Source of the DNA: [Ruminococcus] lactaris ATCC 29176
GTDB taxonomy: Bacteria; Bacillota; Clostridia; Lachnospirales; Lachnospiraceae
Assembly (NCBI RefSeq): GCF_025152405.1
Contig: NZ_CP102292.1
Coordinates: 1,736,001 to 1,800,000 of the forward strand
Direction of reading: 5' to 3'
Length of the DNA stretch: 64,000 bases
The notes beneath the pieces were generated by a model. That model ran no database searches. It had not been told where the DNA came from and was given only the letters and a program-made list of their open reading frames with translations. Numbering within the stretch: the first letter of the stretch is position 1; each line of letters begins with the position of its first letter. Both the position numbers and the translations under genes were made by a program. Shown here one piece after another: positions 1 to 64,000 of the stretch.

Positions 1-77
1 TTATTGCCACATCCAACTGTGCCAAGGAGTGCAAAGGTACAAAGTATCATGACTAAAAATCTTCTGGTTCTTTTCAT
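1..77 (-). CDS. Lipoprotein, 5' end only (runs off the window)
   Basis: Only the first 25 codons are inside the window. The start is the ATG whose complement lies at 75-77, preceded by a strong AAGGGAG ribosome binding site at a normal distance. The encoded N-terminus has a basic n-region (MKRTRRF), a hydrophobic core and a lipobox-like LLGTVGC, so Cys-23 would be lipidated after cleavage by the lipoprotein signal peptidase. The mature protein is beyond the left edge, so its function (binding protein, enzyme or other) cannot be told. A MITE remnant and the sigma-factor gene lie upstream on the same strand. Confidence 0.75.
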   Translation of the reverse strand, partial: MKRTRRFLVMILCTFALLGTVGCGN

Positions 78-170
78 AAAAGTTCTCCCTTTCTGTATCA
101 ATAATATTGTATTCCTACTATCTGCAAGTTCTTCAATATTTATACATCCAGGAAACATTTTCTATTTTAT

Positions 171-246
171 GATGCCAGGGTCAAAAGGTCTAAGCCCACA
201 TGAGCTTGCTCATAGGTGGGTGAAAGACCTTTTGACCTGCCCCGAT
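171..246 (-). repeat. MITE-like repeat, truncated copy R1
   Basis: This is one end of the repeat found complete at 20208, 35674 and 61090. It has the terminal GATGCCAGGGTCAAAAGG motif and the adjacent hairpin, whose arms are in the CCCAC/TGGG variant also seen in the 23205 copy. It stops at CCCCGAT, exactly at the sigma-factor stop codon, so the other half is missing. No target duplication can be identified because one end is lost. Confidence 0.75.
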
Positions 247-1097
247 TATCTTTCTGCCTTATTTCTAAGCTTTTCCATTGCACGGGACTCGATCTGACGC
301 ACACGTTCTCTTGTCACCTTCAGCTCTTCTCCAATTTCTTCCAGCGTATGGGTTTTTCCATCCTCAAGTCCATAACGCAGCCGGATCACCTGCTTTTCCC
401 GGTCATTCAATGCATTAAGAAGTTCACTTACTTCCTCCTTCTGGACAAGAAGATTCATCGCTTCTTCCGGTGTCGGAGAAGCTTTATCCTCCACCATATC
501 TCCCAGGTTATTTTCTCCGTCTTCTCCTACCGGAGTTTCCAGTGAAACCGGATTCTGAAGATAGGATAAAATATTTTTTACATCCTCTGTACTCTTATCT
601 CCCAGCTTTTCTGCGATTTCTTCCGGTGTTGCTTCTCTTCCGAGACTCTGCTGGAGTTCTTTTGAAATACGCTGAACTTTCTTCATCGCCTCTGCCACAT
701 GAACCGGTACACGGATCTCTCTTGACTGTTGGTCGATTGCACGCTGGATCGCTTCTTTGATCCACCAGGATGCATAAGTTGAAAAGCGGTTCTCCTTTGT
801 AAAATCGTATTTTTCCACTGCACGCATCAAGCCGATATTTCCCTCCTGGATCAGATCCATCAGTGGGATCCCTCTGCCGGTATAATGCTTGGCGATTGAT
901 ACAACCAGCCTGAGATTTCCTTCTTCCAGTCTCCGTCTTGCCTCTTCATCACCGTCCACACTTCTGCGTCCCAGCTCTTTTTCTTCTTCTGCATCCAACA
1001 GAGGAATCTGACCGATCTCATTGAGATAGATCTTCAGCGGTTCTGTAACCTCTGTCCCTTCCGGTATATTTAATTCTTTTTCCATGCTTTTCTCCAT
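246..1097 (-). CDS. RpoD-like (group 2) RNA polymerase sigma-70 factor lacking region 1.1
   Basis: This sigma-70 factor directs RNA polymerase core to -10/-35 promoters. It begins directly at region 1.2 (EPLKIYLNEIGQIPLL, residues about 19-34). It then has region 2 with NLRLVVSIAKHY, DLIQEGNIGLMRAVEKYD and the -10 recognition helix FSTYASWWIKEAIQRAI (about 105-125). Region 3 follows, and region 4.2 has a helix-turn-helix around TLEEIGEELKVTRERVRQIE (about 250-270). At 283 aa it is shorter than a housekeeping RpoD (about 360-380 aa) and has no region 1.1 or acidic N-terminus. It is therefore probably an alternative RpoD paralogue, though a short primary sigma cannot be excluded. The start used has AAAGGTG just upstream; an ATG four codons later with GGAG is equally possible. 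It directly follows the decayed fbp gene. Confidence 0.88.
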   Translation of the reverse strand: MEKSMEKELNIPEGTEVTEPLKIYLNEIGQIPLLDAEEEKELGRRSVDGDEEARRRLEEGNLRLVVSIAKHYTGRGIPLMDLIQEGNIGLMRAVEKYDFTKENRFSTYASWWIKEAIQRAIDQQSREIRVPVHVAEAMKKVQRISKELQQSLGREATPEEIAEKLGDKSTEDVKNILSYLQNPVSLETPVGEDGENNLGDMVEDKASPTPEEAMNLLVQKEEVSELLNALNDREKQVIRLRYGLEDGKTHTLEEIGEELKVTRERVRQIESRAMEKLRNKAER

Positions 1098-1583
1098 CTA
1101 CACCTTTTCTATGATCTCACCACTGCGATATGCCGCAAGCAGTCTCTCCAGGTCTGCCACCTGTCCGTTTACAATATGTGCATCCGATGGATCCAGACCA
1201 AACTCGATCAGGATCTTATCGATCACCTTTTCATTTTCAAGCAATGCATAATACGGGTTCTTCTTCTCCACATGCGTCTCTTTTTCTGCAAGAAAATACC
1301 GTTCAAACGTCGCCATCTTATTCTTTCCAAACAATGGTGAATCCGGGGTGGAGCCAGATATACCACATGATATCCCGCCCGTCCTGACGCTCCTTTTTGT
1401 CCAGTGCAAAAAAACCTTTTCTCACATAACTTTCCAACACATCATAAAGCTCTCTTCCACGAGCTCTGTTCCCTTGGGAAGATTCAAAATGGCCTGCAAA
1501 TTGATAATCTCTGTGGACGCTGCCGCGATCGTTGGATACAGATCTGACAGCCGCTCCAAATATCTGGTCTCCAAATCTTTCAT
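1098..1583 (-). pseudogene. fbp: Decayed class III fructose-1,6-bisphosphatase (fbp) with several deletions and frameshifts
   Basis: Reading from the ATG at 1583, the first ~40 codons match the N-terminus of the large Firmicutes FBPase ([25 protein letters not shown]). The frame then changes. A second block ([12 protein letters not shown]) is in another frame, and the next block ([19 protein letters not shown], then EKNPYY) continues in a third. It ends in what looks like the family C-terminus ([16 protein letters not shown]). Class III FBPases are about 650 aa; here barely 160 codons remain, with no metal-binding core. The last fragment alone gives an open frame of 103 codons (1098-1409) that should not be annotated as a protein. 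Its TAG stop abuts the ATG of the sigma gene. Family recognition is from memory of conserved motifs. Confidence 0.8.
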
Positions 1584-1651
1584 TCCTGCTCTCCCTGCCT
1601 GTTTTTTATTTTCCCCTCAGCAAACTTTACAAGAACTCTCTGAATCCCTGA

Positions 1652-2410
1652 TTAAAAACGGATCACATCTCCCATATCATACATACCACGCTTCTGCTCT
1701 GCGAGAAATTTTGCAGCTTCTACAGCACCTTTTGCAAATACACTTCTTGAATAAGCTGTATGCTTAAATTCGATCACTTCATCTGTCCCTGCAAAGATCA
1801 CTTCATGCTCTCCTACGATCGTTCCGGCACGCACTGCTGAAATACCGATTTCCTTTACATCCCTCTTCTTTCTCACCTGGCTTCTGTCATAAACATACTC
1901 ATATTCATTGCCAAGTGCCTCATTCATAGAATCTGCCAGTGCGAGAGCTGTTCCACTCGGTGCATCCAGCTTCTGATTATGATGCTTCTCAACAAGCTCC
2001 ATATCGTATCCTGCCGGTGCAAGTACTTTTGCTGCATCTTTTAAAAGCTTCAGGAGAAGATTGATTCCCATGGACATATTCGCTGACTTTAACACTGCGA
2101 TCTTTTCGGATACTTCTTTCACCCTTGCAAGCTGCTCTTCTGACAGTCCTGTTGTACAGAGGACTGCCGGAAGTTTCTTCTCAACACAATAATCCAGCAG
2201 TTCATCCACTGCCCCTGCATTTGAAAAATCAATGACCGCATCTGCATCCACATCACACTCTGAAATCGTCTCAAAAACCGGATATTCATTGGCAACTGCT
2301 GTATACTTGTCCACACCTGCCACAATCTCAACATCCTGATCCTGCTTTGCGATCTCAGTGATCATTCTTCCCATCTTTCCATTGCATCCATGCATTAATA
2401 TCTTAATCAT
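1652..2410 (-). CDS. dapB: 4-hydroxy-tetrahydrodipicolinate reductase
   Basis: Reduces 4-hydroxy-tetrahydrodipicolinate to tetrahydrodipicolinate with NAD(P)H in the diaminopimelate/lysine pathway in the cytoplasm. This supplies lysine and peptidoglycan. The Rossmann start IKILMHGCNGKMGRMI has the GxxGxMG nucleotide loop. The catalytic region ELVEKHHNQKLDAPSGTA (about 139-156) carries the family's His and the DAPSGTA substrate loop. Its 252 aa is normal. The start has AAAGGAGG upstream. There is no dapA neighbour: it stands alone between the fbp relic and the SSB-like gene, and a terminator at 2474-2524 separates it from the latter, so it must have its own promoter in 2411-2473. Confidence 0.96.
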   Translation of the reverse strand: MIKILMHGCNGKMGRMITEIAKQDQDVEIVAGVDKYTAVANEYPVFETISECDVDADAVIDFSNAGAVDELLDYCVEKKLPAVLCTTGLSEEQLARVKEVSEKIAVLKSANMSMGINLLLKLLKDAAKVLAPAGYDMELVEKHHNQKLDAPSGTALALADSMNEALGNEYEYVYDRSQVRKKRDVKEIGISAVRAGTIVGEHEVIFAGTDEVIEFKHTAYSRSVFAKGAVEAAKFLAEQKRGMYDMGDVIRF

Positions 2411-2473
2411 CTGTATAAATCCTCCTTTAAATGCTTTTAACGTTCACAGAGTCCTTTCGGATACCCTATATAA

Positions 2474-2524
2474 TAAAAAGGATATCACATTTGAGCTTTT
2501 ATCTCAATATATGATATCCTTTTC
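2474..2524 (-). terminator. Rho-independent terminator downstream of the SSB-like gene
   Basis: An AAAAGGATATCA arm pairs with TGATATCCTTTT across an inner TTGAG/CTCAA stem. Read on the minus strand it ends in a T-rich tail. Confidence 0.8.
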
Positions 2525-2586
2525 CTGTCTTATGTCATGATGCCACATCTTCCATGCTGCTCTGGTACTTCACTTTTTTATCACCA

Positions 2587-3219
2587 TCATGATTCCTCAA
2601 TACATTCCAGTTTACTTACCGAAACTTCGTATGCAACCCGCGTCTCTGTCTCAGTTTCCGAAAGCTTTTTCACGTACTCTCTACTCTGAATCCTTCCAAG
2701 TACCCGCACATGTTCCCCTACGTCAAAACTGGAGGCATATCTTGCATTTCTGCCCCAGCAGATACATGGAATATAGTCTGATTTTCCATACGGTCTGTTC
2801 ACCGCAAGTAAAAGATCTGCGATTTCTCTGCCCAGCGGTGTCTTCCTGTACACCGGGCGTTTACACATATACCCTTCCAGCAGGATATGGTTTGTCTTTG
2901 CCCCGTCCGGCTCTTCATCAATAAACTCGATTTCTCTCGCAAATACAGACAGTACCAGCCGGTTCTTCAATTCTTCGTGCCGATTGTAGGATCTGAACTG
3001 TCCTGATACCATGATGCACTCTCCACGGCAGTCTTTGGTTACATCGATCAGACGTTCAGAAATCATCACCGGGATTCTGTCGCAGGAATTGCTCAGTCGC
3101 TTTACGAGCAGTTCCATCATATAGAATCCTTCTCCGAATACTTCGTGGCTGTATGTAAATTCAGACACCACTTCCCCTATGACCGTCACCTGGTTGTTCT
3201 CAATTATCTTATCTGACAT
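2587..3219 (-). CDS. SSB-like protein with two OB-fold segments
   Basis: Predicted single-stranded-DNA-binding protein of 210 aa, which is longer than ordinary SSB OB domains plus tail. The C-terminal half (about 107-205) has the recognisable SSB core TPLGREIADLLLAVNRPYG, followed by SDYIPCICWGRNA and a strand VRVLGRIQSREY. The N-terminal half (about 8-100) looks like a second, more diverged OB strand set (VTVIGEVVSEF ... IMVSGQFRSYN). The usual acidic DDDIPF-type tail that recruits repair proteins is absent; the end is KLECIEES. That suggests a specialised SSB relative rather than the replication SSB. The gene stands between the surface phosphoesterase and dapB, with its own terminator at 2474-2524. 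Confidence 0.8.
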   Translation of the reverse strand: MSDKIIENNQVTVIGEVVSEFTYSHEVFGEGFYMMELLVKRLSNSCDRIPVMISERLIDVTKDCRGECIMVSGQFRSYNRHEELKNRLVLSVFAREIEFIDEEPDGAKTNHILLEGYMCKRPVYRKTPLGREIADLLLAVNRPYGKSDYIPCICWGRNARYASSFDVGEHVRVLGRIQSREYVKKLSETETETRVAYEVSVSKLECIEES

Positions 3220-3363
3220 GATTTGTAGTTCTCCCTTCTTCTGTTACGTATTTTCAAGTCACTACAAAATATATGACAAAACAGAAAAGAATAGAACGGC
3301 GAAAGTATGGAAATCGTTCGACAGAATTCGTCTCCTGCAGGTTCCGCTCTCTGTCCGGATCTG

Positions 3364-3403
3364 TAAAAACGGGAATCTCCCTGCTTTTTGGAAGATTCCC
3401 GTC
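3364..3403 (-). terminator. Rho-independent terminator of the surface phosphoesterase gene
   Basis: ACGGGAATCT and AGATTCCCGT arms around 3369-3402 form a stem, followed on the minus strand by TTTTTAC. It lies 46-85 nt after the stop codon. Confidence 0.88.
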
Positions 3404-3448
3404 TGATCTGTTCATTTTCAGTTTTTCTGTTGCATTTGACCGAAGTTT

Positions 3449-6400
3449 TTACTTCTCTGCCGATTTCTTTCTGATCACGATCACGCCTGCTGCGGCTGCC
3501 ATCATGCACAGAACTACCATCATTCCTTCCGTACTGTCTCCGGTCGGAACTACCTTACTGCTATCTTTAGCCGGTGTCGTTGTAGTCGTTCCCTTTCCAG
3601 GATTTTTATTATCTTTGCCTGTTCCTGAAGTCTTATCATTTTTATCTGTTCCTGAAGTCTTATCATTTTTATCTGTTCCTGGAGTCTTATCATCTTTGCC
3701 CGGCGTCGGTGTCGGTTCCGGTGTCGGTTCCGGTGTCGGTTCCGGTTCCGGTGTCGGTTCCGGTGTCGGTTCCGGTTCCGGCATCTCGATCAGCTTCAGA
3801 TTTGCATATGCCTCTGTCAGGGCTGCCTTCGCTTCTGCTACTGCCTGCTCGCTCTCTGGATCTGTAAGCACTGCTTTCGCATTCTGCAGGGCTGCCACAA
3901 ATGCATCGTAGGCTGCATCCTTCTCATACTTTTCAAGATCAACCCGATCCATTTCATCAACCAGTTTCTGAAGCTCTGCTGTATCGATCACCGGCTCCGG
4001 TACTTCAATCTCATTCCATTTTGCATACAATTCCAGATTTCTGTCCACAACACCTGTCGCAAAATTCCATTGCGTGGTACATGCTTCATCTGTATACCAT
4101 CCTGCAAATGTATATCCTTCTAATGTCGGTGCTGAAGGCTCTGTCACCTTTGCTCCTTTTTCAACGGTCTGGGCAGCTACAGCACTTCCACCCCAGCTGT
4201 TAAATGTAACCGTATAAGTAGTCTTGACTGCTTCTCCCCCTACCAGTTCGTAAATTGCGAACTGATTATTTGCATTTGTAACCGTCTCACCTGAATATCC
4301 GCAATATGCCTGCTTGGATTTGGAGTGGTTCAGATACATTGTTCCATTGTAAAATGCCACACAGAAACCGCTGCCATTACTTAATGCTCCTTTTTCTACT
4401 GACAGCTTCACTGGCGTATCTGTCAGATTCACATTTCGCTCTGATGCACTTAAAGAAAGATATTTTTTCGCTGCTTTATTATAAAGGGTATACTGTCCGT
4501 TCGCATCTTTCTCGATTGTCCAAAGTAACGCACTATACTCCCCTTTTATAACATCACCTGCGTTGCCCAGATCTGCTGTCTGCATTTCTGTTCCTGCAAT
4601 ACATGCGACTCCGCCAACCGGACTGATCTCTGCATTTAAAGCTTTTCCTGAAGAACCAATGATGAGGTAACTCTTTCCTGGTTCCATCTCTGCTGCTCGC
4701 TTATATGTCGGAATTTCCGATACAGTAACTTTTGTATCCGCTGTCACTGTCTGCTGCTGTCCCTGTGCATCTTTATACGTAACCAGCAGAGTTACGGTCA
4801 CTTCACCTTTTCCTTTAAATGTTACAGCCGTCTCTGCAGAATCAGCATCTTCAAGCTCTGCAAGTTCAGGATCAGATACTGACCACTTATAAGAAACTAC
4901 TTCCGGTATTCCAGATAATGCTCCTTTAAGGATCATTCTTTCATTCTTTCCTGCAGTTGTTACTCCATTTCCATCCGCATCCTGAATTTTTGCTGATGCA
5001 CCTGCAGTCTGGTCATAACTTACTTCCAGCACCGCCTGTCCAACTGTCGTATTTCCGTCTGTATCTGTCACTGTAACTTTTACGTTCGTACTTCCGGCTT
5101 TCTTGCAGAAGACGTCTGCTGTATTTTCTTCTGCAGTCAGATCTGCAATCGCCGGATCTTCTATACTCCACTTATAAGAGGATGCTTTGATATGCTTGAC
5201 TGTTGCCTTCAATGCAACCTTTTCACCAACTTTACCACTTGCTGCCTCAAGAGTTACACTTGGTACAGCTACCTGATTCAGATCGATCTGAACCGGACTT
5301 GCCGTTGCCTGTGTCAGTTCTGTTGCCGGAATCATTGCTGAATCATTATATCTCGTATTATTCTTACCAACAGATCCAATATCAATCAGTCCGTCTTCTG
5401 AATATCTGCTTAAAACCAGCTTATCATCATAAATCCGGCATACGGTAGCTGTCAGCTCATCTGCTGCTGTCGCATCATGGAAATATCCGATATATCCGGC
5501 ATTCATATAAGTAAAATTAAGTTCTTCTTTTGTATAACTGTCAGTTGTACTACCGCTCTTCTTTGTAAGATCCGGGATCAAAATCGTATCTCCAGGCCGT
5601 TTGAACACACGTGAACCACCGATATAATTGTCCCATCCTTTAGAATGGTTATGACCATAAAGGTATACAATATCCAAATCTTCTGCGGCTGTATTGATCA
5701 CATCAAACAAATAGGAAGAATACAGATTATCCCCATTTCCATAAAGAGAACTTGTACGCCCGCTGAAATGCAGTGGCAGATGCACCATAATGAAAATCGG
5801 GCGTGTCTCTCCGGCTGTAATACAGCCTTCCAGATAATCACCAAGCTTCTGAGCTGCTTTCTTTACCTGTGCTTCACTTCCTGTACTTCCCTGCATCCAT
5901 GGGAATCCACCCATTTCTGAAGAATTATAAGTCGTATTGATACAGTACACAATATAATCTTCATATTCATTAGCACCCTCATCAAACGGATAATTTGCCT
6001 GATCATGATTTCCCTGGATAAACAGGAACTGATCTGTATCCGTCCAGCGGTTCTGAATGATATTTTTAAATGCCTGAATACCGATCGTCGCATCTGCATC
6101 ATAATTGTACCGTCCTGTATATGCTGTATAATCTCCTACTGCCAGTACACGGTCAATCTTTGTAACACCATCATCATAGATTGCTTTTGAAATATTCGTC
6201 ATAACAGAAGTCAGACTTTCCGGCACGTCCGATACGCTCTGATACGGTGATACTTCTGTACCCGTCTGGAAATCAGAGCAGAACAAAAGTGTCGCCTTTG
6301 CATCTCCCTCTGACGGATCAGGATCCGGAGTTGGAGTCGGAGTTACACCGGATTTCACTTCATATAATGCATACTGGTTTGTATCCTTTGTCTCATTCTG

Positions 6401-7504
6401 TGAATAGGTCGATTCATCGTAAGCACAGAATCCATTCTGACTATCTGAATAATTCAGATAGTAATTATTCAAATGGAATGCTGCTGCAATACCTGCCACA
6501 TGATGATCTGTCTGTGCAAGAGCAAACTCTGTAGGTTCATCCCCTAAAGTAACCGGTCTTGCTCCCTCTGCAAAATTCAGATATTTGCCTGCAGCTTCAT
6601 TATAAAGTGCTACAGTACCTTCTGTACTGCCGGCCTTCACTGTCCAAAGATACTCGTTACTTACTGTCACTTCATTCGACAGGTCTGAAAGATCCAGTCC
6701 TGCAATCTCCGCTCCCGTCAGGACGCTGTTCACCTTGCTGCCTGCATGAGTCTGTGCAGTAACTGCCTGATATGTACTGCTCTTGGAATCTCCACCTACC
6801 AGCATATATTTCTTACCTGCAGTAATCGCTGTAGCACGGGTAACGGTGCTTGTGGTTGACACTTCTGCCTTTTTCACATGATAGAAGGCATACTGGTTTG
6901 TATCCTTTGTCTCATTCTGTGAATAGGTCGATGCATCGTAAGCACAGAATCCATTCTGGCTTTCGGAAAAGTTCAGATACCATGTTCCAAGACGAAAAGC
7001 CAGAGCCTTTCCCGCTGCGTGATGATCTGTCAGAACTGCTTCATAATAAGTTGCTTCATCTGTCAGTGTCACAGCTCTGTTCCCTGACTCAAAGTGCATA
7101 TATTTATTTGAAGCCTTATTGTAAAGTGCAACCGTTCCATTTTCGCCCTCGACTGCTGTCCACAGATTCGTTTCCTGTGCTGTAAGCTGGTTTTCAGCAT
7201 CTGAAAAATCCAGCCCGGAAACTTCTACTTTATCAAGTACACTGCCTGCTTTGCTGCCACTGTGGGTTGTTGCACCAACCACTGCGTATAGATCATCTTC
7301 GCTGCCCGAAGTCTTGCCCGCTGTTCCTCCGACAAGAAGATACTGCTCACCATATACCAGCTCTGATGCCCTCTCTACCGTTACTTCCTGTTGCTTTTCT
7401 TCCTGTGCCGCCACACTGATTGCCGGCATCATGCCAAATATATTGGCAAATGCCATCATAAATACCAGCAATACAGCTAACGCACCCGTCTTCCTTTTCC
7501 TCAT
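3449..7504 (-). CDS. Giant sortase-anchored surface protein with calcineurin-type metallophosphoesterase and repeated lectin-like modules
   Basis: A secreted, wall-anchored protein of 1351 aa. Residues 1-34 form a signal peptide. Two related modules follow (about 45-215 and 222-395, with LLVGG, LYNKA/LYNEA, FCAYD and YSQNETKDTNQYA), and a third, more diverged copy sits at about 940-1090. The metallophosphoesterase domain (about 403-720) has the metal ligands FCSDFQTG, VGDYTAYTG, QGNHDQ, MVHLPLH and YGHNHSKG. Two Ig-like domains come next, then an InlB-type repeat (GYTFAGWYTDEACTTQWNFA), a FIVAR-like helical segment, a PEPTPEPTP stalk and a DKND(K)TSGT repeat. The end is a VPTGD sorting signal with hydrophobic helix and RKK tail. 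The substrate is unknown; extracellular nucleotides or phosphorylated glycans are possible. The gene is monocistronic: a terminator follows and a divergent region precedes it. Confidence 0.9.
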   Translation of the reverse strand: MRKRKTGALAVLLVFMMAFANIFGMMPAISVAAQEEKQQEVTVERASELVYGEQYLLVGGTAGKTSGSEDDLYAVVGATTHSGSKAGSVLDKVEVSGLDFSDAENQLTAQETNLWTAVEGENGTVALYNKASNKYMHFESGNRAVTLTDEATYYEAVLTDHHAAGKALAFRLGTWYLNFSESQNGFCAYDASTYSQNETKDTNQYAFYHVKKAEVSTTSTVTRATAITAGKKYMLVGGDSKSSTYQAVTAQTHAGSKVNSVLTGAEIAGLDLSDLSNEVTVSNEYLWTVKAGSTEGTVALYNEAAGKYLNFAEGARPVTLGDEPTEFALAQTDHHVAGIAAAFHLNNYYLNYSDSQNGFCAYDESTYSQNETKDTNQYALYEVKSGVTPTPTPDPDPSEGDAKATLLFCSDFQTGTEVSPYQSVSDVPESLTSVMTNISKAIYDDGVTKIDRVLAVGDYTAYTGRYNYDADATIGIQAFKNIIQNRWTDTDQFLFIQGNHDQANYPFDEGANEYEDYIVYCINTTYNSSEMGGFPWMQGSTGSEAQVKKAAQKLGDYLEGCITAGETRPIFIMVHLPLHFSGRTSSLYGNGDNLYSSYLFDVINTAAEDLDIVYLYGHNHSKGWDNYIGGSRVFKRPGDTILIPDLTKKSGSTTDSYTKEELNFTYMNAGYIGYFHDATAADELTATVCRIYDDKLVLSRYSEDGLIDIGSVGKNNTRYNDSAMIPATELTQATASPVQIDLNQVAVPSVTLEAASGKVGEKVALKATVKHIKASSYKWSIEDPAIADLTAEENTADVFCKKAGSTNVKVTVTDTDGNTTVGQAVLEVSYDQTAGASAKIQDADGNGVTTAGKNERMILKGALSGIPEVVSYKWSVSDPELAELEDADSAETAVTFKGKGEVTVTLLVTYKDAQGQQQTVTADTKVTVSEIPTYKRAAEMEPGKSYLIIGSSGKALNAEISPVGGVACIAGTEMQTADLGNAGDVIKGEYSALLWTIEKDANGQYTLYNKAAKKYLSLSASERNVNLTDTPVKLSVEKGALSNGSGFCVAFYNGTMYLNHSKSKQAYCGYSGETVTNANNQFAIYELVGGEAVKTTYTVTFNSWGGSAVAAQTVEKGAKVTEPSAPTLEGYTFAGWYTDEACTTQWNFATGVVDRNLELYAKWNEIEVPEPVIDTAELQKLVDEMDRVDLEKYEKDAAYDAFVAALQNAKAVLTDPESEQAVAEAKAALTEAYANLKLIEMPEPEPTPEPTPEPEPTPEPTPEPTPTPGKDDKTPGTDKNDKTSGTDKNDKTSGTGKDNKNPGKGTTTTTPAKDSSKVVPTGDSTEGMMVVLCMMAAAAGVIVIRKKSAEK
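3610..3780. repeat. In-frame tandem repeats in the wall-spanning stalk of the surface protein
   Basis: Two repeat blocks lie inside the coding region. About 3610-3690 holds three near-identical 27-nt units encoding (D/N)KNDKTSGT-type residues. About 3705-3780 holds alternating GGTGTC/GGTTCC units of 6-12 nt encoding the PEPTPEPTP stretch. Such blocks often change copy number between strains. Confidence 0.85.
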
Positions 7505-7854
7505 CTTTTTCCTCCTTTTTCTCGCTTCCGGTCACCATCATCTGCCCGGGCTGGCAGTCAAATTGACAGTTCCGAAATCTCCACAAGATTATATTATTAT
7601 AATAATAACATGTCTCCATCTTTATTCTAACTGACATTTTACACAAATTTTACATTTATTCGTTATTTTTAAAATTATTTTTGTTTATTTTGAACAGTTT
7701 ATTTTATTTGTATTTTTTCTGTTTTTCTTTTTTGATGCATCCCGAACAATCTCTATTTCTATTTCTATCTTGTAAATTTCATTTTTTGTGATAAAATAAG
7801 GAAGTTACAGATATGAGTGAATTTTAGACAGATAAAGAAAGAGTGTATAAATTT
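7505..7854. promoter_or_regulatory. Divergent AT-rich intergenic region with typA promoter candidate
   Basis: 350 nt between the phosphoesterase and typA genes with no convincing gene. For typA, TTGTAA (7770-7775) and TAAAAT (7792-7797) are separated by 16 nt. For the phosphoesterase, overlapping TATAAT-like hexamers lie in the alternating TTATTATTATAATAATATAAT tract around 7587-7608 (read on the minus strand), but no good -35 is evident. The phosphoesterase has a clear AAGGAGG ribosome binding site. Confidence 0.5.
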
Positions 7855-9684
7855 ATGAAGACAAAGCGTGAAGATGTAAGAAATGTTGCAATTATCGCCC
7901 ATGTTGACCACGGTAAGACAACTCTGGTTGACGAGCTTTTAAAGCAGAGCGGTGTATTCCGTGAAAATCAGGAAGTAGAAGAACGTGTCATGGACTCCAA
8001 CGATATTGAACGTGAACGTGGAATCACAATTCTTTCCAAAAATACTGCCGTACATTATAATGGGGTTAAGATCAATATCATTGATACTCCTGGTCATGCT
8101 GACTTTGGCGGAGAGGTGGAGCGTGTCCTTAAGATGGTAAATGGTGTTGTACTTGTTGTAGATGCCTTTGAGGGTGCTATGCCGCAGACCAAATTCGTAT
8201 TAAGAAAAGCTCTTGAGCTGAACCTTCCGGTTATTGTATGTATCAACAAAATCGACCGCCCGGAGGCAAGACCTGACGATGTGATTGATGAGGTTCTCGA
8301 ACTGTTTATTGATCTCGGTGCATCGGATGACCAGTTGGAGTGTCCTTTTGTATACGCTTCTGCAAAAGCCGGGGTTGCTGTCCTCGACCTTTCTGATGAA
8401 AAGCAGGATATGAAGCCTTTATTTGAGACGATCCTTGACTATATTCCGGCACCGGAGGGAGATCCTGAAGCTCCGTCCCAGATGCTCATCAGTACCATCG
8501 ACTACAATGAATATGTTGGACGTATCGGAGTTGGTAAAGTTGAGAACGGTACGATCGCTGTCAACCAGGACATGGTTGTTGTGAATCATCATGATCCTGA
8601 CAAGCAGCAGCGTGTCAAGATCGGTAAACTTTATGAGTTTGATGGTCTGAACCGTGTGGAAGTAAAAGAAGCTACCATCGGAGCAATCGTTGCCGTATCC
8701 GGTATTGCAGATATTTCCATCGGAGATACTCTCTGCTCTCCTGAGAAACCGGAGGCAATTCCTTTCCAGAAGATCTCAGAGCCTACGATCTCCATGCAGT
8801 TCATCGTAAATGACAGTCCATTTGCCGGACAGGAAGGAAAGTTCGTAACTTCCCGTCATCTTCGTGACCGTCTTTTCCGTGAGCTTAATACTGATGTCAG
8901 CCTCCGTGTAGAAGAGACTGAGAATGCCGACAGCTTCAAAGTTTCCGGTCGTGGAGAGCTTCACCTTTCTGTCCTGATCGAGAATATGCGTCGTGAAGGA
9001 TATGAGTTCGCAGTAAGTAAAGCAGAAGTTCTCTACCATACAGATGAAAACGGGAAGAAGACAGAACCTATGGAGCTTGCCTATATTGATGTCCCGGATG
9101 AATTTACCGGAGTTGTCATTGAAAAACTTGGTCAGCGGAAAGGGGAACTTCGCAACATGGCACCTTCCAACGGAGGTTATACCCGTCTTGAGTTCCTGAT
9201 TCCTGCACGTGGTCTGATCGGATACCGTGGTGAGTTCATGACTGATACAAAGGGAAATGGTATCATCAATACAAGTTTTGAGGGATATGCTCCATATAAA
9301 GGAGATATCCAGTACCGTAAGCAGGGATCTCTGATCGCATTCGAGACCGGTGAGTCTGTAACTTACGGACTTTACAGTGCCCAGGAACGTGGTACTCTCT
9401 TTATTGGTGCAGGTGAAAAGGTTTATTCTGGAATGGTCATCGGACAGAATGGTAAGGCAGAAGATATCGAGCTGAATGTCTGCAAGACAAAGCATCTGAC
9501 CAACACCCGTTCTTCCAGTGCTGATGAGGCACTCCGCCTGACTCCGCCACGTATTTTAAGTCTGGAACAGGCACTTGATTTTATTGATACAGATGAGCTT
9601 TTGGAGGTTACTCCTAAGAATCTCCGTATCCGGAAGAAAATCCTGGATTCAAGAATGAGAAAGCGTAGTATGATCAATAAATAA
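7855..9684 (+). CDS. typA: Ribosome-associated translational GTPase TypA/BipA
   Basis: Translation-factor GTPase that binds the ribosome near the A site and is needed for 50S assembly and stress adaptation, notably in the cold. The G1 motif AHVDHGKT, the switch ERERGITI, G3 DTPGHADFGG and G4 NKIDRPEA lie in the first 140 residues. EF-G-like domains II, III and V follow, then the BipA-specific C-terminal domain (TNTRSSSADEALRLTPPR). The ATG at 7855 is preferred: AAAGAAAGAG precedes it by about 11 nt, and the family normally begins MKTKREDVRNVAIIAH. A GTG four codons upstream would overlap that site. Length 609 aa is typical. A hairpin terminator follows at 9742-9786. Confidence 0.96.
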   Translation: MKTKREDVRNVAIIAHVDHGKTTLVDELLKQSGVFRENQEVEERVMDSNDIERERGITILSKNTAVHYNGVKINIIDTPGHADFGGEVERVLKMVNGVVLVVDAFEGAMPQTKFVLRKALELNLPVIVCINKIDRPEARPDDVIDEVLELFIDLGASDDQLECPFVYASAKAGVAVLDLSDEKQDMKPLFETILDYIPAPEGDPEAPSQMLISTIDYNEYVGRIGVGKVENGTIAVNQDMVVVNHHDPDKQQRVKIGKLYEFDGLNRVEVKEATIGAIVAVSGIADISIGDTLCSPEKPEAIPFQKISEPTISMQFIVNDSPFAGQEGKFVTSRHLRDRLFRELNTDVSLRVEETENADSFKVSGRGELHLSVLIENMRREGYEFAVSKAEVLYHTDENGKKTEPMELAYIDVPDEFTGVVIEKLGQRKGELRNMAPSNGGYTRLEFLIPARGLIGYRGEFMTDTKGNGIINTSFEGYAPYKGDIQYRKQGSLIAFETGESVTYGLYSAQERGTLFIGAGEKVYSGMVIGQNGKAEDIELNVCKTKHLTNTRSSSADEALRLTPPRILSLEQALDFIDTDELLEVTPKNLRIRKKILDSRMRKRSMINK

Positions 9685-9741
9685 TCTGTTCGCACGAGCA
9701 GTTGAAACCTCCTTTTATTATAGAAGATATTGTCGCACACT

Positions 9742-9786
9742 TCCGGTCAATTTTCGGTTTTTTCTGAATTTGACCGGATTTCTTAT
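9742..9786 (+). terminator. Terminator after typA
   Basis: TCCGGTCAATT (9742-9752) pairs with AATTTGACCGGA (9767-9778), followed by TTTCTTAT. The T-run is moderate. Confidence 0.7.
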
Positions 9787-9805
9787 ATACAGAAGCGGAA
9801 GTTTA

Positions 9806-9814
9806 TGTTATAAT
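9806..9814 (+). promoter_or_regulatory. Extended -10 promoter for hpf
   Basis: TGTTATAAT is a perfect extended -10 (TGnTATAAT), 66 nt upstream of the hpf ATG. No strong -35 is visible, which is usual for extended -10 promoters. Confidence 0.6.
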
Positions 9815-9879
9815 ATATCCATAATACAGATAGAACTCACCATTTCTTCTGTATAATTTGAACAAAGGAGTTGAGCAGC

Positions 9880-10440
9880 ATGAATTTTATTATCAGCGGA
9901 AAAAATATTGAGGTAACACCGGGATTAAAGGATGCTATCGAACAGAAATTAGGAAAACTTGAAAGGTACTTCACTCCTGAGACAGAAATTAATGTAACTC
10001 TCAGCGTTGAAAAGGGACGTCAGAAGATCGAGGTCACAATTCCGGTAAAAGGAAATATCATTCGTTCTGAACAGACCAGTGATAATATGTATGTCTCCAT
10101 TGATCTTGTGGAAGAGGTCATCGAGCGTCAGCTTCGCAAATATAAGAACAAGCTTGTAGCCCGCAGCCAGGGACATCCTACTTCCTATACATCTACCGGA
10201 AACAGCTTCAGAAAAGAATTTTTCGAGACGGAAGATGACGCAGCAGAGGATGACGAAATTCAAATCGTTCGTACAAAGAAATTCGGCATCAAGCCTATGT
10301 TCCCTGAGGATGCCTGCATCCAGATGGAATTGCTCGGACATAGTTTCTTCGTATTCTCCAATGCAGAGACTGATGAAGTAAATGTAGTATATAAAAGAAA
10401 AGATGGTTCTTTCGGTCTGATCGAGCCTGAATTTTCATAA
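9880..10440 (+). CDS. hpf: Long-form ribosome hibernation promoting factor
   Basis: Binds the 30S decoding region and dimerises ribosomes into inactive 100S particles in starvation. Residues about 1-95 form the HPF/RaiA beta-alpha domain (NFIISGKNIEVTPGLKDAI, then KLGKLERYF), followed by an acidic, variable linker (TEDDAAEDDE). The C-terminal dimerisation domain spans about 128-186 (VRTKKFGIKPMFPEDACIQ, MELLGHSFFVFSNAETDE). The ATG at 9880 is chosen because AAAGGAG at 9864-9870 sits 9 nt before it; the in-frame TTG at 9871 would overlap the binding site. The gene is monocistronic, with its own extended -10 promoter and a strong terminator. Confidence 0.96.
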   Translation: MNFIISGKNIEVTPGLKDAIEQKLGKLERYFTPETEINVTLSVEKGRQKIEVTIPVKGNIIRSEQTSDNMYVSIDLVEEVIERQLRKYKNKLVARSQGHPTSYTSTGNSFRKEFFETEDDAAEDDEIQIVRTKKFGIKPMFPEDACIQMELLGHSFFVFSNAETDEVNVVYKRKDGSFGLIEPEFS

Positions 10441-10473
10441 TCCATATGTAGTGTTCCGTTAACTGGAACGGTT

Positions 10474-10522
10474 AAAAGACCTGCAGTCAGGAGATTTTTC
10501 CCGACCGCAGGTCTCTTTTTAT
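10474..10522 (+). terminator. Terminator after hpf
   Basis: AGACCTGC (10477-10484) pairs with GCAGGTCT (10507-10514), plus an inner GTC/GAC, followed by CTTTTT. Strong. Confidence 0.9.
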
Positions 10523-10616
10523 GTCAAAATAACCCGGAAAAGTTCCAGTGACATATCCCGTAACATACTCTCTGCATTGCCATGCTCATCGACAGAGTTT
10601 TATTACTGCCTTCTCT

Positions 10617-11282
10617 CTACTCTTCCACCCACTCTGAAAAAATGCGGATACCATCTTCCGTCTGTGCAAACCAGCACTGCACCGTTTCATCCAGAACCAC
10701 CTGTCCATTTGTTCCTTCCATCAGATCTGCTTTCAGACCTTTCATCTGCTCAACCGGAACTAAAGCCATCAACTCCACTTTATCTGTATATACCGGATCT
10801 AACTGGATCACATCCCGGCTTGCAAGCAGATACTGTATTTTCCCCAGATCTGTGTACTCTGCCCGGATCAACAGTTTAATTCCATGGATTCTGGTTATAC
10901 TTTCACTATGTTCCAGTCCGTCTATGGCCGCAGATGTATAAGCCCTGACCAGTCCACCTGTTCCAAGCAGTGTTCCTCCAAAATATCTCGTCACGATAAC
11001 AAGTACATCCGTCAGCTTTCTGCCCCGGATCACTTCCAGGATTGGCTTTCCGGCTGTCCCTGCCGGTTCACCGTCATCGCTCATTCTCTCAGCAGCTGGA
11101 TTTCTTCCAAGAACATATGCCCAGCAGTGATGTCTTGCATCCCAATATTTTTTTCTCGTCTCCTCCAGGATCTGAGCTGCCTGCTCTTCAGATTCTATCG
11201 GATAAACTTCTGCTATAAAACGGGATTTTTTTTCAATAATCTCTCCCATCCCGCCTCTGTATACTGTCTGATAACTTTCCAC
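10617..11282 (-). CDS. yigZ: YigZ/IMPACT family protein
   Basis: Member of the widespread YigZ (UPF0029) family related to the eukaryotic translation regulator IMPACT; the molecular role is not settled. The N-terminal domain has the hallmark EKKSRFIAEVYPIES, ARHHCWAYVLG, SDDGEPAGTAGKPIL and TRYFGGTLLGTGGLVRAY. A DUF1949-type ferredoxin-like C-terminal domain follows (about 140-210). The longest frame starts 23 codons earlier without a binding site. The GTG at 11282 is preferred because AAAAGGAG sits about 7 nt upstream and the protein then begins MESYQTVYRGG, as expected. 221 aa is normal. The gene is convergent with hpf and divergent from the PBP gene. Confidence 0.9.
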   Translation of the reverse strand: MESYQTVYRGGMGEIIEKKSRFIAEVYPIESEEQAAQILEETRKKYWDARHHCWAYVLGRNPAAERMSDDGEPAGTAGKPILEVIRGRKLTDVLVIVTRYFGGTLLGTGGLVRAYTSAAIDGLEHSESITRIHGIKLLIRAEYTDLGKIQYLLASRDVIQLDPVYTDKVELMALVPVEQMKGLKADLMEGTNGQVVLDETVQCWFAQTEDGIRIFSEWVEE

Positions 11283-11419
11283 CTGTTGCTCCTTTTCATT
11301 TTTCTCATATTTGCTATCTCCTATGATATACATCTGCCCATGAAACTGCAAGATTTTCTTAAGTTTTACTTCTTAAAATATGAACTTTTTATTTTTAGCT
11401 TTATTTAAAAAGGTAAGTT

Positions 11420-11428
11420 TGATATAAT
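11420..11428 (+). promoter_or_regulatory. Extended -10 promoter for the class A PBP gene
   Basis: TGATATAAT matches TGnTATAAT exactly. It lies 30 nt upstream of the GTG start, with AAAGGAGGA in between. Confidence 0.6.
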
Positions 11429-11458
11429 CATAGAAGTGAAAAAAGGAGGATTTTATTC

Positions 11459-13957
11459 GTGAATTATGGAAAATCGAATCTTTCAAGAAGAAAGAAGCGG
11501 ATTTCTTCTAAAAAGAGAATGAAAAAGAAACGTGTCGGTGTCCGTTTATTTAAGGCATTTGTTCTGTGCATCCTTTTGCTCGGGATCGTCGGTGTTGCCG
11601 CAGGTGGTGTGTTTGTCAAGCATGTCATTGATAATACACCGGAAGTTACCGCTAAGGATATCCTTCCTCAGGGGTATACGACATCCATTGTAGATCAGAA
11701 CGGAACCGTGCTGGAACAGCTTAAAGATTCTGATTCCAACCGTGTATACAAGAAATATGACGAAATTTCCAAGTATATGGGTGATGCTTTTGTTGCCATC
11801 GAGGATGAACGTTTCTATAAGCACAACGGAATTGATCTCCAGGGAATCATCCGTGCAGGAGTTGTAGGTGTCACTCACGGCTTTCATTTCACAGAAGGTG
11901 CAAGTACTCTGACCCAGCAGCTCATTAAAAATAATGTATTCCCTAACTTTGTCAATGAGACAAATTCTGAACGTTTCGAGCGTAAGATACAGGAACAGTA
12001 TCTTGCTCTCAAAATTGAAAAGCAGATGTCAAAAAAAGAAATTCTGGAAGCATACATGAATACCATCAATCTCGGTCAGGGATGTCTTGGTGTTCAGACT
12101 GCCGCAAAGCGTTATTTCAATAAAGATGCTGCAGATCTTACTCTTTCAGAATGTGCCGTTATTGCAGGAATTACCCAGAGTCCATCCGGGAATGATCCGG
12201 TCAAGCACCCGGATGTCAATGCCAGACGTCGTGAAAAAGTACTGAACAATATGAAGAAACTCGGTTTCATCAATCAGACAGAATATGACGAAGCCATGGC
12301 AGATAATGTTTACGACCGGATTTTAGAGACGGCATCCAATACGCAGACAAGCAAACCATACAGCTATTTTGTAGATGCCCTGATCAAGCAGATTGTAAAA
12401 GATCTGGTAAATAAAAAGGGCTACTCTGAAACGCAGGCTTACAACCTGCTCTACAGTGGCGGACTTACGATCACAGCTACGCAGGACGCTGATATCCAGT
12501 CGATCTGCGATGGGGAAGTTGCCAATGTAGACAATTACCTTGCCGGAAGTGAATGGGGACTTGATTACGCACTTACAGTCCATCATACAGACGGTACTTC
12601 TGAGAACTACAGTAAAGAACAGCTTGCAGCCTATATTTCCAGTACAACCGGGGATCAGTATCCTCTCGTATTCAGTACGCAGGATGCAGCCCAGAATGCA
12701 ATCAACAACTATAAGAGTACCCTGAACATTGATGAGGCAGCCGGAGATACTGTAGATGAACGGATCGAGCTTTCACCACAGCCACAGGCTTCTGTCGTTG
12801 TGATGGATCAGTATACCGGACAGATCAAAGCTATAGTCGGTGGACGTGGCGAAAAGACTTCCAGTCTTTCCCTGAACCGTGCAACTGATTCTTACAGACA
12901 GCCGGGATCCTGTTTCAAGATCCTGGCATCCTATGCACCTGCCCTCAATGAAAATAAGCTGACCCTTGCTACTACGATTGATGATGAACCGTATGAATAC
13001 AAGAATGGTCAGGAAGTTAAGAACTGGGATAAAAAGTATATCGGTGCAACCAGAGTCCGCTATGGAATCGAGCATTCCATGAACGTACTTGCTGTAAAGA
13101 CTCTGACGGATTATGTAGGAGAAACTGAGAGTTATGACTATCTTCTCAACTTCGGATTTACAACACTGACCGATGCCGACAAAAATTCCCAGGCAAAAGC
13201 ACTCGGAGGACTGACTCTCGGTGTCTACAATACAGAACTGACCGCAGCTTACGCAGCGATCGCCAATGGTGGAACTTATATAGAACCTACTCTGTATACC
13301 CAGATTCTTGACCATGATGGCAATGTTCTTCTGGATAACACCACTCCTCTGAGCCACGAAGTCATCAAAGACTCCACCGCTTATCTTCTTACCAGTGCAA
13401 TGGAGGATGTTGTAAATGGTGCAGGAGGAACCGGAGGTTCGGCTCGTCTGAGCAATATGCCTGTTGCTGCAAAGACCGGTACCAGCCAGGAAAGTAATGA
13501 CCTTTGGATTGCTGCCTATACACCATATTATACAGCTTCCGTATGGGGTGGATATGATGAATCAAAAACCATGAGTAACCTGAGTCAGAGCTGGCATCAG
13601 AAATTGTGGAAAAATATCATGGAACGGATTCAGGAAACGAAAAGTCTTGCATATAAAGATTTCGAAATTCCTTCTTCTGTGGTTCAGAAGACGATCTGTA
13701 CCAGAACCGGACTTCTCGCTACCGGCAGTTGTCCTTCTCTGACAGAGTATTTTGCAAAAGATAATGCTCCAACCCAGAGTTGTTCCGGTCATTATGTTGC
13801 ACCGGAACCTTCCAATGATGATCCTTCTGTTGAAGATCCTGATAATTCTGATGATCCGAATAACTCTGCAAATGGTGATGATCCTTCCGGAACGAACGGT
13901 GATAACAGTGGAACTGTTCCCACTCCGTCTGAACCGGATGTTCAGCCCGCACCGTAA
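11459..13957 (+). CDS. Class A penicillin-binding protein (bifunctional glycosyltransferase/transpeptidase, PBP1a type)
   Basis: Membrane-anchored peptidoglycan polymerase and cross-linker. A very basic cytoplasmic N-terminus (about 1-28) and one transmembrane helix (about 29-52) come first. The GT51 glycosyltransferase domain has EDERFYKHNGID, ASTLTQQLIKN and the EAYMNTINLGQG motif. The penicillin-binding transpeptidase domain has SCFK (active-site SxxK), SMN (SxN) and KTGT (KTG box). The C-terminus after about residue 775 is a low-complexity Asp/Ser/Asn/Pro tail. The start is GTG with AAAGGAGG before it. An extended -10 promoter precedes the gene and a terminator shared with glcK follows, so it is monocistronic. 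Confidence 0.95.
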   Translation: MNYGKSNLSRRKKRISSKKRMKKKRVGVRLFKAFVLCILLLGIVGVAAGGVFVKHVIDNTPEVTAKDILPQGYTTSIVDQNGTVLEQLKDSDSNRVYKKYDEISKYMGDAFVAIEDERFYKHNGIDLQGIIRAGVVGVTHGFHFTEGASTLTQQLIKNNVFPNFVNETNSERFERKIQEQYLALKIEKQMSKKEILEAYMNTINLGQGCLGVQTAAKRYFNKDAADLTLSECAVIAGITQSPSGNDPVKHPDVNARRREKVLNNMKKLGFINQTEYDEAMADNVYDRILETASNTQTSKPYSYFVDALIKQIVKDLVNKKGYSETQAYNLLYSGGLTITATQDADIQSICDGEVANVDNYLAGSEWGLDYALTVHHTDGTSENYSKEQLAAYISSTTGDQYPLVFSTQDAAQNAINNYKSTLNIDEAAGDTVDERIELSPQPQASVVVMDQYTGQIKAIVGGRGEKTSSLSLNRATDSYRQPGSCFKILASYAPALNENKLTLATTIDDEPYEYKNGQEVKNWDKKYIGATRVRYGIEHSMNVLAVKTLTDYVGETESYDYLLNFGFTTLTDADKNSQAKALGGLTLGVYNTELTAAYAAIANGGTYIEPTLYTQILDHDGNVLLDNTTPLSHEVIKDSTAYLLTSAMEDVVNGAGGTGGSARLSNMPVAAKTGTSQESNDLWIAAYTPYYTASVWGGYDESKTMSNLSQSWHQKLWKNIMERIQETKSLAYKDFEIPSSVVQKTICTRTGLLATGSCPSLTEYFAKDNAPTQSCSGHYVAPEPSNDDPSVEDPDNSDDPNNSANGDDPSGTNGDNSGTVPTPSEPDVQPAP

Positions 13958-13980
13958 TTCGTAATTCTGACAAAAATCAA

Positions 13981-14034
13981 TGAGCCAGAGTTTAGTCGTA
14001 TAGACATAAACTCCGGCTCATTTCTCATTTATTT
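13981..14034. terminator. Bidirectional terminator between the PBP gene and glcK
   Basis: TGAGCCAGAGTTTA (13981-13994) pairs with TAAACTCCGGCTCA (14007-14020) with one mismatch. T-rich sequence follows on the plus strand. It lies between two convergent genes. Confidence 0.82.
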
Positions 14035-14062
14035 GATATCATTATGCATCGGCTATCTGCCC

Positions 14063-14998
14063 TTAATCTCCCAGAACCATCTTTGCCGCACCGCAAATTC
14101 CTGCATCATTTCCCAATGTAGCAAGTGCAAATTTTACATTCTGGCTTGCAAAGAACGCTCTGTCTTTAAACGGCTTTTCAATAAATGGAAGCAGTACATC
14201 TCCTGCCTTGGAAACTCCCCCGCCAATTACAAAGATTGCCGGATCAAGCACTGCTGCGATATTTGCAAGTGCATGTCCTAAATACTCGCCCATCTCTGTA
14301 GCGATCTCTGTAGCAACTTCATCCCCCTCTTTTACAGCATCAAATACTGCCTTTGCAGAAAGCTCTTCCTTTTTCAGAAGTGTTGATCTTGTCTCTGACT
14401 CCAGCTTCTCTGTTGCAAGACGGACAATTCCCGTTGCAGATGCATACTGTTCCAGGCATCCATAACTTCCACATCCACACTGCTTTGTCTCATGGTAATT
14501 CACACACATATGACCGATCTCTCCACCGGCTCCGAACTGTCCGACTACGATTTTTCCGCCAACGATCACACCACCGCCGACACCTGTTCCAAGCGTCACC
14601 ATTACCAGATTCTTGCATCCGGCTCCGCCGCCCTTCCACATTTCACCAAGTGCTGCCACATTCGCATCATTTCCAAATGTGGCTTTCATTCCGGTCAGCT
14701 CTTCCAGTTCTTTTTTTGCTTCTTTATATTTCCATCCAAGATTGGCACTTCCATTTACCACACCTTCTGCGGTAACCGGTGCAGGAACTCCGACTCCGAT
14801 TCCCTTGATATCTTCTTTCGTCAGATGATGCTCTTCCATCTTCCCGCTGATCGCTGCTGCAACATCAGGAAGGATCGCTTTTCCTTCATCTTCTGTCTTT
14901 GTCACAATTTCCCATTTATCTCTGATATCACCATTCTCAGCAAATAACCCCATCTTTACTGTCGTACCACCGATATCTACGCCAAAACAATACTTCAT
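14063..14998 (-). CDS. glcK: ROK-family glucokinase
   Basis: Phosphorylates glucose with ATP to glucose-6-phosphate in the cytoplasm. The phosphate-binding start FGVDIGGTTVKMGLF and the second ATP loop LGTGVGGGVIVGG are present. The ROK signature includes the zinc ligands: GEIGHMCVNYHETKQCGCGSYG contains HxCxxxxxxxCxCGxxGC-type Cys/His residues, shown here in part as CGCGSYGCLE. The longest frame starts 40 codons earlier within upstream sequence. The ATG at 14998 has GGAG seven nt before it and gives the usual 311-312 aa. It is the last gene of the ftsH-uvrC-hprK-glcK run, which pairs glucose phosphorylation with the carbon-control kinase HprK. Confidence 0.93.
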   Translation of the reverse strand: MKYCFGVDIGGTTVKMGLFAENGDIRDKWEIVTKTEDEGKAILPDVAAAISGKMEEHHLTKEDIKGIGVGVPAPVTAEGVVNGSANLGWKYKEAKKELEELTGMKATFGNDANVAALGEMWKGGGAGCKNLVMVTLGTGVGGGVIVGGKIVVGQFGAGGEIGHMCVNYHETKQCGCGSYGCLEQYASATGIVRLATEKLESETRSTLLKKEELSAKAVFDAVKEGDEVATEIATEMGEYLGHALANIAAVLDPAIFVIGGGVSKAGDVLLPFIEKPFKDRAFFASQNVKFALATLGNDAGICGAAKMVLGD

Positions 14999-15059
14999 CC
15001 TTCTTCTCCAATCCTTTTTCAAATTTTTATTCTTCGGAGGATTCTCTGCCCCCTGCTTT

Positions 15060-15989
15060 CTATCGTCTCTTTTTTGCAAGATTCTCCTGCACACGCTTAT
15101 AGAGTTCCTGTGCGGCATTATACCCCATCTGCTTCTGCCTGTGGTTTACTGCTGCTGACTCTACGATGATCGCAAGATTTCTTCCCGGACGAATCGGAAT
15201 ATTGTGGCATACTACCTTGTTGCCAAGGAACTCTGTATACTCTTCTTCCAGTCCGAGCCGGTCATACTCTTTCTCTCTGCTCCAGTCTTCCAACGTGATC
15301 ACCAGATCGATATTCTGCGTCTCTCTGACACTCTGCACACCAAACATTGACTTAACATCTACGATACCGATTCCCCGAAGTTCGATGAAATGTCTTGTAA
15401 TATCCGGTGCAGAACCCACCAGTGTCTCATCACTGACCTTGCGGATCTCAACTACATCATCTGTCACCAGACGATGACCTCTCTTAATCAGTTCCAAAGC
15501 GGCCTCGCTTTTACCGATCCCACTCTCACCCATGATCAGGACGCCTACACCATATACATCCACAAGTACTCCGTGAATTGAAATGCATGGAGCAAGCTTC
15601 ACATTCAGCCAGCGGATCAGCTCACCCATAAAAGAGGAAGTCTTTTTGCAGGTTCCGAACACAGGAATATCATTCTTTTCTGCGGTCTCTATAAACTCAG
15701 ATTCCGGCTGAAGATCATTACTGAATACAATACACGGTACTTTATGTGCCAGAAGCTTTTCATAGATTTCATCTTTTCTCTCTCTCGTAAGTGTCTCAAG
15801 ATAGGCACACTCTACATTTCCAATAATCTGAACACGATTCAGATCAAAATGATCAAAAAAGCCGGTCAGTTGCAAAGCCGGTCTGTTGACATCCGGTACA
15901 TGAACCTTACGCTCGGTAATATCCACTCCGGGAGTGAGATTTTTCAGATTCATCTTTTCTACAATCTCAGTTAATCTTACACCATCCAT
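15060..15989 (-). CDS. hprK: HPr kinase/phosphorylase
   Basis: Bifunctional enzyme that phosphorylates Ser-46 of HPr with ATP, and removes it with inorganic phosphate, to control CcpA-dependent catabolite repression. The N-terminal domain covers about 1-130. The Walker A GESGIGKSEAAL (about 154-165) and the catalytic RGHRLVTDDVVEI follow. The family signature ELRGIGIVDVKSMFG and the late IPIRPGRNLAIIVE complete the enzyme. 309 aa is standard. It lies 46 nt after uvrC and 61 nt before glcK. Confidence 0.97.
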   Translation of the reverse strand: MDGVRLTEIVEKMNLKNLTPGVDITERKVHVPDVNRPALQLTGFFDHFDLNRVQIIGNVECAYLETLTRERKDEIYEKLLAHKVPCIVFSNDLQPESEFIETAEKNDIPVFGTCKKTSSFMGELIRWLNVKLAPCISIHGVLVDVYGVGVLIMGESGIGKSEAALELIKRGHRLVTDDVVEIRKVSDETLVGSAPDITRHFIELRGIGIVDVKSMFGVQSVRETQNIDLVITLEDWSREKEYDRLGLEEEYTEFLGNKVVCHNIPIRPGRNLAIIVESAAVNHRQKQMGYNAAQELYKRVQENLAKKRR

Positions 15990-16035
15990 AACGTTTCTCC
16001 TTCCTTATACTTGCGTACTGGTCTATTATACCATA

Positions 16036-17904
16036 TTAATGTAAAAACTCATAGACTGATTCTGCTGCTTTTTGATTCATTGACGGGATTTTTGCCAGTT
16101 CTTCCACACTCGCATCCCGGATCGCATCCAGGCTTAGAAAGTGCCGCATCAGGGCTTTTCTTCTGGCTGATCCGATCCCCGGAATATCATCCAGCACAGA
16201 ATGAACCTGTCCTTTCCCGCGAAGCTGCCGATGATATTCGATTGCAAACCGATGTGCCTCATCCTGAATCCGCGTTATCAGGCGGAATGCCTCTGAATCC
16301 CGGTCAATGGGGATTTCTATATTATTGTAGTAGAGTCCTCTTGTCCGGTGATGGTCATCCTTCACCATTCCGCAGACTGCAATATTTAAATGCAGTTCAT
16401 CCAGCACCTGAAGAGCAATATTAACCTGCCCTCTGCCTCCATCCATCAGGATCAGATCCGGGAAAGCAGTAAAACTGCCAAGCTGAGAATCTTCTCCTTT
16501 TTTCCTCAGTTCTTCTTTTTCTTTCAGTCCATGCTGAAATCTTCTTGTAAGGACTTCCCGCATACTCGCATAATCATTCGGCCCTTTTACACTTTTGATC
16601 TTAAACTTTCTATAATCATTCCGTTTTGGCTTTCCATTCTCATACACGATCATAGAACCAACCGATTCAAATCCGTTGGTATTGGAAATATCATAGGCCT
16701 CCATTCTCACGATCCGTTCCATTCCAAGCAGGGCGGCAATTTCTTTCACTGCACCGATTGTACGGCCTTCTTCTCTTTTCAACCGTTCTTTATCCTTGTT
16801 CAGTACAAGCTGTGCATTTTCTCCTGCCAGTTCTACTAATTTTTCTTTTGTCCCTTTCTTCGGGATTCTGATCGTGACTTTCTGTCCCCGCTTTGTACTC
16901 AGCCATTCCTCCAGTAACGCCTGTTCTTCCAGTTCTTCCTGGAGCATCAGTTCTCCCGGAATAAAAGGAGTACCCGCATAATACTGCTTGATGAAACTGT
17001 CCAGTATCTCCGCCTTTGTCTCTCCTTTTGAAATACGCAGATAGAAATGATCCCGTCCGATCAGTCTTCCTCCACGGATAAAAAACACCTGTACAACCGC
17101 ATCGTCCTCCTGGCACGCTACTGCCAGCACATCCCGGTCCTCTCCGCTTGAATCCGTGATCTTCTGCTTTTGTGCCACCTTTTTAACACTGTTCAGAAGT
17201 TCTCTGTATTCGATTGCTTTTTCAAACTCCAGTGCCTCAGACGCTGCCTGCATCTTTTCTTCCAGCTCTTTCAGTATTCCGTCAAAATTTCCGTTCAGGA
17301 AACGGATCACCTCATCAATGGATTTCCGGTACTCGTCTTTGGAAATATATCCCTGACACGGTGCATCGCACTGGTGAATATGATAATTCAGGCAGGGACG
17401 TTCTTTTCCTGTATCTCTCGGAAGATTCCGGTTGCAGCTCCTGACGTGATACAGTTTATGGATCAGGTCAATCGTATCCCGCACCGCCTGGGAACTTGTA
17501 TAAGGTCCAAAATATCTTGCCCTGTCTTTCACCATTTTCCTTGCCAGCAGCACCCGTGGAAATGTCTCTCCTGTCGTTACTTTAATAAATGGATACGCTT
17601 TATCATCCATCAGCATCGTATTATACTTGGGTCTGTGTTCTTTGATCAGATTGCATTCCAGGACCAGTGCCTCCAGTTCTGAATCCGTCACAATATATTC
17701 AAATCTGCGGATATGCGTCACCATCTGCTGGATCTTGACACTTTTATTATAACTGCTCTGAAAATACTGCCGCACACGATTTTTCAGACTGATCGCTTTT
17801 CCCACGTAAATAATATGATCTTTTTCATCATGCATAATATAAACTCCCGGTCTTCCCGGGAGTTTCTTTAATTCTTCCTGAATATTAAAATGAATTTCTT
17901 CCAT
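16036..17904 (-). CDS. uvrC: UvrABC excinuclease subunit C
   Basis: Makes both incisions around bulky DNA lesions after UvrA/UvrB loading. The GIY-YIG nuclease domain (about 15-95) contains [10 protein letters not shown] and [18 protein letters not shown]. The UvrB-contact UVR motif is at about 200-235 ([19 protein letters not shown]). The RNase H-like second nuclease domain has [20 protein letters not shown] and [14 protein letters not shown], and C-terminal helix-hairpin-helix repeats include [19 protein letters not shown]. 622 aa is typical. It follows ftsH by 29 nt and precedes hprK. Confidence 0.97.
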
Positions 17905-17933
17905 AACTCTTATCGTCTGCTTTATGATCCTTT

Positions 17934-20036
17934 TTATACTTCTTTCATATTGATCCTGCCGGATTCAGCCTGCTCTTTTCCGTCTTCTCCCTCCACCGGC
18001 TCCGGGATTCCCTTCACTTCACGGAAAATCTTCATAAATTCTTTTCCGGTGATCGTTTCTTTTTCAATCAGGAATGCAGCAATCCGATCCAGTGCATCCC
18101 GGTTTTCAGACAGAAGACGTTTTGCCTCTTCATAAGAACTCTTAAGCATCCGCATCACTTCTTCATCAATCTGACTTGCAGTTGCCTCACCGCAGTTTAA
18201 CACCGGTCTTCCATCCAGATAACGGTTCTGTATTGATTCCAGTCCCATCAGTCCGAACCGGTCAGACATTCCATACTGGGTAATCATTGCTCTTGCAATC
18301 TTAGTCGCCTGCTCGATATCGTTGGATGCCCCGGTCGTCACTGTATCAAAGACGATCTCTTCAGCGGCACGACCGCCAAGTGCAACTACGATCATCGCTT
18401 CCAGCTCTTTCTTCGTATTCAGGAATTTTTCTTCCTCCGGTGTCTGCATAACATACCCCAAGGCCCCCATTGTTCTTGGCACAATGGTAATCTTCTGGAC
18501 AGGCTCCGTATTTTTCTGAAGTGCTGTGACCAGTGCATGTCCGACCTCATGATAGGAAACAATTCTCCGCTCTTCCGCACTCATGATCCGATCTTTCTTC
18601 TCTTTACCGACCAGTACCACTTCCACTGCCTCAAAAAGATCTTTCTGACTGACGACCTGTCTGCCATTCTTTACCGCATTGATCGCAGCCTCATTGATCA
18701 TATTGGCGAGATCCGATCCTACCGCACCGGATGTCGCCAGTGCAATTTCTTCCAGGTTCACACTTTCATCCATCTTGACATCTTTTGCATGGACTTTTAA
18801 TACATCCACACGTCCCTTCAGATCCGGCTTATCTACAATAATCCGGCGGTCAAACCGTCCCGGACGAAGCAGGGCTGGATCAAGCACTTCCGGGCGGTTT
18901 GTAGCCGCAAGGACAAGGAGTCCTTTGTTCGTATCAAATCCATCCATCTCTGCAAGAAGCTGGTTCAGTGTCTGCTCTCTCTCATCATTTCCACCCATGG
19001 CTGTATCACGGGTCTTTCCAATGGCATCAATCTCATCAATAAATACAATACATGGAGCCATCTGCTGTGCCTGCTTGAACAGATCACGCACACGGGAAGC
19101 TCCTACACCTACATACATCTCTACAAAAGCCGAACCGGACAACGAGAAGAACGGGACGCCCGCTTCTCCGGCTACTGCCTTGGCAAGCAGGGTTTTACCT
19201 GTTCCAGGAGGTCCGACGAGCAATGCACCCTTTGGCAGCTTCGCTCCGATCCCACTGTATTTCTCAGGATTATGAAGGAAATCAACAACTTCCTGCAAGG
19301 ATTCCTTCGCTTCATCCTGTCCGGCAACATTCTGGAATGTGACTCCGGTCTGCTTCTCCATATACATCTTGGCATTGCTCTTTCCGATGCCCATCATACC
19401 GCCGCCTTTGGTCATCCGCTTCATAAAAAATGCGAACAACAATACCATCAGAATGATTGGCACAACTGTGATGACCAGCTCCGTGATCAGAGAACCTGCC
19501 GTATCCGGCACTTCTGCCTTAAACTGCACTCCACCCTTTTTCAGCTTCTCTACAAGTGTTTCATCATTCACAAGACCGGTATAATAATCAGGATCCTTCT
19601 CTTCCGTATCTCCGGAGTCCTGCATCTGCTCCTGGAGCTGACTGATCAGATCATAGGTTCCATTTTCCCCGGCTGAGCTACTGCTGTCCTTTGAAGAATC
19701 AGAAGTACCGCTTTTCTCCGTGGACTCTTTGGATGAACTGCTTTTTTTACTCTCATCCTTTACTTCTTTTAAAGTTCCCTTCAGCTTTTCCTTTCTTGCC
19801 GAATCCGTAAGTACAATATTAATCCTGGAATTTGTAAACGTCACTGACTCTACCTTTTTATTGTCTACAAGCTTCAGGAATTTATCATAACTGATCTCTT
19901 CCGGGGTTCCTCCCCGCATAAGAGAAAAGAGGCCCATAACAATAAAGGTGATCAGTAACGTGGTAAATAAAATGATACCCCATCCCTGCCGGTTATTGTT
20001 CGGACCTTTGTTCTTATTATTCTGGTTATCCATCAT
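17934..20036 (-). CDS. ftsH: ATP-dependent zinc metalloprotease FtsH
   Basis: Membrane-bound AAA+ protease that degrades misfolded membrane proteins and regulators. TM1 is at about 19-41. The extracytoplasmic segment carries an unusual Ser/Lys/Glu-rich stretch at about 95-125 ([21 protein letters not shown]). TM2 is at about 185-205. The AAA+ domain has Walker A GPPGTGKT, Walker [12 protein letters not shown] and the SRH region [20 protein letters not shown]. The zinc site is HEVGH, with a distal Asp in the following helix. At 700 aa it is longer than B. subtilis FtsH because of the serine-rich insert. GGAGG precedes ATGATG, so the second ATG (20033) may be the actual start. Confidence 0.96.
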
Positions 20037-20062
20037 TTTCCTCCTAAAATCAACTAACTTCC

Positions 20063-20091
20063 ATTATAAATACAGGCTTTCCATAAATCAA
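20063..20091 (-). promoter_or_regulatory. SigA-type promoter for ftsH-uvrC-hprK-glcK
   Basis: On the minus strand, TTGATT (20086-20091) and TATAAT (20063-20068) are separated by exactly 17 nt, about 27 nt upstream of the ftsH start. Confidence 0.75.
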
Positions 20092-20207
20092 TAAATAATT
20101 TATAAAGTATCGTTTTTTGCCCTATTTCCCTGCTTTTTTTCTTACATTTTCCCTGCTTTTCTCTTCATTTTGCCGCCTTTTTTGCACTTTCCGCAAGATA
20201 TTAGTAT

Positions 20208-20401
20208 GATGCCAGGGGCAAAAGGTCTGAAACCACGTGTGCTTGCACACTGGTGGTAGAATGACCTTTTGACCCGCCCCGATATGAGCATAAAAGTGGG
20301 GCGTAAGCACCATGATATGCGAATAGCGGGTAGGATTGTGGGAGTGCGTAGCATGAAACAATCCGTTGGCATCATTGTTGGGGGCTTTTGACCCCAACAT
20401 C
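20208..20401 (-). mobile_element. MITE-like element, full copy R2 (194 bp)
   Basis: A complete copy in reverse orientation relative to the copies at 35674 and 61090. The inverted ends read GATG(Y)(Y/R)(R)GGG(T/G)CAAAAG on both sides. A 7-bp target duplication TTAGTAT flanks it at 20201-20207 and 20402-20408. No protein is encoded with any confidence. Confidence 0.85.
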
Positions 20402-20418
20402 TTAGTATCATTTTAGTA

Positions 20419-20799
20419 TCATCCGGCAGCAGTCAGCCAGCTCTCGCACCGGTGCAACCTGTTCAGCCATTCCGGAATACTAAGAGTCTTCTTTACAGCC
20501 TTAGATCTGTTCTTTCTTCGATACTCCGCCATATCAAATTCTACAATAACAAGAACCCCGTCTTCTGAATCCACCGCGTCAAGTTCTGATGCCTTTGGAA
20601 ACGCGGTGCCCTCATCTTCCATGCTGGACAAAGACAACCCCAACGCATCCACTGCCATTTCATAAGCTTCATTCATACTATCGCCTTGCGTCATACATTC
20701 AGGAAGATCAGGAAAGCTGACCCAAAATCCCCCTTCTTCTGCTTTACGAAAAACAGCCGGATCACTCCAGTAACAAAATGTCAATAGTTTTTTAATCAT
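20419..20799 (-). CDS. HicB-family antitoxin-like protein, C-terminally altered, no HicA partner
   Basis: The HicB partial RNase-H-like fold is clear: CYWSDPAVFRKAEEGGFWV, FPDLPECMTQGDSMNEAYEM, then AVDALGLSL (about 10-62). The C-terminus begins like the usual ribbon-helix-helix DNA-binding tail (KAVKKTLSIPEWLN) but breaks off into RLHRCESWLTAAG. It lacks the expected FSQVLQEAL-type second helix, so it is probably truncated or frameshifted next to the MITE. No hicA toxin gene lies on either side. The longest frame adds 22 residues upstream; the ATG at 20799 is chosen to fit the family, though its ribosome binding site is weak. It may be an orphan regulator or decaying. Confidence 0.7.
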   Translation of the reverse strand: MIKKLLTFCYWSDPAVFRKAEEGGFWVSFPDLPECMTQGDSMNEAYEMAVDALGLSLSSMEDEGTAFPKASELDAVDSEDGVLVIVEFDMAEYRRKNRSKAVKKTLSIPEWLNRLHRCESWLTAAG

Positions 20800-20942
20800 T
20801 TTTCTCAAAAAGGCAAAAAAATAGAACGTATAGTTTATTTCCATACGCTCTATCTCACATGTCATATTAAATTTTGAATTCTACAAACTGGAAATTGTTG
20901 TTAAATTACAGCTTTCTGTACATTATCTGGTACTTTCCCGAA

Positions 20943-21938
20943 TTAATGCCAATCATTTGTTTTCTCATCAGTAATCACCAATGTTTCAGTATCTATTAGA
21001 TAGAAATCCACAACCTTCCTGGAAGCTACTTCATTACCGGATTCGTCTTCAAATTTAATTTGATAAACATATTCTCTTGAACCATTCTCAACATAAGATT
21101 CGTTAATAATAATGTAGTGCGTTGCTATAATTGAAATGCCATCCTGCTCGTATACCTGCTCCGCAATATTAACGTAAGGATGTCCTTTGGCAGAAATATT
21201 ATATACCAGAAACTCGCTGAATTCATTCCCTGCCTTTACATCATGGTATAACTCGTTATCTTTAATATAAGTTGCAACAGCTGTTAGTTCCTTCTTATAG
21301 GGCTGAAATTCTTCTGTCAAAGGATAGCCGTCATTGTCTGCATCGATTGCCGTGTCACTCTCGTTATCCTGTTGAGAAAATATATTTTCATCATCTATTC
21401 TCTCGTCTTCTGAATCATCAGTTATTTCAGTAGTATCATCCATTGCAGCATTTTCTTCCATCATACTATCATCTTCGTAACCATCAACAAATGGATCAAA
21501 CCCGCCTTTTCCAAAATAATCGGTAAAAAGTACTTCATTACCTATAATAAGTGGATTTTTGTATTCATAATAATCAACATATACCTGTAGAAAGGATCTC
21601 ACATAGGCAACACATTTGATTCCGTCTTTTTCAACTATATGCATCGGTTTATAAGTAAAAGCAAATATTAAAATGCAAATATAAGTCAAAGGTATGAGAC
21701 AAATGGCTCCAACACATATTGCTACATATTTCACATAGTTCTTTCGTATTTTTAACAATAATTGAAATATGCCCAACAGTATTCCTATTATTATGATTCC
21801 GATTACCGCATAATAAACCCATTCTATAAACTTCAGATGGAAAAGCGATAATATGGCGTGAGCACCTGCAAATAACGTAGCTACTACAAGTGTATCTAAG
21901 AGTATATACTTAGAATAATGCTTTAAAATATCTTTCAT
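20943..21938 (-). CDS. Unknown membrane protein with acidic linker
   Basis: Not recognised. 331 aa with three hydrophobic helices at about 12-32, 40-62 and 68-95. A conserved-looking extracytoplasmic segment follows, then a strongly acidic, Asp/Glu-rich linker at about 155-205, and a C-terminal domain of about 120 residues rich in beta-type sequence (YHDVKAGNEFSEFLVYNIS, YVYQIKFEDESGNE). AAGGAGG precedes the ATG at the ideal spacing. It lies between the orphan HicB and another membrane protein on the same strand, all bracketed by MITE copies. This looks like an accessory islet. No function is proposed. Confidence 0.7.
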   Translation of the reverse strand: MKDILKHYSKYILLDTLVVATLFAGAHAILSLFHLKFIEWVYYAVIGIIIIGILLGIFQLLLKIRKNYVKYVAICVGAICLIPLTYICILIFAFTYKPMHIVEKDGIKCVAYVRSFLQVYVDYYEYKNPLIIGNEVLFTDYFGKGGFDPFVDGYEDDSMMEENAAMDDTTEITDDSEDERIDDENIFSQQDNESDTAIDADNDGYPLTEEFQPYKKELTAVATYIKDNELYHDVKAGNEFSEFLVYNISAKGHPYVNIAEQVYEQDGISIIATHYIIINESYVENGSREYVYQIKFEDESGNEVASRKVVDFYLIDTETLVITDEKTNDWH

Positions 21939-22040
21939 CTGAAAGCCTCCTTGTCATGTGCAGACACAATTACAAATTCAAATTTATCCCTCGCTTTGTT
22001 TGTCGCCTCTCCATTAGATAATTCAATATGCGACCACACA

Positions 22041-22988
22041 TTATTCCTCAACACGAGCGTACAGCCTGACAAATCCATCATCCTGCATTACTTCAAAGAC
22101 AATCTCATCACCGTACTCAATGTGGGAATATCCACCATCTGAATAACTGTAATATGTATTTTCGCCGCCGGTAAAGCTCAAATAGTACCCAGTGCTTGCG
22201 GGATGGGTACAGACGCTGGCCACCACCCGCCCTCTGTTTGTAAACACAACATGGTTCATACCCTCGCTGACACTTTCTTTCAAAGCGGGGATTTTTGAAC
22301 CGACCACTCGCTCAATGCGTTCCTTTGAGGTATAGGGATCAAAGGTATATACAGTGGTCCATTCAAAGGGGACAATCTTCTCCAAAGTGATGCTGTCACA
22401 GTCCAAAGTGGATAGTGTTTTTTCCAGTTTGGCGTTATTGAAATAAATCCTCAGATCTCCGAAAATGAGATAAAGAGCAAACAACACCCCGGTAATTCCG
22501 AGAATTATACCGTGCCACAGATTTGAGCGTTTCCACGCTTTCTCGTCTTCTGTGCTTAAAATCCCTGTACCCCACTCACCGTTTTTCATGCGCAGCCGTT
22601 TATGCTTTGAAACATACCAACTGAACCAGATAGCATATCCCACTGCAATCAGCAAAAGTCCAATCAGGGTGGCTCTGAGTAGCGTTGTTGCGGAACAGAC
22701 CGAAGCCAAAAGGCCCGCCAAAAGAATCAAAAGAATCGGGACATCTGCTGCAATGTATGCGAATTTGCCAAACAGGTCACGGTACAAGACCTTTCCCTGC
22801 TGTGCCTGCCTTATATCCTCATCATAGGCTTCCTGGGAAAACGCTGTAACTATGGCTTTAACGGTCAGGTATCCGATGAATATGATCCAAAACATATCCA
22901 CCAGCCCGTCAAAAGTCATCACTTTCATAACAACAAATGTGCAACCCAGCAACGATGCCAGCAATGTTTTCGGACTGACTAATTTCAT
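22041..22988 (-). CDS. Unknown four-helix membrane protein
   Basis: Not recognised. 315 aa. Hydrophobic helices at about 5-42 (probably two), 76-95, 100-122 and 160-180 are followed by a soluble C-terminal domain of about 130 residues (WTTVYTFDPYTSKERIE, VVFTNRGRVVASVCTHPAS, GYYLSFTGGENTYYSY). The ATG has AAGGGGG upstream. Base composition looks slightly richer in G+C than its neighbours. It lies in the same MITE-bracketed islet as 20943-21938, and the two share the plan of membrane helices followed by a soluble domain. Confidence 0.7.
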   Translation of the reverse strand: MKLVSPKTLLASLLGCTFVVMKVMTFDGLVDMFWIIFIGYLTVKAIVTAFSQEAYDEDIRQAQQGKVLYRDLFGKFAYIAADVPILLILLAGLLASVCSATTLLRATLIGLLLIAVGYAIWFSWYVSKHKRLRMKNGEWGTGILSTEDEKAWKRSNLWHGIILGITGVLFALYLIFGDLRIYFNNAKLEKTLSTLDCDSITLEKIVPFEWTTVYTFDPYTSKERIERVVGSKIPALKESVSEGMNHVVFTNRGRVVASVCTHPASTGYYLSFTGGENTYYSYSDGGYSHIEYGDEIVFEVMQDDGFVRLYARVEE

Positions 22989-23161
22989 GAGAACACCCCC
23001 TTCGCAGATTTCGTTCCGCTATCATAAATTCCGATTGTTACTCACATGATATCATATTTTTTCTTCAATTTAAATTTGATTGATTAAGAAGTCTCTTCAA
23101 ACTTACTACACCGGCAAGCACCTCGTCATTTCTATAAGATACTTTAATTTTTATGAAAATA

Positions 23162-23191
23162 TTGTAAAACCATGACGGTTTATAGTATACT
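23162..23191 (+). promoter_or_regulatory. Candidate promoter upstream of the MITE and the DUF1846 gene
   Basis: TTGTAA (23162-23167) and TATACT (23186-23191) are separated by 18 nt. MITE copy R3 (23205-23317) lies between this and the DUF1846 start, so transcripts from it would carry the element in their 5' leader. Confidence 0.5.
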
Positions 23192-23204
23192 ACTTAACAG
23201 TAAA

Positions 23205-23317
23205 GATGTCGGGGTCAAAAGCCCCCGACTTTGATGCTCATATCGGGGCGGGTCCTAAGGTCTTTCACCCACCTATGAGCAAGCTCATGTGGGTTTAGAC
23301 CTTTTGACCCTGGCATC
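23205..23317 (+). mobile_element. MITE-like element, short copy R3 (113 bp)
   Basis: It has both terminal motifs (GATGTCGGGGTCAAAAG and CTTTTGACCCTGGCATC) but lacks the central about 80 bp of the full copies. A 7-bp target duplication CAGTAAA flanks it at 23198-23204 and 23318-23324. Its hairpins carry compensatory changes relative to the 194-bp copies. Confidence 0.85.
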
Positions 23318-23344
23318 CAGTAAATACAAAGTGGGGAATCAACA

Positions 23345-24826
23345 ATGAAAATAGGATTTGATAACGAAAAATATTTAAAAATGCAGTCCGAGCATATCAG
23401 AAACCGCATCGGAAAATTTGGTGGAAAGCTTTACCTTGAATTTGGCGGAAAGCTCTTTGACGACTACCACGCCTCCCGCGTTCTTCCGGGATTTGAACCC
23501 GACAGTAAACTCCGTCTTCTGAAAGAACTCAGCGACCAGGCTGAGATCGTCTTTGCGATCAGTGCCAAAGATATTGAAAAGAACAAGATCCGCGGGGATC
23601 TCGGAATTACTTATGATTCTGATGTCATCCGTCTGATCGGAACTTACCGTGAGCAGGGACTTTTTGTCGGCAGTGTTGTTATTACGCAGTTCTCAGGACA
23701 GGAAAGTGCCCTTTTGTTCAAGCACCGCCTGGAAAAGCTGAATATCCCGGTCTATATCCATTATAATATTCCTGGATATCCTGCCAATATTCCTCTCATT
23801 GTCAGTGATGAAGGCTATGGCAAAAATGATTATATCGAAACTTCCCATCCGCTGGTCATCGTAACGGCACCGGGTCCTGGAAGCGGAAAAATGGCGGTCT
23901 GCCTTTCCCAGCTTTATCAGGATCATCAGCGTGGAATTGATGCCGGCTATGCAAAGTTTGAAACATTCCCTATCTGGAATCTGCCTCTTAAGCATCCGGT
24001 CAATCTCGCTTACGAAGCCGCTACTGCAGATTTAAATGATGTCAATATGATCGACCCTTATCATCTGGAGGCTTACGGAGAAACGACGGTCAACTATAAC
24101 CGTGATGTTGAGATTTTCCCTGTATTAAATACGATGTTTGAAAAGATTTATGGATCAAGTCCTTACAAATCTCCTACCGACATGGGGGTAAATATGGCTG
24201 GTAACTGTATCTGTGATGATGAAGCCTGCCGTGAGGCCTCCTGTCAGGAGATCATCCGCCGTTATTACACTGCTCTTGGCTCCCTCCTGAAGGGGAATTC
24301 CTCTGAAAAAGAAGCTGAAAAAATCGAACTGCTCATGAATATGGCTGGAATCACTATCGCTGACCGCAAAGTTGCTGTAACGGCATTGGAGCGTGCAAAA
24401 GAATCCGATGCACCTGCGGCAGCACTGGAACTTGAGGATGGACGGATCATCACCGGAAAGACTTCCAATCTTCTTGGAGCATCTGCCGCACTGCTTCTGA
24501 ATGTTCTGAAAGAACTGGCAGGTGTCGATCACTCGATCAGGATCATCTCTCCTGAGTCTATCGAGCCAATCCAGAAACTGAAGGTGGAATACCTGAAGAG
24601 TAAAAATCCACGTCTTCATACAGATGAAGTGCTGATTGCCCTCTCAGGAAGTGCCGCAACTAACCCGCTTGCAGAACTGGCTCTCTCCCAGCTTCCAAAG
24701 CTGAAAGGCTGTCAGGCACATACTTCTGTGATGCTCTCAGATGTTGATATTAAGACTTTTAAAAAGCTTGGTGTTCAGCTCACCTGTGAAGCAGTCTATG
24801 AACCAAGCAGACGCTTTAAAGTCTGA
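23345..24826 (+). CDS. DUF1846 family protein
   Basis: Member of the DUF1846 family (about 490-500 aa), common in Firmicutes and of unknown biochemical role. Recognised by the start KIGFDNEKYLKMQSEHI, GGKLYLEFGGKLFDDYHASRV, the loop VTAPGPGSGKMAVCLSQLY (about 178-196), which resembles a nucleotide-binding P-loop, and PIWNLPLKHPVNLAYEAATADL. Length 493 aa matches. The binding site is only GTGGGGA. The 5' leader contains MITE copy R3. A strong terminator follows at 24854, so it is a single-gene unit. Confidence 0.9.
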   Translation: MKIGFDNEKYLKMQSEHIRNRIGKFGGKLYLEFGGKLFDDYHASRVLPGFEPDSKLRLLKELSDQAEIVFAISAKDIEKNKIRGDLGITYDSDVIRLIGTYREQGLFVGSVVITQFSGQESALLFKHRLEKLNIPVYIHYNIPGYPANIPLIVSDEGYGKNDYIETSHPLVIVTAPGPGSGKMAVCLSQLYQDHQRGIDAGYAKFETFPIWNLPLKHPVNLAYEAATADLNDVNMIDPYHLEAYGETTVNYNRDVEIFPVLNTMFEKIYGSSPYKSPTDMGVNMAGNCICDDEACREASCQEIIRRYYTALGSLLKGNSSEKEAEKIELLMNMAGITIADRKVAVTALERAKESDAPAAALELEDGRIITGKTSNLLGASAALLLNVLKELAGVDHSIRIISPESIEPIQKLKVEYLKSKNPRLHTDEVLIALSGSAATNPLAELALSQLPKLKGCQAHTSVMLSDVDIKTFKKLGVQLTCEAVYEPSRRFKV

Positions 24827-24853
24827 TTTACCGAAGTTTTATATTTTTACTTT

Positions 24854-24889
24854 CCCCCGTAATTTCCGCAGAATTACGGGGGATTTCTC
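24854..24889 (+). terminator. Terminator after the DUF1846 gene
   Basis: CCCCCGTAATT (24854-24864) pairs perfectly with AATTACGGGGG (24872-24882), followed by ATTTCT. Confidence 0.85.
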
Positions 24890-25012
24890 TACCTACTGAA
24901 ATTGTAGGGGATATTTTTTAAAAAATACTGTATTTTTTTTTTCGATTGGTGTATACTTGGAAAGTATTTTTTTCACATTAACCCCAATATACTACGGAGG
25001 AGGAAAGACACT

Positions 25013-26629
25013 ATGGCAGTGAAATATGTATTTGTTACAGGCGGAGTAGTCTCCGGTCTTGGAAAGGGAATTACCGCTGCATCTCTCGGGCGTCTTCTCA
25101 AAGCAAGAGGCTATACCGTTACAATGCAAAAATTTGATCCCTATATCAATATTGATCCGGGAACGATGAATCCGGTTCAGCATGGTGAGGTATTTGTTAC
25201 CGATGACGGTGCTGAAACAGACCTTGACCTCGGACATTATGAAAGATTTATTGATGAGAGCCTGACGAAAAACTCAAATGTTACAACTGGAAAAATTTAC
25301 TGGTCCGTTCTTCAAAAAGAGCGTCGGGGAGATTTCGGCGGAGGAACAGTACAGGTCATCCCACATATCACGAACGAGATCAAAAGCCGTTTTTACCGGA
25401 ATCCCGCTGCTACTGATACAGAGATCGCCATCATTGAAGTTGGTGGTACAGTCGGTGACATCGAAAGCCAGCCTTTCCTCGAATCCATTCGTCAGTTTCA
25501 GCATGAACGCGGATCTGAGAATGTGATTCTGATCCATGTAACCCTGATTCCTTATCTGAAAGCATCTCAGGAGATGAAGACAAAACCGACCCAGGCCAGC
25601 GTAAAGGAACTTCAGGGAATGGGAATCCAGCCGGATATCATCGTATGCCGTTCCGAATATCCTCTCGATGATGGCATGAAGAACAAAATTTCCCTGTTCT
25701 GTAATCTTCCGGCAGATCATGTCCTTCAAAACCTGGATGTAGAATATCTTTACGAAGCACCTCTGGCAATGGAAAAAGAACACCTTGCACAGGTAGTATG
25801 TGAATGTCTCCATCTTGACTGTCCTGAACCGGATCTGGCAGACTGGACTGAAATGGTTGAAAAACTCCGTCACCCGACACAGGAAGTTACTGTTGCCCTT
25901 GTCGGAAAATATATCCAGCTTCATGACGCTTATATCAGTGTCGTAGAAGCATTAAAACATGGCGGAATTTACAGCCATACAACTGTCAATATCAAATGGA
26001 TCGACTCCGAAACAGTTACTTCTGAAAATGCCGAAGAGTTATTTGCTGATGTCAGCGGTATTCTTGTTCCTGGCGGATTTGGCCACCGCGGTATAGAGGG
26101 GAAGATCGAAGCAATCCGTTATGCACGTACCCACAATATCCCGTTCCTTGGTCTCTGTCTCGGAATGCAGCTTTCCATTGTGGAATTTGCCCGTGATGTC
26201 ATCGGCTACAAAGATGCCCACAGTATGGAACTGAACCCGGATACAACCCATCCGGTCATCCATATCATGGAGGATCAGATCGGAATCGAAGATATCGGAG
26301 GAACTTTAAGACTTGGTTCTTATCCCTGCGTGCTGAAGGAAGACTCTCTCGCATACAGATTATATGGCACAAAAGAGATCCATGAACGTCACCGTCACCG
26401 CTATGAAGTAAATAACGATTACCGTGAAGTACTGGAAGCAAACGGAATGTCTCTGTGCGGACTTTCTCCGGACAGCCGGATCGTAGAGATGGTAGAAATC
26501 CCGTCTCATCCATGGTTCATTGCCACTCAGGCACATCCTGAGCTGAAATCCAGACCGAACCGTCCGCATCCTTTATTTAAAGGATTTGTAGAAGCCGCTC
26601 TGGCAAAGCAGCACGAAAAAGAAAATTAA
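25013..26629 (+). CDS. pyrG: CTP synthase
   Basis: Aminates UTP to CTP using ATP and glutamine. The N-terminal synthetase domain starts [20 protein letters not shown] (the P-loop region). It contains the ribonucleotide-binding [13 protein letters not shown] and the [21 protein letters not shown] loop. The class I glutaminase domain (about 295-530) has the oxyanion strand [12 protein letters not shown] and the nucleophile motif FLGLCLGMQ. The catalytic His/Glu are in [10 protein letters not shown]. 538 aa is typical. GGAGGAGG precedes the ATG. A long U-rich leader (24930-24945) precedes the start, but I see no clear attenuator. Confidence 0.97.
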
Positions 26630-26650
26630 TTTTTAAAGGATACAAAAATA

Positions 26651-26694
26651 ATACCGGAGGCAGAATGAAAGCTGCTTCCGGTATTTGCTTTTAA
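26651..26694. terminator. Terminator between pyrG and the PAP2 gene
   Basis: ATACCGGA (26651-26658) and GCAG (26660-26663) pair with CTGC (26672-26675) and TCCGGTAT (26677-26684), followed by TTGCTTTT. It can serve both convergent genes. Confidence 0.82.
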
Positions 26695-27251
26695 ACTGAT
26701 CTTCTTTTTTTCTCCATCTGCAACATCAGCATCTGCATCAGTTTCCATCCTGCCCAGCCGGCAAAAATTCCGACCACCATTCCTCCAAGGACATCACTTG
26801 GATAATGGACACCGACATACAACCTTGACAGGGCGATCACACCTGCAAGAATCATGCAGACTGTTCCCCATTTTTGGGGCAATGTCCTGACTAATGCACA
26901 GGCTGCCGCAAAAGAAGCACTCGTATGCCCCGACGGGAAAGAGTAATCCCTCTGACGTTCGATCATCAGCCTGAGTCCCTCTACCACTTCATAAGGTCTT
27001 ATCCTTGCCACAAAATTTTTCAGGCAGACATTCGTGATCAACGCCCCCACCAGCAGTGCCAGCAATGCGGCAACTCCCGCAGGTCTTGTCTTTTTGGAAA
27101 ACAGAAGAATTATTCCCAGCAGAATCCAGAAAACACCTCCGTCTCCCAGATGAGTCACTGCTTTCCAGAACCAGTCCATCCATTCCTGCCGGATATGATC
27201 CTGGATAAAAAGCAGAATTTCTCCGTCCATCTTTAATAATGCATCAACCAT
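26691..27251 (-). CDS. PAP2-family membrane phosphatase (undecaprenyl-diphosphatase-like)
   Basis: Integral membrane acid phosphatase that probably removes phosphate from lipid phosphates or diphosphates at the outer membrane face, such as undecaprenyl diphosphate. The three PAP2 motifs are present: KNFVARIRP (about 75-83), the catalytic SGHT (about 108-111) and SRLYVGVHYPSD (about 143-154). Five or six hydrophobic helices fit a 186-aa protein. Its ATG overlaps the last eight nt of the dus gene (ATGGTTGA), so the two are translationally coupled. The substrate is inferred from the family only. Confidence 0.88.
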   Translation of the reverse strand: MVDALLKMDGEILLFIQDHIRQEWMDWFWKAVTHLGDGGVFWILLGIILLFSKKTRPAGVAALLALLVGALITNVCLKNFVARIRPYEVVEGLRLMIERQRDYSFPSGHTSASFAAACALVRTLPQKWGTVCMILAGVIALSRLYVGVHYPSDVLGGMVVGIFAGWAGWKLMQMLMLQMEKKRRSV

Positions 27252-28185
27252 GTATAACCTCTTCCTTCATAAAAAGCTCATTTACAATACTCTCGTAAAT
27301 AACACATCTTTCACATTTTTTTATCTTTTTATAATACTTTTTCCCATTCGTAAAAAGTCCCGAGAAATAAAACCACAATTCTTTCATCTTATATAATACC
27401 GTTCTGTCACCAGACATTTCCTCACAATATGCCCGGTATAAAAGATCATGGAACTTTCTGAGTTCTGCCTTTTCTGCCTGCCCTCCGCCTTTCAGGACTC
27501 TTCCCAGTGCCGGGTCTGCCAGCACTCCGCGTCCAACCATCACGCAATCCAGCTTCGGAAACCGCTCTCTGAGCCTCTTCAGATCTTCCGCGTTACAGAT
27601 ATCCCCATTATAGCAGAGTGGATTTCTGCTCTCTTCTGCCGCCATGGCAAATACATCCAGATTCGGTGTATTTTTATAGAAATCCTTTTGCAGCCTTGGA
27701 TGTACGATCAGCTCTTCCAACGGATACCGGTTATAGATCTTCAGGAGTTCTTCAAATTCTTCCGGTTCACTCATTCCGATCCTTGTCTTCACCGAAATCT
27801 TCCATTCACGCTTCTTGAAGATTTCATCCAGAAAACGATCCAGCCGATCCGGCTCTTCAAGGAACCCTGCTCCACGCCCTTTCGTAACAACCGTCCGGGA
27901 AGGACAGCCAAGGTTCAGATTCACTTCTTCATATCCATACTCTGCAAGCTTTTTAGCTGTCTCTATAAAATCCTCTGCCTGGTTCGTCAAAATCTGCGGC
28001 ACTGCCAGAACACCACGGTTATTTTCCGGCAACACATCTTTCTTTTCCCTCGTGCTGAAATGCCCTTTCTGGTTCGGACTGATAAAAGGAATAAAATACT
28101 TGTCAAATCCGTCAAAGCACTCTTTTAATGCTGTTCTGTATATATGTCCTGTAATCCCTTCAAGCGGGGCAAGATAAATTTTCAT
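27244..28185 (-). CDS. tRNA-dihydrouridine synthase
   Basis: FMN-dependent reductase of uridines in tRNA D-loops. The TIM-barrel start YLAPLEGITGHIYRTALKE, the catalytic NLNLGCPSRTVV (Cys), VKTRIGMSEPEE, LIVHPRLQKDFY (His) and CVMVGRGVLADPAL (phosphate binding) are all visible. The longest frame begins 39 codons earlier in basic, non-conserved sequence. The ATG at 28185 has AGGGAG upstream and gives 313 aa, normal for the family. Subfamily (DusA/B/C-like) cannot be fixed. It is the first gene of a two-gene unit with the PAP2 phosphatase. Confidence 0.92.
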   Translation of the reverse strand: MKIYLAPLEGITGHIYRTALKECFDGFDKYFIPFISPNQKGHFSTREKKDVLPENNRGVLAVPQILTNQAEDFIETAKKLAEYGYEEVNLNLGCPSRTVVTKGRGAGFLEEPDRLDRFLDEIFKKREWKISVKTRIGMSEPEEFEELLKIYNRYPLEELIVHPRLQKDFYKNTPNLDVFAMAAEESRNPLCYNGDICNAEDLKRLRERFPKLDCVMVGRGVLADPALGRVLKGGGQAEKAELRKFHDLLYRAYCEEMSGDRTVLYKMKELWFYFSGLFTNGKKYYKKIKKCERCVIYESIVNELFMKEEVIHG

Positions 28186-28295
28186 CCACTGTATTCTCCC
28201 TGTCTGTCTTTTCTTCCGGTCTGTTTTCCGGTCTCCTGTTTTCATTTTCTTTCTGCCTTTTCCGATAACTTTCCTTTTACCATACCTTGCTGTGC

Positions 28296-28324
28296 TTGTC
28301 AAGAAATTTTAATTGTGCTAAGAT
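28296..28324 (+). promoter_or_regulatory. SigA-type promoter for the ABC exporter
   Basis: TTGTCA (28296-28301), 17 nt, TAAGAT (28319-28324), located 40 nt before the start codon. Confidence 0.75.
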
Positions 28325-28363
28325 GACTCTGTTCAGATGAAATTTTTAACCGGAGGGAAACTT

Positions 28364-30085
28364 ATGCATACATTAAAAAAATTCATCCACTATTATCAAC
28401 CTTATAAACTGGTCTTTTTTATTGATCTGATCTGTGCTGCCATCATCAGTCTGGTAGATCTTTCCTACCCGCAGATTCTCAGAACTATGACGAAGACTTT
28501 ATTTACCAGAGATACTGCTGTCATTCTCCATGCACTTCCATGGATCGCTTCAGGACTTCTCCTGATGTACCTGATCCAGAGTCTCTGCAAATATTATGTA
28601 AGTTATCAGGGACATATGATGGGAGCGAACATGGAACGGGATATGCGCCAACAGCTTTTTGACCATTATGAGGAGCTTTCTTTCTCCTATTACAGTCAGA
28701 ACAATTCCGGTCAGATGATGAGCAAACTGGTCAGTGATCTTTTTGATATTTCGGAATTTGCCCATCATGGTCCTGAAAATTTGTTCATCTCTGTTGTAAA
28801 GATCATTGGTGCATTTATTTTTCTTTTTATGATCAACCACAAACTGGCTTTTCCATTAGCGATCCTGGTCGTTGTGATGTTCCTCTTTTCTTTCAGGCAG
28901 AACCGCAAGATGCAGGAAACTTTCATGGAAAACCGCCGCAAGATTGGAGATATCAACGCCAGTCTGCAGGACACTCTTTCCGGTATCCGGATCGTACAGT
29001 CCTTCGCAAATGAAGATCTGGAACGTGAAAAATTTAAGAAAAGCAACCATGCCTTTCTTCTTTCCAAAAATGATAACTACCACTGCATGGGATCTTTTAT
29101 GAGTTCCAATTTATTTTTTCAGGGACTGATGTATCTTATTACACTGGTCTATGGCGGTTATCTGATCGCCCGGGGACAGATGCAGGCTGCAGACCTTGCA
29201 ATGTATGCACTGTATATTGGTATCTTTATCAGTCCGATCCAGATTCTTGTAGAACTGGTGGAAATGATGCAGAAAGGGCTTTCCGGTTTCCGACGGTTTC
29301 TCGATGTCATGGAAACTGTTCCCGAGATCCAGGATGCACCCGATGCCGTTGATCTTACAAATGTAAAAGGAAGAGTCTGCTATGAGGATGTATCCTTTCA
29401 TTATAGTGATGATGATACAACGGTTCTTTCCAATGTATCCATTGAGATCCCTGCCGGCAGATCTGTCGCTCTGGTGGGTCCTTCCGGCAGCGGAAAGACT
29501 ACAATCTGTTCTCTGCTGCCCCGCTTCTACGATGTGACAGCCGGACGCATTACGATCGACGGCCAGGATATCCGCCATCTCACCCTGAAAAGCCTGCGTT
29601 CACAGATTGGTATGGTACAGCAGGATGTCTACCTGTTCTCAGGAACGATCCGTGATAATATTGCCTACGGAAAACCGGATGCCTCTGACGAAGAGATCAT
29701 TGCCGCTGCAAAACGTGCAAACATCCACGACTTTATCATGGAACTTCCACAGCAGTATGAAACCTTTGTCGGAGAACGTGGTGCCCGTCTCTCCGGTGGT
29801 CAGAAGCAGCGGATTTCCATTGCCCGTGTCTTCCTGAAAAACCCTCCGATCCTGATCCTGGATGAAGCTACCAGTGCATTGGATAATGAGAGTGAACGAA
29901 AGATCCAGAAAAGCCTGGAAGAACTTTCCAAAAACCGCACAACGATCACCATCGCTCATCGTCTTTCCACGATCAAAGGTTCTGATGAGATCATCGTCAT
30001 CACCGAAAATGGAATTGCAGAGCGTGGAACGCATGAGTTTCTCCTGCAAAAAGGCGGAATTTACGCCAAATATTATCAGATGTAA
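28364..30085 (+). CDS. ABC exporter, fused permease and ATPase (MsbA/MdlB type)
   Basis: Half-transporter of 573 aa. Six transmembrane helices lie in residues about 15-300. The nucleotide-binding domain has Walker A GPSGSGKTT, Q-loop MVQQDVYLFSGTI, signature LSGGQKQR, Walker B ILILDEATSALD and the H-loop IAHRLS. It may work as a homodimer exporting lipids, peptides or drugs; the substrate is unknown. The longest frame adds nine residues; the ATG at 28364 is preferred because CCGGAGG lies eight nt upstream. It stands alone: promoter at 28296 and terminator at 30104. Confidence 0.93.
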   Translation: MHTLKKFIHYYQPYKLVFFIDLICAAIISLVDLSYPQILRTMTKTLFTRDTAVILHALPWIASGLLLMYLIQSLCKYYVSYQGHMMGANMERDMRQQLFDHYEELSFSYYSQNNSGQMMSKLVSDLFDISEFAHHGPENLFISVVKIIGAFIFLFMINHKLAFPLAILVVVMFLFSFRQNRKMQETFMENRRKIGDINASLQDTLSGIRIVQSFANEDLEREKFKKSNHAFLLSKNDNYHCMGSFMSSNLFFQGLMYLITLVYGGYLIARGQMQAADLAMYALYIGIFISPIQILVELVEMMQKGLSGFRRFLDVMETVPEIQDAPDAVDLTNVKGRVCYEDVSFHYSDDDTTVLSNVSIEIPAGRSVALVGPSGSGKTTICSLLPRFYDVTAGRITIDGQDIRHLTLKSLRSQIGMVQQDVYLFSGTIRDNIAYGKPDASDEEIIAAAKRANIHDFIMELPQQYETFVGERGARLSGGQKQRISIARVFLKNPPILILDEATSALDNESERKIQKSLEELSKNRTTITIAHRLSTIKGSDEIIVITENGIAERGTHEFLLQKGGIYAKYYQM

Positions 30086-30103
30086 GAAAAATAGATGGAA
30101 ATG

Positions 30104-30136
30104 CAGCCCTTTTCCTGTGGAGAGGGGCTTTTTCTA
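30104..30136 (+). terminator. Terminator after the ABC exporter gene
   Basis: AGCCCTTTTCC pairs with GGAGAGGGGCT (30119-30129, two G-U pairs), followed by TTTTTCT. Confidence 0.82.
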
Positions 30137-30179
30137 TACTTCTGTATACGGATATGAAGAGATAATTTACAACGCTGAA

Positions 30180-30199
30180 ATTTGTGCAATAAGCACAAA
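30180..30199. promoter_or_regulatory. Palindrome TTTGTGC-N5-GCACAAA
   Basis: A perfect 7-bp inverted repeat about 60 nt upstream of the promoter at 30258. It is followed by an A-run. It could be an operator or a weak terminator on the minus strand; nothing decides which. Confidence 0.35.
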
Positions 30200-30257
30200 A
30201 AAAACGATATTATTACATATATTAAAACAATATAACCTATGTTTTTGTGATAAATAT

Positions 30258-30287
30258 TTGACTTAGAGAAAGGATTTGTGTTATCAT
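30258..30287 (+). promoter_or_regulatory. Promoter for the small membrane protein gene
   Basis: TTGACT (30258-30263), 18 nt, TATCAT (30282-30287), 37 nt upstream of the ATG. Confidence 0.65.
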
Positions 30288-30323
30288 TTTAATGACTTAA
30301 TATTACTTAAAGGAGTGATTGAT

Positions 30324-30590
30324 ATGGATAATAATAAGATTCAAAAAATTTCCCACTATATAATAGTTCTTTTGCTCGTGATTCTTTGGTTTATTATGAT
30401 GTTTTTTCCTGAGCAAATGGATACTATGAATTTTAAAATATTTTTTTCTATTTCTCTTGCTTGTAGCATGATTTACTCTTTCTGTAGAAAGAAATACTTT
30501 CCTATGCAAAAAGACTGTAAAACAGAAAAATTTGTTTGTACTTTTTTAATAATACTGCTTTTTTTGAGGCTTCTGTTTTTGAAAAATTAA
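30324..30590 (+). CDS. Small unknown membrane protein
   Basis: Not recognised. 88 aa with three hydrophobic helices: about 12-28 (YIIVLLLVILWFIMMFF), 37-53 and 70-84. Basic connecting segments (CRKKYF) follow the positive-inside rule. AAAGGAG at the right distance supports the ATG at 30324 rather than the longer frame 16 codons earlier. The region is very AT-rich compared with its neighbours. The gene has its own promoter and terminator. A holin-like, immunity-type or stress protein is possible, but nothing in the sequence decides this. Confidence 0.65.
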   Translation: MDNNKIQKISHYIIVLLLVILWFIMMFFPEQMDTMNFKIFFSISLACSMIYSFCRKKYFPMQKDCKTEKFVCTFLIILLFLRLLFLKN

Positions 30591-30617
30591 GTGATAGAAA
30601 TACTTCTGTCTACAGTT

Positions 30618-30651
30618 GAAGCGGCTATCCTTTGAGATAGCCGCTTTTTTC
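30618..30651 (+). terminator. Terminator after the small membrane protein gene
   Basis: GCGGCTATC (30621-30629) pairs perfectly with GATAGCCGC (30636-30644), followed by six T. Confidence 0.92.
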
Positions 30652-30722
30652 GTAAAAAATCATCTCTGACTTTCTGCCGGAAGTCAGGTTACAACTTTCA
30701 AAAGTCTACAGCTTACAGAAAC

Positions 30723-31541
30723 TTACTTCCTTCTCACATACTCTGTAAGCTGCCGTTCCAGCTCTTCCATCGTCTTTTTCGTCTGTTCATTTGTATATGG
30801 CACACGTCCGATGATCCGCTTTACATACTGCTCTTCTGCCACAATGTCCAGTGTCTCCCGAAAATTCAGATCATAAAAATATGCCACATAGGAAACCCAG
30901 TAATCCATCGGGGTTCTCCTGTCTTTGGAACAGATGCATTTTCCCGCAAATGCATCTTCACGTACTTTCGGTGAAATTGCGTACTTTCCCACCTCATCCG
31001 CAGACAGATCCAACAGCGTCTCCATGGCATCTTCCAGTTTCACCCGGCAGTTATCCAGCTTGTCTGCATCCCGGATCAATCTCGCATGAAGCAGCGTCCT
31101 CTCGTCTGTAATACCTGTCAGTTCGTAATCGCTGTGCTTTGCGATCGCAGTTCTGATCACATCGTCCCATGTATCTTCCTCAATAAACTGACGGATCATT
31201 CCCTCTTCAAATAAGACCTGTACTCCATAAGTTGCATGATCCATTGTATCAGCCTCAAAGCTGTTGAACCGCTTCAACTGTTCAAACCGTCCGATATCAT
31301 GCAGCAGTGCGATCAGCTTCGCAAGTTCCATATCTTCTGCCTGAAGCCCCATCCGCCGTCCGATCTCCTCACTGCACCGGATCACACCATAGGTATGTAC
31401 GATCTTCAGCTTTACTTTATCATTCTCACGGTCATATCCATTCAGATATTCCTCAAATACCGCCTTCACATGTTCAAAATCCATGATCTTCCTCACATTC
31501 TTCCTGACTTTCTCCTGCCAATTCAGCCGCTGCCTTTTCAT
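30723..31541 (-). CDS. HD-domain phosphohydrolase
   Basis: Probable metal-dependent phosphohydrolase of the HD superfamily. KIVHTYGVIRCSEEIGRRMG gives the first His. LIALLHDIGRFEQLKRF contains the HD dyad. The later conserved region is HSDYELTG ... LIRDADKLDNC, whose Asp completes the metal site. The substrate (nucleotide or cyclic nucleotide) cannot be told. The start is uncertain: the first ATG gives 272 aa with a basic N-terminus, while the ATG at 31484 (MDFEHVKAVFEEYL) gives 253 aa with only a modest AGGAAG binding site. It follows CorA and Ppk on the same strand and may form one unit with them. Confidence 0.83.
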   Translation of the reverse strand: MKRQRLNWQEKVRKNVRKIMDFEHVKAVFEEYLNGYDRENDKVKLKIVHTYGVIRCSEEIGRRMGLQAEDMELAKLIALLHDIGRFEQLKRFNSFEADTMDHATYGVQVLFEEGMIRQFIEEDTWDDVIRTAIAKHSDYELTGITDERTLLHARLIRDADKLDNCRVKLEDAMETLLDLSADEVGKYAISPKVREDAFAGKCICSKDRRTPMDYWVSYVAYFYDLNFRETLDIVAEEQYVKRIIGRVPYTNEQTKKTMEELERQLTEYVRRK

Positions 31542-31563
31542 CCTTCATCCGGTCATTTCACGA

Positions 31564-32475
31564 TCAGATGATCTTCTTTTTCTTAAAAATATAGATACAG
31601 ATAAGAATCACTATCACACTCAATGCCATAACTGCCGGATATCCATTATCCAGTCCCGGCATATCTCTGAAGTTCATTCCAAACCATCCCGTGATCAGGG
31701 TCAACGGGAAAAAGATCGTAGACAAAACGGTCAGGAACTGCATATTACTGTTCTGACGTGCATCGATCTGTGCCTGATACGCTTCTTTTACCTGCTGGGC
31801 ATATTCCAGAAGATGAACAGTTCTGCTCATCAGACGATCTGCACGGTCAGACAGCGTACCAAAATATTTCAGATGCTTCTTCAGGAAAAATCCATTCTCA
31901 TTTTCTTCCAGTTCTTTTGTCAGATCCATCATTTCATCATAATAGCTTCTCAGATTCAGAAGTTCTCGCCGGATCGGCATCAGCCGGTTCTGAAACGTCT
32001 CCGTATGCTCCTGCGTCACATCTTCTTCCATCCTCAGAAGCCTTCGCTCATATGCCACAAGCATTTCCTGATCCCGGCTCATAAACTCTGCAATAAAATT
32101 ATAAAGAAACTGTTCCTTTGTCTCTCCCTGATGCATCCTCTTCCTCTGGATCCGCCGGATCAGCCGGAGTGAAAAATCTTCATCATCCACGATCACAATA
32201 TGATAACGGTTCACAAAAAAGAACATCCTGTATCGACTGTTCAGTACATCCAGCAACTTCGGAATGCAAAGCGTTCCCGCAACGCACTCCTGCTGGTTTT
32301 CTATCTTACAGAATCCGATCTTTTCCAGGCGGATCTCATTTTCATAAATGATCCCCGCCCTTGCAAGCGTTTCCTCTGCGTGTCGTGCATCCGTCACAAA
32401 CACCGCAGGGCTTCTCTCTGCTTCCCACTCTTCTATTTCTACAGGCTGCAGTTGTCCGCCAAATTTAAATATCAT
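31564..32475 (-). CDS. corA: CorA-family divalent cation transporter
   Basis: Pentameric Mg2+/Co2+ channel-type transporter. Most of the 303 residues form the cytoplasmic alpha/beta and long helical region (LRSYYDEMMDLTKELEENEN). Two C-terminal helices follow: the first ends in the selectivity signature GMNF (FPLTLITGWFGMNFRDMPG) and the second ends in KKKKII. The loop has no MPEL/YGMNFE-type form exactly, so ion preference is not certain. Its ATG overlaps the ppk stop codon by four nt (ATGA), and AAGGTGG precedes it. Confidence 0.92.
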   Translation of the reverse strand: MIFKFGGQLQPVEIEEWEAERSPAVFVTDARHAEETLARAGIIYENEIRLEKIGFCKIENQQECVAGTLCIPKLLDVLNSRYRMFFFVNRYHIVIVDDEDFSLRLIRRIQRKRMHQGETKEQFLYNFIAEFMSRDQEMLVAYERRLLRMEEDVTQEHTETFQNRLMPIRRELLNLRSYYDEMMDLTKELEENENGFFLKKHLKYFGTLSDRADRLMSRTVHLLEYAQQVKEAYQAQIDARQNSNMQFLTVLSTIFFPLTLITGWFGMNFRDMPGLDNGYPAVMALSVIVILICIYIFKKKKII

Positions 32476-34541
32476 TCTACCACCTTATTTTCCGTCTTTA
32501 TTGCAGCCCGGTCATATGCCTCCTGATAGAGCATTTCTTGTGAATTACATGGCTGTCCTTCACATTTTATCATAGAATACTTTCCATGGTAATCCTCTGT
32601 TCTTGCTTTTTTATTATCGCTGAGCATCAGATCAAAAAGTCCACGGATCCGTTTCTTTATTTTTTCTGAATAAACCGGAGTTGCCACTTCGACACGCTTT
32701 ACTGTATTTCTTGTCATAAAGTCGGCAGAACCAATATAATATTTCGTTCTTTCTCCACAGCCGAAGATATAGATCCTGGAATGTTCCAGGAATCTTCCGA
32801 CAATACTGATGATATGAACGTTTTCCGTCTCACCTTTTATCCCCGGAACCATGCAGCAAATTCCTCTTATGATCATGTCTACTCTGACTCCTGCTTTAGA
32901 TGCCTCAACCAGTTTATCAATGATCCTTTTATCCGTCAGGGAATTCAGTTTCAATCCGATATAAGCGTCTTCTCCCTGCTTTTTATGGCGGATCTCTTCG
33001 TCGATCAGAGCAATTACTTTTGACTGCAGACACTTTGGTGCAACCATAAGATGGTCTACTTCCTCAATGATCTCACCTTTTGTCAATGCCTGAAATACTC
33101 TGGCAGCCTCCATCCCAATCTGTTCATTTACCGTCATCAGGCAAAGATCCGTATACAGTCTTGCCGTCTTTTCATTATAATTTCCTGTTCCGATCTGCGT
33201 GATATATTCAATGCCTTTCTCACTACGCCTCGTGATCAGACAGAGTTTGGAATGTACTTTATAACCTTCCAGTCCGTAAATGATCTGACACCCTGCCTGC
33301 TCCAGCATTCTTGACCAACGGATATTGTTCTCTTCATCAAATCTTGCCCGGAGCTCCACCAGTACAACAACTTCTTTTCCATTTTCAGCTGCTTCGCATA
33401 ATGCTTCCACTACCTTACTCTGTTTGGCAAGACGGTAGAGCGTCATTTTAATTGAAATCACACTTTCGTCCTCTGCTGCCTCTGTCAGCATCTTAAGAAA
33501 CGGACGGATCGATTCGTAGGGGTAAGACAAGAGCTTATCTTCTTCCCGGATCTGATCCAGTATACTTTCATTTTCCCTGAAATCAGGACTTTTCTGTGGC
33601 ACACGCTTTTCGTAGAAAAGCTCACTGTTCTTTCTCAGCAGATCCTGGATCTGAAAAATAAATGAAAGATCCAACGGTGCTTCACTCTTGAATACCCGGT
33701 CCGGTGTGATCTCCAGATACCGGCATAATGCCTCGATCACCGCCTGATCCATCTCTCTTGACATATCCAGCCGCACCGGTGAAAGTTTCTTTCTCTGCTT
33801 CATCAGATCTGCCATAAACTCCCGATAATCCAGATCTTCATCATACAGGGCATCTGCATCAATATCTGCATTCCTCACCACGCGGATCAGAGATTTCCCC
33901 TTGACTTTATAACCTTTAAATACTTTTCCGATATAATGGAGGATCAGTTCTTCCAGCAGCATATACCGTCCTTTTCCTCCCGGAAGTTCTATCATCCTTG
34001 GCAGCATATTATTACTGCACGGAATAATTCCAATCTTTTCCTTTTTATTTCTCGTTTCAAGTACTACGACTGCGTAGATTTCTTCATTCCTGAGAAAGGG
34101 AAACGGCTGTCTTTTTGCAACAATCGTCGGAGAACTCAGCGGCATGATCTCCTGGTTAAAATATGATTCCAGAAATTTCTTTTCATCCGGCTTTGCACTG
34201 GCAAAGTCAATTAGTTTAATTCCATACCCTTCAATCTTCTTCATCAGTTCTGTATATACCTGATCCTTCCGGCGGTTCAACTTCTTTACTTCCTTCAGAA
34301 TTTCATGGATCTGTTCCTGTGCTGTCATATTCGTTTTATTTTCCCGGATTTCGTGATCCAGAAGCATCTGATCCTGCAATGATCCTACACGTACCATAAA
34401 AAACTCATCCAGATTACTCTGGTAGATCGATACAAACGTCATTCTCTCACAGAGCGGGACTTCCTGGCTCTCTGCCTCTTCCAAAACTCTTGCATTAAAT
34501 TTCAGCCATGACAATTCACGATTCATATAAATAGATTCCAT
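32472..34541 (-). CDS. ppk1: Polyphosphate kinase 1
   Basis: Polymerises the gamma phosphate of ATP into long-chain polyphosphate, reversibly. The N-terminal domain starts NRELSWLKFNARVLEEAES. The middle and catalytic domains include SVISIKMTLYRLAKQSKVVEAL, LVELRARFDEENNI, the phosphorylated histidine in GYKVHSKLCLITRR, the second conserved His region in FLEHSRIYIFG and YIGSADFMTRN. 689 aa matches PPK1. It is the first gene of a coupled pair with corA. Polyphosphate chelates Mg2+, so pairing synthesis with a Mg2+ transporter is plausible; that link is inference. Confidence 0.96.
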   Translation of the reverse strand: MESIYMNRELSWLKFNARVLEEAESQEVPLCERMTFVSIYQSNLDEFFMVRVGSLQDQMLLDHEIRENKTNMTAQEQIHEILKEVKKLNRRKDQVYTELMKKIEGYGIKLIDFASAKPDEKKFLESYFNQEIMPLSSPTIVAKRQPFPFLRNEEIYAVVVLETRNKKEKIGIIPCSNNMLPRMIELPGGKGRYMLLEELILHYIGKVFKGYKVKGKSLIRVVRNADIDADALYDEDLDYREFMADLMKQRKKLSPVRLDMSREMDQAVIEALCRYLEITPDRVFKSEAPLDLSFIFQIQDLLRKNSELFYEKRVPQKSPDFRENESILDQIREEDKLLSYPYESIRPFLKMLTEAAEDESVISIKMTLYRLAKQSKVVEALCEAAENGKEVVVLVELRARFDEENNIRWSRMLEQAGCQIIYGLEGYKVHSKLCLITRRSEKGIEYITQIGTGNYNEKTARLYTDLCLMTVNEQIGMEAARVFQALTKGEIIEEVDHLMVAPKCLQSKVIALIDEEIRHKKQGEDAYIGLKLNSLTDKRIIDKLVEASKAGVRVDMIIRGICCMVPGIKGETENVHIISIVGRFLEHSRIYIFGCGERTKYYIGSADFMTRNTVKRVEVATPVYSEKIKKRIRGLFDLMLSDNKKARTEDYHGKYSMIKCEGQPCNSQEMLYQEAYDRAAIKTENKVVE

Positions 34542-34685
34542 AGTATTCTCCTCTTTTATCCTGCATTTACTGTCAACAGACGCCTAAATTCTGCCGATTC
34601 ACTTTATACTATCGGACCCTATGCTCGATCCGTATTATCTTTCTGTTAAATTTATGTAAAATCTGTCTTCTATTTCCGCTTTTTG

Positions 34686-34845
34686 GTCGCATTTCTCCAC
34701 CTTCATCCGCATATTTTACTGCATTATCCACCAGAATCCCTGTCAGCTTTCGAATTACTCTCATAGCCCCGGATCTTCTCAAGGAAGCGTTCTGTAGGAA
34801 TAATATTTTTAGGGTTACCCATCAGAAATTCCATCATCACCTCCG
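34686..34845 (-). pseudogene. Relic of a two-component system: response-regulator fragment joined to histidine-kinase fragment
   Basis: Read on the minus strand, AEVMMEFLMGNPKNIIPTE followed by RFLEKIRGYESN resembles part of the DNA-binding domain of an OmpR-type regulator. Within a few codons the frame shifts to RKLTGILVDNAVKYADEGGE, the N-box of a histidine-kinase ATPase domain. The order (regulator then kinase) matches a normal operon, so a large deletion has fused the two ends. The first frame ends in a stop; nothing functional remains. It starts just after the HAD gene stop codon. The rest of the 34542-34850 gap shows nothing recognisable. Confidence 0.7.
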
Positions 34846-34850
34846 CTTAT

Positions 34851-35564
34851 CTACAGCTTTTCTACAAAGCGGTATAATTCTTCCATCGTTCCCTGATAAT
34901 CGGTCTCCACCGGAAGTCCCTTTTTATTTTCCATCGTATCCGTTACAAGAAACGTCTTCACTCCCAGCCTGCGGATGACCAGATCCTCTTCTACATCATT
35001 TCCGATCATCAGACATTCTTCCGGGTTCAGGTTGAATTTTGTCAGGATCTGCCTGAAATATTCTATATTCGGCTTGCTGTACCCGTTGTCTTCATAGGTT
35101 GTGATCACCTCAAAATCTTCTGCATCCAGTCCTGCCCATTGAATCCGATTCATTGTTGCACAACGTGGGAATACCGGGTTGGTAGCAAGATAAACTTTCA
35201 TACCTTTGGACTTTGCCAGTTTCACGACTGCATCTGACAACTCTGTCGGCTGCGTTGCACTGACTGCCCGGTTAAACTCCCCGTCATAAAATGCATCTGC
35301 AAGTGCCTCGGACTCTTTTCTCGATACCGGAAGGCAGGGATCAATATAGGACCAGAAAGCTTCCCGGTTCGTCTGACTCCCATCATTCTTCACCATGGCC
35401 TCATATCCTTTCCATACTGCTCCTATAAATTTCTTTGGATCGATCCTGACTCCTGCCTCCAGATACGCTTTTGCCAAAAGCGGCATATAAAATTTTACAA
35501 ATTCTTCCTGAACCATCGGCAGTAATGTCCCATCCAGGTCAAATAAAAGATGCTTGATCTCCAT
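34851..35564 (-). CDS. HAD-superfamily hydrolase
   Basis: Probable phosphatase of the haloacid dehalogenase superfamily. Motif I is FDLDGTLLP near the start (nucleophile Asp). A helical cap follows. Motif II/III is around KVYLATNPVF and GYSKPNIEYF (Lys), and motif IV is CLMIGNDVEEDLV. 237 aa. The ATG at 35564 has AAGGGAG eight nt upstream and gives the standard MEIKHLLFDLDGTL start; the longest frame adds eight residues. The upstream region is filled by MITE copies R4 and R5, so its promoter is either inside them or shared with the LysR gene. The substrate is unknown. Confidence 0.88.
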   Translation of the reverse strand: MEIKHLLFDLDGTLLPMVQEEFVKFYMPLLAKAYLEAGVRIDPKKFIGAVWKGYEAMVKNDGSQTNREAFWSYIDPCLPVSRKESEALADAFYDGEFNRAVSATQPTELSDAVVKLAKSKGMKVYLATNPVFPRCATMNRIQWAGLDAEDFEVITTYEDNGYSKPNIEYFRQILTKFNLNPEECLMIGNDVEEDLVIRRLGVKTFLVTDTMENKKGLPVETDYQGTMEELYRFVEKL

Positions 35565-35593
35565 CACTGATCTCCCTTTCTTCTGCATGCTAT

Positions 35594-35665
35594 TGTGGGT
35601 CTCAAGGTCATTCTACCACCAGTGTGCAAGCACACGTGGTTGAAAGACTTTTTGCTCCTGCTGTC
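35594..35665 (+). repeat. MITE-like repeat, partial copy R4
   Basis: Matches the right-hand ~70 bp of the 194-bp element (GGTCTCAAGGTCATTCTACC, then the GTGTGC/GCACAC hairpin), with a degraded end (TTTTTGCTCCTGCTGTC). It abuts the ATAAATTA that flanks full copy R5. Confidence 0.8.
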
Positions 35666-35673
35666 ATAAATTA

Positions 35674-35867
35674 GATGTTGGGGGCAAAAGCCCCCAACAA
35701 TGATGCCAACGGATTGTTTCGTGCTACGCACTCCCACAATCCTACCCGCTATTCGCATATCATGGTGCTTACGCCCCACTTTTATGCTCATATCGGGGCG
35801 GGTCTCAAGGTCATTCTACCACCAGTGTGCAAGCACACGTGGTTTCAGACCTTTTGACCCTGACATC
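35674..35867 (+). mobile_element. MITE-like element, full copy R5 (194 bp)
   Basis: A full copy with ends GATGTTGGGGGCAAAAG and CTTTTGACCCTGACATC. An 8-bp duplication ATAAATTA flanks it at 35666-35673 and 35868-35875. Its right end supplies two bases of the LysR stop codon. Confidence 0.88.
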
Positions 35868-36768
35868 ATAAATTATAGTTTATTTTTTCTGTCTTCTCAA
35901 CCTGTCTGTACTGAAGATATTCTAAAAATCTCTGTACCGCAGGCTGTGCTGTCTTCCTGCTTCTCATCGCCAGTCCGATATTCCGGTATGCCGGGATTTC
36001 CAGCTCTCTTGCCACGATCCTGTAGGGAATCCTCTTCAGGATCAGTTCCGGCAAAACACTGATCCCGAGTCCGCCCTCCACCATAGCCATGATGGCATAG
36101 TCATCCCACGTTGTAAAATGTACTTTTGGTGTCAGGTGACTTCTTTCAAAAATTTCCGAAACTTCTGCTTTTGCTCCTTTTTCCAACAGCATAAACGGTT
36201 CCTCGCATAAAGCACTCACCGGAATTTTCCGATATTCAGCAAGCGGATGTCCTTCCGGGAGTACGACCAGCAGTCTGTCCTGTTCCAAAAAGACTGTGTC
36301 CAGTTCTGCATGCGTCGGAAGTCTTAAAAAACCACAGTCCACTCTTCCTTCCAGAATCCATTCTTCGATCTCTGTATAATCGCCCAGCAACATCTCATAA
36401 TCAATCTCAGGATAATCTTTCTGAAATTCCCGGATGATATTCGGCAGCCAGTGCGTAGCAACACTGGAAAATGTACCGATCCGGATCAGTCCTGACTTCA
36501 GTCCCTGCAGTTCATCCACTTCGGTCTGCAGCTTTTCATATTCTTTGCAGACATTTTCTGCATAAGGTAAAAGCTTCATTCCACTGCTGGTCAGCCTGAC
36601 TCCTAATTTACTCCGCTCCAGCAGGATCACCTTCCATTCCTTTTCAAGATCATGGATCATCCGGCTGATCCCTGACTGCGAATAGTTCAGAATCTCTGCT
36701 GCTTTCGTGAAACTGCCACACGAAACTGTTGTTACAAACGCTTTATATTTTTGTATATTCATATCCAT
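35866..36768 (-). CDS. LysR-type transcriptional regulator
   Basis: Winged helix-turn-helix regulator, 300 aa. The DNA-binding domain is at about 1-62 (FVTTVSCGSFTKAAEILNY, SQSGISRMIHDLEKE). The effector-binding periplasmic-binding-protein-like domain follows (about 90-290: GLIRIGTFSSVATHWLPNII, MVEGGLGISVLPEL). The effector is unknown. Such regulators usually act on a divergent neighbour, but here the upstream side now holds an IS110 element, so its original target may have been separated or lie across the element (proB). The last codons run into MITE copy R5, whose end forms part of the TGA stop. Confidence 0.92.
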   Translation of the reverse strand: MDMNIQKYKAFVTTVSCGSFTKAAEILNYSQSGISRMIHDLEKEWKVILLERSKLGVRLTSSGMKLLPYAENVCKEYEKLQTEVDELQGLKSGLIRIGTFSSVATHWLPNIIREFQKDYPEIDYEMLLGDYTEIEEWILEGRVDCGFLRLPTHAELDTVFLEQDRLLVVLPEGHPLAEYRKIPVSALCEEPFMLLEKGAKAEVSEIFERSHLTPKVHFTTWDDYAIMAMVEGGLGISVLPELILKRIPYRIVARELEIPAYRNIGLAMRSRKTAQPAVQRFLEYLQYRQVEKTEKINYNL

Positions 36769-36959
36769 AAGCTTGCATTTTCTCCTGGTATGATGTAGTC
36801 ATAGACCAATAAGGTCATCCACATCATATTCTCTAATCTATATCCTGGTTGGTAAGAGGATTCTCCTCCATAATCACTCCAACCATAGATACGTGTATAA
36901 GTTACATACATTTTTGTATGATTATTCACTCCTAGACTATGTCTGTTACATAAGGTATT

Positions 36960-37150
36960 ATTTTCCATTGGATAGGGAAAAGGACGATTTTCTCCTAGGG
37001 AGCTGGCTTATGTCCAGTAATACCCGTAACTTAAGACTGTCATTCCATCAATGAAAATTTATGTTTTAGGCTGGTTGGGAGCAATTAAGCTATACCCGTA
37101 TAACGTGCCAGGTAGTGTATTCATTGTTTTTTATGGAACCCTATCGGAAG
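36960..37150 (+). ncRNA. Candidate bridge RNA of the IS110 element
   Basis: In the IS110 subgroup the guide ('bridge') RNA is encoded just upstream of the transposase. This stretch has several small stems (GGGAAAA/TTTTCTCC, CTCC-TAG-GGAG, CTGG-N7-CCAG) and repeats TACCCGTAAC / TACCCGTATAAC in two separate loops. That is as expected for two loops that recognise related target and donor cores. Exact ends and loop assignments are not determined. Confidence 0.5.
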
Positions 37151-37159
37151 GAGCATATA

Positions 37160-38452
37160 ATGCATAACAAAAACTATATTTCCGTCGGCATTGATGTCGG
37201 TTCAGCTTTTAGCTTTATGACAATTCTTGCGCCAGACGAAACAGTGATCTTGAAACCTTTCAAGATTACTCACAATAATAAGGATTCTTTGGAACGAGCT
37301 GTTTCTGAAATTAAAAAAGCAGAAGAGCTGTATTCCTTAGAAAGTCGCACCTTTCTAGAATCCACTGGGATTTATCATTTCCCGCTCTTCTGCTATCTTG
37401 TTGATTGTGGTTTTAACGCGTCCATAATCAATCCTATTATTACACATTCTACTAAGAATGGAAATATCAGAAAAGTAAAAAATGATAAAATCGATTCTAA
37501 AGGTATTGCCAAACTAGGATTATCAAAAGATATTCCTGTTTCCCAGTTCCCAGCAAAGCTGGTTCTTGAACTGCGTAGCCTTACCCGTAAGTATTACGAT
37601 TTAACTGATGAGCGTTCTGCTCATATCAATAAACTTAAAGGAGACCTGCATACCGTGTTTCCTCAGTATCTTGACGTTTTCTGTGATGTTACCGGCAAGA
37701 CCTCAACAATGATTCTTCGCCAGTACGGTACTCCAGACAAGATACTTCGTGGTCATAAGAAGACCATGATTGAAAAAATATCAAAAGCTTCACGAAAAGG
37801 TCTTGCCAAAGCTTCTGAAAGATATGAGAAACTCTGTGCTGCAGCTAATGCTGCAAAGACATTTGGATGTCAAATAGACAGTATCTACTTCAATATCTTT
37901 TTAACTTTGGACCTTGTTGAAAAGCTTGATTCTGCTTTGGATTCCATACTGAATCGTATTAGGCAGCTGATTACATTCAATAAAAACGAGAAGTTTATTC
38001 AGCAGATTAAACTTTTAAATACAATCCCAGGTGTTGGCTTTCTGACTGCTGTAACAATCATGTGCGAAATAGGTGATTTCTCAGCATTCCGTAATCCAAA
38101 ACAACTTTTTGCTTACTTCGGATTAGATCCTGAAGTAAATGAATCTGGAAAATTCGTTGGCACTCAGTTACATATGAGCAAACGTGGCTCCAGAATCGCG
38201 CGCCGTGCTATCTTTGCAGTAGCACTCGCCTCCATTCGTACAAAACGTAATGGAGAGGGCATCAATCCATACCTCCGTAAGTATTACGAATTAAAGTCTG
38301 GACAAAAGCCTAAGATGGTTGCAATCGGTGCTGTAATGCATAAAGTCTGCAACATCGTATTTGCTGTTCTTCGTGATGAAAAGGCATTTGAGCTTCGGTC
38401 ACCAGAAGAACACTGTAAGCAGTATCAAAGACCTGCTTTAGCAGCTGCATAA
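37160..38452 (+). CDS. IS110-family transposase (DEDD recombinase)
   Basis: RNA-guided recombinase of the IS110 family, 430 aa. The N-terminal RuvC-like DEDD domain starts SVGIDVGSAFSFM (first Asp), with ESTGIYHFPLFCYL (Glu) and VKNDKIDSKGIAKL (late Asp residues). The C-terminal transposase_20 domain has LLNTIPGVGFLTAVTIMCEI, GDFSAFRNPKQLFAYFGLDP and SKRGSRIARRAIF, containing the catalytic Ser. The ATG at 37160 has GGAAGGAG upstream; the longer frame adds 15 residues. No frameshift or truncation is seen, so it may be active. No partner gene is present, as is usual for this family. Confidence 0.93.
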   Translation: MHNKNYISVGIDVGSAFSFMTILAPDETVILKPFKITHNNKDSLERAVSEIKKAEELYSLESRTFLESTGIYHFPLFCYLVDCGFNASIINPIITHSTKNGNIRKVKNDKIDSKGIAKLGLSKDIPVSQFPAKLVLELRSLTRKYYDLTDERSAHINKLKGDLHTVFPQYLDVFCDVTGKTSTMILRQYGTPDKILRGHKKTMIEKISKASRKGLAKASERYEKLCAAANAAKTFGCQIDSIYFNIFLTLDLVEKLDSALDSILNRIRQLITFNKNEKFIQQIKLLNTIPGVGFLTAVTIMCEIGDFSAFRNPKQLFAYFGLDPEVNESGKFVGTQLHMSKRGSRIARRAIFAVALASIRTKRNGEGINPYLRKYYELKSGQKPKMVAIGAVMHKVCNIVFAVLRDEKAFELRSPEEHCKQYQRPALAAA

Positions 38453-38730
38453 AGATGCAGCTATATAAAACCATAGGAGCTTCTTGACGAAAATCCAAGT
38501 GATTTACGTTTGTTAAAGTTACTCATTTTTAGGTTTCAAAACATAAAAGAAAAATATCTATTTTTTGTCTTTTAGGTATTGACTATAACTAGCTGGTCTT
38601 CACAATATTATAGTATCTGGTTTTGTCATATATATTATGAAAAACATTCGCTTTTGTAATCCATAACTGTATGATACGATAACTGCATTGAGGAATCAAG
38701 TTATTTTCAAGACAGACAAAGGAGATTATC

Positions 38731-39528
38731 ATGGGACTTTATAATAACCGGATTGTAGTAAAAGTTGGAACTTCTACACTGACAAATGATGCAGGAAAAA
38801 GTGATCTCAGAACGACAGACCGACTGGTCTGCGTACTTTCTGATATCCAGAATATGGGATATGAAGTTGTTCTCGTTTCTTCGGGTGCGATCGCCGTCGG
38901 ACGGAACAAATTAAATATGACCTCCAAACCGGACAGCATGCGTATGAAACAGGCTGCTGCTGCGGTTGGACAGTGCAGTCTGATGTATCTTTATGACAAA
39001 TTTTTCGGAGATTATGACAAGACTGTTGCACAGATTCTTCTCAATGCGGAAGATATCGAACAGGAAGAAAAAAAGGAAAATCTTATCAATACTTTCAATG
39101 CACTTTTAGAGATGGGTGTGATCCCGATCGTAAATGAAAATGATTCCGTAAGTTATAAGGAAATCGAATCAGAAGACCGCCTTTTCGGAGATAATGATAT
39201 GCTTTCTGCTGTCGTAGCTGTCCTCTGCCGTGCCAGACATCTGGTTATCCTTTCAGATATTGACGGATTCTACGACCATGATCCACGCCTTTACCCAAAT
39301 GCAAAGCTGATCGAACAGATTGATACCATTGATGACAGTGTTTATGCACTGGCAGGCGGTGCCGGTTCCAGACGCGGTACAGGTGGTATGAGAACCAAAC
39401 TTCAGGCTGCCGCACTGGCAACCTCCCAGGGAACCGATACCATCGTCACCAACGGAAAGCACCCTGAAGCTTTATATGATATTGTCAAAGGACTGCATGC
39501 CGGAACTTTATTCCCGGGGAAAATCTGA
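38731..39528 (+). CDS. proB: Glutamate 5-kinase, short form without PUA domain
   Basis: Phosphorylates glutamate in the first step of proline synthesis. The amino-acid-kinase fold is clear: RIVVKVGTSTLTND, VVLVSSGAIAVGRNKL, VPIVNENDSV-like IPIVNENDSVSYKEIE, FGDNDMLSAVVA, LVILSDIDGFYDHDPR and GTGGMRTKLQAA. At 265 aa it lacks the C-terminal PUA domain of the E. coli enzyme, as in many Clostridia. AAAGGAG precedes the ATG. No proA follows; a terminator comes at once. The upstream IS110 element ends shortly before, so the promoter may have been altered by the insertion. Confidence 0.95.
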   Translation: MGLYNNRIVVKVGTSTLTNDAGKSDLRTTDRLVCVLSDIQNMGYEVVLVSSGAIAVGRNKLNMTSKPDSMRMKQAAAAVGQCSLMYLYDKFFGDYDKTVAQILLNAEDIEQEEKKENLINTFNALLEMGVIPIVNENDSVSYKEIESEDRLFGDNDMLSAVVAVLCRARHLVILSDIDGFYDHDPRLYPNAKLIEQIDTIDDSVYALAGGAGSRRGTGGMRTKLQAAALATSQGTDTIVTNGKHPEALYDIVKGLHAGTLFPGKI

Positions 39529-39567
39529 TCTGTAAAAATCGGTTCTGTAATAAAATCGAGTATATCA

Positions 39568-39603
39568 AAAAATCCGGTCTTTTGACAGATCGGATTTTTA
39601 TTT
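39568..39603. terminator. Terminator between proB and the thioesterase gene
   Basis: AAATCCGGTCT (39570-39580) pairs with AGATCGGATTT (39587-39597, one mismatch), followed by TTATTTAT. A-rich on the other side, so probably bidirectional. Confidence 0.8.
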
Positions 39604-39635
39604 ATGATAGAGATCAGCTTTCACGCAAAATAAAA

Positions 39636-40028
39636 TTACTTTACACGGTATCCGGTCGTATTGACAACCGCCGTCAGATTTCCCAGTTCATCTTTCACCT
39701 CGATTTTGTAGTAACTGGTGGAGCGGCCATTTTTGATACAGACAGCTTCAGCAATAAGCTGATTGCCCTTCACACTTCCAAGATATGCGATATCTGAATG
39801 AAGTGACACTGTTCCCGTTCCCTGCCAGTTCGCAGCTACAGCAAAAGCGAAATCGGCTAATGTAAAATAAACTCCGCCCATCACTGCACCCATGGCATTG
39901 CGATGACGTGATCCAAGCTTCAGACTGCACTTTGCATAATGCTCCTCCACTTCCTCGATCACAGCTCCATTCTCCGTTGCAAACCGGTCATTTTCAAATA
40001 ATTTTACCGTTTTCTCATCCGGCTTCAT
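39636..40028 (-). CDS. PaaI-type hotdog-fold thioesterase
   Basis: Small acyl-CoA thioesterase-like protein, 130 aa. The hotdog core is SRHRNAMGAVMGGVYFTLAD (substrate loop with Asn/Gly), followed by FAFAVAANW, TVSLHSDIAYLGSVKG and GRSTSYYKIEVKDELG. The substrate is unknown. The long upstream frame is the tail of the GntR gene in another frame. The ATG at 40028 is chosen because GGAGG lies seven nt before it. It then overlaps the gntR end by 14 nt, so the two genes are coupled. Confidence 0.87.
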   Translation of the reverse strand: MKPDEKTVKLFENDRFATENGAVIEEVEEHYAKCSLKLGSRHRNAMGAVMGGVYFTLADFAFAVAANWQGTGTVSLHSDIAYLGSVKGNQLIAEAVCIKNGRSTSYYKIEVKDELGNLTAVVNTTGYRVK

Positions 40029-40728
40029 CCTCATTCCTCCATTCTCCATCCATCTTATCCTCTTCATCCCTCGCAGAAGTAAACGCATTCGCATAGGAGG
40101 AAAAATAAACAGCAAAAGCTTCCCGGATCTTCTGATCGTCATTTGCTGCCATCGCCTCTGTGACTTCTTTCAACCGCCTGCAGCTTTCCTTCTTATCTCC
40201 CATATGGGTGATCGCATACGCAGCATACCCATCCAGCATCTTTTTCTGCATCTGCTCCAGATAGGCATTCCCAAGGAGGCTGATCAGACGCTCATGGAAC
40301 AGCATTTCCCATTCTGCCATTCTTCTTTCATCCGGTGCATTCTTCATTCCCTTTAAGATACGTTCCAGTTGGACGCTGGAAGGATCTTCTGCATCCTCTT
40401 CTGTGAGCTGTCCACCCTGCCGGTGTTCTTTCGCTGCAAGAAGAATCGTATTCTCTGCCATCATCATCTCAATCATATGAAATACATCGTGGATCTGTTC
40501 TCTGTCTAATACCACTGCCTGCATATGCCGGTTGGGAAGTCTGACCGCGAAGCCCTCCTGCACTAAATTCTGCAATGCTTCCCGGATTGGCATCCTCGAT
40601 ACACCAAGCCGCTCTGCAAGTGCTTCCTGTGCCAGTTCTGTCCCCGGCTTTATCTGGCCTGACAAAATCTCCTCTTTGATCGTCTCTACAATATAATCCT
40701 TTGTCGGTACATTCATCATCAATCCCAT
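40015..40728 (-). CDS. GntR-family (FadR/FCD-type) transcriptional regulator
   Basis: An N-terminal winged helix-turn-helix (about 10-75: EEILSGQIKPGTELAQEALA, ERLGVSRMPIREALQNLVQ, GFAVRLPNRH) is followed by an all-helical FCD effector domain (about 85-225). The FCD domain's metal/acid-binding residues include His around FHERLISLLGN and HMG. 237 aa. The ATG at 40728 has GAGGAGG seven nt upstream. It is first in a unit with the PaaI thioesterase, which suggests it controls an acyl-CoA or acid-related step. Inverted and direct GTATC repeats upstream (40787-40841) are the likely operators. Confidence 0.9.
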   Translation of the reverse strand: MGLMMNVPTKDYIVETIKEEILSGQIKPGTELAQEALAERLGVSRMPIREALQNLVQEGFAVRLPNRHMQAVVLDREQIHDVFHMIEMMMAENTILLAAKEHRQGGQLTEEDAEDPSSVQLERILKGMKNAPDERRMAEWEMLFHERLISLLGNAYLEQMQKKMLDGYAAYAITHMGDKKESCRRLKEVTEAMAANDDQKIREAFAVYFSSYANAFTSARDEEDKMDGEWRNEDEAG

Positions 40729-40786
40729 CTGTCTTCCTCCTCTGTATCCCATATCTTTCTATATTTTCATCTTCGGATCTATAAAT

Positions 40787-40841
40787 GTATCCATTTTATG
40801 ATACTTTCTTTTGTATCTACTTTATATGTCATATTGTATCC
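40787..40841. promoter_or_regulatory. Candidate GntR operator cluster
   Basis: GTATCCATTTTATGATAC (40787-40804) is an inverted repeat of GTATC. A second GTATC at 40813 and a third GTATCCATTTT at 40836 follow within 50 nt. It lies 59-113 nt upstream of the regulator start, in a good place for autoregulation. Confidence 0.5.
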
Positions 40842-40965
40842 ATTTTTATCTTTAAAGTCAAGATTAAATCAATTTAAATGCCTGCTTTTACATTATCTGT
40901 AAATATTTTTATTTCTTATTCAACTTTTTATTTCTTATTTCAGATTTTCTTTTTTCTTTCTCATA
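40842..40965. other. AT-rich spacer with no recognisable gene
   Basis: Between the operator cluster and the mscS terminator. T-rich on the plus strand; nothing recognisable seen. Confidence 0.6.
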
Positions 40966-40968
40966 TAA

Positions 40969-41008
40969 AAAGCAGCTATAGGATCGCTTTGCATCCATAT
41001 AGCTGCCT
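40969..41008 (-). terminator. Terminator of mscS
   Basis: GCAGCTATA-type arms (40972-40984 and 40993-41006) form a near-perfect stem with a 4-8 nt loop; on the minus strand TTTTTATAT follows. Confidence 0.85.
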
Positions 41009-41085
41009 TACTCTATCTGCTGCAGGTTCTTATGCTGCTGATTTTCATGCTACTGATTCTCATGTTGCTAAGAAATGCCTGCCCT

Positions 41086-42045
41086 TTATTTTCCTTCTTT
41101 CATATGCACTGTAAGCTGATTGAACGGAATCTCGATTCCTGCTTCATCGAACTGAAGCTTGATCTCTTCCAACACTCTCCATCGTGTAGTCCAGTATGCT
41201 TCTGTCTTCACCCATGCACGCAGTCCGATCACGACACTGCTGTCAGCCAGTTCATCCACAAAGACTTTAATCTCCTCATCCTGTATTACATCCTTATCAT
41301 TCAACAACATAGTCTCGATCAGACCCTTTGCCTTTTTCAGATCAGCATCATAGGCGATTCCGACTTTCAGATCTAACTGTCGCTCAGGACGTGCAGTCAC
41401 ATTGGTCAGACTGTTATCTGTCAGAATCCCATTTGGAACAATGATCGTCTTGTTGTCGATCGTCGTCATTCTTGTATAAAAAATCTGGATTGACTTCACT
41501 GTTCCTTCGATCCCGGCTGAATTGACCATAATATAATCGCCCACTTCAAATGGTTTTAAAATAAGGATCAGTATTCCCCCTGCAAAATTGGAAAGACTTC
41601 CCTGAACTGCAAGACCAATGGCTACACCTGCTGATGCAATCAGTGCCGCTACTGAAGAAGATTCCACACCAAATTTTGTAGCGATGAGAAAGATCAGAAC
41701 TGCATACATTACGAATTTCAGCATAGAATCTACAAACTGTTTGACTCCCACATCTGCATTTGCTCTCTCCATTGATCTGGAAACAATCTTCCTGATCCAC
41801 TTGATCACTTTTCTTCCGATCAGAAAGAAAATAATCGCAAACAAGACTTTCATTCCAAATGCGATCAGATTCGGAATATGATCATAAAAGTATTGTACAA
41901 ACTGATTGACTTCATTCGCTGTATCTTTTGTCACTTCCTGTGCTGAATCCAACACATCACTGACGGAATCATTCGTAACCGTACCGGATGCTGCCAGATA
42001 CAGACGCGGGATTGCACGCTGTAGCAGATTTCCTGTTCCTGTCAT
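41086..42045 (-). CDS. mscS: Small-conductance mechanosensitive channel (MscS family)
   Basis: Membrane channel that opens on hypo-osmotic stress, heptameric in characterised members. An N-terminal amphipathic segment (about 20-50), TM helices at about 55-80 and 100-120 and the pore helix (SVAALIASAGVAIGLAVQG, then SLSNFAGGILILILKPFEVGD) match the family signature. The beta domain (YIMVNSAGIEGTVKSIQIFY, TTIDNKTIIVPNG) and alpha/beta cytoplasmic domain follow. 319 aa. AAAGGA lies 11 nt before the ATG, somewhat far. It is monocistronic, with its own terminator. Confidence 0.93.
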   Translation of the reverse strand: MTGTGNLLQRAIPRLYLAASGTVTNDSVSDVLDSAQEVTKDTANEVNQFVQYFYDHIPNLIAFGMKVLFAIIFFLIGRKVIKWIRKIVSRSMERANADVGVKQFVDSMLKFVMYAVLIFLIATKFGVESSSVAALIASAGVAIGLAVQGSLSNFAGGILILILKPFEVGDYIMVNSAGIEGTVKSIQIFYTRMTTIDNKTIIVPNGILTDNSLTNVTARPERQLDLKVGIAYDADLKKAKGLIETMLLNDKDVIQDEEIKVFVDELADSSVVIGLRAWVKTEAYWTTRWRVLEEIKLQFDEAGIEIPFNQLTVHMKEGK

Positions 42046-42131
42046 TTTTTCTTATTTCCTTTCTCATTCATTTTTTATCAGGCTTTTTCACTTTTCTGTT
42101 GCCATCAATACGCCGCAGTTTTTTCCTGCTG

Positions 42132-42980
42132 CTATTTCAATGCAAGAAATGCACAGAGATTACCACGCTTATTTCCCATCGTACGATGAGAATAAAGGAT
42201 CTCACTGTTGCAGTGCGTACACACATTTGTAATCGCCATATGCTCTGCCAGAATCCCACTTTCTAAAAAGATCAGCTCATTGGCTTTCCAGAGATTCAAC
42301 TGATATTTTCCATTTGCTTTCTTATAAAACAACTGATCCCAGTTCTCCTTATCAAAAGCTTCACGGAATTTGTCGATCACCTCTTCGCTGACTTCATAGC
42401 AGTCCATACACACAGAAGGTCCTACCGCAGCCAGTATCTCTTCCGGTCTGCATCCAAACGTCTCCTGCATCAGCTCAACCGTATGCTTTCCGATCTTACC
42501 AACAGTGCCACGCCACCCGGAATGACTCAGTCCGATGACTTTTCTGACCGGATCAACAAAATAAAGGGGAACACAGTCTGCATATGAAGTCACCAGGCAG
42601 ATTCCGGGTCTGTCCGTGATCAGACCGTCCACATCCGTATAATCCCGTTCCTTTAAGATTCCCTTTCCCCGGTCTTCCTCCGTCACAATCCTGACATTTG
42701 TAGTATGCGTCTGCTTTGAAAGTACCATATCCTCACAGGAAACTCCGATTGCAGCTCCCATACGCCGGAAATTTTCACGGACTGCCTCCGGGTCATCTCC
42801 CCGTTCAAAACTTAAATTCATGGATGAATAATATCCCTTACTTACGCCTCCAAGTCTTGTAGAGAATCCATGTCTGACAATTCCCGTATTTTTAAAAAGC
42901 GGAAACTCCAAAAATGGTGTGACAGTTCCCGCTTCTTCCAAGATAGATTCTTCATTTTTATATTTCAATCCTAAAGCCAT
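42132..42980 (-). CDS. pgeF: YfiH/PgeF family multicopper-like purine nucleoside enzyme
   Basis: YfiH (laccase-domain) family: cytoplasmic enzymes acting on purine nucleosides, also credited with editing of peptidoglycan precursors in E. coli. The metal/catalytic residues are visible: VLSKQTHTTNVRIV (His), TSYADCVPLYFVDP (Cys) and GLSHSGWRGTVGKI (His). VGPSVCMDCYEVSEEV, CTHCNSEILYSHR and GNLCAFLALK follow. 283 aa. The second ATG (42980) is chosen because GGAGG then sits six nt upstream; the first ATG (42986) would be at zero distance. It follows yraN at once. Confidence 0.9.
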   Translation of the reverse strand: MALGLKYKNEESILEEAGTVTPFLEFPLFKNTGIVRHGFSTRLGGVSKGYYSSMNLSFERGDDPEAVRENFRRMGAAIGVSCEDMVLSKQTHTTNVRIVTEEDRGKGILKERDYTDVDGLITDRPGICLVTSYADCVPLYFVDPVRKVIGLSHSGWRGTVGKIGKHTVELMQETFGCRPEEILAAVGPSVCMDCYEVSEEVIDKFREAFDKENWDQLFYKKANGKYQLNLWKANELIFLESGILAEHMAITNVCTHCNSEILYSHRTMGNKRGNLCAFLALK

Positions 42981-42982
42981 TT

Positions 42983-43342
42983 TCATCCTCCAAATGCATT
43001 CTTTATCAGCGTGATCTTTGTCCCCTCGATTCCGACCACATCAAATCTGCACGGCACATCCTCCAGCTGCTGTTCTGTCAGATAATACATTGCCGTACGG
43101 AAGATCTTCTGCTGCTTTCTGGCATCCACCGCTTCCAGCGGACTTCCTTTCCGTTCATCAGCTCTGTATTTTACTTCACAGAACACGTAATACGCTCCGT
43201 CCTTTGCAATCAGATCGATCTCCCCAAGACGGCAGCGGTAATTAAACTGAAGAATCTCATATCCCATCTGCTCCAGATAAAATCCCGCTGCTTTTTCATA
43301 ATCTGCTCCTGTCTTTCTCCGATTCTTCTGAATCTTTTTCAT
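42983..43342 (-). CDS. yraN: YraN family endonuclease-like protein
   Basis: UPF0102/YraN family with a PD-(D/E)XK nuclease-like fold: NRRKTGADYEKAAGFYLEQM, FNYRCRLGEIDLIAKDGAYY, VFCEVKYRADERKGSPLEAV and RFDVVGIEG. The GEIDLI...EVK arrangement carries the nuclease-type Asp/Glu/Lys. The precise role is unknown. The ATG at 43342 is preferred: GGAG lies six nt upstream and 119 aa fits the family; the longest frame adds 11 residues without a binding site. It sits between rnhB and yfiH, its usual neighbourhood. Confidence 0.9.
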   Translation of the reverse strand: MKKIQKNRRKTGADYEKAAGFYLEQMGYEILQFNYRCRLGEIDLIAKDGAYYVFCEVKYRADERKGSPLEAVDARKQQKIFRTAMYYLTEQQLEDVPCRFDVVGIEGTKITLIKNAFGG

Positions 43343-43377
43343 TCTCTTCTCCGTCATCTGCACTGAAACATTCATGA

Positions 43378-44136
43378 TTACATGAAATTCTTTATAAATG
43401 TCCTTCGGTGGATCGGTGACGGACCATACTTTTGAATCGCTGCAATATGCTCTTTTGAGCCATATCCCTTATGCCCTGCAAATCCGTATTCAGGAAGAAT
43501 TTTATCGTATTCGATCATCAGCCTGTCCCTTGTCACTTTTGCAAGAATACTGGCTGCAGCAATCGAAACACTCTTCGCATCCCCTTTAATGATCGGAACC
43601 TGCATGATCGTCATCTCCGGGATTGTCACCGCATCATTGAGCAGAAGATCCGGCTCTCTGGAAAGTTTTGATACTGCCTCCCGCATTGCCTCATACGTTG
43701 CCTGCAGGATATTGATCTCATCAATCCTTGCCGGGCTTGCCATTCCGATTCCTGTCGCAACTGCCTTCTCCATGATCTCATCATACAGTTCTTCTCTTCT
43801 TGCCGCTGACAGTTTCTTGGAATCATTCAGATATAAAATCTCACAGTCTGCCGGCAGGATCACTGCCCCTGCCACAACCGGACCTGCCAGTGGTCCTCTT
43901 CCTGCCTCGTCAATTCCACAGATGCACCGGTACTGACTATACTTTTCCTCATAAAAGTGCATCTGTTTCAGCCGTTCTCGTTCCTGCACAAGTGCCGCCT
44001 GCTTTTTGCGGTAACGTGCCGCCAGATTCTGCACACCGATCCGGGAATCCTGCTCATAAAAACCGCAGAGTTTCTCCCAGCTATTTTCATCGGAATTTTC
44101 AAATTCTTTTTTTATCTCACTGATGCTTTTTCCCAT
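43378..44136 (-). CDS. rnhB: Ribonuclease HII
   Basis: Removes ribonucleotides and RNA from RNA-DNA hybrids. The catalytic start ICGIDEAGRGPLAGPVVAGA has the Asp-Glu pair. Later acid residues are in DEINILQATYEAM, LLNDAVTIPE, and KGDAKSVSIAAASILAKVTRD (Asp). The C-terminal HKGYGSKEHIAAI follows. About 60 N-terminal residues form a helical hybrid-binding extension, common in Firmicutes RNase HII. AGGAG precedes the ATG. It ends three nt before yraN and follows lepB. Confidence 0.96.
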   Translation of the reverse strand: MGKSISEIKKEFENSDENSWEKLCGFYEQDSRIGVQNLAARYRKKQAALVQERERLKQMHFYEEKYSQYRCICGIDEAGRGPLAGPVVAGAVILPADCEILYLNDSKKLSAARREELYDEIMEKAVATGIGMASPARIDEINILQATYEAMREAVSKLSREPDLLLNDAVTIPEMTIMQVPIIKGDAKSVSIAAASILAKVTRDRLMIEYDKILPEYGFAGHKGYGSKEHIAAIQKYGPSPIHRRTFIKNFM

Positions 44137-44140
44137 TCTG

Positions 44141-44692
44141 TTACTCCTGTCCGGTCAGCTCATGACGGATCCATCCTATTTTTTCAAAAGGCCAGATCCT
44201 GATCCATGCTCTTCCTACAAAATCCTTTCCATGCACAACTCCCACATCCACGGAACGGCTGTCCTTGCTGTTGTTCCGGTTATCACCAAGCACAAAATAC
44301 TCATCCACACCCAGCGTAACCGGCTCTGCAGCAATTCCGGCTTCTTCCATCACTTCATTTCCGTAATGTTCTTCCAGCTTTTCCCCGTTAATATAGACCG
44401 AACCGTCCAGGATCTGTACCGTCTCGCCGGGCAGTCCGATGATCCGCTTGATATAGTATGTACCTGCTTCATATTGATAAGGAAATACAATGATCTCAAA
44501 TCTTTCCGGTTCCCGGAACTGATAAGAAATTTTATCAACGATCAGTTGATCCCCGTCAGACAATGTCGTCTCCATAGAAGCCCCGCTTACCTGCGTCCTC
44601 TGTGCTACAAAGGTTACAAATCCCCATGCAATGATAACAACAATCACAATATATACCAGCCATCCTGCCAGTTCCTTTATAATTTTCCTCAT
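44141..44692 (-). CDS. lepB: Signal peptidase I (catalytically intact)
   Basis: Cleaves signal peptides from exported proteins at the outer face of the membrane. One N-terminal TM helix (about 6-27, WLVYIVIVVIIAWGFVTFV) is followed by the catalytic serine in VSGASMETTL, the general-base lysine in YYIKRIIGLPGE, and the conserved FVLGDNRNNSKDSR. 183 aa is typical of Gram-positive SipS-type enzymes. It overlaps the rbgA end by four nt (ATGA), and GGAGG precedes it. A second, catalytically altered homologue lies two genes away (45578-46234). Confidence 0.95.
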   Translation of the reverse strand: MRKIIKELAGWLVYIVIVVIIAWGFVTFVAQRTQVSGASMETTLSDGDQLIVDKISYQFREPERFEIIVFPYQYEAGTYYIKRIIGLPGETVQILDGSVYINGEKLEEHYGNEVMEEAGIAAEPVTLGVDEYFVLGDNRNNSKDSRSVDVGVVHGKDFVGRAWIRIWPFEKIGWIRHELTGQE

Positions 44693-45537
44693 ACTGCCTC
44701 CGGAACTTCCAGGGTGATCCTGCCAAGCCGTCCGTTGCGGAAATCATCTAATAAGATGGCTGCCGCCTTCTCTGTATCAAATTCATTTCCCCGTACCAGA
44801 CAATGTCTGCTCTGGGCAATCTTCTCAAGAACTTCAAACTTATCATCGGAATGCTCTATCGCATACTTTTCTTCCAGCACTCCCGGATAAGATCGGTTTA
44901 TAAAATCCACCAGCTCGGATGCCAGTTCTTCTGTCTGAAGGATCTCATCCTTGATGGAGCCGATAAACGCCAGTTTCAGACCGACTGCCTGATCTTCAAA
45001 TTTGGGCCAGAGGATTCCCGGTGTATCCAGTAACTCTACATTTTTATTCAGTCTGATCCACTGCTTCCCCTTTGTTACACCCGGTTTATTTCCGGTCTTC
45101 GCACAGGCTTTTCCTGCCAGGGAATTGATAAATGTGGATTTTCCAACATTCGGGATTCCTACTACCATAGCCCTGACCGGACGGTTCAGGATGCCACGTT
45201 TGCGGTCCCGCTCCATTTTTTCTTTACAGGCCTCCTGAATGACATTCTGGATCGATTTGATCCCGCCGCCCTTCCTGGAATTTACTTTTACCGCAGAATA
45301 TCCTTTTTCTTTGAAATACTCCAGCCACTCATCATTTCTTCTGTCCTCTGCAAGATCTGCCTTATTCAGCAGGATCAGTCTTGCCTTATTCTTTCCTAAT
45401 TCGTCAATATCCGGATTCCTGCTGCTAAGCGGAACCCTCGCATCTACAAGCTCAATGATCAGATCGATCAGCTTGATATTTTCCTGCATCATCCTTCGGG
45501 CCTTTGTCATATGACCCGGATACCACTGAAAATGCAT
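44689..45537 (-). CDS. rbgA: Ribosome biogenesis GTPase RbgA (YlqF)
   Basis: Circularly permuted GTPase needed for late 50S assembly. The G4 motif LNKADLAE precedes G1 GIPNVGKSTFINSL and G3 LDTPGILWP, as expected for the permuted family. The start MHFQWYPGHMTKARRMM is diagnostic. A C-terminal RNA-binding helical domain follows. 282 aa. AGGAGGG is upstream. It lies between the two signal peptidase homologues within the ribosome-biogenesis and secretion block. Confidence 0.96.
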   Translation of the reverse strand: MHFQWYPGHMTKARRMMQENIKLIDLIIELVDARVPLSSRNPDIDELGKNKARLILLNKADLAEDRRNDEWLEYFKEKGYSAVKVNSRKGGGIKSIQNVIQEACKEKMERDRKRGILNRPVRAMVVGIPNVGKSTFINSLAGKACAKTGNKPGVTKGKQWIRLNKNVELLDTPGILWPKFEDQAVGLKLAFIGSIKDEILQTEELASELVDFINRSYPGVLEEKYAIEHSDDKFEVLEKIAQSRHCLVRGNEFDTEKAAAILLDDFRNGRLGRITLEVPEAV

Positions 45538-45577
45538 ACCATACCCTCCTGCATCCTGTTCTGTCTATGATAAATGA

Positions 45578-46234
45578 TTACTTTTTTACAATTCCAAAAT
45601 GATCTCCTGATGTGGTATTGAACCATACTTTTCCATAAAGATCATCTTTTTTTACAATTCCAATATCTGAAGATCTGCTGTCTTCCCCGCCTTGTGGATT
45701 ATCTCCCAGAAGGAAATATTCATCTGCTCCAAGCTTCACCGGTTCTGCTGCAATCCCGGCATCCCGGATCTCGGAGACATACTCATAACTCTTCAGTTCT
45801 TCCCCGTCGATATAAAGTTTCCCCTCTTTGATCTGAACTGTCTCGCCGGGCAGTCCGGCTACTCTTCTGATATAAAAATGGACTTCTTTATTTCCATTCG
45901 GCCGGAATGCAACAATCTGTCCCCTGGATAACTCTTTCATGTCAATCACCAGGCGATCCACAAGGACTACTTCTCCATTACGGATCGATGGAGTCATCGC
46001 ATCTCCTGAATTGCTGATCCGGTGTCCAAAAAATGCAACAAGCAACACTGCCACCGCACACGCCCCTGCAATCTCTGCTGCCCAGATGATAATCTGGCGG
46101 ATCAGGCGTGGATTCTTCTTTTTTTCAAATTTTAACTTTTTTTTATTATCTTCAAATTTTAAATGATTCTTTTTCTTTTTAACTTTTCTCTTTTTTCCGC
46201 CTCTCTGCCTGCGGAAATTAATCTCCTGTCCCAT
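45578..46234 (-). CDS. Signal peptidase I homologue lacking the Ser/Lys dyad (pseudoenzyme)
   Basis: Clearly S26-family: a basic N-terminal cytoplasmic tail (about 1-45, many Lys), a TM helix (about 46-70), and conserved blocks AGLPGETVQIKEGKLYIDGE and FLLGDNPQGGEDSRSSDIG. The catalytic serine position reads NSGDAMTPSI instead of SGASMETT, so Ser is Ala (codon GCG). The base reads FYIRRVAGLPGE instead of YIKRIIGLPGE, so Lys is Arg. Both changes are clear in the DNA. The fold appears kept, so it may act as a chaperone or regulator, as reported for the SipA-type pilus proteins of streptococci. The gene is complete, with AAGGGGAGG upstream, and sits between rplS and rbgA. 218 aa. Confidence 0.9.
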   Translation of the reverse strand: MGQEINFRRQRGGKKRKVKKKKNHLKFEDNKKKLKFEKKKNPRLIRQIIIWAAEIAGACAVAVLLVAFFGHRISNSGDAMTPSIRNGEVVLVDRLVIDMKELSRGQIVAFRPNGNKEVHFYIRRVAGLPGETVQIKEGKLYIDGEELKSYEYVSEIRDAGIAAEPVKLGADEYFLLGDNPQGGEDSRSSDIGIVKKDDLYGKVWFNTTSGDHFGIVKK

Positions 46235-46313
46235 ACACGACCTCCCCTTATTTCGTCAGTGTATTCCCCGCTTTCCACTTTCGTCCGGTCTTTTCTTTCC
46301 CTTAAGTAGAAGA

Positions 46314-46351
46314 AAAGGGACAATATACAAATCTTTGTAATTGTCCCTCTC
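46314..46351 (-). terminator. Terminator after rplS
   Basis: AGGGACAA (46316-46323) and TACAAA pair with TTTGTA and TTGTCCCT (46341-46348); on the minus strand TTTTCTTC follows. Confidence 0.85.
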
Positions 46352-46376
46352 ATGGTTACTATTTTGCTTATAGTTA

Positions 46377-46724
46377 TTATTTAACTAATTCTTTTACCTT
46401 AGCAGCCTTACCAACACGCTGTCTTAAGTAGTTCAGTTTCGCTCTTCTTACTTTACCTCTGCGGATAACTTCTACTTTCTCAACATGTGGAGAATGTACC
46501 GGCCATGTCTTCTCAACACCGATTCCGTTAGAGGACTTTCTTACTGTGAAAGTTTCTCTTGCTCCACCGCCCTGTCTCTTCAGGACTGTTCCCTCGAATA
46601 CCTGGATTCTTTCACGGTTTCCCTCTTTGATCTTAGCGTATACTTTTACAGTATCACCAACGTGAAATTCAGGTGCATTCTCTTTTAACTGTTCTGCTTC
46701 GATTTTCTTAATAATTTCGTTCAT
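46377..46724 (-). CDS. rplS: 50S ribosomal protein L19
   Basis: Large-subunit protein at the 30S-50S interface. Diagnostic: [78 protein letters not shown]. 115 aa is normal. AAGGAGG precedes the ATG. It is the last gene before a terminator; upstream, 46725-46852 is an AT-rich leader with a possible promoter (TTGAAA, 17 nt, TAAACT on the minus strand). Confidence 0.98.
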
Positions 46725-46852
46725 TTTCGTGTGACCTCCTTAATATTTGACGTTCTTAACACTCATTCTGTGCCAGAGGACCATCGCTCTTCTTTTCACA
46801 ACTTTTGTAGTTTATCATACTTTTCTTATATTTTCAAGCATTTATTTTATTT

Positions 46853-47683
46853 TTAATCATTTATCTGGTCTTTCAGCCATTTTTTTTCTTTTTCTGTCAG
46901 ATTACTCTTCTCCAACAGATCCGGTCTTCTCTCATAAGTACGGAGGATTGACTGTTCTCTCCGCCATTTTTCAATATTTGCATGATGTCCTGACATCAGA
47001 ACCGGTGGCACTTTCTTTCCATGCCACTCTTCCGGTCTGGAATACTGCGGATACTCCAGCAGATTATCCTGAAAAGATTCAAACTCCGCAGATACATTGT
47101 TATGAAGCACGCCCGGTACTAATCTGGAAATCGCATCGACCATTACCATCGCCGGCAGTTCTCCGCCCGTCAGCACATAATCTCCAATCGATACATAATC
47201 CGTCACGATTTCTTCCAGTACCCGTTCATCAATTCCTTCATAATGTCCGCATAAAAGCACCAGGTCTTCTTCCTTTGCAAGTTCCTCCGCCATTCCCTGG
47301 CTGAACACATCTCCCTGTGGAGAAAGATAAACGACCCTGAGCTTTTTCTCTTTCACCGGCTCTTCTTCTGATCCAGTCACCGGTTTTTCTTCCAGTTGTT
47401 CTGCTTCTGCCGGCTCTTCTGTCTCTGCCTCTGCCGGTTTTCTTTCAGCGATCTTTTTTCTGACAGCTTCATATGCCAGATAGACCGGTTCTGCCTGCAT
47501 CAGCATCCCGGCTCCGCCACCATAGGGATAATCATCCACGCTTTGATGCTTATTAAACGCATAGTCCCTGATATTAATTGCTTCAATCGACAAAAGTCCG
47601 TTACTTATTGCCCTGCCTGTAATACTGGTATTCAGTCCCTGCTCTATCATTTCCGGAAAAAGGGTCAGTATATGAAAATTCAT
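46853..47683 (-). CDS. trmD: tRNA (guanine-N1)-methyltransferase with an acidic insertion
   Basis: Methylates G37 of tRNAs with S-adenosylmethionine, preventing +1 frameshifts. The SPOUT knot motifs are clear: [83 protein letters not shown] and [19 protein letters not shown]. Residues about 80-113 ([34 protein letters not shown]) form an extra Glu/Pro-rich loop of about 30 residues not usual in TrmD, raising length to 276 aa. The ATG at 47683 overlaps the rimM TGA by one base; GGAGGG is upstream. The longer frame lies inside rimM. Confidence 0.95.
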
Positions 47684-48192
47684 CAGATCAGTCCCTCCAT
47701 CAGATGTACCGTCATTTTTTTCTCTTCCGGGTCTACTTCCAGGATACACTCATGGATTGCCGGGAGAAGCACCTCTCCGTACCTTTCTGACTGTACGATG
47801 TAAACTTCATTTGCCCCTGTCTCCATCACGTCCTTCAGTACGCCAAAACGTTCTTCACTTTCGTCTGTATAGACATCCATTCCGATCAGATCCCCGATAT
47901 AATACTCATCCTCTTCCAGTTCAACTGCATTCTCCCTGGCGACAAACAGACTCTTTCCCTTATATTTTTCAATGTCATTGATATCATCGATCCCTTTAAA
48001 TTTCACGATCACAAACTGCTTAAAAAAACGGACTGACTGGATTTCAAGATCCAGCTTTTCTTTTCCTGTATCAAGGATGACTTCTTTCAATGTCTGAAAC
48101 CTTGCAGCATCATCTGTTGTCGGAAAAACTTTTACTTCACCGCGAAGTCCGTGAGTCGATGAAATGACTCCCACCTGTAAAAACTGCTCCAT
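47683..48192 (-). CDS. rimM: 16S rRNA processing factor RimM
   Basis: Assembly factor for the 30S head. [21 protein letters not shown] is the diagnostic N-terminus. [38 protein letters not shown] and the PRC-barrel domain ([29 protein letters not shown]) follow. The ATG at 48192 has AAGGAG nine nt upstream; a TTG nine codons earlier only extends the frame. 169 aa. Its stop overlaps trmD's start. It is separated from khpA by a terminator-like hairpin. Confidence 0.95.
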
Positions 48193-48296
48193 TGCCCTGT
48201 TCTCCTTTTGTTCACTCAATCTGCTCTGCTAAGCCCTGCATCTGTCCCCTTCCGGCTTTCTCCCTGCTTTTTCAGTTTTACCACAGTTTCGGCAGA

Positions 48297-48340
48297 AAAG
48301 AAAAGGGCAGTTCCATCCTTGCGGATGACTGTCCCTTCCT
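48297..48340 (-). terminator. Terminator or attenuator between khpA and rimM
   Basis: GGGCAGTTCCATCC (48305-48318) pairs with GGATGACTGTCCC (48323-48335); on the minus strand TTTTCTTTTC follows. It may partly uncouple the rpsP-khpA and rimM-trmD parts of the cluster. Confidence 0.75.
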
Positions 48341-48349
48341 CTGTGCTGC

Positions 48350-48577
48350 TTAGATAATATCTATAACAACTTTCTTGTCTTCCTTTGCTGCTGCGGCTTT
48401 TACAACCGAACGGATCGCTTTTGCGATACGTCCCTGCTTACCGATTACTTTTCCCATGTCGCTTTCTGCAACATGAAGTTCCAGTACTGTGGTTCTGCCT
48501 TCCTGCTTCTCACTGACAGAGACTTCATCCGGGCAGTCCACCAAAGCCTTTGCGATTACTTCAACTAATTCTTTCAT
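48350..48577 (-). CDS. khpA: KH-domain RNA-binding protein KhpA
   Basis: Small single-KH RNA-binding protein that, with KhpB/EloR, controls cell elongation and division in streptococci. DEVSVSEKQEGRTTVLELHV leads to the KH loop MGKVIGKQGRIAKAIRSVVK. 75 aa is standard. GGAGGTG precedes the ATG. It follows rpsP directly, the usual order. Confidence 0.95.
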   Translation of the reverse strand: MKELVEVIAKALVDCPDEVSVSEKQEGRTTVLELHVAESDMGKVIGKQGRIAKAIRSVVKAAAAKEDKKVVIDII

Positions 48578-48607
48578 GACACTCGCACCTCCGTGGAGAC
48601 AGAATAA

Positions 48608-48853
48608 TTATTTCTCGATTCCTGCTGCCTTGAAGATCTTTCCAACAACTTCTGTCGGCTGAGCACCATTATTGAGCCATTTCTTAGCTGCTTCTTCGTC
48701 TACTTTGAATACGCTTGGCTCCTGATTCGGATCATATGTTCCGATCTCTTCGATAAATCTTCCATCTCTTGGTGATCTGGAATCTGCTACTACGATTCTG
48801 TAAAAAGGAGCTTTCTTTTGTCCCATTCTTCTTAATCTGATCTTTACTGCCAT
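48608..48853 (-). CDS. rpsP: 30S ribosomal protein S16
   Basis: Small-subunit assembly protein. [40 protein letters not shown] and [18 protein letters not shown] are diagnostic. The ATG at 48853 has GAGGTG upstream; the GTG three codons earlier is part of that site. 81 aa. Confidence 0.97.
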
Positions 48854-48977
48854 TTCTTTCACCTCATCATTTTATTTGTATATTGTTAATCTATAATAAA
48901 CTGTCCTGCCGATGACAGAAGGTTTCTTTATGCTGATTCAGGCACAGCACAAGCCACCGGCGGTTACAGCTTATGTG

Positions 48978-50333
48978 TCAAAAGGGGAGCCTGAACCTGC
49001 CCCTTTTTCCACCTTTTCCACCCATCAGCCCAGGAAGCTTCTTCATCATCTTCCTTGACTCGTTGAACTGCTTCACCATGCGGTTTACGTCTGCAATATC
49101 AACGCCTGCACCTTTCGCAATACGGTGCTTTCTGGAGGGATTTAAAAGATCCGGATTCCGCCGTTCCTCAGGAGTCATGGAAAAGATCATAGCCTCCATC
49201 TGTGCCATCTTCTTCTCACTTTCCTCTGAATCAAGATCCGGCATCTTTCCTGCCATATTGCCCATTCCCGGCATCATTCCCATAATGCTTGAAAGACCGC
49301 CCATCTTCCGCATCTGCTCCATGCTGTCGAGATAGTCCTCGAAGTCAAACTGGGCTTTCTTCATCTTGTCAGCCATCTTTTTGGCTTTCTCTTCATCCAG
49401 TTCTGCCCCCGCTTTTTCAATCAGGGAAAGAACATCTCCCATTCCAAGAATCCTGGATGCCATTCTGTCAGGATAAAACTGTTCCAGATCGGAAAGCTTT
49501 TCTCCCATACCGACGTAAAGGATTGGTCTTCCCGTCACTGCCTTGATAGACAATGCCGCACCACCTCTTGTATCACCGTCCAGTTTGGTAACGATGACTC
49601 CGTCGATTCCAATCTTATCGTTAAAGGAGCTTGCAACATTCACTGCATCCTGTCCGGTCATTGCATCAACAACCAGAATCGTCTGATGAACTGTCACCGC
49701 TTCTTTTATTTCCTGAAGTTCTGCCATCATATCCTCATCAATATGCAGACGACCTGCTGTATCGAGGATTACGATATTATTTCCATTCTTTGCTGCATGT
49801 TCCATCGCAGCTTTGGCAATATCCGCAGGTTTATTTTTATTTCCCATTGAGAAAACTTCCACGCCCTGCTTCTCGCCATTTATCTCCAACTGCTTGATCG
49901 CAGCCGGACGATACACATCACAGGCTACAAGTAAAGGTTTCTTTCCTTTTAACTTGAACTTTCCTGCCAGCTTTGCTGTTGTCGTGGTCTTACCTGCTCC
50001 CTGAAGACCAGCCATCATAATGACCGTAATCGCACTTCCCGGCTGCAACTTGATCTCTGTTGTCTCAGATCCCATCAGCCTGATCAGCTCTTCATTTACA
50101 ATCTTGATGACCATCTGTCCCGGATTCAGACCGTTCATTACATCCTGACCGATCGCTCTTTCCTGCACATCTTTAATGAAGCCTTTTACTACCTTGAAGT
50201 TTACATCCGCCTCAAGGAGTGCCATCTTGACTTCCCGGAGTGCCGCCTTGACATCAGCCTCTGTCAGTCTTCCTTTACTACGCAGGTTCTTAAATACATT
50301 TTGAAGTTTTTCACTTAAGCTGTCAAATGCCAT
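48978..50333 (-). CDS. ffh: Signal recognition particle GTPase Ffh
   Basis: SRP54 homologue that binds signal peptides and 4.5S RNA and docks with FtsY. The N domain (about 1-90) is followed by the G domain with GLQGAGKTTTTAKLA, DVYRPAAIKQLE, LDTAGRLHIDE and TKLDGDTRGGAALS. The methionine-rich M domain (about 300-440) has MSRMxGMG-like SSIMGMMPGMGNMAGKMP and the RNA-binding helix-turn (ERRNPDLLNPSRKHRIAKG, AG). It ends in a glycine-rich tail (LMGGKGGKRGRF). 451 aa. One nt separates it from the ylxM stop codon. Confidence 0.97.
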   Translation of the reverse strand: MAFDSLSEKLQNVFKNLRSKGRLTEADVKAALREVKMALLEADVNFKVVKGFIKDVQERAIGQDVMNGLNPGQMVIKIVNEELIRLMGSETTEIKLQPGSAITVIMMAGLQGAGKTTTTAKLAGKFKLKGKKPLLVACDVYRPAAIKQLEINGEKQGVEVFSMGNKNKPADIAKAAMEHAAKNGNNIVILDTAGRLHIDEDMMAELQEIKEAVTVHQTILVVDAMTGQDAVNVASSFNDKIGIDGVIVTKLDGDTRGGAALSIKAVTGRPILYVGMGEKLSDLEQFYPDRMASRILGMGDVLSLIEKAGAELDEEKAKKMADKMKKAQFDFEDYLDSMEQMRKMGGLSSIMGMMPGMGNMAGKMPDLDSEESEKKMAQMEAMIFSMTPEERRNPDLLNPSRKHRIAKGAGVDIADVNRMVKQFNESRKMMKKLPGLMGGKGGKRGRFRLPF

Positions 50334-50334
50334 C

Positions 50335-50685
50335 CTATAACTCCTCTATGATATTGTCCGCTATCCGGCGAACCTTTTTCACGATCTCTTCCGGATCTTT
50401 TCCGTCCTCTTCCCACTCTGCCAGTGTCTTATCGATGAGACTGATCTTTTCTTTCACTGAAAGGAACTTTTCTACAAGATGAAGCTTTGCCTCATACCCT
50501 TCAAGAATCTTCTGACACCGCTTCACGAGATCATGCACCCCCTGTCGGCTGATGCCTTTCATCTGTGCGATCTCACTGAGCGAATAATCTTCCAGAACAA
50601 CCTGCTCATATACATCTTTCTGATGCTCTGTCAGCAGTTCTCCGTAGAAATCATACAATAATGCCTGCTCTAAAAACTTATTCAT
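50335..50685 (-). CDS. ylxM: YlxM family (UPF0122) DNA-binding-like protein, SRP cofactor
   Basis: Small helix-turn-helix protein genetically linked to ffh and thought to modulate SRP in streptococci. LLYDFYGELLTEHQKDVYEQ, then the HTH VVLEDYSLSEIAQMKGISRQ, then GVHDLVKRCQKILEGYE. 116 aa. The ATG at 50685 has GAGGTGAAG upstream; the frame 15 codons longer has none. It is the first gene of the ylxM-ffh block and is divergent from the subtilase. Confidence 0.94.
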   Translation of the reverse strand: MNKFLEQALLYDFYGELLTEHQKDVYEQVVLEDYSLSEIAQMKGISRQGVHDLVKRCQKILEGYEAKLHLVEKFLSVKEKISLIDKTLAEWEEDGKDPEEIVKKVRRIADNIIEEL

Positions 50686-50846
50686 TATCTTCACCTCTGC
50701 TATCATACAGGAAAGGATTCTTCTTGTCAAGTATTTTTTCTTTACATCTTACATTTCACCTTTCAATCTTTTTCCCCGGTAAATTTCCCCGGCAGATAAC
50801 ACCATGTGATTCTCTTATGAATACATTAAATAAAAAGGACTTTCCT

Positions 50847-51809
50847 ATGAAATGGGTTAAACAAACCATTCATTACTGGTGCGACGATACCCGCTCAAAA
50901 CATTGCCTGGGAAACGGGATCTGTGCAGCAATCTTAGATACCGGAATATCAGCCCACCCTGATTTTTCTGGCCGTATCCTTGATTTCCGGGATTTTACTT
51001 CTTCCACTCCCTCTGTTTCACTTCATGATGACAGTGGTCATGGGACTCATGTTGCAGGCATCCTTGCCGGAAGTGGTCAGGTCTCTTCCGGTCTTTATGC
51101 CGGTATTGCACCTGATACGGATCTTCTGATCTGTAAAGTCCTCGACCACGAAGGAAACGGAAACATCCAGACTGTATTGAAAGGGATCGACTGGATTTTG
51201 AAAATAAAAGATTCTTATCCTCTTCACCTTGTAAATATTTCTGTCGGCGGTCGGCCCACACTTCCTTCCGGGCAGAAAAAACTTCTTCTTGATGCAGTGG
51301 AACATCTGTGGGATCTTGGACTGACGGTTGTAGTTTCTTCGGGCAATTACGGACCTCGCCCCGGTACGGTCGCTGTTCCCGGCACAAGCCCCAAAGTAAT
51401 CACTGTCGGTGTTCCTGATACTTTGCCACTTTTTCGGACAGGACATTCCTCTTCCAATTATTCCGGCCGCGGACCGACCGACCACTGCATAAAGAAACCG
51501 GATGTATTTGCTCCCGGTACAGGAATCATCAGTTGCAACAGCCGTTATATTTCTTCCATGCAGTCTGCTTCTGTGCGTCCATCTCTTTTTCAACGTCCGA
51601 CTTTCCTTTCTTCACAGCCCTATATTGCCAAGACCGGAACTTCCATGGCAACGCCCGTCGTAACCGGTGCTATCGCCTGCCTGTTTTCCAAATATCCCGA
51701 TCTTTCAAATGTAGAAGCGAAACTCCGGCTTCACAACTCCTGTCAGCCGATCCCCGGCACAGAATCCGGCTGGGGATTACTCCATGTTGCAAATCTGCTA
51801 AATTCTTAA
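50847..51809 (+). CDS. S8 subtilisin-like serine protease, no signal peptide
   Basis: Subtilase with the complete catalytic triad: Asp in CAAILDTGISAHPDFSGRIL, His in DDSGHGTHVAGILAGSG, Ser in AKTGTSMATPVVTGAIACLF, and the oxyanion Asn in VVVSSGNYGPRPGT. The ATG at 50847 (MKWVKQTIHYW) has AAAGGA upstream and gives 320 aa. Earlier in-frame starts would only add a poorly conserved hydrophobic stretch. With no signal peptide or prodomain it is probably intracellular, like AprX/ISP-type enzymes; a role in sporulation or turnover is possible but not shown. It is divergent from ylxM and upstream of the Cys-rich gene. Confidence 0.87.
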   Translation: MKWVKQTIHYWCDDTRSKHCLGNGICAAILDTGISAHPDFSGRILDFRDFTSSTPSVSLHDDSGHGTHVAGILAGSGQVSSGLYAGIAPDTDLLICKVLDHEGNGNIQTVLKGIDWILKIKDSYPLHLVNISVGGRPTLPSGQKKLLLDAVEHLWDLGLTVVVSSGNYGPRPGTVAVPGTSPKVITVGVPDTLPLFRTGHSSSNYSGRGPTDHCIKKPDVFAPGTGIISCNSRYISSMQSASVRPSLFQRPTFLSSQPYIAKTGTSMATPVVTGAIACLFSKYPDLSNVEAKLRLHNSCQPIPGTESGWGLLHVANLLNS

Positions 51810-51838
51810 ATCCTACCGGAACACTTTTTTGTCTCCGG

Positions 51839-51847
51839 CATACTATA
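51839..51847 (+). promoter_or_regulatory. Candidate sporulation-type -10 for the Cys-rich gene
   Basis: CATACTATA matches the SigK -10 form CATAnnnTA and is close to the SigE form. It lies 35 nt before the ATG. A possible AC-rich -35 (AACACT) is only about 14 nt upstream, so the spacing is short. Only suggestive. Confidence 0.4.
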
Positions 51848-51881
51848 AAATTGTAAAATAAATCTATCTGGAGGATTTAAC

Positions 51882-52160
51882 ATGAGTGAATTAACAGCTA
51901 CAAACTGCGGATGCGGATGTGACAACGGATGTGGTAACGGATGTGGTAACGGAATGAATTCCTGCTTATGGATCATTCTTCTTCTCATCTGCTGTGGCGG
52001 ATGCGGCAATGGATTTGGATGCAACAATGGTTGTGGCGGCGATAACAGTTGTCTGTGGATCATCCTGCTTCTTATCTGCTGCGGTGGATGCGGCAACGGA
52101 CTTGGTCTCAACAACGGTTGTGGTAATGGATGCGGATGCAACAGCGGTTGCGGATGCTGA
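51882..52160 (+). CDS. Cys/Gly/Asn-rich small protein with two hydrophobic repeats
   Basis: 92 aa with about 23 Cys. Runs of CGCGCDNGCGNGCGNG surround two near-identical hydrophobic segments SCLWIILLLICCGGCGNG (residues about 27-44 and 56-73), a direct internal duplication. The C-terminus is again CGNGCGCNSGCGC. GGAGG at ideal spacing supports the ATG. I believe similar Lachnospiraceae proteins have been labelled 'chorion class high-cysteine' by resemblance to insect eggshell proteins, which says nothing of function. Composition, possible membrane helices and the sporulation-like -10 suggest a spore-coat, cortex or membrane-linked structural role, which is inference. A strong terminator follows. 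Confidence 0.85.
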   Translation: MSELTATNCGCGCDNGCGNGCGNGMNSCLWIILLLICCGGCGNGFGCNNGCGGDNSCLWIILLLICCGGCGNGLGLNNGCGNGCGCNSGCGC

Positions 52161-52213
52161 TTCTTTTGATTTTCTGAAACATTTCTGCTTTTTCATCATA
52201 AGTATTACTTTTG

Positions 52214-52248
52214 CAAGAGGGGACTTCTTCACCCCCTCTTTCTTTTAT
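52214..52248. terminator. Terminator after the Cys-rich gene (possibly bidirectional)
   Basis: AGAGGGG (52216-52222) pairs with CCCCTCT (52233-52239), followed by TTCTTTT. Confidence 0.88.
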
Positions 52249-52297
52249 CACATACACTTCCTTCGAATCACACTTTGTATCTCTGCGTTCTGTTAGT

Positions 52298-52453
52298 TTA
52301 CTTTTTTGTATCTTCCTTCGGATATTTACCGGCCACCCAGCCTTCTGCTTCTCGCTTTTCTTCTTCATCTGTCTGATCCAGTCTTTTTCTGAGCATACAT
52401 TCTTCATCCAGTTCATAGACTGCATTTCCTTCAATGATCAGTTTTCCTGACAT
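52298..52453 (-). CDS. Small acidic unknown protein (51 aa)
   Basis: Not recognised. ATG at 52453 with AGAGGAAAAACAG before it. The product is 51 aa and highly charged: MSGKLIIEGNAVYELDEEC at the start, then EEEKREAEGWVAGKY in the middle. The frame has no stop or repeat. The strong charge and a helical middle look like a genuine small protein, and it ends neatly 60 nt after the Cys-rich gene's terminator on the opposite strand. Longer frames in the same stretch are in other frames and have no binding site. Divergent from the gene at 52562. Confidence 0.55.
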   Translation of the reverse strand: MSGKLIIEGNAVYELDEECMLRKRLDQTDEEEKREAEGWVAGKYPKEDTKK

Positions 52454-52561
52454 CTGTTTTTCCTCTTTTCTTTTTATTTTGTTCTTTCTTATTATAGTAT
52501 GAACATTTTTTTAAAAAGCTACGCATATATATTTACAACGCCGCAGTCAGGAACTCTTTTT

Positions 52562-53362
52562 ATGGATAAACCTTCTCCCATGACGCTTCTTGATGAACTC
52601 ACAACCCCGGTACAGTTTCGTATTCTGAAACTCCTGCTCCCTTTTTTTTCCTTTTCTCAGCAACGTATGCTTGCCACATGGATTAAATTTTCGGAGCTTC
52701 AGAGAACTTTGGAACTATTTTCTTCCAGGTATACTTTCTCAGAATCACCTTTAAAAGCACATTCCTTATCCGCTTCCTTTTCTTATGAAGAAATTCTTGA
52801 GGTACTCGCCCCTTATCTGACTGAATCTGAGCGTCAGATGAGTGAAAATCTGAAAAACATGAAAGAAATGCTGTCTATGGTGCAGTTATTTCAGGATTTC
52901 TCTCCCGACCCTGGAAATTGGGGATTCGGAAATAATTCTGAAAATGAATTTGAAAACAGGTTCGGAAATGGATTTGAAAATGAATCTGCAAACGAATTTA
53001 AAAACAAGTTCCGAAATGAATCTTCAGATCCGCCTCCACCGGAACCATCCTTTGAAAACACCCGGGACTCTCCTCTCAGTTTTCTTATGAATCTGCTTAC
53101 TCCTGAACAACGCAACACTTTCAATACCTGTAATGAACTTTTTGCACATGCACTGACCCCTTCCACTGCGTCAGCCGATATTTCTCAACCGCTAAATCAG
53201 AAAGGAGATTTAACAAATGGAACAATGGATGAACCATCCTGCAATGAAATCAATCGACCCAGCCAAGCTGGAACTGATCAGACTGGCAGCACAACAGACC
53301 CAGGGCAAGACCGGACGCAATCTCGCCCCGGTCATGCTCAGTCTGATCACCAATGCCAATAG
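52562..53362 (+). CDS. Unknown protein with Asn/Phe/Glu-rich repeats; 3' end probably frameshifted
   Basis: Not recognised. From the ATG at 52562 (AGGA upstream; an in-frame ATG at 52499 is also possible) the protein starts MDKPSPMTLLDELTTPVQF, then FRILKLLLPFFSF. A helical region (FSYEEILEVLAPYLTESERQ) and a low-complexity stretch of (N/F)(E/G)N(E/K)F(E/R/K) repeats follow at about 120-155, then a Pro-rich segment. The frame runs 146 nt into the next gene, where its product is merely a shadow of that gene. A TAA one frame over lies just before the next gene's binding site, so a small frameshift may have extended it. It forms a unit with the 94-aa gene. Confidence 0.55.
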   Translation: MDKPSPMTLLDELTTPVQFRILKLLLPFFSFSQQRMLATWIKFSELQRTLELFSSRYTFSESPLKAHSLSASFSYEEILEVLAPYLTESERQMSENLKNMKEMLSMVQLFQDFSPDPGNWGFGNNSENEFENRFGNGFENESANEFKNKFRNESSDPPPPEPSFENTRDSPLSFLMNLLTPEQRNTFNTCNELFAHALTPSTASADISQPLNQKGDLTNGTMDEPSCNEINRPSQAGTDQTGSTTDPGQDRTQSRPGHAQSDHQCQ

Positions 53363-53501
53363 AAAAGGGCTTCGCTTTACTCCTGAAGAAGTTTCTCTGA
53401 TTCTGGAAGTTCTAAAAGAGGGAAAGTCCCCAGAAGAGCAGGCTCAGATCGACCGGATGATGGAAATGACCAGAGCTGTATTCAGAAAACATCTTGGGTG
53501 A
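53217..53501 (+). CDS. Unknown conserved-looking 94-aa protein
   Basis: Not recognised. 94 aa, mostly alpha-helical and charged: MEQWMNHPAMKSIDPAKLEL, IRLAAQQTQGKTGRNLAPVM, TNANRKGLRFTPEEVSLILE, then EEQAQIDRMMEMTRAVFRKH. The ATG has a strong AAAGGAG at ideal spacing. A regular helical pattern and no low complexity make it a real protein. It overlaps the end of the 52562 frame and is immediately followed by the structured RNA at 53565, whose shared 5' motif starts one nt after this gene's stop codon. A regulatory or adaptor role is possible; nothing decides it. Confidence 0.75.
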   Translation: MEQWMNHPAMKSIDPAKLELIRLAAQQTQGKTGRNLAPVMLSLITNANRKGLRFTPEEVSLILEVLKEGKSPEEQAQIDRMMEMTRAVFRKHLG

Positions 53502-53502
53502 A

Positions 53503-53519
53503 ATTTGTAGTTGTTGGAG
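53503..53519 (+). repeat. 17-nt motif after the stop codon, copy 1
   Basis: AATTTGTAGTTGTTGGA begins at once after the stop of the 94-aa gene. The same 17 nt begins at once after the stop of the TtcA-like gene on the other strand (54239-54255). Each is about 45 nt upstream of a structured RNA. Confidence 0.9.
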
Positions 53520-53564
53520 TGAAAATGTTTCGGCAGTCAGAAAGTATCTGATGAAAAAACGTTC

Positions 53565-53751
53565 ATATCCGCCCTTGCTGTTGCATCGCAGTGCAGGACC
53601 CGCTTTACCTCAGCCCGTTGACAACTTGTAACAGGAACGTGGAAACACTCGTGCAGAGGCACTCCTGTTTACGTTCCTTAACAAGTTGGGCAAAGTGTCT
53701 TCGGAACGCTCCTTGTCAATGCACTGCTCACGCAACAGCAAGGGCGGATAT
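53565..53751 (+). ncRNA. Structured RNA, copy A
   Basis: 187 nt with a perfect 20-bp closing stem (53565-53584 with 53732-53751). Inside: P2 GCAGTGCA/TGCACTGC (53588-53595 with 53720-53727). P3 CAACTTGT/ACAAGTTG (53622-53629 with 53681-53688). P4 AGGAACGT/ACGTTCCT (53633-53640 with 53671-53678). P4b AAACA/TGTTT, a GTGC-AGAG-GCAC tip, and P5 AGTGT-CTTCGGA-ACGCT (53694-53710). Unpaired blocks CCGCTTTACCTCAGCCCGTT and GCAAAGTGTCTTCGG are identical in copy B while the stems differ but still pair. No protein frame is conserved. It may belong to a known class such as raiA-type RNAs of Firmicutes; this could not be checked. Confidence 0.9.
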
Positions 53752-53832
53752 TAGGCTTTTCAAATCAGAAAATTTTCCCTCATGCCAAAACAGTTTCTCC
53801 CAACAAACACGAAATTCCAATAAGAAATAAAG

Positions 53833-53942
53833 AGCCGGATGGCTATCGACTAAGATAAATGCTCCATCAAATAGTAAATACAATATCTATTATCTGATAT
53901 TTACGATCGAATATCTTAGTCAATAGCCATCCGGCTTTTTTC
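53833..53942. terminator. Long two-way terminator hairpin between the RNA copies
   Basis: 25-nt arms (53833-53857 and 53912-53936) pair with one mismatch, with an inner GTAAATA/TATTTAC stem in the loop. T-runs lie on the plus-strand side and, as the A-run at 53828, on the minus-strand side. It would stop transcripts of both structured RNAs. Confidence 0.85.
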
Positions 53943-54011
53943 TATTCTTTTTAAATTTGCATTGTTGAGTGAATACGCTGTGGAGCTAAAAACTTCTTAT
54001 CGAGATGGTCA

Positions 54012-54194
54012 GCGGAAAGCAGAGTGTTCCTGAGCAGGTGCATTAGCAGGAGCGTTCCGAAGACACTTTGCAGCGTTTGTTAGAGAAAGTAAATTGAGTG
54101 CCTTTGCACGAAGATTTCCACTTTCGAGTTACAAACGGTCAACGGGCTGAGGTAAAGCGGGCCTGCACCGCGAAGGAATATCTCTGCTTTCCGC
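54012..54194 (-). ncRNA. Structured RNA, copy B
   Basis: 183 nt, on the opposite strand from copy A. The closing stem is GCGGAAAGCAGAG with CTCTGCTTTCCGC (54182-54194 with 54012-54024), unrelated in sequence to copy A's stem. P2 is GGTGCA/TGCACC, P3 CGTTTGT/ACAAACG, P4 GAAAGT/ACTTTC, P4b AAAT/ATTT and the tip GTGC-AAAG-GCAC. The conserved loop blocks and P5 are the same as in copy A. It lies about 45 nt after the TtcA-like gene's 17-nt motif. Confidence 0.9.
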
Positions 54195-54238
54195 GTCCGC
54201 TTCGCCATAAAGAAGTCTTTTGCTTTACAAGCGTATCA

Positions 54239-54255
54239 TTCCAACAACTACAAAT
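54239..54255 (-). repeat. 17-nt motif after the stop codon, copy 2
   Basis: AATTTGTAGTTGTTGGA on the minus strand, directly after the TAA of the TtcA-like gene. See 53503-53519. Confidence 0.9.
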
Positions 54256-54972
54256 TTATCCCGGCCAATCCGAAAATCTTCCATTCACAATCGCATGCAT
54301 CATCCTGTCCTTTGCCCCAGGTGTCTCCCTGTTAATCTGCTCCATAAGCTGCCTGGCATATTCTCTTTTTGTCGATCCGTCTACCGGGCATGCATTTTTC
54401 ACAATCTGGATTCCCTGTTCCACTACAAAATTGGCAACTCCTTTTTCCGGAACATACATCATCGGACGAATCACCGTTACTCCGGCTTCAGGCAGAACCG
54501 TCATCGGTGGAAATGCATAAAATCTTCCCTCATAGATCAGAGACATGAGAGCGGTCTCTATGAAATCATCTTTGTTATGTGCATAGGCTATTTTATTGAT
54601 TCCAAGCTCAGCTAACTGTTTATACATGGCACCTTTTCTCAGCTTCGCACACAGAGAGCAGGGTCTTATCTCCGGATTTTCCTGAAAGACAATCTCGGCA
54701 ATCTTTGTGTCCACCTGCTCATATGGGATTTTCAGACTGTCGCAGAAATCTGAAACACCGGTAAAATCCATTCCCTCAAATCCCACATTGCATGTAATCG
54801 CAGATAATTCAAAGTTTTTCGGATAAAATCTCTGCAACTGCCTCATCGCATAAAGTAATGTCAGAGAATCCTTTCCTCCTGAGACTCCCACAGCAACTCT
54901 GTCTCCGTCTTCCAGCATATGATACTCCTCAATGGCCTGACGAATCAGACTTAATAATTTTTGTTGCTTCAC
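54256..54972 (-). CDS. TtcA-like tRNA 2-thiolation/PP-loop ATPase
   Basis: N-type ATP pyrophosphatase of the TtcA/TilS group. The PP-loop is VAVGVSGGKDSLTLLYAM. The two CxxC-type Cys regions are RPCSLCAKLRKGAMYK and a late KNACPVDGSTKREY. HNKDDFIETALMSLIYEGRF is the conserved His/Asp segment. 238 aa. TtcA thiolates C32 of tRNA with an Fe-S cluster, so a tRNA-modifying role is likely; the exact substrate is not certain. The start is GTG with GAGGTG upstream. It precedes structured RNA copy B and follows the thioesterase gene on the same strand. Confidence 0.9.
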   Translation of the reverse strand: MKQQKLLSLIRQAIEEYHMLEDGDRVAVGVSGGKDSLTLLYAMRQLQRFYPKNFELSAITCNVGFEGMDFTGVSDFCDSLKIPYEQVDTKIAEIVFQENPEIRPCSLCAKLRKGAMYKQLAELGINKIAYAHNKDDFIETALMSLIYEGRFYAFPPMTVLPEAGVTVIRPMMYVPEKGVANFVVEQGIQIVKNACPVDGSTKREYARQLMEQINRETPGAKDRMMHAIVNGRFSDWPG

Positions 54973-54998
54973 TGCGTATCACCTCAACAATTCTCTTT

Positions 54999-55550
54999 TC
55001 AAAAACCTTCCTTCCGCCTGTGCATCCTCATTTCTCTTCTCTTTTCCGCTGCTTCCCATTCTGCTTTTTCTTCTTCTGACTTGATAGTGAGCCTTGGTAT
55101 TCTGCATGGTTTATCCTTCTCATCCAGTCCTACCATTGTAAAATAAGCTCGATTAATTGGATAACGCATTCCGTCTGAAAGATGCTCCACATAAGTATCC
55201 ACCCGCACTTCCATAGAAGAATTTCCGACATAGGTTGCTTTTCCAATGATGACAACCATTTCTCCCTGATATGCACCATGAATGAATCTGAGGTTGTCAA
55301 CAGAAGCCGTAATGACATTTCCTCTGATATGGCGTTTTGCTACAAGTCCCGCAACTTCGTCCAGCCACTGCATCAGTTGTCCTCCGAACAATCTGCCTGC
55401 TGCATTCATATGGTTCGGGCGTACCATATGGACTGTCTCTACCCGCGAATCCGATACGGTTCTTTCTATTTCCCGTTCCATTTCATGTTCTTTTTTTATT
55501 TTATTTTCTATTTCTTGTTCCTTTTTTATTTCTTTTTTCATTTCATTCAT
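54999..55550 (-). CDS. Acyl-CoA thioesterase (hotdog, YciA/ACOT type)
   Basis: Hydrolyses acyl-CoA to acid and CoA. The hotdog domain has VRPNHMNAAGRLFGGQLMQW, then LDEVAGLVAKRHIRGNVIT, SVDNLRFIHGAYQGEMV and EVRVDTYVEHLSDGMRY. The first 30 residues are a Lys/Glu-rich coiled-coil-like extension (KKEIKKEQEIENKIKKEHEM) of unusual composition. 183 aa. ATG with GAGGTGAACGAAA upstream. It precedes the TtcA-like gene with a 26-nt gap. Confidence 0.9.
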   Translation of the reverse strand: MNEMKKEIKKEQEIENKIKKEHEMEREIERTVSDSRVETVHMVRPNHMNAAGRLFGGQLMQWLDEVAGLVAKRHIRGNVITASVDNLRFIHGAYQGEMVVIIGKATYVGNSSMEVRVDTYVEHLSDGMRYPINRAYFTMVGLDEKDKPCRIPRLTIKSEEEKAEWEAAEKRREMRMHRRKEGF

Positions 55551-55797
55551 TTTCGTTCACCTCATAATTTCTGACAGCTTTTATCATATCATTCTTTTCT
55601 CTGCTTGTCATGTGATTGTTCCGGTTCCCTTCGGGCAAAATACTCATTACTGCTGACAGTGCCTGGGCCAGACAATATAGCTCAGAAAAATCTGCATTGT
55701 ACTCTGTACTTTTCTGGTATTTTTTATTAAAATAAGTACGTCTGAAAATATTAATTTTCTGATACAAACATTCTTATGAATCACTGAGGATTTTACC
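55551..55797. other. Divergent region between the thioesterase gene and the TruA gene
   Basis: 247 nt. An open frame of 74 codons on the minus strand (55543-55767) starts at TTG without a binding site and has no clear family, so it is not called. No firm promoter was recognised for either gene. Confidence 0.5.
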
Positions 55798-56526
55798 ATG
55801 AATAATTTTAAAATGACTCTTCAATATGACGGAACCCGTTACCTCGGATGGACAAAAAATGAAAAATCAGTAAAAACTGTCAGTTATAAACTGGAGCAGG
55901 TTCTTACGCGACTGCTCGGACAGCCTGTAACACTTCATGCGGCCGTCAGAACCGAACCGTGTGTACACGCTTCCTGTCAGGTCTGTTCTTTTGAAGCAGA
56001 TTTACCATTTTCACCGGAAGTACTGAAAAAGCAGATGAACCAGTATCTTCCCATGGATATCAAAGTACTTTCTCTTTTACCGGTTTCCGGACGTTTCCGT
56101 GCGGATCTCGGAATCCGTGCTTATACTTACGAATACAATGTCTGCACGGCTTCGGTTTATGATGTATTCCATTCCAGATATCAGGCTCATTTTTTTCCTG
56201 CTCCTGACCTTGCTTTGATGAAGCAGGCTGCTTCCTGTCTGATCGGGAAGCATGATTTTCAATCTTTTTCCCCTGTACGGAAAAAGAAAGGGACAAAAAA
56301 AGAACTGCTTTATCTTGATTTTATACAGAATAAAGAACAGCTTTCCTTCCGCCTTACGGCAAATGCGTTTCTTCCTTCCATGCCACAGCTCATTGTCGGC
56401 ACATTACTGGAAATCGGTCAGGGAAAGCGTTCCCCTGACTGTATTCTTTCTATTTTTGAAGGAAATGAAACTCCCGGAAATTTCTGTCCGTCTGATGGAT
56501 TATTTCTGACAGAAATCCAATATTGA
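55798..56526 (+). CDS. TruA-family pseudouridine synthase with altered catalytic residue
   Basis: TruA makes pseudouridine at positions 38-40 of tRNAs. The fold is recognisable: MTLQYDGTRYLGW, GRFRADLGIRAYTYEYNV, AFLPSMPQLIVGTLLEIG. The motif RTDxGVHA reads VRTEPCVHAS, so the invariant catalytic Asp is Glu (codon GAA) and the following Gly is Cys. The first substrate loop (WTKNEKSVKTV) also differs from the usual WQxQ form. 242 aa is normal. It may be a second, inactive or re-purposed TruA; a normal truA could lie elsewhere in the genome. TGAGG precedes the ATG. A two-way terminator follows. Confidence 0.88.
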   Translation: MNNFKMTLQYDGTRYLGWTKNEKSVKTVSYKLEQVLTRLLGQPVTLHAAVRTEPCVHASCQVCSFEADLPFSPEVLKKQMNQYLPMDIKVLSLLPVSGRFRADLGIRAYTYEYNVCTASVYDVFHSRYQAHFFPAPDLALMKQAASCLIGKHDFQSFSPVRKKKGTKKELLYLDFIQNKEQLSFRLTANAFLPSMPQLIVGTLLEIGQGKRSPDCILSIFEGNETPGNFCPSDGLFLTEIQY

Positions 56527-56552
56527 AAATATGGAATATTTTCCCCGATGCC

Positions 56553-56586
56553 AAAAAATCCCGCTCCATCAGGAACGGGATTTTTT
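56553..56586. terminator. Two-way terminator between the TruA gene and carB
   Basis: AAAAAATCCCG-C-TCC (56553-56567) pairs with GGA-A-CGGGATTTTTT (56572-56586). Symmetric A/T runs serve both convergent genes. Confidence 0.92.
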
Positions 56587-56620
56587 ATGGCTTATTTCTT
56601 CTCTCTTACTCTGCCTGCTT

Positions 56621-59600
56621 TTACTGTACTGTCGCAATATCGATCAGTGTCAGCTTCTTAATATCTGTATTTTCCAGACTGGTGATCAGTGCATGAGCTG
56701 TATCGATGGCAGTCAGGACATTCACTCCTGTCTCGATCGCATTTCTGCGGATCACGAATCCATCTTTGGAATGTTCTGCTCCCTGTGCCGGAATATCGAT
56801 AACCAGATCGATCTTATGTCCAAGGATCAGATCCAGAAGATTCGGTGACTCCTGCTCAATCTTGCGAACCGGAGTTGCTTTCACTCCCGCTTCATTTAAG
56901 GCACGTGCAGTTCCGCTTGTAGCGAAGATATGGTATCCGATCTTTTCAAATCTTCTTCCGATCTCTACTGCATCTGCATGATCCTCATCACGAACTGTCA
57001 TGATCATATTCTTGAATTTTGGAAGTTTGATTCCTGCTCCAAGGAATGCTTTATAAAGAGCTTCATCAAATGTCTTTGCAATACCCAGACACTCTCCTGT
57101 GGACTTCATCTCAGGTCCAAGGCTGATATCTGCACCGCGGATCTTCTCAAAGGAGAATACCGGCATCTTGACTGCTACATAATCTGCCTCCGGCTGAAGT
57201 CCCGGTGTATAACCAAGTTCTTTGATCTTCTTTCCGATGATCACCTGCGTAGCAAGCGGTACAATCGGGATTCCTGTTACCTTACTGATATACGGAACAG
57301 TACGGCTGGAACGCGGATTTACCTCAATTACATATACATCCTCTTCGCCGCATACAATAAACTGGATATTGATCATTCCGATTACATGCAGTGACTTTGC
57401 AAGTCTTCTTGTATATTCTGCGATCTTTGCCTTTGCACCGTCCGTCAGGCTCTGTGCCGGATATACCGAAATACTGTCTCCTGAATGGATACCTGCACGC
57501 TCGATATGCTCCATGATTCCCGGAATCAGGATATCATCTCCGTCGCATACTGCATCGACCTCGATCTCTTTTCCTTGAAGATATTTATCAACAAGGATCG
57601 GATGATCCTGTGCGATCCGGTTGATAATGCCGATAAACTCATCAATATCATTATCATTGATGGCAATCTGCATTCCCTGTCCTCCAAGTACATAGGAAGG
57701 ACGAACCAGAACCGGATATCCAAGTCTGTTGGCAACCTCTTTTGCTTCCTCAGCCGTAAATACAGTACCACCTGTCGGACGTGGGATCTGACACTCCTCA
57801 AGAATCTCATCAAAGAGTTCTCGGTCTTCTGCTTTATCTACATTTTCTGCGGATGTTCCAAGGATCGGAACTCCCATCTTCATCAGTGCTTCTGTCAGCT
57901 TGATCGCTGTCTGTCCACCGAACTGGACAACTGCTCCATCCGGCTTCTCAATATCAACGATACTCTCTACATCTTCCGGTGTCAGCGGCTCAAAATACAG
58001 CTTATCAGCAATATCAAAGTCTGTACTTACTGTCTCCGGGTTATTATTTACAATGATCGTTTCATATCCTTCTTTTGCAAATGCCCATGTACAATGTACA
58101 GAACAGAAGTCAAACTCGATTCCCTGTCCGATACGGATCGGACCTGATCCAAGGACAAGAACTTTCTTCTTCGCATCTGTCTTTTCAACTTCATTCTCAC
58201 TACCATAAACGGAATAGTAGTATGGAGTCTCTGCCGCGAACTCCGCCGCACAGGTATCTACGATCTTATATGCTGCCACGATACCATTTTCATGACGCAT
58301 ATCATGGATCTCTTGCTCTGTCTTTCCTGTCAGTTCAGCGATCACATTGTCAGGGAACTCAATTCTCTTAGCTTCTTTCAGAAGTTCCGGTGTGAGTTCC
58401 TGGGTCTTCAGTGCTGTCTCCATCTCTGTGATGATCGCAAATTTATCAATGAACCACTTGTCAACCTTTGTAATGTTGTGGATCACATCATAATCCACAC
58501 CTCTTCTGCAGGCCTCCGCAATTCTCCACATACGCATATCATCAACGATCTCCAGTTGCTCCAGGAGTTCGTCATCTGTCAGACCGGTGAAATCATAGGA
58601 CATCAGACTGTCTACATGTTGCTCCAGTGAACGGATTGCTTTCATCAAAGCTCCTTCAAAGTTATTGCAGATACTCATAACCTCTCCGGTTGCTTTCATC
58701 TGAGTCGTAAGAGTTCTCTTTGCACTGATAAACTTATCAAATGGAAGACGCGGAATCTTTACAACTACATAATCAAGCATTGGCTCGAAACTTGCGTAGG
58801 TCTTCTTTGTGATTGCATTCTGGATCTCATCCAGATTATATCCAAGAGCGATCTTTGCCGCAACTTTGGCGATCGGGTATCCTGTTGCCTTAGAAGCAAG
58901 TGCGGAAGAACGGCTTACACGAGGATTTACCTCGATAACGCAATATTCAAATGTCTCCGGATGAAGAGCATACTGTACGTTACATCCACCTGTAATATTC
59001 AGTTCACTGATGATATTCAGTGCGGAGGTACGAAGCATCTGATACTCTTTATCTCCCAGCGTCTGCGATGGAGCTACTACGATACTGTCTCCTGTATGGA
59101 CACCCACCGGATCAATATTTTCCATATTACATACCGTAATGCAGTTTCCATTTCCGTCACGCATTACCTCATACTCGATCTCTTTCCATCCTGCAATACA
59201 GCGTTCTACAAGGACCTGACCTACACGGGAAAGACGAAGTCCGTTCTCAAGGATCTCTACCAACTGATGAGGATCATGGGCAATACCACCGCCACTTCCG
59301 CCAAGTGTATAAGCCGGACGGAGAACAACCGGATATCCGATCTCATTTGCAAATGCAAGACCATCTTCCACATTTTCAACAACCAGTGAAGCGGCAACCG
59401 GTTCACCGATCTTTTCCATCGTTGCTTTAAACTCAAGACGATCCTCCGCTTTCTTGATCGTCTCAGAAGTTGTTCCGATCAGACGAACCCCATTTTCTTT
59501 CAGGAATCCAGCCTCCTCAAGCTCCATGGCAAGGTTCAGTCCTGCCTGTCCTCCCAGAGTAGGAAGTACGCTGTCCGGTTTTTCTTTCTTGATCAACTGC

Positions 59601-59824
59601 TCAACCACTTCTACTGTCAGAGGTTCAATATATACTCTGTCTGCAATATCCTTATCCGTCATGATCGTAGCCGGATTAGAGTTCAGCAGAACAACTTCGA
59701 TTCCTTCTTCTTTCAGAGAACGGCACGCCTGGGTTCCTGCATAGTCAAACTCCGCTGCCTGCCCGATGACGATCGGACCCGAACCAATCACTAATACTTT
59801 CTTAATACTATTATCTCTTGGCAT
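56621..59824 (-). CDS. carB: Carbamoyl-phosphate synthase large subunit
   Basis: Makes carbamoyl phosphate from bicarbonate, ammonia (from CarA) and two ATP for pyrimidines and arginine. Two homologous synthetase halves each start with KVLVIGSGPIVIGQAAEFDY / KVLVLGSGPIRIGQGIEFDF, ATP-grasp domains with GGSGGGIAHD and GGQGMQIA loops, and EVNPRVSRSSALASKATGYP / EVNPRSSRTVPYISKVTGIP. The C-terminal allosteric MGS domain is at about 930-1067 (FATSGTARALNEAGV). 1067 aa is typical. The ATG overlaps the carA stop by one base (TAATG). Confidence 0.98.
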   Translation of the reverse strand: MPRDNSIKKVLVIGSGPIVIGQAAEFDYAGTQACRSLKEEGIEVVLLNSNPATIMTDKDIADRVYIEPLTVEVVEQLIKKEKPDSVLPTLGGQAGLNLAMELEEAGFLKENGVRLIGTTSETIKKAEDRLEFKATMEKIGEPVAASLVVENVEDGLAFANEIGYPVVLRPAYTLGGSGGGIAHDPHQLVEILENGLRLSRVGQVLVERCIAGWKEIEYEVMRDGNGNCITVCNMENIDPVGVHTGDSIVVAPSQTLGDKEYQMLRTSALNIISELNITGGCNVQYALHPETFEYCVIEVNPRVSRSSALASKATGYPIAKVAAKIALGYNLDEIQNAITKKTYASFEPMLDYVVVKIPRLPFDKFISAKRTLTTQMKATGEVMSICNNFEGALMKAIRSLEQHVDSLMSYDFTGLTDDELLEQLEIVDDMRMWRIAEACRRGVDYDVIHNITKVDKWFIDKFAIITEMETALKTQELTPELLKEAKRIEFPDNVIAELTGKTEQEIHDMRHENGIVAAYKIVDTCAAEFAAETPYYYSVYGSENEVEKTDAKKKVLVLGSGPIRIGQGIEFDFCSVHCTWAFAKEGYETIIVNNNPETVSTDFDIADKLYFEPLTPEDVESIVDIEKPDGAVVQFGGQTAIKLTEALMKMGVPILGTSAENVDKAEDRELFDEILEECQIPRPTGGTVFTAEEAKEVANRLGYPVLVRPSYVLGGQGMQIAINDNDIDEFIGIINRIAQDHPILVDKYLQGKEIEVDAVCDGDDILIPGIMEHIERAGIHSGDSISVYPAQSLTDGAKAKIAEYTRRLAKSLHVIGMINIQFIVCGEEDVYVIEVNPRSSRTVPYISKVTGIPIVPLATQVIIGKKIKELGYTPGLQPEADYVAVKMPVFSFEKIRGADISLGPEMKSTGECLGIAKTFDEALYKAFLGAGIKLPKFKNMIMTVRDEDHADAVEIGRRFEKIGYHIFATSGTARALNEAGVKATPVRKIEQESPNLLDLILGHKIDLVIDIPAQGAEHSKDGFVIRRNAIETGVNVLTAIDTAHALITSLENTDIKKLTLIDIATVQ

Positions 59825-60894
59825 TATTTCGTCCCTCCCATCATCTCAATGAATCTGTCGAACAGGTATCCTGAATCCTGCGGTCCCGGACAAGCTTCCG
59901 GATGGAACTGCACCGTAAAGATATTCTTTCCTACATATGCAAGTCCCTCATTCGTTCCATCATTTACATTCTTAAATGCCGGAACTGCAATCTTTGGATC
60001 TACATTCTCATCATCTACTACATAACCATGGTTCTGGGATGAAATATAGACACGTCCGGTCTGAAGATCTTTCACCGGATGATTTCCTCCACGGTGTCCG
60101 TATTTCAGCTTATGCGTTGTCGCACCGGTAGCCAGAGCCATTAACTGATGACCCAGACAAATAGCAAAAATCGGGATATCTGTATTGTATAATTTTCTGA
60201 TTTCCTCAATAATTGATGTGCAGTCTGCCGGATCTCCAGGTCCATTAGAAAGCATGATGCCGTCCGGATTAGAAGAAATAATTTCTTCTGCCGGTGTATG
60301 TGCCGGATAAACCGTCACTTCGCATCCACGCCTGTTCAAAGATTTTGCAATATTATTCTTTGCTCCAAGATCAAGAAGTGCAACTTTCTTTCCATTTCCT
60401 TCCAATACATATTTTTCGGCACATGTCACCTTTGATACGACATCACCGACCGTATATGCCTTTAACTTCGGTAAGATCTCATCAAGATTATAATTCTCAT
60501 TCGTCGTGATCATACCGTTCATAGTTCCTTTTTCTCTCAGGATTTTTGTCAGAGCACGTGTATCCACCCCTGCAATTCCCGGAATATCCTGTTCTTTAAG
60601 GAAATCCTGAATTGTGCCTTCGCATCTGAAATTGCTCGGCATACGGGACAGTTCTCTCACAATATAGCCGTCAGGCCATGCCTTCCTAGACTCCATGTCC
60701 GGTGTGATACCATAGTTACCGATCAGCGGATAGGTCATGACAACAGCCTGTCCTGCATAAGAAGGGTCCGTCAACACCTCCAGATAACCTGTCATCGAGG
60801 TATTAAATACGATCTCACTGATCATATCCTTCGTCGAACCAATGCTTGTTCCTGTAAACACAGTACCGTCTTCCAAAATAAGAAACGCTTTCAT
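59824..60894 (-). CDS. carA: Carbamoyl-phosphate synthase small subunit (glutaminase)
   Basis: Class I glutamine amidotransferase that supplies ammonia to CarB. The N-terminal CPSase domain starts FLILEDGTVFTGTSIG. The glutaminase has SNGPGDPADC, the nucleophile IPIFAICLGHQLMALA (Cys) and the catalytic His/Glu in QFHPEACPGPQDSGYLFD. The ATG at 60894 has AAAGGGTG upstream; the 18-residue longer frame has no such site. 356 aa. It is the first gene of carAB, with a promoter at 61035-61063. Confidence 0.97.
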   Translation of the reverse strand: MKAFLILEDGTVFTGTSIGSTKDMISEIVFNTSMTGYLEVLTDPSYAGQAVVMTYPLIGNYGITPDMESRKAWPDGYIVRELSRMPSNFRCEGTIQDFLKEQDIPGIAGVDTRALTKILREKGTMNGMITTNENYNLDEILPKLKAYTVGDVVSKVTCAEKYVLEGNGKKVALLDLGAKNNIAKSLNRRGCEVTVYPAHTPAEEIISSNPDGIMLSNGPGDPADCTSIIEEIRKLYNTDIPIFAICLGHQLMALATGATTHKLKYGHRGGNHPVKDLQTGRVYISSQNHGYVVDDENVDPKIAVPAFKNVNDGTNEGLAYVGKNIFTVQFHPEACPGPQDSGYLFDRFIEMMGGTK

Positions 60895-61034
60895 CTGTTC
60901 ACCCTTTCCCTTCGTAAAATTTATCTTTGCATAGGGAGAATCTGCCACCTGCAGTTTCTCTTACATACTTTGACATAGTAAAGGCACTCTTGGAGTCTTT
61001 CGTTCCAGAGCGCCCACTTTCTCAAATTGTAAAA

Positions 61035-61063
61035 ATTATACTACACTTGAGACCATATTTCAA
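61035..61063 (-). promoter_or_regulatory. SigA-type promoter for carAB
   Basis: On the minus strand TTGAAA (61058-61063), 17 nt, TATAAT (61035-61040). The leader is about 130 nt and contains small hairpins (60986-61007), but no clear attenuator. MITE copy R6 starts 27 nt upstream of the -35. Confidence 0.85.
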
Positions 61064-61089
61064 CATTATTTTTAATGTATAATTATAAA

Positions 61090-61283
61090 GATGTTGGGGT
61101 CAAAAGCCCCCAACAATGATGCCAACGGATTGTTTCGTGCTACGCACTCCCACAATCCTACCCGCTATTCGCATATCATGGTGCTTACGCCCCACTTTTA
61201 TGCTCATATCTGGGCGGGTCTCAAGGTCATTCTACCACCAGTGTGCAAGCACACGTGGTTTCAGACCTTTTGACCCTGACATC
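61090..61283 (+). mobile_element. MITE-like element, full copy R6 (194 bp)
   Basis: Nearly identical to the copy at 35674. It has a 7-bp target duplication TTATAAA at 61083-61089 and 61284-61290. It sits between the carAB promoter and the stop of the transglutaminase-like gene. Confidence 0.88.
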
Positions 61284-61292
61284 TTATAAATT

Positions 61293-62621
61293 TCAGTTTC
61301 CGGTGTATTCGAAATACTGCCAATCGACTGTGATTCTGTAATGCTCCGTATATTCTGAATAGCTGTACCGTACCCGGCTGAAGCCATAATATTGTGCCAG
61401 CCCCTGGGATGCCTGTGGGAGAAGATTATTGATGATATCCTCTCTCGCCTGTGCATATACATCCGGATTTGAAAATTCACAGGTGAAAGAATCTTCTTTT
61501 TTCTGATAACTTTCTTTCATCTTTTCCATTAATGTAGCTGCATCATAACTTTCATAATACATATTGTTCAGTTTAAAATAATTCAGATTGTCTGAATCAC
61601 AGACCGGATAATCAGTCACCGCTTTTATCGTATGGTTGCGGTACATCTTTTCATCTGAAGTACATAAGTAATCATAATTAATATTATTTCCCGCATTCGT
61701 TTCCGGATTTTCTGTCTGGTCATAAATCGGATCTCCCCATGTCGTGTCTATCTGATAATACTTTCCATTGCACTTGACGATATTCCATGCATGGGCTTCA
61801 TTATTTTCTCCAGCCGTTCCCTCAACATATAAACATTGAATTCCAAGCTTTTCAAGAAGAAGCTGCGTAGAACGTGCATAACCTGCACAGACAGAACGCT
61901 TTCCCACCAATGCACTATATACATTCTGGTTATCCGCAGCATTTTTATCATAATCAACCGTATTGACAAGATATTCAAAAACTGCTTTTATTTTGGTATA
62001 ATCATCTGCATCTTTGTCTATTCCACTCAGGCACTGCCCAACAGCTTCATCAACCTGGTTTTGTCGTACATCTCTTTCCGCTTTGGTACATGTATACCCC
62101 GGTGAAATTTCTGTCCTGTTCTCACTTAGATACTTACTTCCACTCCAGCTCCGATCGCACCAGAAAAGAGTCGGCATATCATACATAATATATTCAAATA
62201 CCTTTTGCAATTTCGTATCATCTGCCGTACTTACATGAATCACCGTCTCCATATCTTCCAGACCTTTAAGTATTTCTTTATAATACTTCTGTTCTTCTGC
62301 ACTCAGTTTCTGATAATAATACTTTTGTGCCAGCTCTTCGGTCATATCCTGATCTGGATCTGCATTTTTCTTTTCATCCGTACTTTTTTTCTGCTTCTTC
62401 TGCTCTTCAAGCTTTTTCTTTTCCGCTTCCTTTTTCTTTTCTTCCTTTTTTCTATAATCCGCAATCTGCCCCATCGGATTTTTTTCTTCCGAAGGTCCCG
62501 CAGCAAGATTCATACCTACGCATCCTATCCCCAACAGAAAAAGGATCACACAAGCAAGAATCATTCCTTTGGGAAACAGTCCCTTTTCTTCTCGTCCCTG
62601 ACCGCTCATCTTTCTCTCCAT
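61293..62621 (-). CDS. Membrane-anchored transglutaminase-like protein
   Basis: Single-pass protein with the bulk outside the cell. An N-terminal helix at about 19-40 (MILACVILFLLGIGCVG) is followed by a Lys/Glu coiled-coil-like stalk (about 55-90). The transglutaminase-like/CysPc domain (about 190-310) has the triad Cys in GKRSVCAGYARSTQLLL, His in ENNEAHAWNIV, and Asp in YYQIDTTWGDP. Such proteins often cleave or cross-link peptides or wall components; the substrate is unknown. The start at 62621 is the longest; the ATG at 62609 (MSGQGREEKG) has a better GGAGAG site. It follows the SpoIID-like gene by 39 nt. Confidence 0.82.
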   Translation of the reverse strand: MERKMSGQGREEKGLFPKGMILACVILFLLGIGCVGMNLAAGPSEEKNPMGQIADYRKKEEKKKEAEKKKLEEQKKQKKSTDEKKNADPDQDMTEELAQKYYYQKLSAEEQKYYKEILKGLEDMETVIHVSTADDTKLQKVFEYIMYDMPTLFWCDRSWSGSKYLSENRTEISPGYTCTKAERDVRQNQVDEAVGQCLSGIDKDADDYTKIKAVFEYLVNTVDYDKNAADNQNVYSALVGKRSVCAGYARSTQLLLEKLGIQCLYVEGTAGENNEAHAWNIVKCNGKYYQIDTTWGDPIYDQTENPETNAGNNINYDYLCTSDEKMYRNHTIKAVTDYPVCDSDNLNYFKLNNMYYESYDAATLMEKMKESYQKKEDSFTCEFSNPDVYAQAREDIINNLLPQASQGLAQYYGFSRVRYSYSEYTEHYRITVDWQYFEYTGN

Positions 62622-62660
62622 CTCTTTAGTATCAGCTTCTATCTATCCCAGATATCTGCT

Positions 62661-63926
62661 TTAAACCAACTCTGCAATCCTTGACACCCCTACATAAATC
62701 TCTGAGATCTTATACCAGGTAGAATAATCTACTGTTCCTGTCACCGGAAGTCCGAATACTGACTGGAACTTCTCCACTGCCTGTGCTGTTGCAGGTCCAT
62801 AGATTCCGTCTGCCTCTACTTTCGGGATTGCCGGATATGCCTCGGATATCACCCGGAGCTGTTCCTGCATCTGCAGCACCTTTTCTCCACTGGCCCCCTG
62901 CTCCAGTGTGTATCCGGGCCAGGAAGATGGTATTCCCGAGATCTCCTGAGCTGTATTGATATACATGTCATCACCGTAATAATAACGTAAGATTTCTATC
63001 GCTGTCAATCCCTGATCCCCCAGTGCTTTTGACCCCCACTGGGTCAACCAGTTCGGGCAGCTCACTCTCCGCCCATCACAATACTGCGTCAGGATCGGCT
63101 GCCGCACATTGGGTCTTGAAAGATAATCAGCAAACAGTTCATCCACAATCACAGAAATCGAATCAAAAATATTTCTCTCAGGAATCCACTTATGGTCAAA
63201 GGCAGTGGAGGAAGTGATCGTGAAATCATACCCTTTATTTCTGTACCACTCCGTATAAACCCGGTTCAGAGTAAACGACATGATTGCCAGTACATTCGCC
63301 CGGATCGTATTTTCCGGCCAGGTCGCATAAATCTCACTGGATGCAACATTCTTGATATAATCTTTATATTTAACATAATAATTGGTTGCGGTTGAATCTC
63401 TTGGTGAACCATCATGTACCACAATATACTCCGGCACAACCACACGGCTTAAAACAATCTCCCCCGTCTCTGTCACCGGCTTGATCTCTGCCTCTGCGAT
63501 CTTCGGGGGATAGTCTCCATATAAAGTATGAGCGGGGATAACGAATACTTGATCCTCTTCCCCGCTCACATCTGCTGGTTTCATCTGTATGTTCTGTATT
63601 GCCTTTACATTTGCAAGAATCTCCGTTCCTGCAATATTGACCGGTTCAAATCCCGGTGCTTTGATACTCAGCGTATATTCCGAATATGGCTGTCTGTCTT
63701 CTTCTATATCCAGACTCCACTCCTCCGGTGGTGCTGCAAGTTCGATTGTCTCCGTCTGTCCTGATGAATCTGTCTGTATCTTTTCCAGCGTACTTTCCGG
63801 TACTCCGGTATACGAAATAGAAATTTCCGCCCGTTCCACCGGAAATGCATTCACCGAGGAAGTAACATTGATCTGAAGCGTTCCTCTGTCAACTGCTTCT
63901 GTCTGCATGGCACGTAACTGGCTCAT
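62661..63926 (-). CDS. SpoIID/LytB-like protein with peptidoglycan-binding domain
   Basis: Predicted wall-acting protein, 421 aa. The middle region (about 205-330) resembles SpoIID/amidase-enhancer proteins: TIRANVLAIMSFTLNRVY at the place of the usual ALKAQAVAARTYAL, TITSSTAFD, and LTQWGSKALGDQGLTAIEIL, then RYYYGDD, like SpoIID's SQyGAxxMAxxGxxYxEILxyYY. The C-terminus (about 345-415) is a PG_binding_1 repeat (GASGEKVLQMQEQLRVIS, VEADGIYGPATAQAVEKFQS, FGLPVTGTVDYST). There is no signal peptide, unlike SpoIID. The SpoIID match is by motif order and is tentative; the PG-binding domain is firm. ATG with GGAG upstream, close to the window edge. It probably forms a unit with the transglutaminase-like gene. 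Confidence 0.7.
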   Translation of the reverse strand: MSQLRAMQTEAVDRGTLQINVTSSVNAFPVERAEISISYTGVPESTLEKIQTDSSGQTETIELAAPPEEWSLDIEEDRQPYSEYTLSIKAPGFEPVNIAGTEILANVKAIQNIQMKPADVSGEEDQVFVIPAHTLYGDYPPKIAEAEIKPVTETGEIVLSRVVVPEYIVVHDGSPRDSTATNYYVKYKDYIKNVASSEIYATWPENTIRANVLAIMSFTLNRVYTEWYRNKGYDFTITSSTAFDHKWIPERNIFDSISVIVDELFADYLSRPNVRQPILTQYCDGRRVSCPNWLTQWGSKALGDQGLTAIEILRYYYGDDMYINTAQEISGIPSSWPGYTLEQGASGEKVLQMQEQLRVISEAYPAIPKVEADGIYGPATAQAVEKFQSVFGLPVTGTVDYSTWYKISEIYVGVSRIAELV

Positions 63927-64000
63927 GATCTACTCCATGAAATCTATCATCATCTCTATTATATAAACCGGCTTTTCATGATATTCCTGCTAATTTCATA

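Follow-up and report, generated by a model that had tools for sequence, protein, structure and literature searches.

Facing pairs of folded units at gene 3' ends in [Ruminococcus] lactaris, best read as a new family of MITE/REPIN-like repeats

The chromosome of [Ruminococcus] lactaris ATCC 29176 carries a repeated element in which two folded units face each other between inverted repeats, and the edges of this element often coincide with the stop codons of flanking genes. The facing layout recurs in several species. Our best reading is that these folded repeats at gene 3' ends form a new family akin to MITEs and REPINs, and on balance we favour a dispersed repeat of the MITE type that carries no genes, with two facing halves around a central hairpin, whose fold would be kept as DNA. 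The genome is a single contig of 2.73 Mb, and the window, by which we mean the whole stretch of 64,000 nucleotides analysed, covers its bases 1736001-1800000. The copy in the window and its neighbours comprise the following features.

53217..53501, + strand: left neighbour, a 94-aa ORF without Pfam match; its stop codon touches the element
53502..54256, no strand assigned: whole element, 755 bp, with the outer terminal inverted repeats as its ends
53502..53518, + strand: left outer inverted repeat, directly adjoining the left ORF's TGA stop (53499-53501)
53565..53751, + strand: structured unit A, with a 20-bp closing stem (53565-53584 with 53732-53751)
53588..53727, + strand: core of unit A matched by covariance model R1 at 126.5 bits, the window copy being among the model-building sequences
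53799..53815, - strand: inner inverted repeat, closing the left half of ~313 bp
53829..53940, no strand assigned: long hairpin at the centre, with T-runs after it on both strands; putative two-way terminator
53953..53971, + strand: repeat-like inner stretch with which the right half opens
54012..54194, - strand: structured unit B, with a 13-bp closing stem (54182-54194 with 54012-54024)
54035..54171, - strand: core of unit B matched by R1 at 108.2 bits, the window copy again being among the model-building sequences
54240..54256, - strand: right outer inverted repeat, whose final base falls in the right ORF's stop codon (54256-54258)
54256..54972, - strand: right neighbour, a 238-aa PP-loop protein (PF01171), which we take to be TtcA, whose TAA stop (54256-54258) touches the element

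Read from the outside in, the left half begins with the outer inverted repeat and a spacer, after which come unit A, including its closing stem, and the inner inverted repeat; beyond the central hairpin, the right half runs from the inner repeat-like stretch through unit B, on the opposite strand, to the second outer inverted repeat. Given the outer and inner inverted repeats, each half is a stretch of ~313 bp bounded by inverted repeats. An earlier note on this DNA had described two homologous structured copies here, and both are present as described, with the loop blocks and stem changes it named, closing stems of 20 bp and 13 bp, and folding energies of -90.7 kcal/mol (z -8.45) for unit A and -69.4 kcal/mol (z -4.96) for unit B. 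That description did not include the inverted repeats, outer or inner, nor the fact that the whole unit is repeated and that stop codons touch the element ends. The central hairpin folds as RNA at -50.0 (z -9.55) and is probably a two-way terminator for the flanking genes; a simple terminator scan, which accepts loops of 3-8 only, returned 0 sites. As single-stranded DNA, the whole element is predicted to form a single long hairpin (z -23.9, 20 shuffles).

The element is repeated as a unit across the genome. The 23-base loop core matched 67 times (62 exactly, 5 with one mismatch) and the reversed core 0 times in the same genome, with 0-1 mismatches allowed; 29 stretches around loop-core sites were inspected. 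By type, the copies comprise 32 A, 34 B and 1 truncated, arranged as 32 facing pairs of one A and one B, with the truncated copy serving as the B unit of one pair, and 3 lone B copies. The twin convergent layout that the earlier note had thought unusual is thus how this dispersed element normally occurs, and the whole facing pair is present in both genome orientations. All 32 pairs have the outer inverted repeat at both ends, with 0-2 substitutions over 15 bases. A search for the inner motif gave 30 matches, 5 of which were the outer repeat, so that 25 of the 32 elements carry it at the inner position; with up to 4 substitutions allowed, an inner repeat-like stretch was matched in 32/32. Element lengths are 613-959 bp, except for three of 2225-2352 bp with genes inside. 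There was no target-site duplication in 23/32 elements and only TA in 9/32.

To place the element among known repeats, we compared it with descriptions in excerpts of the cited papers. MITEs are described as short, dispersed elements without a transposase gene, with inverted repeats and stable stem-loops (excerpt of PMC10969869). The present element is likewise short, gene-less and dispersed in many copies, with terminal inverted repeats and stable stem-loops, but it differs in having a complex conserved core and in not being AT-rich relative to its surroundings (GC 0.430 vs 0.435 for the window). REPINs and BIMEs are extragenic, multicopy pairs of inverted units round a spacer in which compensatory changes are common; their hairpin is predicted in single-stranded DNA or mRNA, and lone units are regarded as remnants (excerpt of PMC3116915). 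Two inverted units round a spacer, an extragenic position and many copies are also found here, and the single-stranded hairpin of the whole element is much like that description (excerpt of PMC3116915). REP palindromes measure 20-40 bp (excerpt of PMC3733652), however, whereas the units here are ~185 nt long with several helices and conserved loops, and the element has further inverted repeats as well as a terminator-like hairpin at its centre. Because of this unit size, and because no RAYT link was shown, we do not file the element as a REPIN, although it may work like one.

The pneumococcal repeats BOX, RUP and SPRITE are over-represented between convergent genes (excerpt of PMC3049150) and are reported to insert into one another (excerpt of PMC10969869). 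Compared by description only, they resemble the element as small, interspersed, structured repeats, but its exact abutment on stop codons at both sides and its facing twins have no counterpart in that description (excerpt of PMC3049150). REPIN/BIME pairs and BOX/RUP/SPRITE repeats are the closest kinds among those described in these excerpts (PMC3116915, PMC3049150). A search of literature listings, which did not extend to the supplementary candidate lists of PMC8040213, found no description of the element itself. The same genome holds another structured repeat, Clostridiales-1 RNA (RF01699), which has no match on unit A or B. In the window it occurs at four places, with scores from 142.1 to 51.9 bits:

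20207-20374, + strand: Clostridiales-1 RNA (RF01699)
23204-23318, - strand: Clostridiales-1 RNA (RF01699)
35701-35868, - strand: Clostridiales-1 RNA (RF01699)
61117-61284, - strand: Clostridiales-1 RNA (RF01699)

Its end motif lies within 9/32 elements of the genome, and within a tenth (2104044) by eye. Since it is nested in the elements in this way, what Rfam lists as an 'sRNA' appears to be a dispersed mobile repeat itself.

The fold of the R1 unit is strongly supported by the sequence comparison. Among 62 distinct homologues, 93.0% of 2333 cells were paired, compared with only 36-48% when partner columns were slid by 1-3 on the same 62 rows, and double-sided changes occurred at 37 of the 40 pairs, bearing out the strong covariation claimed earlier. 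This 62-row alignment was fitted to model R1, which favours its pairing somewhat. Independently of model fitting, a MAFFT alignment of 28 copies (A1) gave 29 RNAalifold pairs, 20 of them with double-sided changes. A conserved fold with compensatory changes is accompanied by conserved unpaired loop blocks, which vary hardly at all within the genus and are for the most part retained in three other genera. Neither copy in the window, nor any of 15 related loci, had an Rfam match at gathering level. Under permissive settings Rfam returned 11 rows, none of which reached gathering level: nine microRNAs and one Enterococcus sRNA on or around the central hairpin, and a snoRNA inside copy B on the other strand. 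The suggestion that the units are a divergent raiA RNA, which the earlier note allowed, has similar size in its favour and nothing else; model RF03072 was absent from both Rfam scans of the copies and unmatched in the R. lactaris genome, a result that is weak alone because no control genome matched either. We regard this identity as extremely improbable.

Structured homologues occur in related genomes, as the earlier note had required of a real structure. Model R1 matched 44/58 genomes of the genus, 4/299 of the family (R. lactaris included) and 6/392 of the order, all six within the family; all three scans ran with Infernal's stricter filters, which apply above 40 genomes. A pattern search of named genomes returned 54 stretches, mostly Mediterraneibacter by title, the remaining titles being Ruminococcus, Lachnoclostridium, Clostridium, Eubacteriales or Lachnospiraceae. 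Individual genomes carry between 1 and more than 50 copies. The unit is also present in three other genera of the family, where the stems differ and the loop blocks are largely kept, with exceptions that include loci L209, L211 and L213. Among the matches listed (150 from six genomes, of nine searched), 24 of 25 close pairs were facing and one was same-strand. Other species carry inverted-repeat stretches of 307-314 bp and composites of, for example, 678-751 bp, and the 307-314-bp stretches may all be halves of composites. At one locus (L203), short minisatellite-like tandem duplicates of the outer part of the element lie beside an R1 copy.

In some species, R1 faces a second structured class (class II) with a different fold and the loop AACTCG..CTCAGACA. 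Of 41 R1 copies selected because they lack an R1 partner, 16 had class II within 1 kb, facing in 16/16; another 16 had no class II by motif, and 9 had too little sequence. Examples include L053, L057, L080, L086, L114, L140, L141, L146 and L162, of which L053, L140, L141, L146 and L162 had no Rfam gathering match. In 23 distinct class II copies, 38 of 41 RNAalifold pairs had double changes. That class II faces R1 indicates a common plan of two facing folded units, not necessarily one fold twice.

The element often lies exactly at gene ends. With ORFs of 150 aa or more, 25 of the 64 element edges in the R. lactaris genome lie exactly at a stop-codon end (0/+1), compared with 104 of 59362 position-orientations (0.18%) in an intergenic null, and 41/64 fall within -15..+12 of a stop, against 929/59362. 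In 15/32 elements both edges fall within this wider range. As judged by eye, the 15 neighbour proteins that were inspected look intact and mostly like housekeeping proteins. In other genomes, a mechanically called same-strand ORF (>=100 aa) ends 29-234 nt upstream of 69/80 copies, a count that has no null of its own and draws on 81 of 108 rows chosen by the analyst (1/81 set aside for lack of room), leaving out duplicate loci, most rows cut by contig ends and second other-strand hits. One site recurs: shortly after the isocitrate dehydrogenase stop, several species carry an R1 or class II unit, while other species have a plain terminator or almost no gap (the stop was not located in L148 and L151). 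The pattern at this 3' end suggests a site where elements land, or are retained, repeatedly. At L154 and L160, the isocitrate dehydrogenase gene and its convergent neighbour stand nearly gapless where others have an element or terminator.

Placement directly after ORFs is reminiscent of integrons, in whose cassette arrays a folded attC site follows each ORF. Recombination sites of this kind, folded as single strands, would also be expected to lack an RNA-like strand bias, as is found here (below). The present copies are scattered over the chromosome without cassette arrays, however, next to the mostly housekeeping neighbours just described, and we consider an attC-like function very unlikely. 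A bolder proposal makes the element a new kind of mobile DNA, a mobile 3'-end cassette whose multi-branched folded DNA would be the substrate of an enzyme; it would integrate at stops through its mechanism and not by selection alone, replace the sequence between convergent genes and so renew their 3' ends. We hold this to be doubtful.

The position after genes, in the sense orientation, would also suit a 3'-UTR RNA, which counts against the MITE-type DNA reading. In such a functional RNA, the fold would work as a cis-acting 3'-UTR element (a stabiliser or processing site) or as a protein-binding multicopy small RNA, the working strand being either the sense strand as read here or the opposite one. 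The upstream same-strand ORFs, the conserved unpaired blocks and the strong fold all agree with it. If a transcript were selected, one-sided changes to G·U should outlast those to A·C on the working strand, G·U and A·C being the same mutations seen on opposite strands. R1 had 49 G·U and 59 A·C cells (26 and 42 within the genus alone), and class II had 15 and 30, whereas 6S RNA of the same genus, our control, had 37 and 1. The 6S pairs were taken from RNAalifold and the R1 pairs from a structure drawn by the analyst; a hand count on RNAalifold's own pairs of alignment A1 gave 18 G·U vs 19 A·C. G·U is thus not tolerated far above A·C in R1, and neither strand shows the near-exclusive G·U of 6S, which speaks against a functional RNA on either.

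The opposite strand has somewhat more in its favour, since A·C exceeds G·U in the genus and in class II and several consensus energies are lower there. RNAalifold gave sense vs antisense energies of -21.6 vs -41.4 for A1, -47.3 vs -53.5 for the genus part of a second R1 alignment (A2) and -42.8 vs -74.0 for class II, which could mean an other-strand transcript and to that extent also counts against the MITE-type DNA reading. The energies are about equal, however, for the whole of A2 (-42.6 vs -43.8), and 6S prefers its sense strand (-44.4 vs -26.1). Single copies folded more stably as antisense in 62/63 cases, by a mean of 8.0 kcal/mol, but shuffles also favour antisense (5.3 sd 7.4 kcal/mol); the advantage is partly base composition, and since the shuffles lean the same way we draw no inference from it. 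From the counts and the RNAalifold energies, we conclude that the strand read as sense lacks an RNA signature. Taking both strands together, a functional RNA is possible but, in our view, improbable.

Either folded DNA matters, or the matching of arms is partly mutational, or an opposite-strand RNA exists. Judged from the sequences, the changes at paired bases suggest that folded DNA is kept, and not only an RNA copy. The earlier note's claim that such covariation can be kept only by selection on RNA structure is not supported by the comparison with 6S; besides, template switching in DNA can create compensatory changes, making and mending stems (excerpt of PMC8794818). In its extreme form this process would make the element a decaying repeat of mutation-driven palindromes, whose covariation implies no present function of the fold as RNA or DNA. 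The many double changes with few G·U steps fit such an origin, as do the closing-stem arms, which occur in mixed combinations (14 kinds among 31 A copies of the genome). Mutation bias alone, however, leaves the kept loop blocks and the multi-helix plan unexplained; the conservation of the loops speaks for some role of function, and we think such a mainly mutational origin unlikely.

Returning to the MITE-type DNA reading, searches with PF04754 and PF01797 found no mobilising enzyme. The PF04754 (YhgA-like) gene is present in six copies in the R. lactaris genome (782154, 844019, 172315, 515341, 478763 and 2166214), all beside elements or remnants, and the copies that were read share the same upstream junction. 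As a mobiliser it was rejected, R1 being present without a PF04754 match in genomes G004, G036, G015, G115 and G312. PF01797 (Y1 transposase) matched 16/16 R1-bearing genomes and 12/14 R1-lacking ones, with a single match, a 159-aa frame, in R. lactaris, and so does not separate the two groups. The third of the three long pairs (2225-2352 bp) has a YhgA-like gene between the element ends; the other two hold different IS630-type transposase genes by reading, with DDE_3 in the one scanned, as follows.

750883-753043 (own genome): IS630-type transposase gene inside an element, beside a Clostridiales-1 copy
912692-914747 (own genome): IS630-type transposase gene inside an element, beside a Clostridiales-1 copy

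These transposase genes and Clostridiales-1 copies inside elements are nested mobile DNA. Movement of the element was not seen, and no empty site was found in a near strain. The pattern had 0 matches in a viral contig collection and none in plasmids; four short human-faecal 'phage' records match, at the record end.

On the reading that we favour, the element is probably mobile, and the whole unit would spread by copying, through an enzyme that handles a folded strand. Its fold would be kept as DNA, as a single-stranded hairpin or cruciform on which this trans-acting enzyme works, and template-switch repair perhaps helps by making the stem arms match. Transcription from each flanking gene would continue into the adjoining half and end at the central hairpin. 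The element would persist after stops, above all between convergent genes, because it is there a harmless stand-in for their 3' ends.

Through these findings a genus of gut bacteria gains a family of dispersed, structured repeats whose fold is complex and conserved. Because its strong covariation comes without a G·U signature, folded mobile DNA could mislead the discovery of RNA motifs, for which the count of G·U against A·C, set beside 6S, is a cheap check. The family further lends itself to studying the ways in which repeats settle at gene 3' ends and adjacent genes acquire terminators.
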